A stretch of 20,297 nt of DNA, taken from the IMG/VR virus record IMGVR_UViG_3300047367_000240, positions 1 through 20,297 of that record, one strand, 5' to 3'. Numbering within the stretch: the first letter of the stretch is position 1; each line of letters opens with the position of its first letter. The DNA comes from a virus. A program made the position numbers and the translations under genes. The notes under the pieces were generated by a model, which made no database searches, had not been told where the DNA came from, and saw only the letters and a program-made list of their open reading frames with translations. Below, piece after piece: positions 1 through 20,297 of this stretch.

Positions 1-93
1 TTGGGGGTTTGTGCACAACGCACCATAACTGGCGAATAGTTCACAGCTATCTAGCGCATCGCTGTAATAGCGGTGAAATATCTCAAAGCCCAT
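1..93 (-). CDS. Partial leftward CDS, unknown function
   Basis: An open reading frame on the minus strand starts with ATG at 93-91 and runs off the left edge of the window after 31 codons without a stop. It begins MGFEIFHRYYSDALDS and continues with a Cys- and aromatic-containing stretch. The ATG directly follows the TAA stop (96-94) of the upstream leftward gene with no gap, which is typical of translational coupling in phage operons. A GGGG run in the end of the upstream gene lies about 14 nt before the ATG, so the ribosome site is weak. Nothing in the visible part identifies a family. It is probably co-transcribed with the 94-552 gene from the promoter at 611-639. Confidence 0.55.
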   Translation of the reverse strand, partial: MGFEIFHRYYSDALDSCELFASYGALCTNPQ

Positions 94-552
94 TTATACG
101 AGCCATTCCCCATCTTCATCTTGGAAGTCATCTGGGTTGGTAATCCCAAACTGGTACATGCTTTGGGGGGTACGCATAGCGCCTGCTTGGTTGTAGCCAC
201 CGTACTGCCGGTACATGGCCTGCCATACATCGGTATAAGCCGTGTGCCTAACGTCATCATCAACGCTATTTTTAAAGTTAGGGTAATCCAGCGCAGCAAT
301 GTACTGCGCCATGCATTCGCTAACCAGCCAGCGTGGGGCTGTGGTTCGGTAGCGGTAGTCGGCTTGGGGCATATCATCAACAGCAAGTGTTTTCTGGTAC
401 CCCAAAGCACGGTCACTAATACCCAACCGTAAAAACTTTTCAACATCACCCTTTGCACGGCTGCGTACAAGCAGCACATCGCCAAGCGCGTCATTATTTT
501 TGCTTTCAAATTTAACAATGCTTAGTGCACTGTCGCTCATAAAAATCCACAT
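94..552 (-). CDS. Conserved phage hypothetical protein with an MWIF N-terminus
   Basis: This leftward gene encodes 152 residues. Its opening (MWIFMSDSALSIV, then a DVLLVRSRAKGDVEKFL segment) resembles a family of small phage and prophage proteins that begin MWIF.n.afLSIV and continue with an LLVRaR..GDIe motif; this recognition is from memory. The family has no known function. No signal peptide or membrane segment is visible, and the C-terminus is acidic. The start is supported by GGAG nine bases before ATG (552-550) and by a strong promoter at 611-639 pointing into it. Two other long frames cover the same DNA (minus 51-518 and plus 73-432), but they lack a ribosome site and family resemblance. 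The gene is transcribed away from the capsid genes and is probably under separate control. Confidence 0.8.
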   Translation of the reverse strand: MWIFMSDSALSIVKFESKNNDALGDVLLVRSRAKGDVEKFLRLGISDRALGYQKTLAVDDMPQADYRYRTTAPRWLVSECMAQYIAALDYPNFKNSVDDDVRHTAYTDVWQAMYRQYGGYNQAGAMRTPQSMYQFGITNPDDFQDEDGEWLV

Positions 553-610
553 TGGTTACTACTCCATTCGGTACGTTGGTTTGGGGGCATTTATCCCTGC
601 ACCCTACCCT

Positions 611-639
611 ATTATAGTGCCATTGGCACTGTCTGGCAA
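611..639 (-). promoter_or_regulatory. Leftward sigma70-type promoter with operator in the spacer
   Basis: Read on the minus strand, TTGCCA (639-634) is followed after exactly 17 bp by a perfect TATAAT (616-611). That is 5/6 and 6/6 to the sigma70 consensus. It points at the 94-552 gene, whose ATG is about 60 bp downstream. The palindrome AGTGCCATTGGCACT (616-630) fills almost the whole spacer, so a bound protein would block RNA polymerase. The boxes are seen directly; repression is inferred. Confidence 0.75.
616..630. promoter_or_regulatory. Perfect 15-bp palindromic operator (site 1)
   Basis: AGTGCCA-T-TGGCACT is a perfect 7-1-7 inverted repeat between the -35 and -10 boxes of the leftward promoter. 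Related sequences occur at 708-722, 12344-12358 and 13336-13350, each beside a promoter-like sequence in a non-coding gap. This suggests binding sites for one dimeric regulator. No gene for such a regulator is in the window. Confidence 0.65.
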
Positions 640-678
640 TTATCTTAGTCGCAGGGATTATAAACTGGCTTAAATTGG

Positions 679-707
679 TTGACGTTATGCGTTAATAGCA
701 TAAAAAT
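679..707 (+). promoter_or_regulatory. Rightward promoter for the capsid genes
   Basis: TTGACG (679-684), a 17-bp spacer and AAAAAT (702-707) form a sigma70-like promoter 74 bp before the scaffold ATG. AAATTG lies just upstream of the -35 box (672-677). The same AAATTG plus -35 pattern is repeated at 12302-12316 and 13282-13296. The -10 box is poor (4/6), which would fit activator-dependent or regulated late expression. Confidence 0.55.
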
Positions 708-722
708 AGTGCCATAGGCCCA
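708..722. promoter_or_regulatory. Degenerate operator copy (site 2)
   Basis: AGTGCCATAGGCCCA keeps the left arm AGTGCCA of the 616-630 palindrome, but the right arm has decayed. It abuts the -10 box of the rightward promoter and would cover the predicted transcription start at about 714. It may be a weaker site for the same regulator. Confidence 0.4.
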
Positions 723-780
723 TTAACGGCCTTGCTGTCATGCGGTGCATGGTGGCCACGGAATACCGGAGGATTTCCAA

Positions 781-1536
781 ATGGCGTTAAAAGCAAAGTA
801 CACCTCAGATGATCAAATCCCAGCGGGGCTTGAAGATTACTACACTGAGCAAGACGGCGAGTATGTATTAGCCGTTGATGGGATGGTTGATAAAAACGTT
901 GTGTCTGAGTTTAGGCAAAACAATATCAACCTACAGAAGCAGTTAGCCGGTTTAGAAAAGCAAATGGGCGCTGTGGATGTTGATGAATACAAAGCTTTGA
1001 AGGCACAACAGCAAAAGGTCGCAGACCAAGAACTGATTGATGCAGGCAAGGTAGACGAACTTGTAAATACCCGCGTTGAACGCATGCAGTCGCAGTTTGA
1101 ACAGAACATGAACCAACTGCAAAGCAAGCTAGAAGAAACAACGCAAGCAGCAGACAAGTATCGGGCAAATTACGACACGCTCATTGTAGAGCGTACGTTA
1201 GCAGATGCAGCAGCTAAGGCCGGAGTCAGAAGTGAGGCCATCCCCGATGTACTAAACCGCGCACGCGCAGTTTGGCACAAAGCCGAAGATGACAGCCTAG
1301 TGGCTGTAAGAGGCGACCAACCCGTTTATGGCAAGAATGGCAGTACGCCAATCAGCATAGACGAGTGGTACGAGGGATTGTCAGATGAGGCACCCCATTT
1401 GTTTAAGGCAAGTGAGGGAAGTGGTGCATTAGGTGGGCGTGGTTCCGCGTCTCGCCGCGTAAGTGTTTACGACACTGACGCATTAAGCGACAACCTTGAA
1501 AGCATAGCTTCGGGGAAAGTCTCTGTAACAAATTGA
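781..1536 (+). CDS. Capsid scaffolding protein
   Basis: This gene encodes 251 residues and is likely the internal scaffold that directs coat assembly before being lost. The N-terminus (MALKAKYTSDDQIPAGLEDY, then YTEQDGEYVL) matches the pattern of phage scaffold proteins placed directly upstream of the coat gene. Residues of about 55-150 are a charged, Gln-rich coiled coil. The C-terminal region has a Gly/Ser linker and the basic SASRRVS segment, which could bind coat subunits. The start at 781 is chosen because GGAGGA (768-773) lies seven bases before it; an upstream in-frame ATG at 745 has no ribosome site. No prohead protease is visible, consistent with a P22-type scaffold that exits intact. 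It is followed by the major capsid gene after a 73-bp gap. Confidence 0.8.
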   Translation: MALKAKYTSDDQIPAGLEDYYTEQDGEYVLAVDGMVDKNVVSEFRQNNINLQKQLAGLEKQMGAVDVDEYKALKAQQQKVADQELIDAGKVDELVNTRVERMQSQFEQNMNQLQSKLEETTQAADKYRANYDTLIVERTLADAAAKAGVRSEAIPDVLNRARAVWHKAEDDSLVAVRGDQPVYGKNGSTPISIDEWYEGLSDEAPHLFKASEGSGALGGRGSASRRVSVYDTDALSDNLESIASGKVSVTN

Positions 1537-1570
1537 ATGCGGAGCATTCGCCCCTACTACGGCGTAGCAG
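1535..1570 (+). promoter_or_regulatory. Two adjacent stem-loops between scaffold and coat genes
   Basis: GAATGC-GGA-GCATTC (1535-1549) is a perfect 6-bp stem overlapping the scaffold stop codon. CTAC-GGC-GTAG (1557-1567) follows and extends outward by two more pairs past one mismatch. Neither has a T-run, so they are not intrinsic terminators. They could be RNA-processing or mRNA-stability structures that raise coat expression over scaffold; this role is inferred. Confidence 0.4.
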
Positions 1571-1609
1571 GAATATTCACTAACTAATTTTTAATTTGAG
1601 GAAAGCAAA

Positions 1610-2743
1610 ATGGCTAATAACAATTCAGCAATTCTGCCCAAAATCCTTGCACGCGGCCTGTTGGCACTACGTGAGCAAGCGATTATGCCTCGTCTCGTTA
1701 ACGGTGATTATTCCCGTGAGGCAGCGCAAAAGGGCGACACAATCGATGTTCCAATTCCCAGTGGCTTATCAGTTTCGGATGTAACACCATCCAACACTCC
1801 CCCAGCCCCAGCGGATTCAGCACCTTCAAAAGTGCAAATCCAGCTTAACAACTGGAAAAAAGTTGGCTTCCACCTTAACGATAAGGATGTACTGGAAGTT
1901 GACCGCAACGAGCATTTCGTTCCAATGCAAATGTCTGAGGCAGTACGTGCTTTGGCCAACAGCATTAACGTATCAGTACAAAATGCTTACACAGGCGTTT
2001 ACGGTTTCGTAGGTACTGCCGGTACAACCCCTTTCGGTTCAGCAGTGGCAGCCGCTACTGATGCACGTAAGGTTTTGAACAAGCAGCTATGCCCACGCGA
2101 AAACCGCCGCATGGTATTGGACTTTGATGCAGAAGCAGCAGCACTAGCCCTACCTGATTTCCAGCGTGTCAACGAAGTTGGCGGCACTGGGCCAAAAATC
2201 GAAGGTGAGTTAGGCCGTAAGTTCGGTTTCGACATCTACACTGATGACGCAATCGCTACTCACACTGCTGGTGGCGCAGGTACCCCATTAATTGATGGTA
2301 CTCCAGCCGCAGGTTCTACTTCAGTTACCGTTAACGGCATTACTGGTGCATTTGTAGAGGGTGACATTTTCACCATCGCAGGTGATAGCCAGACTTATGC
2401 TGTAAAAGCTGCAACTGCTCTTGCTGGAACTGCTCAGACGCTAACCATCGCACCGGCTCTTAAGAAAGCTGCCGCTAACGATGCCGCTCTGTCTGTAAAA
2501 GACGATCACAAAGTAAACCTAGCGTTCCACCGCGATGCATTTGCTCTAGCTATGCGTCCGTTGGCAGGTGCTACTGCATCTGATGGCTACGGCTCACAGA
2601 TCGTTTCAATGACTGACCCTGTAACTGGACTTTCCATGCGTTTGGAAGTTTCACGCCAGTACAAGCAAGTCGTTTACGAACTGGATGCACTTTGGGGCGT
2701 TGGCCTCATCCGTCCAGAGTTGGCCACACGTATTGCGGGCTAA
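1610..2743 (+). CDS. Major capsid protein, P22 coat (gene 5) type
   Basis: This gene encodes 377 residues and is the main shell protein. It begins MANNNSAILPKILARGLLAL and continues with REQAIMPRLVNGDY, a pattern typical of the P22 coat family with an HK97-like fold. It has an N-terminal arm helix (10-30) and a P-domain-like segment with GDTIDVPIPSGL (42-53). An inserted beta domain spans about 225-298 and contains the GDIFTIAGDSQTYAV segment common in this family. A C-terminal portion with AFHRDAFALAMRPL and TGLSMRLEVSRQY is also characteristic. The start is supported by TTGAGGA 8-14 bases upstream. A terminator follows the gene. The family assignment is by recognised motifs; the gene position directly after the scaffold supports it. 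Confidence 0.9.
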   Translation: MANNNSAILPKILARGLLALREQAIMPRLVNGDYSREAAQKGDTIDVPIPSGLSVSDVTPSNTPPAPADSAPSKVQIQLNNWKKVGFHLNDKDVLEVDRNEHFVPMQMSEAVRALANSINVSVQNAYTGVYGFVGTAGTTPFGSAVAAATDARKVLNKQLCPRENRRMVLDFDAEAAALALPDFQRVNEVGGTGPKIEGELGRKFGFDIYTDDAIATHTAGGAGTPLIDGTPAAGSTSVTVNGITGAFVEGDIFTIAGDSQTYAVKAATALAGTAQTLTIAPALKKAAANDAALSVKDDHKVNLAFHRDAFALAMRPLAGATASDGYGSQIVSMTDPVTGLSMRLEVSRQYKQVVYELDALWGVGLIRPELATRIAG

Positions 2744-2759
2744 CTTGCTGTAAGAAGAC

Positions 2760-2796
2760 GGGGTGGCTAGGCCGTGGTTTGGCCGCCCCTTTTTTT
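2760..2796 (+). terminator. Intrinsic terminator after the major capsid gene
   Basis: GGGGTGGC (2760-2767) pairs with GCCGCCCC (2782-2789) in an 8-bp stem including one G-U pair, followed directly by seven T residues (2790-2796). It sits 16 bp after the coat stop codon. No promoter is visible between it and the next gene (ATG 2812), so downstream genes need read-through or antitermination. Confidence 0.8.
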
Positions 2797-2811
2797 ATCT
2801 TGGAGGAATGT

Positions 2812-3090
2812 ATGAGCGATAGCACTTTTGTAAGTAAAGACCCTGATACGACCCGTGTTACGCAAGACGGTAAGCGGATCATAACTATTAACAAAGACGA
2901 TGCTCCAGCTTGGCTAGAGCGTGGTTTTAAGCCAGTAGGTGCCACTGTAAGCGCGCCCAAGGCAAAAGATGTACCAGCACAAGCGGCTGAACCAAAGCCC
3001 GTTAAAAGCGTTGAAACGGCGGCTGTAGAGCCAGCGCCAATAGCGCCCCAAACGCCCGCAAAACGGCGGCAACGAGTTAAAAAAGATTAG
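2812..3090 (+). CDS. Small proline/alanine-rich virion-region protein, unknown function
   Basis: This gene encodes 92 residues. Residues 1-50 look folded and include RVTQDGKRIITINKDDAPAW. Residues 51-85 are a low-complexity, Pro/Ala/Lys-rich tail. The protein ends in a strongly basic PAKRRQRVKKD segment. The start at 2812 is set by GGAGG at 2802-2806; extending the frame upstream would run into the terminator and the coat gene. Similar short proteins often sit between coat and head-tail adaptor genes and may be capsid decoration or head accessory factors, but I do not recognise a named family. The basic tail might contact DNA or another virion protein. Confidence 0.65.
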   Translation: MSDSTFVSKDPDTTRVTQDGKRIITINKDDAPAWLERGFKPVGATVSAPKAKDVPAQAAEPKPVKSVETAAVEPAPIAPQTPAKRRQRVKKD

Positions 3091-3100
3091 GGCTTAAGGC

Positions 3101-3637
3101 ATGACTATTACATTGGTGGTTGAAACAGGTGCAGGGCTACACAACGCCAACAGCTACGTGAGCCTAGATGAATGTAATAGCTACAATTCCTTGCACCCAC
3201 ATAGCGAAGCTTGGCTAGTAGTTGGTAGCGAGGAGCGCAAGCGCAATATTTTAATGGCCACGCGCCTGCTGGATAGTGAGGTGGATTGGCATGGAACACC
3301 GGTTAAAAACACGGATACAAGCGTTGCACAAGGCGATAGGCAGCGTTTGCGTTGGCCCCGTAGCGGCGCTAATGATTTGGATGGAAATAACGTCAATCAG
3401 CTTGAAATACCAGAATGGCTTAAAGACGCAACTAGCGAACTGGCCAGACACTTATCAGTAAAAGACCGCACCGAAGAACCCGAAACCCGTGGCTACAGCA
3501 GCATGGAAGTTGGCGACTTAAAGGTTGACATAGATAAGACGGACACACCCCCTGTATTACCGCGCAGTGTTGTCCACATGATAAGCCCGTATGGCGATGT
3601 GCGTTACAGCCATTCAGTTAAATTGCGGAGGACGTAA
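3101..3637 (+). CDS. Head-tail connector (adaptor) protein, DnaT-like family
   Basis: This gene encodes 178 residues. The N-terminus (TLVVETGAGLHNANSYVSLD) matches the family often annotated as putative DnaT-like ssDNA-binding protein. In phage structural operons its position and pattern indicate the head-tail adaptor that docks beneath the portal. Hallmarks are the ANSYVS segment, the ERKRNILMATRLLD helix (about 46-59), a WHGTPV stretch and the RLRWPRSG motif (about 83-90), followed by an IPEWLKDATSELA helix. AGGG (3089-3092) lies eight bases before the ATG. The next gene starts inside its stop codon (TAATG). In most phages the head-closure gene would follow; here it lies about 8.7 kb downstream at 12374, with fibre genes between. 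Confidence 0.75.
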   Translation: MTITLVVETGAGLHNANSYVSLDECNSYNSLHPHSEAWLVVGSEERKRNILMATRLLDSEVDWHGTPVKNTDTSVAQGDRQRLRWPRSGANDLDGNNVNQLEIPEWLKDATSELARHLSVKDRTEEPETRGYSSMEVGDLKVDIDKTDTPPVLPRSVVHMISPYGDVRYSHSVKLRRT

Positions 3638-3999
3638 TGGCAGCAGGCAGCCACGATTTTGAGTGTGAGCAGGGCAGTACGTTTAAGCAAACGATTACCT
3701 ATGCAGATAGCACAAACACTGCAATCAACCTAACCGATCACAAGGCAAGGATGCAGGTGCGTTATGCCCGCAGTGGCGAGGCTGATTTGGTTGTGCAACT
3801 TAATGAAACCAATGGCAGGGCTACCATAACAAACGCTACTGCTGGCGAGATTACTTTGTTAATTGATAGCACTACTACAACAACATTTGTAGCAGGTAAT
3901 TACCACTACGATTTAGAGATTTACACCGCAGACAACCCGCCAACGGTTGAGCGGATACTGGAGGGGCGTTTTTTAGTTGACCCAGAGGTGACAGTTTAA
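3637..3999 (+). CDS. Ig-like/BppU-type fibre-associated structural protein
   Basis: This gene encodes 120 residues and starts inside the previous stop codon (TAATG), with GGAGG five bases upstream. The sequence pattern is a small beta-sandwich common in phage structural clusters: FECEQGSTFKQTITY near the N-terminus, NLTDHKARMQVR (about 31-42), then GEITLLIDSTTTTTFVAGNY and a Tyr-rich YHYDLEIYTAD strand. It ends with a GRFLVDPEVTV strand. Proteins of this type resemble the N-terminal domain of baseplate upper protein (BppU) and are usually encoded just before tail fibres, as here. It is likely a virion surface or fibre-attachment subunit. The exact role is inferred from position. Confidence 0.65.
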   Translation: MAAGSHDFECEQGSTFKQTITYADSTNTAINLTDHKARMQVRYARSGEADLVVQLNETNGRATITNATAGEITLLIDSTTTTTFVAGNYHYDLEIYTADNPPTVERILEGRFLVDPEVTV

Positions 4000-4205
4000 T
4001 GAGTGACAACACCGTAAAAATTATTAGCACTGGGATCAAAGTTGTAACTGTTGGCACGCAGGGGCCGAGGGGAATTACTGGCACCCTTGGCGATGCTACA
4101 GACGTAACTATGAGCAACCTACAGGCAGGCGACACAATCACGTATGACGGGTCTGCCTTTGTAAACACACCCCAAACAAATCTTACCGATGGAGGTAATT
4201 TCTGA
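3999..4205 (+). CDS. Short fibre protein with collagen-like triplets
   Basis: This gene encodes 68 residues, beginning in the previous stop codon (TAATG) and ending in the start codon of the next gene. Residues of about 19-31 read GTQ-GPR-GIT-GTL-G, four collagen-like Gly-X-Y triplets, which usually promote trimerisation in phage fibres. The second half (LGDATDVTMSNLQ, then GDTITYDGSAFVN) is a module seen in many phage fibres. The protein ends NLTDGGNF, similar to the LDGGTF end of the next fibre protein. It is likely a small trimeric fibre subunit or a detached N-terminal fibre piece. GAGG (3985-3988) lies upstream. Confidence 0.6.
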   Translation: MSDNTVKIISTGIKVVTVGTQGPRGITGTLGDATDVTMSNLQAGDTITYDGSAFVNTPQTNLTDGGNF

Positions 4206-5446
4206 TGGCGAACACCATACGTATTAAGCGGCGCGCGACAGGCAGTGCGGGTGCACCCACCAGCCTCCAAAACGCAGAACTAGCATTTAACGAAGTAGAC
4301 AATACCCTTTACTACGGCAAGGGCACCGGTGGCGCAGGCGGCACAGCAACAACTGTTGAGCCTATTGGTGGAACGGGCACCTTTGTTGACAAAACAAGCA
4401 CGCAAACCATAAGCGGTGCAAAGACATTTTCTAGCACTATTACAGGTAGCGTAAGTGGCAATGCAGCTACAGCAGATGCCCTTAGCAGCGGGTTTAACAT
4501 AGACCTAACAGGCGATGCCACGGGCACTGTTACCGGTGTGGATGGCAGCAGCAACGTAAGCATAACAGTCACAGTGGCCGATGATAGCCACAACCATCTT
4601 GCATCTAACATTGATGATTTTGATACACAGGTTCGCACCAACAGGCTAGACCAGTTGGCAACGCCTACAGGCGCTGTGGCCATGGGTGGCCAAAAATTAA
4701 GCGGCCTTGGCACCCCCGTTAATGACGGTGATGCTGCAAATAAGGGTTATGTAGATGGCGTGAAGCAGGCGCTGGATATTAAGGAAAGCGTGAAGGTAGC
4801 AACCACCGCAAACATTACCCTAAGCGGCACACAAACTATTGACGGGCAAGCTGTATCAGCCGGTGATCGCGTACTGGTAAAAGACCAGACAGATGCAGCA
4901 ACCAATGGCATTTACGTTTGTGCAGCCGGTGGTTGGGCGCGCGCCGATGACTTTGGCACTACGGTTGATGCAAGCACTGGTAGCTTTGCATTTGTTGAAG
5001 CCGGTACGGTTAACGCAGGAAACGGTTTTGTTCTTACCACTACAGGCCACACGCTTGGCTCTAACAACTTGGTTTTCACCCAGTTTAGTGGTGCAGGCCA
5101 GATAACGGCAGGTGGCGGCCTTACTAAAAGCGGAAACACTATCCAAGCCGTTGGCACTGCCGACCAAATAACGGTTGCAGCAGATGCTATTAGTATTGCA
5201 ACTACCTACGCTGGCCAAAGCAGTATTACCACCCTTGGCACTATTGCTACAGGCACATGGCAGGCTACGGCAGTTGGTGCAGCATATGGCGGCACTGGCA
5301 AAACTACGCTTACAAGCAACGGCATTTTGTACGGCAACGGCACCGGTGCAGTAGGCGTAACAGCAGCCGGTGCTAATAGCGCAATACTGCAAAGCAACAA
5401 CGGAACCCCAACGTGGGTAACGACCCTTGATGGTGGTACGTTCTAA
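4205..5446 (+). CDS. Tail fibre protein
   Basis: This gene encodes 413 residues. Residues 1-45 (IRIKRRATGSAGAPTSLQNA, then AELAFNEVDNTLYYG) look like the N-terminal fold found in Mtd-like receptor proteins and many fibres. The middle has fibre hallmarks: TQTISGAKTFSSTITGS, GNAATADAL, LTGDATGTVTG, and the GAVAMGGQKLSGLGTP and NDGDAANKGYVDG segments. A conserved block DRVLVKDQTDAATNGIYV (about 222-239) follows. The C-terminus ends TWVTTLDGGTF. Such proteins form trimeric fibres that reach host receptors. GGAGG (4191-4195) lies nine bases before the ATG. The DNA also contains long open frames on the opposite strand, explained by its biased composition. Confidence 0.85.
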   Translation: MANTIRIKRRATGSAGAPTSLQNAELAFNEVDNTLYYGKGTGGAGGTATTVEPIGGTGTFVDKTSTQTISGAKTFSSTITGSVSGNAATADALSSGFNIDLTGDATGTVTGVDGSSNVSITVTVADDSHNHLASNIDDFDTQVRTNRLDQLATPTGAVAMGGQKLSGLGTPVNDGDAANKGYVDGVKQALDIKESVKVATTANITLSGTQTIDGQAVSAGDRVLVKDQTDAATNGIYVCAAGGWARADDFGTTVDASTGSFAFVEAGTVNAGNGFVLTTTGHTLGSNNLVFTQFSGAGQITAGGGLTKSGNTIQAVGTADQITVAADAISIATTYAGQSSITTLGTIATGTWQATAVGAAYGGTGKTTLTSNGILYGNGTGAVGVTAAGANSAILQSNNGTPTWVTTLDGGTF

Positions 5447-5457
5447 CGGAGGCTTAA

Positions 5458-5712
5458 ATGTCTACAACTATCAAGTTAAAGCGGAACACATCTAGCGGCA
5501 ATACCCCCGATGCGTCTGATTTGGCGCTTGGCGAATTAGCTATTAATACGGCTGATGGGAAGGTGTTTGCCAAAAAAGGTGATAACTCCGTGGTGAACGT
5601 AGCCACTAGCGCAAACCTGTCTGAATTAGATAACGACATGTGGGAGGTGACTGCAACAACACCTACCAGCGCAACGGGCAAGCCTAACGGTTACGTTTGG
5701 TATGTCGTTTAA
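5458..5712 (+). CDS. Small fibre-type protein with an Mtd-like N-terminal module
   Basis: This gene encodes 84 residues. Its first 50 residues (IKLKRNTSSGNTPDASDLA, then LGELAINTADGKVFAKKG) align by eye with the N-terminus of the 4205-5446 fibre, so it appears to be a single-domain paralogue. It ends with ATGKPNGYVWYVV. The ATG has GGAGG five bases upstream (5448-5452), and the gene sits 11 bp after the fibre stop and 18 bp before the Thr/Ser-rich protein. It may be a fibre base or adaptor subunit; the function is inferred from similarity and position. Confidence 0.65.
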   Translation: MSTTIKLKRNTSSGNTPDASDLALGELAINTADGKVFAKKGDNSVVNVATSANLSELDNDMWEVTATTPTSATGKPNGYVWYVV

Positions 5713-5730
5713 AAACTACAGGGTTTCATT

Positions 5731-8700
5731 GTGGCAATACATGTGGAGTACGGCTCACAGGTAAGGGAGCCAGAACAGATAATAGTTAAAGGTAACGCGG
5801 GTACACTGCGGGCCGTTAATTATGTGCTGGTTAACAACAGCGGCGTGCTGACAACAGCTTGGAACGCTATCTATACAACAAGCCGCACCACGCAGGTAAC
5901 AACTAGCTATACGACTACCTTTGCTACCGATAAAACCACTACGTTTGACACCACGTTTAATACAACGACATCCTTTGCAACGTTGTATGGCACTACGCGC
6001 AGCACTACAACATCGTACGATACAAGTCGATCAACCAGCAACGCTACCGGTACGTCTTACCTAACGGATTACCAAACATCGCGCAGCACTACTACAGCCT
6101 ATACAACAAGCTTTGCAACCGCATCTAGCACTAGCCATGAGACAACCACTACGTATACCACTACGTTTGGTACTGCTAGTAACACAAGCCGTACAACAAG
6201 CCATAGCACTACTACAACCTATGGCACGCTTAGCGGTACAAGCAGAACTACAACTACTAGTTATACCACTAACTTTGGTACGGCCAGCACCACTAGTAGG
6301 GCTACAACAACAACGTTTACCACTAGTTATGGCACGCTTAGCACCACTAGCCAAAGCACAACGACTAGTTATACAACTACGTTTGGTACAGCCAGCACCA
6401 CTAGTAATACAACTGAAACATCGTTTACTACAACGTTTGGCACAAGCAATTCTACCAGCAATGCTACTACCACAACGTTTACCACAACATATGGTACGGC
6501 GAGTAGCACTAACCGTGGCACTACCACGACGTACGCAACTACGTACCAAACTAGTCGCAGCACAAACCAAGGTACTACTACTAGCTACGCCACGCTATCG
6601 TCAACATCACGGGCTACAACAACAGCGTTTGCAACTGCATATGTTACGAGCCGAGGTACAAGCAAAAGTACAACCACGACATTTGGCACGCTGTCCGGTA
6701 CTAGCCGTGCCACAACGACAGCGTTTAGTACCAATTATGGTACTAGCAAAAGCACAACCACTGCATTTACCACAGCATTTGCAACTGGCACTAGCCGGAG
6801 CACCACCACGGCCTATAATACGGCAAGGGATACCGGCACTAGCCGTTCTACGACCACTGCTTTTAATACAAATTACGGTACTAGTAATAGTACAACTACA
6901 AGCTTTACTACTACGTTTGCAACCGGTACTAGCAAAAGCACAACTACTAGCTACACCACTACGTTTGCAACTGGCACTAGCAAGAGTACAACTACTAGCT
7001 ACACTACCTCGTATAATACAAGCAGTGGGACAAGTAAAAGTACCACCACCAGCTTTAACACCACGACTACCTTTGGCACTAGCAGGGCAACCACTACAAG
7101 CTATAACACCAGCCGTGCAACAGGCACCAGTAAGAGCACCACAACGTCCTATACAACTACGTTTGGTACTAGCCGTGGCACAAGCAAAAGTACAACCACC
7201 AGCTATACCACTACGTACAACACTAGCCGTGGCACTAGTAAATCTACTACCACTAGCTATACGACTTCTTACAATACTAGCCGTAGCACAACCAAAAATA
7301 CTAGCTACACGACCACGTATGGAACTAGCCGTACCACAAGCAAAAGCACTAACAAAACTACGACCTTTAACACGACAGTAACCAGCAGCAGCACTGATGG
7401 CCCACGCCAAACAACGGGCACTTATTACATCGTGTTCAACCTGTTTTTTTGGGCGGGGGTCAACGTTGGTACCACCACTGGAAACACGCTCACTGTGGGC
7501 GGTGCAACTTATACTAGGGGAGCCCTTTATTATTCGGCTTACAACCCCTACATCGGTGCGGTTTTTTATTACCAAATTTCTAAAACAACAACGTCTTCAT
7601 CGACCCAAAGCACCAGCCGTAGTACAGCTAAAACTACGTCTTACACGACTAGTTACAACACCAGCCGCAGCACTTCAAAAGTTACGGGTTATACAACTGT
7701 ATACGGGACATCACGCGGTACCAGTAAAAGCACTACGACAAGCTATACAACCACGTATGCGACTAGTCACGGCACAAGCAAGTCGACTACTACAAGCTAT
7801 ACGACCAGCTTTAATACATCGAGCGGTACTAGTAAAAGCACTACTACAAGCTATAACACCACCACTACGTTTGGGACTAGCCATAGCACCACCACAAGCT
7901 ACAACACCAGCCGAGCGACAGGCACAAGCAGGGCCACCACTACCTCGTATACCACTACGTTTGGGACTTCACGCGGTACAAGCAAGTCAACCACTACGTC
8001 CTTCAATACCAACACATCGCGCGGTACAAGCAGGGCAACTACCACGGCGTTTAACACCAATACGTCACGCGGAACGACTAGGGCAACCACCACTAGCTAT
8101 AACACTTTAAGCGGTACTAGCCGTGCGACTACAACCTCGTTTGACACAGCCACAACTTTTGGCACCAGCAAAAGCACTACCACCGCTTTTGATACGACTA
8201 CAAGCCGTGGCACCAGTCGCGCTACTACTACAAGCTATAACACGCTAAGCGGTACAAGCCGCAGCACCACAACTGCGTTTAACACCACTTACCAAACCAG
8301 TAAGGCTACCACTACTAGCTATACAACAAGCTTTAATACGGACAGCACTACTAGCCGCTCGACTACCACTACGTTTAATACAAACTACGTGACTAGCCAT
8401 AGCACTACGACAACGTTTACGACTACTTTTGGCACGGCAAGCACCACAAGCCGTACAACGACAACTACGTTTAACACTACGTACCAGACGAGCAGGAGCA
8501 CCAGCAAGTCCACCACGACCACGTTTACTACTTCGTACAATACGAGCCGTGGCACCAGTAAGGATACAACCACCACGTTTACAACTACGTACCAAACAAG
8601 CCGTGGCACTAGCAATGCTACTACCACAGCATTCAGTACAACGTATGTGACGAGCCGCAGTACCGATAAAAGTACAACAACGGCGTTTGCCACGACCTAT

Positions 8701-9201
8701 GCCACCAGTCGCGGCACCAGCAACGATACAACAACTTCGTTTGATACCACGTACCAGACAAGCAACGCTACAAACACAGCATACGGCACCACATTTAGCA
8801 CCACGTACCAAACTAGCCGTACTACTGATAACGGCACTACCACAACGTTTGATACTGACTACCAGACGAGCCGTGGTACGAGCCACGCAACAGCCACATC
8901 GTTTGCAACAGATAGCACCACAAGCCGAAGCACTACCACAACGTTTGATACAACATTTGGTACAAGCAACGCCACTACAACGGCCTTTAACACAAACAGC
9001 ACAACCATACGCCAAACGTCTACAGGCACGCAGACAAGCAGGCTTACTGCCGTTGACACAGGCCGCAGCACGCTAACAACGATTAACACCGATACTGTTG
9101 TCTATGAGCGCGCAACTGGTACAGGGCAGACCACAGAAGTAAGCAGTGGCAGTGCAGCATCAAGCCGTTATTGGGACGGCTCACAATGGGTAGAAGAATA
9201 A
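5731..9201 (+). CDS. Giant Thr/Ser-rich repeat tail fibre protein
   Basis: This gene encodes 1156 residues and is probably a long tail fibre or appendage shaft. Residues 1-50 form a non-repetitive head (AIHVEYGSQVREPEQIIVKG). From residue 78 to about 550 and from about 628 to 1095 the protein is an array of units such as TTTSYTTTFGTSRGTSKS. These have alternating small residues (Ser/Thr/Gly) and Tyr/Phe/Arg/Lys spaced by Thr. Residues 551-618 are a unique hydrophobic island. The tail end (about 1096-1156) is non-repetitive and closes with RYWDGSQWVEE. Translation starts at GTG 5731 with AGGG seven bases upstream; no in-frame ATG is nearby. The alternating pattern predicts continuous beta structure, probably trimeric. 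Long open frames in other phases result from the repeat composition. The virion role is inferred from the neighbouring fibre genes. Confidence 0.8.
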   Translation: MAIHVEYGSQVREPEQIIVKGNAGTLRAVNYVLVNNSGVLTTAWNAIYTTSRTTQVTTSYTTTFATDKTTTFDTTFNTTTSFATLYGTTRSTTTSYDTSRSTSNATGTSYLTDYQTSRSTTTAYTTSFATASSTSHETTTTYTTTFGTASNTSRTTSHSTTTTYGTLSGTSRTTTTSYTTNFGTASTTSRATTTTFTTSYGTLSTTSQSTTTSYTTTFGTASTTSNTTETSFTTTFGTSNSTSNATTTTFTTTYGTASSTNRGTTTTYATTYQTSRSTNQGTTTSYATLSSTSRATTTAFATAYVTSRGTSKSTTTTFGTLSGTSRATTTAFSTNYGTSKSTTTAFTTAFATGTSRSTTTAYNTARDTGTSRSTTTAFNTNYGTSNSTTTSFTTTFATGTSKSTTTSYTTTFATGTSKSTTTSYTTSYNTSSGTSKSTTTSFNTTTTFGTSRATTTSYNTSRATGTSKSTTTSYTTTFGTSRGTSKSTTTSYTTTYNTSRGTSKSTTTSYTTSYNTSRSTTKNTSYTTTYGTSRTTSKSTNKTTTFNTTVTSSSTDGPRQTTGTYYIVFNLFFWAGVNVGTTTGNTLTVGGATYTRGALYYSAYNPYIGAVFYYQISKTTTSSSTQSTSRSTAKTTSYTTSYNTSRSTSKVTGYTTVYGTSRGTSKSTTTSYTTTYATSHGTSKSTTTSYTTSFNTSSGTSKSTTTSYNTTTTFGTSHSTTTSYNTSRATGTSRATTTSYTTTFGTSRGTSKSTTTSFNTNTSRGTSRATTTAFNTNTSRGTTRATTTSYNTLSGTSRATTTSFDTATTFGTSKSTTTAFDTTTSRGTSRATTTSYNTLSGTSRSTTTAFNTTYQTSKATTTSYTTSFNTDSTTSRSTTTTFNTNYVTSHSTTTTFTTTFGTASTTSRTTTTTFNTTYQTSRSTSKSTTTTFTTSYNTSRGTSKDTTTTFTTTYQTSRGTSNATTTAFSTTYVTSRSTDKSTTTAFATTYATSRGTSNDTTTSFDTTYQTSNATNTAYGTTFSTTYQTSRTTDNGTTTTFDTDYQTSRGTSHATATSFATDSTTSRSTTTTFDTTFGTSNATTTAFNTNSTTIRQTSTGTQTSRLTAVDTGRSTLTTINTDTVVYERATGTGQTTEVSSGSAASSRYWDGSQWVEE
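5962..7377 (+). repeat. First Thr/Ser repeat array (27 regular units plus an irregular end)
   Basis: Anchoring on T-x-T-[S/T/A]-[Y/F], residues 78-523 divide into 27 consecutive units: 8 of 14 residues, 6 of 16, 12 of 18 and one of 22. They are followed by an irregular 27-residue end. No regular unit has an odd length. At DNA level the repeats are diverged, rich in ACN (Thr) and AGY/TCN (Ser) codons. Confidence 0.85.
7381..7584 (+). other. Unique hydrophobic island domain inside the repeat fibre
   Basis: Residues about 551-618 interrupt the array. The segment includes DGPRQTTGTYYIVFNLFFW, then AGVNVGTTTGNTLTVGG, ATYTRGALYYSAYNPYIG and AVFYYQISK. It is rich in aromatic and aliphatic residues and poor in the repeat motif, and lies near the middle of the protein. 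It may be a globular knob or hinge. Confidence 0.7.
7612..9015 (+). repeat. Second Thr/Ser repeat array (irregular start plus 26 regular units)
   Basis: After a transitional segment (residues 628-667), residues 668-1095 divide into 26 consecutive units: 8 of 14 residues, 6 of 16, 11 of 18 and one of 22, again all even. A 64-residue block at 694-757 repeats residues 428-491 with 58 identities, showing an ancient internal duplication around the island. Confidence 0.85.
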
Positions 9202-9347
9202 TGAGCGAAGTTGAAGACATGCAGCACCGGTTGGAAAGCACCTTGGATATTGTGCTAGATCATTTCCGTGAAACCGAGGAAAGGATAGCGGCCTTGGAAG
9301 CCGAAATTGAGGGGTTAAAAAATGGGATTCAAGAAATCAGCAATTAA
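9201..9347 (+). CDS. Small coiled-coil protein, possible fibre assembly factor
   Basis: This 48-residue ORF starts in the stop codon of the giant fibre (TAATG at 9199-9203) and ends 26 bases inside the next gene in another frame. The sequence begins MSEVEDMQHRLESTLDIVLD. Leu/Ile/Val residues recur at heptad spacing through LDHFRETEERIAALEAEIEG, so almost the whole protein is a predicted acidic coiled coil. The tight coupling to the fibre gene on one side and overlap with the next gene on the other argue that it is a real gene. Small coiled-coil proteins after fibre genes can be assembly chaperones or trimerisation factors; that role is inferred. No database family is recognised. Confidence 0.6.
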   Translation: MSEVEDMQHRLESTLDIVLDHFRETEERIAALEAEIEGLKNGIQEISN

Positions 9348-10203
9348 TGAAGAACTAGGCAACGCTGCCACACACTTTTTTAAAAGCGGTAACGTAATAC
9401 GAAGCAGTGCAAACAAATCACTGGACGATGTGCGCCAAGTGTTGCCCGCAAATGGCCCAAACGGTACCCGCGTTGAATATGATGTTTGGTACGACTTGGG
9501 CTGTACGGATAGGGTGCATGGGTACGTTTACACGGACATAATGACGCAATTCCTGTATTTGCGTGCAGCCGGTGCACATTGGAGCCATAAGGTTATGGCT
9601 GAGGCTGCTGATGGGCCAGCCACGGCTGATGGGCAGCGCATATTTGAAAGTATTGCTAACCTAGCGGGGGATAAATACATGCTCCGCAAAAGCCACGTAA
9701 AAGCCCCATTCGTTATTTTCTTAGCTGGCACCAACATAATTGAAAAAGCTACTGATTGGGGCAAAGTAAGGAATGCTGTTGACCAAGGCGCAAAGCTTAA
9801 GTGCCACCCGCTTACCGCACCGCCTTTGCTTGCATCACTTAAAAACCGTTTTGGCACCGACAATATTTTAGACAAAAAGTTATCCGGTCACGAACTACTT
9901 AACCAAGCCAGTATTGTGGGTTGCACAGACAACAGCGAGATGGGTTTAGTAGCATTAGCCAAAGGTAAAACTGTTTACCGGTTTGGCCCCCAGCACACCC
10001 AATTCACCTATAGCGCGATCTACAATACTGTTTGGCAAGGTGGTCAACCAAGTACGAAAAGGCTGGTGGCCATACTTAGCAGCCCCAACACAGGACTTAT
10101 CCCAACCATAGAAACTAGCTACTCAGCCCAAGACCGTATAAGCCGTTTTTTCGCCTATTTCAGCAAGGTACCGCATGTCGCACCCAAACATACTAATCCT
10201 TGA
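9322..10203 (+). CDS. Glycosyltransferase-like protein (GT-B/capsule-synthesis type)
   Basis: This gene encodes 293 residues. The C-terminal half resembles the donor-binding domain of GT-B enzymes of the capsule-synthesis (KpsC/KpsS) and polysialyltransferase-like type. It has KCHP (160-163), then a helix, ELLNQASIVGCTDNSEMGLV (191-210) and ALAKGKTVYRFG (211-222). These match the usual 'KxHP ... a..V.t.NS..g.eAl..GKpV...G' pattern, but with E after NS in place of T. The N-terminal half contains a Trp/Tyr-rich segment and VKAPFVIFLAGT (126-137). GAGGGG (9309-9314) lies seven bases before the ATG. It is not a usual tail-morphogenesis gene; next to a Thr/Ser-rich fibre it could modify the fibre, or alternatively the host envelope. 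The assignment is from motif reading only. Confidence 0.5.
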   Translation: MGFKKSAINEELGNAATHFFKSGNVIRSSANKSLDDVRQVLPANGPNGTRVEYDVWYDLGCTDRVHGYVYTDIMTQFLYLRAAGAHWSHKVMAEAADGPATADGQRIFESIANLAGDKYMLRKSHVKAPFVIFLAGTNIIEKATDWGKVRNAVDQGAKLKCHPLTAPPLLASLKNRFGTDNILDKKLSGHELLNQASIVGCTDNSEMGLVALAKGKTVYRFGPQHTQFTYSAIYNTVWQGGQPSTKRLVAILSSPNTGLIPTIETSYSAQDRISRFFAYFSKVPHVAPKHTNP

Positions 10204-10888
10204 AGAAAACGACCTAGCGGCCATGACATTGGCCAGTATTAAGGCGTATGCACCAAAGTCAAAGGTAGCAGTGGTTTCCTGTGATGGCGAAGGGTCTAGG
10301 ATACGTACAGCTTTACAATGCACAAATAAGGTGACTCTATGCGTACAAAGTGGTGTAATACTGCAATCTGGGATTATATATATGCCGCCAATGGCACGGT
10401 TATCAAGTTACAGTATTACTATTAGCCGTGCGCACGTTTTTATAGACCACCCAAGGCAAAGCCATATTTACGGCTTAATGGGGCTGGAGGCACACAAGGG
10501 GGTAATGGATACATCGGTGTTTTTTATAAACCCAGAAAGGTGGCCAGAAACACCATTGGTTGATAGGGGTGCGATGCGGGACAAGAAAAAACTTGTTATG
10601 CCGCGCTATATGAACCACAAAGCAGACGCGGCACTGGAGGCCGTTAGCGCATGGGGAGCATTGCAATACGGCATGCTAGGCCATGGCGCTGGAATACTAA
10701 ATTACACCCAGCATTATTTACGCGGGTATGCCACGCCAAACGAAATGTACGGCTACCCTTTAGAACTGGCATTGCCGTTTATAGATGATTTACAGCCAAC
10801 CATGAAAGATAGGGTTTGGCGGTTAGGCTCAAAAGCCAAAACAGTAGGCGCGCTCTTAAGAACTGGCCTGCAAACTTTTTATGAATAA
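10175..10888 (+). CDS. Possible GT-A-like glycosyltransferase
   Basis: This gene encodes 237 residues and overlaps the preceding gene by 29 bases; AAGG (10165-10168) lies six bases before the ATG. The N-terminus NILILEENDLAAMTLASIKA, followed by KVAVVSCDGEGSRI, has the beta-alpha-beta pattern of GT-A nucleotide-sugar-binding domains. DTSVFFINPERWPE (112-125) recalls the 'sGvmlin..kW' segment of GT8-like enzymes. A clear DxD metal-binding motif is not visible at the expected place, so it may be divergent, inactive or not a glycosyltransferase. The C-terminal half has AWGALQYGMLGHGAGILNY. The overlap with the GT-B-like gene suggests a common function. Confidence 0.35.
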   Translation: MSHPNILILEENDLAAMTLASIKAYAPKSKVAVVSCDGEGSRIRTALQCTNKVTLCVQSGVILQSGIIYMPPMARLSSYSITISRAHVFIDHPRQSHIYGLMGLEAHKGVMDTSVFFINPERWPETPLVDRGAMRDKKKLVMPRYMNHKADAALEAVSAWGALQYGMLGHGAGILNYTQHYLRGYATPNEMYGYPLELALPFIDDLQPTMKDRVWRLGSKAKTVGALLRTGLQTFYE

Positions 10889-10912
10889 CATTGCGACCAT
10901 AGGAGGACGGGA

Positions 10913-11557
10913 ATGGAACAGGTACATGAATCGTTGCATAACGAACTAAACTACTTAGCTATGATAAATAGCCTGTTAGAAAACCATGTTGATAGAAGCC
11001 ACGATGATGGTAACTCTATTGCTGGGTTGGGGGTGCAGGTAGGGTTTGATTTAGGGAAAAGCTTTCCGTCCCTTACTTGCCACCCAGTTGATGTAGAGGA
11101 AATGGCAGAGCGCGCCATAATGTTTATGAAAGCAAACAAAAGGGCCATTGCCGCCTTGCGCACACAGCTTGCCGGTAACCCCGATGGGCTTAGCTGCCCC
11201 ATAACCGTAAAGCATAGCCATGTTATAGCCGTGCAGGCGATCCAGCGCGGTAATGTAATGGACATAAACGTGCAGGCGGGCAACGTAGACCTGCTTAATT
11301 ACTTACCATGTTTAATGGCAGAGATGGGCATGTTTGCCTTTATGTTTGCCGCAGGCAGCGGCTGCTTAGCGCAAAACCTTAGCATGCAGTTTGCCACCAT
11401 ATGCATGCCTAAAGAAGCCATGGATGATGCAAGGGTGTTGCTGAACACTGAAATTTCACCGCCCAACGTAATTAGTTTACGTGAGGGGGCAAAACTAACA
11501 AACATCAAGCCCGCCGATATAGCTATTACACCTTGGGCTGATTGGGCTGCCGCATAG
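10913..11557 (+). CDS. Thymidylate-synthase-fold protein lacking catalytic residues
   Basis: This gene encodes 214 residues (ThyA is about 264). The N-terminus aligns by eye with ThyA: ELNYLAMINSLLENHVDRS (11-29), DDGNSIAGLGVQVGFDL (31-47) and KSFPSLT (49-55) correspond to the YL..L..iL..G....DRTG.g..s.FG.q..f.L...FPLLT region. In the second half HSHVIAVQAIQRGNVMDINV (101-120) matches the strands after the active-site Cys. However, the PCH cysteine position is S102, the QRS motif is QAG (121-123), the PFN Asn is replaced by Leu (PCL, 132-134), and the DxHxY motif is absent. It is therefore unlikely to methylate dUMP. AGGAGG (10901-10906) gives a strong start. Its role beside glycosyltransferase-like genes is unknown. 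Confidence 0.45.
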   Translation: MEQVHESLHNELNYLAMINSLLENHVDRSHDDGNSIAGLGVQVGFDLGKSFPSLTCHPVDVEEMAERAIMFMKANKRAIAALRTQLAGNPDGLSCPITVKHSHVIAVQAIQRGNVMDINVQAGNVDLLNYLPCLMAEMGMFAFMFAAGSGCLAQNLSMQFATICMPKEAMDDARVLLNTEISPPNVISLREGAKLTNIKPADIAITPWADWAAA

Positions 11558-11567
11558 GGTTAGGGTT

Positions 11568-12131
11568 ATGATTACTTTTTCCACTGTAACTGCAATAGAC
11601 GATACTGAATTTGATCGTATATATGCTGATTCATTAGCAGGCGTAGAAAACGGCTGGCCTTGGCATTGGTGGCCAGACCACACTACGCCCGAGCAGAAAA
11701 AAGCGTTTATACGCAGCCAGTATGACCTGTTTATTGATTCTGATTTAGCTGGCTCATTTGTTTTTTCTGTATGCGAGGATGATAGGCTTTTAGGCTTGTA
11801 TGCAGCTACGCTAAACGATGGCGTTATGGAAGTAAGCCTAAGCCTATTTGGTTTGGACATTACCGCATCTAAGGCTTGGGCATATGGTAATGAGCAGTCA
11901 GTGCAAGCGCGTAATACTTACTGGGAAAGCTTGGGTATAAGTGGTTGGGTGTTTTCTATACCTGATTTGCAGTCTGACTTGCGCGCGTTTATCAGCACAG
12001 CAAGTGGGACGCTAATGGGCACGGTAAACAGCACGCAAGCCGAAACCCACGATACGCCCCAAGCTGTGATTGACGAAAGGGGAACCCCTGACAGCTTTGG
12101 CATAGTAAACTATGCACTTGTAGCCGCCTAA
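11568..12131 (+). CDS. Unknown protein, possible GNAT-like acetyltransferase
   Basis: This gene encodes 187 residues. It begins ITFSTVTAIDDTEFDRIYAD and has a Trp-rich WPWHWWPDHTTPEQKKAF segment (about 30-47). FVFSVCEDDRLLGLYAATL and a following strand (VMEVSLSLFG), a helix and YWESLGISGWVFSIP are compatible with a GNAT fold, but the acetyl-CoA loop (R/QxxGxG/A) is not evident. It follows the TS-like gene by 10 bp, with AGGGTTAGGG just upstream of the ATG, and is the last gene before a control region. The function is uncertain; an N-acetyl- or acyl-transferase would fit a sugar-modification cassette. Confidence 0.3.
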   Translation: MITFSTVTAIDDTEFDRIYADSLAGVENGWPWHWWPDHTTPEQKKAFIRSQYDLFIDSDLAGSFVFSVCEDDRLLGLYAATLNDGVMEVSLSLFGLDITASKAWAYGNEQSVQARNTYWESLGISGWVFSIPDLQSDLRAFISTASGTLMGTVNSTQAETHDTPQAVIDERGTPDSFGIVNYALVAA

Positions 12132-12180
12132 CGCCTATCCGCATACCGTTACTGATATACATGCAATGCAGATAAGTGAT

Positions 12181-12209
12181 TTCCGATCATAGCTGATCGC
12201 CCCTATAAT
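12181..12209 (+). promoter_or_regulatory. Possible promoter with an inverted repeat in the spacer
   Basis: A perfect TATAAT (12204-12209) lies 17 bp after a weak TTCCGA (12181-12186, 3/6). The inverted repeat CGATCA-TAGC-TGATCG (12184-12199) occupies the spacer. It would drive the tiny ORF at 12240 and the downstream head-tail genes. The -35 box is poor, so regulation by a protein bound at the repeat is possible. Confidence 0.35.
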
Positions 12210-12239
12210 GCCGCCTCATTTACGCACCCAGAGGCAGCA

Positions 12240-12311
12240 GTGTTTTTTATCATTTGTTTTACCCTATTAACCCTTACCCTTGTAGCATTTGACGATCTAA
12301 CAAATTGTTGA
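12240..12311 (+). CDS. Possible 23-residue membrane peptide
   Basis: A GTG start (12240) has GAGG five bases upstream (12231-12234). It begins a 23-codon ORF whose product is almost entirely hydrophobic (FFIICFTLLTLTLVAF, then DDLTNC), long enough for one membrane span. It lies in an otherwise empty 242-bp gap about 24 bp after the predicted start of the TATAAT promoter at 12204. The stop codon overlaps the next -35 box. A short hydrophobic run could arise by chance in T-rich DNA, so this is tentative. Confidence 0.25.
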   Translation: MFFIICFTLLTLTLVAFDDLTNC

Positions 12312-12339
12312 TGACCGTTGGCTAGTTTGGGACTAATAT
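12311..12339 (+). promoter_or_regulatory. Rightward promoter for the head-closure genes
   Basis: ATGACC (12311-12316), a 17-bp spacer and TAATAT (12334-12339) lie 34 bp before the ATG at 12374. The preceding AAATTGTTG (12302-12310) is identical to that at 13282-13290. Each box matches the consensus at 4/6, as expected for regulated promoters. Confidence 0.5.
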
Positions 12340-12343
12340 ATGT

Positions 12344-12358
12344 AGTGCCAATAGCACT
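12344..12358. promoter_or_regulatory. Operator copy (site 3)
   Basis: AGTGCCAATAGCACT differs from the 616-630 palindrome at only two of 15 positions and is itself a near-perfect inverted repeat. It lies five bases after the -10 box and covers the predicted transcription start. Confidence 0.55.
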
Positions 12359-12373
12359 ATATATGAGGCCAGC

Positions 12374-12745
12374 ATGCCAACAGCATTAGATAAATCCATT
12401 AGGCCCGTTGCGGCCAACTTAATTAGCCAGTTCGGCGCTCTAGTTACGTTTGAGCAACTAAAAGGCGGCAGTTATGACGTTACCACCGGTGAGGTTTCTA
12501 ACAGCACCGGTAGAAGTGATGTCCGAGCCTTAGTTAAAAGCAGTAGCCGTAGGCACCCAACCACGGGCGAAAGCATACAGGAAAAGCGGTTTACCATTGC
12601 TGCTGCCAGCTTAGGTTTTGAGCCAACAGAGGGTATGACCCTGCTGCTTGGTAAAAAGCGGTATCGCGCCGTAGAAGTAAAGGCAAGCTATAGCGGTGAA
12701 CAGGCGGCCACGTACACCATTATAACCAACAGGTTGGGCAACTAA
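12374..12745 (+). CDS. Head closure / head-tail joining protein
   Basis: This gene encodes 123 residues. The opening (MPTALDKSIRPVAANLISQF), the YDVTTGEVS segment and the later LLLGKKRYRAVEVKASYSGE strand match the small beta-barrel head-closure proteins that seal the portal-adaptor complex and accept the tail. It is expressed from the promoter at 12311-12339; GAGG (12364-12367) lies six bases before the ATG. The next gene starts within its stop codon (TAATG). Its natural partner, the adaptor, lies about 8.7 kb upstream at 3101. The assignment rests on length, pattern and position between adaptor and neck genes. Confidence 0.7.
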   Translation: MPTALDKSIRPVAANLISQFGALVTFEQLKGGSYDVTTGEVSNSTGRSDVRALVKSSSRRHPTTGESIQEKRFTIAAASLGFEPTEGMTLLLGKKRYRAVEVKASYSGEQAATYTIITNRLGN

Positions 12746-13218
12746 TGGCGTTACCCCTTGCACTACTCCGCGCTGCTGGCATGGTCGGCAAGGGCAGCAA
12801 AGGCGGCAATCAACCGCTTGGGCTGGAGTTTAAAACCAATGCCGCAGAGTTCCGCAACGACCTAGAAAAAGCAGCCAAAGCCATAGAGGCCGATGTTGAG
12901 CAGGTGGTGCGGTTAACTGCTGCCAAGATTGAGCAAAAGGTGGTGCAGCGCACACCAGTAGATACGGGGCGTGCCCGCGCAAGCTGGAATATGAGCGAAG
13001 AAAGCATTGACTCTAGCGTAAAGCCAGAAGGTAACTATGGCGCACCGCCAGCAACACCCGTTGGCGCACTATCTGGCAAAAAAGTAATTTATATAAGCAA
13101 CAACCTAGACTACATCGTACCCCTAGAATATGGCCACAGCGGCCAAGCCCCACAAGGCATGGCAGCCATTGCGCTAGCAGAAGTCATGGCCGAGTTAAAA
13201 GCATTGGGTTTAAAGTAA
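12745..13218 (+). CDS. HK97 gp10-like neck/tail completion protein
   Basis: This gene encodes 157 residues. After a short hydrophobic start and a Gly/Lys linker it contains an N-terminal helix (FRNDLEKAAKAIEADVEQVV), the TPVDTGRARASW motif (about 71-82) and YIVPLEYGHSGQAPQGM (about 126-142). These are hallmarks of the HK97 gp10 / lambda Z-like family that joins the tail to the head. The C-terminal helix VMAELKALGL is typical. It begins in the stop codon of the previous gene, implying coupled translation. A 150-bp gap containing a promoter and operator follows. Confidence 0.85.
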   Translation: MALPLALLRAAGMVGKGSKGGNQPLGLEFKTNAAEFRNDLEKAAKAIEADVEQVVRLTAAKIEQKVVQRTPVDTGRARASWNMSEESIDSSVKPEGNYGAPPATPVGALSGKKVIYISNNLDYIVPLEYGHSGQAPQGMAAIALAEVMAELKALGLK

Positions 13219-13290
13219 AACCCTTGGCTAATTAAGGCCACCCCCTACCAATCCCAGCACAAAAAACCCGCTTAACACCATAAATTGTTG

Positions 13291-13319
13291 GTGACGGCTT
13301 GTTTTAGGCGATATATTAT
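13291..13319 (+). promoter_or_regulatory. Rightward promoter for the tail genes
   Basis: GTGACG (13291-13296), a 17-bp spacer and TATTAT (13314-13319, 5/6) lie 49 bp before the ATG at 13369, preceded by the same AAATTGTTG sequence as at 12302. It is the best rightward -10 box of the three related promoters and would start the tail operon. Confidence 0.6.
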
Positions 13320-13335
13320 ATGTACTGATGGTAAT

Positions 13336-13350
13336 AGCGCCGATGGCACT
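13336..13350. promoter_or_regulatory. Operator copy (site 4)
   Basis: AGCGCCGATGGCACT matches 12 of 15 positions of the 616-630 palindrome. It lies about 10 bp downstream of the predicted transcription start and 18 bp before the ATG, so it would act in the leader DNA or RNA. Confidence 0.45.
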
Positions 13351-13368
13351 ATTGGTATGGGGCAATGT

Positions 13369-13776
13369 ATGAGTTTTTCTGACGAGCGTATAGCAATCGA
13401 AAAGCGGCTGGATGACCGGTGGACAACCACGCCCATTGCTTTTGAAAACGTCCCGTTTACTGCGCCCGAAGACGGCCTATATGTCGCTTTAGACATTATA
13501 GCTGGCGAAGGGCTACAGCAAGACATCAACAGCAACCCCCGCCATCGTTACGTGGGCATTATCCAAGTAAGGGTAAACGTTCCAGCCCACCAAGGCAGTG
13601 CAACCGCGCGCACCTATGCAGACACCATTGCTGGGTTTTTTAGAAGCCAAACTTTTTCACATGGTAATAGCGGTGACATTGTTTGCCGCACGCCATCAAT
13701 AGACGTTCTGGGCATAACAGATGGCCAGTACACATTAGCAATTCGCATTCCATATTACAGGGATGCCATTTTTTGA
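13369..13776 (+). CDS. Tail terminator protein (DUF4128-like)
   Basis: This gene encodes 135 residues. The start is placed at ATG 13369 because GGGG ends six bases upstream and the promoter and operator lie within the longer frame that opens at 13285. MSFSDERIAIEKRLDDRW at the N-terminus, APEDGLYVALDIIAGEG, RHRYVGIIQVRVNVP (about 59-73) and TARTYADTIAGFFRSQTF match phage tail terminators of the DUF4128/gpU-like type. These cap the tail tube once it reaches full length. The position between the neck and tail tube genes agrees. It ends 16 bp before the tube gene. Confidence 0.75.
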   Translation: MSFSDERIAIEKRLDDRWTTTPIAFENVPFTAPEDGLYVALDIIAGEGLQQDINSNPRHRYVGIIQVRVNVPAHQGSATARTYADTIAGFFRSQTFSHGNSGDIVCRTPSIDVLGITDGQYTLAIRIPYYRDAIF

Positions 13777-13792
13777 AGCTTAGGAGCCAAAA

Positions 13793-14698
13793 ATGACTGA
13801 TACGAATCGCGTCTCCCTGTATGTTTTGCCAGAAACAACTTGGGGCACCACACCCGCAGCGGGCACATTTGAAGAACTACGTTATACCGGCGAAAGCTTG
13901 GTGTACAACGTTGAAACAGCCAGCAGCAGCCAAATACGCAGTGACCGCAATGTGAGCGATGTTGTGCGTACACAAGCCAGCACCAGTGGCGATGTGCAAT
14001 TTGAGCTTAGCTACGGCAGCTTTGACACCCTACTTGAAGGGCTAATGATGGGTACTTGGGCCACCGATGTACTCAAAAATGGCACCACCCTAAAAAGCTA
14101 CAGCATCGAAAAGTATTTTGAAGGGCTAAACAAGTACCACACGTTTAAGGGCTTACGTGTATCTAGCATGTCCTTGGACTTAGGTGCTGGCGACATGGTT
14201 ACAGGTAGCTTTGCGTTTCTTGGTAAGGGCATTGCAACTGGCACCAGCAGCGCAAGCACTGGCACAGCTACAGCAGCTAACAGCAACAGCATATTTAACG
14301 CAGTTGACAACGTTACTGTGCTTAAGGAAGGCGGCAGCACCTACAGCGACAAAGTAATGAGCCTTAGCCTAACTGTGGAAAACAACCTGCGCGCCAACCA
14401 ATCCGTTGGGAGCCTAGAGGCAACCCGCATTGGTTTTGGCCAGTTTAATGTTAGCGGCAGCATGTCGGTTTACTTCCAGAACCAAGGCGTGTTTGACAAG
14501 TTTGTTAACGGCACTGATAGCAGCATCGAGTTTACATTAAGCGATGGCACCAACAGCTACAACGTGCTTATCCCCAAGGTTGAATACACGGCTGCCAATG
14601 TTACGGCTGGCGGCGCAAACAGCGATGTAATGGCTGAAGTTGAGTTTACAGCCAAGTATGACGCAACCAACGACTGCACGTTAAAGATAACGCGATAA
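13793..14698 (+). CDS. Major tail tube protein
   Basis: This gene encodes 301 residues. The N-terminus (SLYVLPETTWGTTPAAG, then ELRYTGESLVYNVETA) is characteristic of a siphovirus tail tube family, with SSSQIRSDRNVSDVVRTQAS next. The protein is beta-rich: it has ELSYGSFDTLLEGLM, a long central strand region, a Gly/Ser/Thr linker (about 150-165) and a second beta domain. The C-terminal MAEVEFTAKYD strand completes the fold. It should form stacked hexamers around the tape measure. AGGAG (13782-13786) gives strong translation, as expected for an abundant protein. It is followed by the chaperone pair. Confidence 0.85.
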   Translation: MTDTNRVSLYVLPETTWGTTPAAGTFEELRYTGESLVYNVETASSSQIRSDRNVSDVVRTQASTSGDVQFELSYGSFDTLLEGLMMGTWATDVLKNGTTLKSYSIEKYFEGLNKYHTFKGLRVSSMSLDLGAGDMVTGSFAFLGKGIATGTSSASTGTATAANSNSIFNAVDNVTVLKEGGSTYSDKVMSLSLTVENNLRANQSVGSLEATRIGFGQFNVSGSMSVYFQNQGVFDKFVNGTDSSIEFTLSDGTNSYNVLIPKVEYTAANVTAGGANSDVMAEVEFTAKYDATNDCTLKITR

Positions 14699-14720
14699 CC
14701 CGAAAATTAGGAGGGGCATT

Positions 14721-15119
14721 ATGGATTTAGGACAACTGCGTACTAACCCAAAGGCACAGGAAGATGGTGTGTGGGTTGAAATTGGTGAAGGTGCAAGCCT
14801 GCTTATTGGCCGCATGAACAATAGAAAGTATGCCAAGAAATTAACGGCACTACTTAAGCCATTTGAACGGCAAGTGCAGATGGGCACCTTATCTGATGAC
14901 AAAGCTGAAGATTTGCTGGCAGAAGCGTACAGCTTTGGCATTTTGCTGGATTGGAAAGGCATAGAGTTTGAGGGCAAGGCCGTCAAGTACAGCCGCGCAA
15001 AAGCTAAGCAGCTACTGCTTGACCCTACGCTTAAGGATTTCCGTGCATTAGTTGAAGACTTAGCAGGGCAGCAAAAACTTTACCGCGATGAGGCGATAGA
15101 GGAAGACGCAAAAAACTAA
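14721..15119 (+). CDS. Tail assembly chaperone, short form (gpG analogue)
   Basis: This gene encodes 132 residues. It begins MDLGQLRTNPKAQEDGVWVE and is followed by EGASLLIGRMNNRKYAKKL and an acidic helical region (DKAEDLLAEAYSFGILLDWK), a composition typical of tail assembly chaperones between tube and tape-measure genes. The protein ends EDAKN just after the slippery sequence AAAAAAC (15110-15116). AGGAGG (14709-14714) lies upstream of the ATG. It is expected to bind the tape measure while the tail forms and be absent from the virion. Most ribosomes should make this form and a minority the frameshifted 239-residue form. Confidence 0.8.
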   Translation: MDLGQLRTNPKAQEDGVWVEIGEGASLLIGRMNNRKYAKKLTALLKPFERQVQMGTLSDDKAEDLLAEAYSFGILLDWKGIEFEGKAVKYSRAKAKQLLLDPTLKDFRALVEDLAGQQKLYRDEAIEEDAKN

Positions 15120-15166
15120 CACTGTGGATGGATTGGCAGTGCGAATGGGGCCAATACCTTCCACAG
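15110..15166 (+). promoter_or_regulatory. -1 programmed ribosomal frameshift signal
   Basis: Zero-frame codons GCA AAA AAC contain A-AAA-AAC (15110-15116), a classic X-XXY-YYZ slippery heptamer, directly before the TAA stop. After a 5-nt spacer, CTGTGGA (15122-15128) pairs with TCCACAG (15160-15166). Inside it ATTGGC (15132-15137) pairs with GCCAAT (15150-15155), with two more G-C pairs between. A -1 slip reads CTA ACA CTG TGG ATG and enters the 15128 frame. Confidence 0.85.
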
Positions 15167-15439
15167 ATATTAAGTAAGCACAAGCAAGGGGATGACTTAC
15201 CCGCGTTTGTGGAGCGTATGCCCGTGTTGCCCGATTCCCTGCACTGGGTACGGGATGCTTTTTCAACACTGGCAGCCAGTAGGAATATTGGCATGGCCGC
15301 TGGGCCAATACCGCTTAGCGAGATAGAGGCATACGTGCGGCTTTTTGGCCTAGTTGATGATGATTTAGAACGTTTCGTTCACCTTATTTACGCCATTGAT
15401 GGGGTTTGGCTTAAGTGGGCTAACAAGAAGAAAGGCTAA
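15128..15439 (+). CDS. Tail assembly chaperone, frameshift extension (gpT domain of GT)
   Basis: This is a 103-codon frame from its first ATG, in the -1 frame relative to the short chaperone. It has no ribosome site, so it is probably translated only as the C-terminal part of a fusion of 132 + 107 residues. It begins DWQCEWGQYLPQILSKHK and has helical, acidic DDLERFVHLIYAIDGVW and a basic end (KWANKKKG). Position and organisation equal lambda T in the G/GT pair, whose fusion bridges the tail tube protein and the tape measure. It ends four bases before the tape-measure ATG at 15443. Confidence 0.8.
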   Translation: MDWQCEWGQYLPQILSKHKQGDDLPAFVERMPVLPDSLHWVRDAFSTLAASRNIGMAAGPIPLSEIEAYVRLFGLVDDDLERFVHLIYAIDGVWLKWANKKKG

Positions 15440-15442
15440 TTG

Positions 15443-17518
15443 ATGTTAAATATTGCCAAGATCATATTGTCAGTTGACCCCACCAAGGCAATAGCTGGCA
15501 TGAACAAGGTGCAGCGTGGCATTAAAGGGCTACAGCAGCGCGTTTTCAGCTTGCAGGGCGCATTTGCTGCGCTTGGTGGTGCAATCGTATTGCATCAAAT
15601 AAAAGACGCTACGCTGGCCATGGAACGCCTTGGCATTGCTATGAAAGCCAGTGCGGGTAGCGCAAAAACAGCCCACGATGATCTGAAATTCCTTGAGCGC
15701 CAAACCAAGCGTTTAAGCCTTGGCTTTATGGCAACTTCTGGGGCATACCAAAAGTTTAGGGCCGCAGCATCAGCTAGTTCACTTACCCTAGAAGAACAAC
15801 GCGAAATATTCCTTGGTGTAGCGGAAGCTGCATCGGCATTGCGCCTTAGCGACCAAGATACAGAGGGTGCACTGCGCGCTATCGAACAAATGGTATCCAA
15901 AGGCAAGGTAAGTTCAGAGGAATTGCGTCAGCAGTTGGGTGAGAGATTGCCCGGAGCGGTTTTGCTTGCTTCGCAAGCCATGGATATGTCTGAGCGCGAC
16001 TTTAACAAGCTGTTGGAAACCGGAAAGATCATGGCCACCGACATGCTGCCCAAGCTTGCAGGAGTATTGCGGGATAAGTTTGGCAAGGCCGCAGAGGAAG
16101 CCGGTAAAACAGCCGCAGCGTCATTTACGCGCGCCGATAACGAAATGCTACGGCTCAAAGACAACCTTGGTAAAAGCGGCATTATTAGCGCCATGGCAGC
16201 TATTAAAGAAGCCATCATTAGCTCGTTTGCCAGCGCAACAGAAGGTGCCAAGGGTACCGGCGATGGACTAATGCAATTTGCTAGGGCAGCCATCCTGTTT
16301 GCGGGTGCCCTGTTCGATACATTTAAGCCTGTAATTGCAATTGTTGCTGTTATTGGCAAAACCATAATGAGCGTTATTGAGGCATTTATGGAGGGCTTTG
16401 CAGCACTGCCCCCTATCGTTCGTCAAATGGGCTTGTTTGGGGCGATATTCTTGGGGCCAATGGGCAGGCTTGCAATGGTTGCTGTTACCACTGCTATGGG
16501 CTTAATGGACGAGTTTATGGCGTTGCTGGGCAAGGTTGCAGGCAAGCTGGCGGGCTTTGTGCAAAAGGCAGCGGATACCATGCCCACGATACTCGGCGGC
16601 GGCAAGGACGGCATGTTCCAAAGCATGGCTGATGGCCTTAAAGAGTTTGCCGATGAACAAGCAAACCGCACCGCTACAGGCAAAAGCTACGAGCAAGACT
16701 TTTCTCAGTTTGGCAGGGAAGAAGACCCCAACCACTTACTTACCAACAAAATGGTTTTTGACCCTGTTGGTAGCCTAATGGATGGCATGGGCATGGGCAT
16801 GGGTAGCGGCGCAGAAATGGCTGATGGGATAGTCGCAAAAATGATGGGCACGTTTAACGCCATCGAGGATGCTGCTGCCGCAACAGGTGAAAACGTAGGT
16901 GAAAACATTAAGAAAGGCATACAAAAAACAGCATTTGATGCAGGTGCTGAGCGTTACTTTAGTGACTTAGAGTTAAACGCCATTAGCTTTGCCGATGTTA
17001 CTGAAAACGCCTTTAAGGGCATGGAAGATGCGCTTACCAGTTTTGTACAAACCGGCAAGCTGGATTTTAAAGGGCTAATTGACAGCATGATTGCTGACCT
17101 TGCCAAGCTAATGGTGCAGCAGTACCTAATGTTGCCCCTTAAGGCTGCGCTAGGTTTTGCTAACGGCGGCATTATGACTAGCAATGGTTCTATGCCCCTA
17201 AAAGCATATAGCCGTGGTGGTATAGCTAACAGCCCACAGCTTGCAATGTTTGGTGAGGGCAGCAGGCCAGAAGCTTATGTGCCCCTGCCAGATGGCCGCA
17301 CTATCCCTGTCACTATGCAAGGCGGTGGCGGTGGCGGCGTAAACACAACCATAAATGTATCCGTTAATAACGAGGGCGGCAGCAGCGGTGAAAACGACCA
17401 GATGCTTGCAACCACCATTGCCAACGTTATCGACAAAAAGATTGGTGAGCGCCTTAGCCAAGCAGTTAGCAACGGCGGGATGCTTAACCCTAAAGGCATG
17501 GGCGCGGGGGCGTTTTAA
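15443..17518 (+). CDS. Tape measure protein
   Basis: This gene encodes 691 residues. It sets tail length and is expected to be ejected with the DNA. The N-terminus (ILSVDPTKAIAGMNKVQRGI) and the segment RAAASASSLTLEEQREIF, with SKGKVSSEELRQQLGERLPG (about 152-171), match lambda-type tape measures. Hydrophobic segments at about 275-312 and 325-370 may enter the membrane. The C-terminal LDFKGLIDSMIADLAKLM followed by GFANGGIMTSNGS and GEGSRPEAYVPLPDGR is the lambda gpH C-terminal pattern. ATG 15443 is preferred to TTG 15440 because AAAGG (15431-15435) is seven bases upstream. At roughly 1.5 angstrom per residue, the tail would be about 100 nm long. Confidence 0.9.
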   Translation: MLNIAKIILSVDPTKAIAGMNKVQRGIKGLQQRVFSLQGAFAALGGAIVLHQIKDATLAMERLGIAMKASAGSAKTAHDDLKFLERQTKRLSLGFMATSGAYQKFRAAASASSLTLEEQREIFLGVAEAASALRLSDQDTEGALRAIEQMVSKGKVSSEELRQQLGERLPGAVLLASQAMDMSERDFNKLLETGKIMATDMLPKLAGVLRDKFGKAAEEAGKTAAASFTRADNEMLRLKDNLGKSGIISAMAAIKEAIISSFASATEGAKGTGDGLMQFARAAILFAGALFDTFKPVIAIVAVIGKTIMSVIEAFMEGFAALPPIVRQMGLFGAIFLGPMGRLAMVAVTTAMGLMDEFMALLGKVAGKLAGFVQKAADTMPTILGGGKDGMFQSMADGLKEFADEQANRTATGKSYEQDFSQFGREEDPNHLLTNKMVFDPVGSLMDGMGMGMGSGAEMADGIVAKMMGTFNAIEDAAAATGENVGENIKKGIQKTAFDAGAERYFSDLELNAISFADVTENAFKGMEDALTSFVQTGKLDFKGLIDSMIADLAKLMVQQYLMLPLKAALGFANGGIMTSNGSMPLKAYSRGGIANSPQLAMFGEGSRPEAYVPLPDGRTIPVTMQGGGGGGVNTTINVSVNNEGGSSGENDQMLATTIANVIDKKIGERLSQAVSNGGMLNPKGMGAGAF

Positions 17519-17863
17519 ATGACTGTACAAACATTTCCAAGCATTGCCCCGTCTACGGGCAGTGATGAAAAACGCTCATACAAGGTACGCAAAACCCAAT
17601 TTGGTGATGGCTACCAGCAAAGGGTGGCTGACGGCCTTAACAGCGCGCGTACAGTGTGGAACCTATCATTCCAAGGGCTTACCACTACCGATGCTAACAC
17701 TATTGAGGCGTTTATAGATGCCCGTGGTGGGCATGAAAGTTTTTACTGGACACCGCCGAATGGGTCGCAAGGCAGGTGGGTTTGTGAGGGGCTAAGCCGT
17801 GTTGAGGAGGGCAATGCACATGCAAGCATTTCGGTGCAGTTTGTGCAAAGTTTTGATCTATGA
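17519..17863 (+). CDS. M: Minor tail protein M homologue
   Basis: This gene encodes 114 residues, close to lambda gpM (about 109). It starts MTVQTFPSIAPSTGSDEKRS, followed by YKVRKTQFGDGYQQRVADG and a VWNLSFQGLT strand. FIDARGGHESFYWTPP is the signature of the minor tail M family, which forms the distal ring at the tail tip. The ATG follows the tape-measure stop directly and its own stop overlaps the next ATG (ATGA), consistent with lambda gene order H-M-L-K-I-J. Confidence 0.9.
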   Translation: MTVQTFPSIAPSTGSDEKRSYKVRKTQFGDGYQQRVADGLNSARTVWNLSFQGLTTTDANTIEAFIDARGGHESFYWTPPNGSQGRWVCEGLSRVEEGNAHASISVQFVQSFDL

Positions 17864-18567
17864 GTTTTGAGCAAGATATACAGCAGCTTGACGTTGGCGA
17901 ACTTGTCATGCTGTTTGAAATTGACTTGGCACCGCTTGGCAGTGCAACCATTTACCGGTTTTGCCCTAGTAATACGGGTACTGGCAGCGTGTACTTTGAC
18001 AACAACGAATACTTAAATATGCCGATTGCTGCGGAAGGTTTTGAGCGCAACGGGAATGGCCCAGCGCCAAAGCCAAAGCTACGCATAAGCAATATTAGCC
18101 GGTACCTGCATGCAGCCTTAGAGGCCAATGATGACCTGCTGGGTGCGCGTGTAACCCGCATCGTTACGCTGTCGGAATACCTAGATGGGGGCAGTGAAGC
18201 CAGCAGCGTTGGCATGTTCCCCAAGGATATATTTGTCATTGACCGCAAGGCAGTACACAACAACGTGTACGTTGAGTGGGAGTTGGCAAGTAGCCTAGAC
18301 CAATCTGGTACCAAGCTGCCACAGCGTATGGCGCTACGCAATATATGCACGCACCGTTATAGGGTTGCTGGCGGCAGTGGCGGGTTTACCTATACCAATG
18401 CCACATGCCCTTATACCGGCAGCAATTGCTTTAACCAAAACAACGAAAGCACAACAGCAATTAACGATAAGTGCGGTAAAACCCTAAGCGCATGCAGGGC
18501 ACGGTTTGGTAATGACGCGGAGTTACCGGCGCGGTTTTTCCCTGCTGTAAACAGGAGCCGCTACTAA
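17860..18567 (+). CDS. L: Minor tail protein L homologue, Fe-S type
   Basis: This gene encodes 235 residues, near the lambda gpL length (232). The N-terminal half has LVMLFEIDLAPLGS and YFDNNEYLNMPIAAEGF, then PKPKLRISNIS, all typical of gpL. The C-terminal domain carries cysteines 163, 183, 190, 205 and 212 in the pattern CPYTG-x2-C...DKCGKTLSACRARFGN. In lambda gpL four cysteines in this region bind an iron-sulphur cluster; the same is likely here. The ATG overlaps the M stop (ATGA), and the stop overlaps the K start (TAATG). Confidence 0.9.
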   Translation: MSFEQDIQQLDVGELVMLFEIDLAPLGSATIYRFCPSNTGTGSVYFDNNEYLNMPIAAEGFERNGNGPAPKPKLRISNISRYLHAALEANDDLLGARVTRIVTLSEYLDGGSEASSVGMFPKDIFVIDRKAVHNNVYVEWELASSLDQSGTKLPQRMALRNICTHRYRVAGGSGGFTYTNATCPYTGSNCFNQNNESTTAINDKCGKTLSACRARFGNDAELPARFFPAVNRSRY

Positions 18568-19280
18568 TGCTAACCAATGCGCAGCGCACGGCTGCTATGA
18601 AGCATGCAGAGGATGATTACCCAAACGAAAGCTGCGGCTTAATTGTTGGTGGCCGCTATAAGCGTGTGCCCAACAGCCACAAAAAGCCCGATACAGATTT
18701 TAAGATGGATGGTGATTACTGGCTTAAGTGGGGTACCCCTACCGCCGTGGTACACAGCCACCCCAACGGCCCTAGATGGCCTAGTGCGGCTGACATGCAG
18801 TCCCAAGTAGAAACGGCAGTGCCGTGGTACATCGTTTACGTAACCGAGGATGGCGCGGTTGATATAGCCAGTTGGGGCGACAGCCTACCTATACCCCAAT
18901 TAATTGGCCGCCAGTTTATGCACGGCACAAGTGACTGTTACAGCCTTATACGTGATTACTACCGTGTAGAACGCGGTGTGACCATACCCGAATACCCTAG
19001 AGATGATGAATGGTGGAGTGATGGCAAAGACTTATATAGCAAAGGTTTTAAAAAAGCTGGGTTCAAACAAGTACCTATCGAAAGCATGCAAGCAGGTGAC
19101 GTACTACTGGCAAAAGTTAGAAGCCCAGTCCTCAATCATGGGGGCGTTTATATCGGGGATGATCTTTTGCTCCATCATCTTCCTAATCGTTTAAGCCGCC
19201 GCGAACCCGTAGGCCCATGGCTTAAGTACGTGGAACTGTGCGTGCGGTATACAGGCAAGGGAGGCAAAGATGCTACGTAA
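18567..19280 (+). CDS. K: Tail tip protein K homologue: JAMM and NlpC/P60 domains
   Basis: This gene encodes 237 residues with two enzyme-like domains. The N-terminal JAB/MPN domain has a complete JAMM motif: Glu21, then His63-Ser-His65, seven residues, Ser73 and Asp76. The C-terminal NlpC/P60 domain has the catalytic Cys124 in GTSDCYSLIRDY and His191 in LNHGGVYIG, with His203/204 as a possible third residue. In lambda gpK both domains occur; the NlpC/P60 part may cut peptidoglycan during DNA entry. The start overlaps the L stop by one base and the end overlaps gene I by 11 bases. Confidence 0.9.
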   Translation: MLTNAQRTAAMKHAEDDYPNESCGLIVGGRYKRVPNSHKKPDTDFKMDGDYWLKWGTPTAVVHSHPNGPRWPSAADMQSQVETAVPWYIVYVTEDGAVDIASWGDSLPIPQLIGRQFMHGTSDCYSLIRDYYRVERGVTIPEYPRDDEWWSDGKDLYSKGFKKAGFKQVPIESMQAGDVLLAKVRSPVLNHGGVYIGDDLLLHHLPNRLSRREPVGPWLKYVELCVRYTGKGGKDAT

Positions 19281-19980
19281 AGTATATTTACACGGTGCCC
19301 TTGGTGCCGAGTGGGGCAAGGTGCATGAGTTTGATGTGTCTAATTTCCAGCAGGTAATGAGCGCCCTAAAAGCTAATTTTGGCTCAGAAATATTGCAAAG
19401 CATTATGCAGTTTGACTATGACCTGCGGTTTAAGCGCAAGAACGGCAAGCCAATAGGCGAAGAAATGCTTAGGTTTAATTACCCAGCGGGTGCGTTTCAC
19501 GTTATACCCGTGCCACAAGGCAGCAAGCGTAATGGCATTGGTAAAATTATTGCGGCCATTGCACTAACCTACTTGGCTTTTCAGTTTGGCGGGCCTGCTG
19601 CTGCTGCGGAAGTAGGCACTGCTGCCGAGGGGGCTGCTGCGGCTAACACAGCGTTTTCAGCAACGGTTACCGTGGGCGGGCATACAGCTAACCAGTTTTT
19701 GCTTACAACGGCGGTTATGACCGGCCTGCAAGGCATAAGTATGGCGCTTAGCCCCACCCCAAGCTTTGACAACGAAGCAAAAGAGACAAACCAAAGCTTT
19801 TTATTTAGCGGCCCCGTTAACGTTACTGGTGAGGGGCAGACTATCCCCGTGGTATATGGCCAGCACCGTGTGGGTAGTGTTGTTGTAAGTGCAGGCATTG
19901 AATCGGTAGATGAATACCCATACGCCTACGCGCTTGGCGATGTAAATTCATGGAACCCTAACGGGTACTACGGGATATAG
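19270..19980 (+). CDS. I: Tail assembly protein I homologue
   Basis: This gene encodes 236 residues, similar to lambda gpI (223). The N-terminus (MLRKVYLHGALGAEWGKVHE) has a ubiquitin-like beta-grasp pattern followed by NFQQVMSALKANFG. A hydrophobic Gly/Ala-rich middle part follows (IGKIIAAIALTYLAFQFGGP), then TANQFLLTTAVMTGLQGI and a C-terminal domain with FSGPVNVTGEGQTIPVVYG. These match the lambda tail I family needed for tail tip assembly. The end, SWNPNGYYGI, precedes the J gene by 9 bp. Confidence 0.85.
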   Translation: MLRKVYLHGALGAEWGKVHEFDVSNFQQVMSALKANFGSEILQSIMQFDYDLRFKRKNGKPIGEEMLRFNYPAGAFHVIPVPQGSKRNGIGKIIAAIALTYLAFQFGGPAAAAEVGTAAEGAAAANTAFSATVTVGGHTANQFLLTTAVMTGLQGISMALSPTPSFDNEAKETNQSFLFSGPVNVTGEGQTIPVVYGQHRVGSVVVSAGIESVDEYPYAYALGDVNSWNPNGYYGI

Positions 19981-19989
19981 GGCGTACTA

Positions 19990-20297
19990 ATGGCAGGTAT
20001 AACAGGCAGAAAAAAAGGCGGTGGCAGTGGCCGCGTAGCCCGCGAGGCACCTAATACGCTTAAAAGCAGGCAGGTTGCCCGCGTAATAGACGTTATCAGT
20101 GAAGGTGAAATTGAGGGCTTAGTTAACGGGTCACAAAGTGTTTATTTTGATGATACGCCTGCCGAAAACGCTGACGGTACCAGCAACTTTAACGGCATAA
20201 ACTACGAAGTTAAATTTGGTGAACCAGACCAGACTGCACTAAAGGAATGGCGCGGCCAAGAGGCGGTTGTAAGCGTTGGCGCAGAGGCAACAAACGG
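19990..20297 (+). CDS. J: Tail tip/host specificity protein J homologue, N-terminal part
   Basis: The frame is open from ATG 19990 to the window end (102 complete codons). After a Lys/Gly start (MAGITGRKKGGGSGR) it contains REAPNTLKSRQVARVIDVIS, then EGEIEGLVNGSQSVYFDD and a KFGEPDQ segment. These align by eye with the N-terminus of lambda gpJ (REA.d.LKS.q...VIDaISEGpIEG.vdG..Sv....TP). AGGGC lies about seven bases upstream. The lambda protein is 1132 residues, so most of the gene is outside the window. It should carry the receptor-binding tail tip. Confidence 0.9.
   Translation, partial: MAGITGRKKGGGSGRVAREAPNTLKSRQVARVIDVISEGEIEGLVNGSQSVYFDDTPAENADGTSNFNGINYEVKFGEPDQTALKEWRGQEAVVSVGAEATN

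Follow-up and report, generated by a model that had tools for sequence, protein, structure and literature searches.

In phage T4, the D11 needle of gp37 is composed of a stem (residues 882-931 and 960-1009) and a tip (residues 932-959) that contacts receptors (PMC6957217), and it is long and thin, measuring about 150 x 25 Å (PMC3004832). In S16-like phages, polyglycine adhesins set the host range (PMC6851490). The gene examined here lies in a window of 20,297 nucleotides (positions 1 to 20,297 of the IMG/VR virus record IMGVR_UViG_3300047367_000240), and we consider it highly probable that it encodes a long phage adhesion fibre folding as a giant antiparallel beta hairpin.

The fibre gene (5731..9201, + strand) is present as an ORF of 1156 aa with a GTG start; one related locus (L001) overlaps it at 100% identity and another (L002) is an 82% relative. 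All its parts are read on the + strand. An N-terminal non-array module (residues 1-61, MAIHVEYGSQVREPEQIIVKGNAGTLRAVNYVLVNNSGVL..., 5731..5913), the putative virion-side anchor, is followed by an outgoing arm (residues 62-555, 5914..7395), delimited by a local hairpin scan and built as a Thr lattice with aromatic and cationic residues, then by a tip domain on which the mirror symmetry is centred (residues 556-620, 7396..7590), a candidate distal adhesin, and by a returning arm in mirror register with the first (residues 621-1114, 7591..9072). The C-terminal module, ending ...TEVSSGSAASSRYWDGSQWVEE (9073..9201), would sit next to the N-terminal module, at the virion end; it has a DUF2510-like WDG match below cut-off, and a YWDGSQW-type C terminus is common to many hairpin ORFs. 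Short N-terminal modules of a related kind (VNDGGTLRxI..VNYVxVNNGG) stand ahead of many other arrays, and the median N part of 24 complete simple hairpins is 51 aa. No family in Pfam or PHROGs matched the array, and the whole protein showed no similarity to any PDB chain (phmmer, E<=10). The suggestion of the preliminary description that this is an unnamed fibrous fold is therefore a fair reading, as no known repeat family matches the array.

Directly upstream is the gene of a small protein resembling the N terminus of phage tail-fibre proteins (5458..5712, + strand; phrog_29752, phrog_17885 and others, E 5e-10 to 1e-5), and further upstream that of a fibre/head-decoration-like protein (4205..5446, + strand; phrog_2647 head decoration, 2e-47; phrog_11518 tail fiber, 5e-29). 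Two downstream genes on the + strand (9322..10203, phrog_26179, and 10175..10888) are co-conserved, both following the array in L002 as well. Situated between the genes of a head-tail adaptor (phrog_477) and of a Neck1/tail-completion protein (phrog_169), the array gene precedes the tail genes and adjoins two fibre-like genes; it belongs to the head/neck part of the genome, apart from the tail-tip genes, which weakens any assignment to a place on the virion. The hairpin array of a SAR92 clade prophage (L142) comes after the genes for portal, protease, capsid and a collagen-like fibre; T4-like viruses have the array within the baseplate wedge cluster (L003), and Stenotrophomonas phage DLP6 carries it as a fusion to a T4-type baseplate wedge protein. 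The common denominator would be a virion appendage, with attachment to head/neck or baseplate seeming to vary by group.

Relatives of the array were collected with DNA patterns in place of tblastn, which gave no match for the whole window protein against phages, probably because low-complexity masking removes the query. The pattern scan of IMG/VR gave at least 119 stretches and at least 130 ORFs whose arrays span at least 100 residues; among the matches listed, 93 arrays were non-redundant, some of them ended by contig ends. A scan of bacterial genomes yielded mostly chance hits and one true array, that of the SAR92 prophage.

The preliminary description had recognized units of exclusively even length in which small and large residues alternate between two faces, and both features are borne out in the window protein. 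Automated parsing with T.T[STA][YF] found 56 starts separated only by even gaps (18 residues, 22 times; 14, 15 times; 16, nine times; 22, twice; the remainder being three 6+10 splits of a 16 and a gap of 162 that spans the central domain). A two-face alternation hidden Markov model, trained on the 93 non-redundant arrays and subsequently permitted to slip, assigned 1015 array residues of this ORF without a single slip. Across the 93 arrays, the model gave face A a composition of 58% T, 12% F, 9% R, 7% Y and 4% K, and face B 27% T, 26% S, 14% N and 10% A. Family-wide, slips amounted to 146 in 62,047 array residues among the matches listed, most of them where certain motifs recur; one of these, TNNTG|AHTNNT, produces odd units of 19 residues in L112, L118 and L013. 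The even-length rule is thus very strong, though not universal in homologues. The reading of even lengths as a sign of strict in/out alternation in extended strands is supported. Likewise, the claim that insertions and deletions must keep the alternation holds for 126 of the 138 indels between orthologous arrays (located by exact DNA anchors, with related pairs not independent of each other), whereas 12 were odd, several of these spanning the tip. The even-length units are genuine, yet they are a minor share of the whole finding; the exceptions in homologues and the mirror order of unit lengths had both been overlooked.

The two halves of the array (residues 78-506 and 668-1082) carry their unit lengths in mirror-image order about residue 587-588. 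The starts of 26 unit pairs satisfy s1+s2=1174 (506+668, 488+686, ... 92+1082), so that 26 of the 28 starts in each half are paired, leaving 78, 444, 710 and 806; permutation of the unit order gave a mean of 9.4 matches and a maximum of 19 in 20,000 trials. An origin of this order in direct duplication, one half being copied to give the other, was rejected, since the best direct (non-mirror) offset reached 13 matches against 26 for the mirror. A DNA palindrome was rejected as well, with 0 inverted repeats in the gene; the mirror symmetry is present only at the protein level.

The mirror register also sets residue against residue. The symmetry centre (p=588, p1+p2=1176) falls inside the sole non-array stretch, which is the tip, and the 477 facing pairs at this sum include 168 T:T, 108 small:small and 72 aromatic:cation pairs, with none that is aromatic:aromatic, cation:cation, T:aromatic or T:cation. 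When the sum is moved by 2 to 10, this pairing code is lost and the residue classes mix. A local hairpin scan recovered arms at indices 67-560 and 626-1119 with a score of 387, compared with 42-51 for unit-shuffled nulls, and its pairs comprised 73 aromatic:cation, 173 T:T, 1 cation:cation and 0 aromatic:aromatic. The two arms are equal, at 494 residues each about a tip of 65 residues, like the stem arms of T4 gp37. For a unit such as TTTSYTTTFGTSRGTSKS, the mirror unit sets Lys opposite Tyr and Arg opposite Phe; such a unit is self-complementary and can therefore be added to either arm. Because the halves are complementary in mirror register, the chain most likely runs out and back as a giant antiparallel beta hairpin, and the single continuous shaft strand proposed earlier is not borne out. 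The large-small-Thr-small tetrad put forward as the underlying module tells half of the story, as aromatic and cationic residues make up two separate kinds of large residue that face each other across the hairpin.

Similar hairpins recur in dozens of the relatives. When a self-hairpin was defined by a score above 1.5 times the best of three unit-shuffled nulls, at least 63 of the 93 non-redundant IMG/VR arrays among the matches listed had one. A significant self-hairpin was lacking in about a third, which in part are split pairs or arrays cut by contig ends and in part are unexplained. The quality of pairing ranges from L056, with 89 aromatic:cation, 0 same-class and 5 T:large among 739 pairs, to imperfect hairpins with 40-60 T:large pairs (L128, L045 and L112). 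In a table of 14,340 residue pairs from 41 strong hairpins, the enriched pairs (observed/expected) were F:R (856/159), F:K (255/58), Y:R (341/85), Y:K (136/31) and T:T (3616/2222), and the depleted ones T:F (56/968), T:R (31/731) and R:R (3/60). The same 41 hairpins showed preferences outside the code used to set the register, namely Y:H (131/10, compared with 9/19 for F:H), F:Q (166/30) and Y:I (98/12), and on the other face N:S (708/458). The register was picked to maximise the code, a bias against which cross-validation guards: the register of the inner half equalled the full register in 35 of the 41 hairpins, and in the held-out outer half aromatic:cation pairs made up 96% of aromatic/cation pairs versus 44% at shifted registers, with T:T at 90% versus 48%.

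A need for the arms to pair predicts that arrays lacking a self-partner have one elsewhere, and this prediction held. In ten loci, the proteins of two neighbouring array genes pair with each other strongly in antiparallel orientation, well above the null. In L019, residues 11-942 of one protein face residues 953-22 of the other with a score of 750 (null 73-111, parallel 53). The other loci range from 170 to 602: L053 (602), L066 (282), L035 (281) and L089 (272), together with L080, L024, L060, L121 and L096. Parallel pairing between split genes was rejected, its scores being at null level. Pairs of proteins from unrelated loci had a median score of 59, and high scores between different loci mostly involved orthologues or members of the same subfamily. 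A Peptidase_S74 (PF13884) chaperone domain terminates gene 1 in L035, L066 and L089; in L019 and L087 a Hint/intein-like domain does so, by weak matches. In the split loci, this terminal domain of gene 1 occupies the position of the tip in one-gene hairpins, and gene 2 corresponds to the return arm.

Between orthologues, indels are matched across the mirror. From L003 to L006, 54 residues are gained in each arm, about 100 residues from the centre; 44 are gained in each arm from L108 to L040, while 32 are lost from each arm from L124 to L027 and 20 from L123 to L082. Tips are exchanged between close relatives: L003 has a tip of 27 aa, and L006 and L007, 86-88% identical to it, carry there a Gly_rich_2 domain of about 200 aa. 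The exchangeable tip is likely the receptor-binding part.

The tip domain of the window protein also occurs at the tips of L081, L051, L078, L126, L062, L002 and the SAR92 prophage, with W, Y, G and Y as invariant residues of this tip family. AF2 predicted the tip core as compact and flanked by strands, with a pLDDT of about 80. Outside the tip, the monomer model had a pLDDT of 25-60 and did not resolve the arms, showing continuous strands on both sides at low confidence; for a short complete relative (L102) the pLDDT was 33 overall, and the arms were likewise not resolved. The sequence pairing strongly implies antiparallel beta strands running along the fibre. Foldseek found nothing significant in the PDB; for the tip, a profile had no PDB match at E<=1, and a family search gave no family match. 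The nearest structure to the tip in BFVD, a weak hit (E 2.9e-3), belongs to a Rhizobium phage RL2RES protein with a gp38 domain.

The constant-sum pairing would also arise in an antiparallel homodimer, in which identical chains lie head to tail and form a bipolar fibre with the central domain at its middle; sequence alone fits contacts within or between chains. We regard such a dimer as improbable. It would place an N-terminal anchor at both fibre ends, yet the N terminus of the DLP6 protein is a baseplate wedge protein, and the split loci, with an S74 or Hint domain terminating gene 1 and the return arm as gene 2, fit a fibre with one distal end. The central domains also vary freely, from 5 to >200 residues. 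Slightly less probable still is the trimeric beta shaft of the preliminary description, or a beta solenoid, with one coil per unit and the mirror order as a by-product of array growth. Many phage fibres are trimeric beta shafts, and the even unit lengths with in/out alternation speak for this reading. However, a coil should not range from 14 to 22 residues, growth by direct duplication would have yielded the direct order that the offset comparison disfavours, and the complementarity extends to single residues and is exclusively antiparallel between separate proteins. An intrinsically disordered or glycosylated Thr/Ser-rich stalk with a purely compositional pattern is very improbable indeed, for although low complexity (39% Thr and 17% Ser in the window protein) and low AF2 confidence would suit it, it gives no reason for the absence of parity slips, the 26 mirror-matched units or the mirror-matched indels of orthologues.

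The giant hairpin would then be organized as follows. Anchored to the virion by its N-terminal module, the chain would extend outward for ~494 residues, form the small tip domain at the midpoint and return over another ~494 residues in fixed register, giving a two-stranded ribbon with both termini together at the virion and the tip distal. One face of this ribbon would carry the pairing code, with Thr opposite Thr and Phe/Tyr opposite Arg/Lys/His, and the other would consist of small residues, probably packing against further copies. By analogy with the T4 gp37 stem, three hairpins could plausibly form a six-stranded shaft, which may be roughly 150 nm long at ~3 Å per residue, the figure derived from gp37 (50-residue arms, ~150 Å needle). 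Each indel would be even, keeping the faces, and matched at the mirror position of the other arm, keeping the register.

In more general terms, it seems probable to us that a residue-level complementarity code for protein strands of hundreds of residues has evolved in phages, which pairs Thr with Thr and aromatic residues with cations in one register, operates in a hairpin or in a two-gene heteroduplex, and grows by paired mirror insertions of self-complementary units. Such a strand code would be the protein counterpart of the nucleic-acid stem-loop. If true, these arrays represent a widespread class of virus fibres in which a simple pairing rule reveals the fold from sequence, the arms ranging from 100 to 800 residues. 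The tip would then name the likely receptor-binding domain in viruses whose host-recognition proteins are annotated 'hypothetical', and the orthologues would show how tips are swapped. The code would also be testable for very long protein duplexes, including those of two proteins, and it poses the question of how mirror-image insertions arise in pairs.

Compared with S16-type fibres, in which the gp38 adhesin is a separate protein capping the gp37 trimer, the Gly_rich_2 domains found at the tips of three T4-like or related hairpins (L006, L007 and L097) are inserted between complementary arms, and the window tip is another domain. Peptidase_S74 helps trimers form in known fibres. The split arrays L035, L066 and L089 resemble S74-chaperoned fibres in ending in PF13884, but they have the partner arm as a second gene, and the domain is absent from the window protein (Pfam). 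The gp7-type wedge protein of the isolated phage DLP6 (AMQ65900.1) has the same pairing code, with arms of ~283 residues, 36-37 aromatic:cation versus 1-2 aromatic:aromatic pairs and a small central turn; it differs in being a fusion of the array with both the wedge protein and a second inserted domain. The array is absent from phiM12, Cr30 and other T4-superfamily relatives of this wedge protein, and the terms searched in the DLP6 paper gave no mention of it. The open-access literature, to which the search was confined (subscription papers and preprints lay outside its scope), held no description of such arrays. Judging from the absence of matches in databases and open-access literature, we know of no family in which two strands of such length, in the hundreds of residues, pair by a code at the residue level, be it in one chain or across chains. 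The window protein lies outside the gp37 family, since it has no sequence similarity to gp37 (phmmer against the PDB) and none of the HxH iron motifs, of which gp37 has 7 in residues 882-1009; gp37, for its part, lacks the Thr/aromatic/cation code (score 16). The proposed function as a phage fibre and the out-and-back topology both have known parallels, the latter in T4 gp37: its chain runs out, forms a tip and returns, as the window chain most likely does, and the arm-tip-arm geometry is the same, from arms of 50+50 residues about a tip of 28 in gp37 to arms about ten times longer in the window protein.

Ten loci carry one array in each of two adjacent genes (L019, with its genes at rc 2048 and rc 5563, and L053, L024, L035, L060, L066, L080, L089, L096 and L121), and the two products of each pair show antiparallel complementarity, in register, along up to about 930 residues. 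In the split arrays of L019 (L019:5267-5809) and L087 (L087:493-1161), gene 1 carries a Hint/intein-like domain, matched below the Pfam cut-off, at its tip end, which corresponds to the tip of the one-gene hairpins; this sequence likeness suggests that self-cleavage may occur there.

One-residue slips in the two-residue alternation, which give odd units (19 aa), recur at particular motifs in a few sub-lineages. These motifs are TNNTG|AHTNNT in L112, L118 and L013, TTD|xVIVST in L113, ALx|AVNT in L033, L128 and L036, and ST|FVRNTI in L035 and L095; they possibly represent a regular beta bulge.

Between the fibre and neck genes of the window lie four genes of unknown function (9322-12131), the first two of which also stand behind the array in the 82% relative, L002. 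A hairpin array ORF is also encoded in a 2.6-Mb bacterial genome, that of SAR92 clade bacterium H921 (JAOALD010000003.1), in a prophage-like locus (L142) that contains a portal, an S78 protease, an HK97-type capsid and a collagen-like fibre. This locus could serve as a laboratory handle.

In L003, L005, L006 and L007, a T4-like protein of 2004 aa extends past the first hairpin (~970 residues), and beyond it L003 has a second hairpin with 207-residue arms and an 8-residue turn, while that of L007 is only weak. In Stenotrophomonas phage DLP6 (AMQ65900.1; L009:5856-9722), the hairpin array is fused to a baseplate wedge protein, and this fusion has an extra inserted domain weakly matching DUF642, with similar inserts in L064, L074 and L105.
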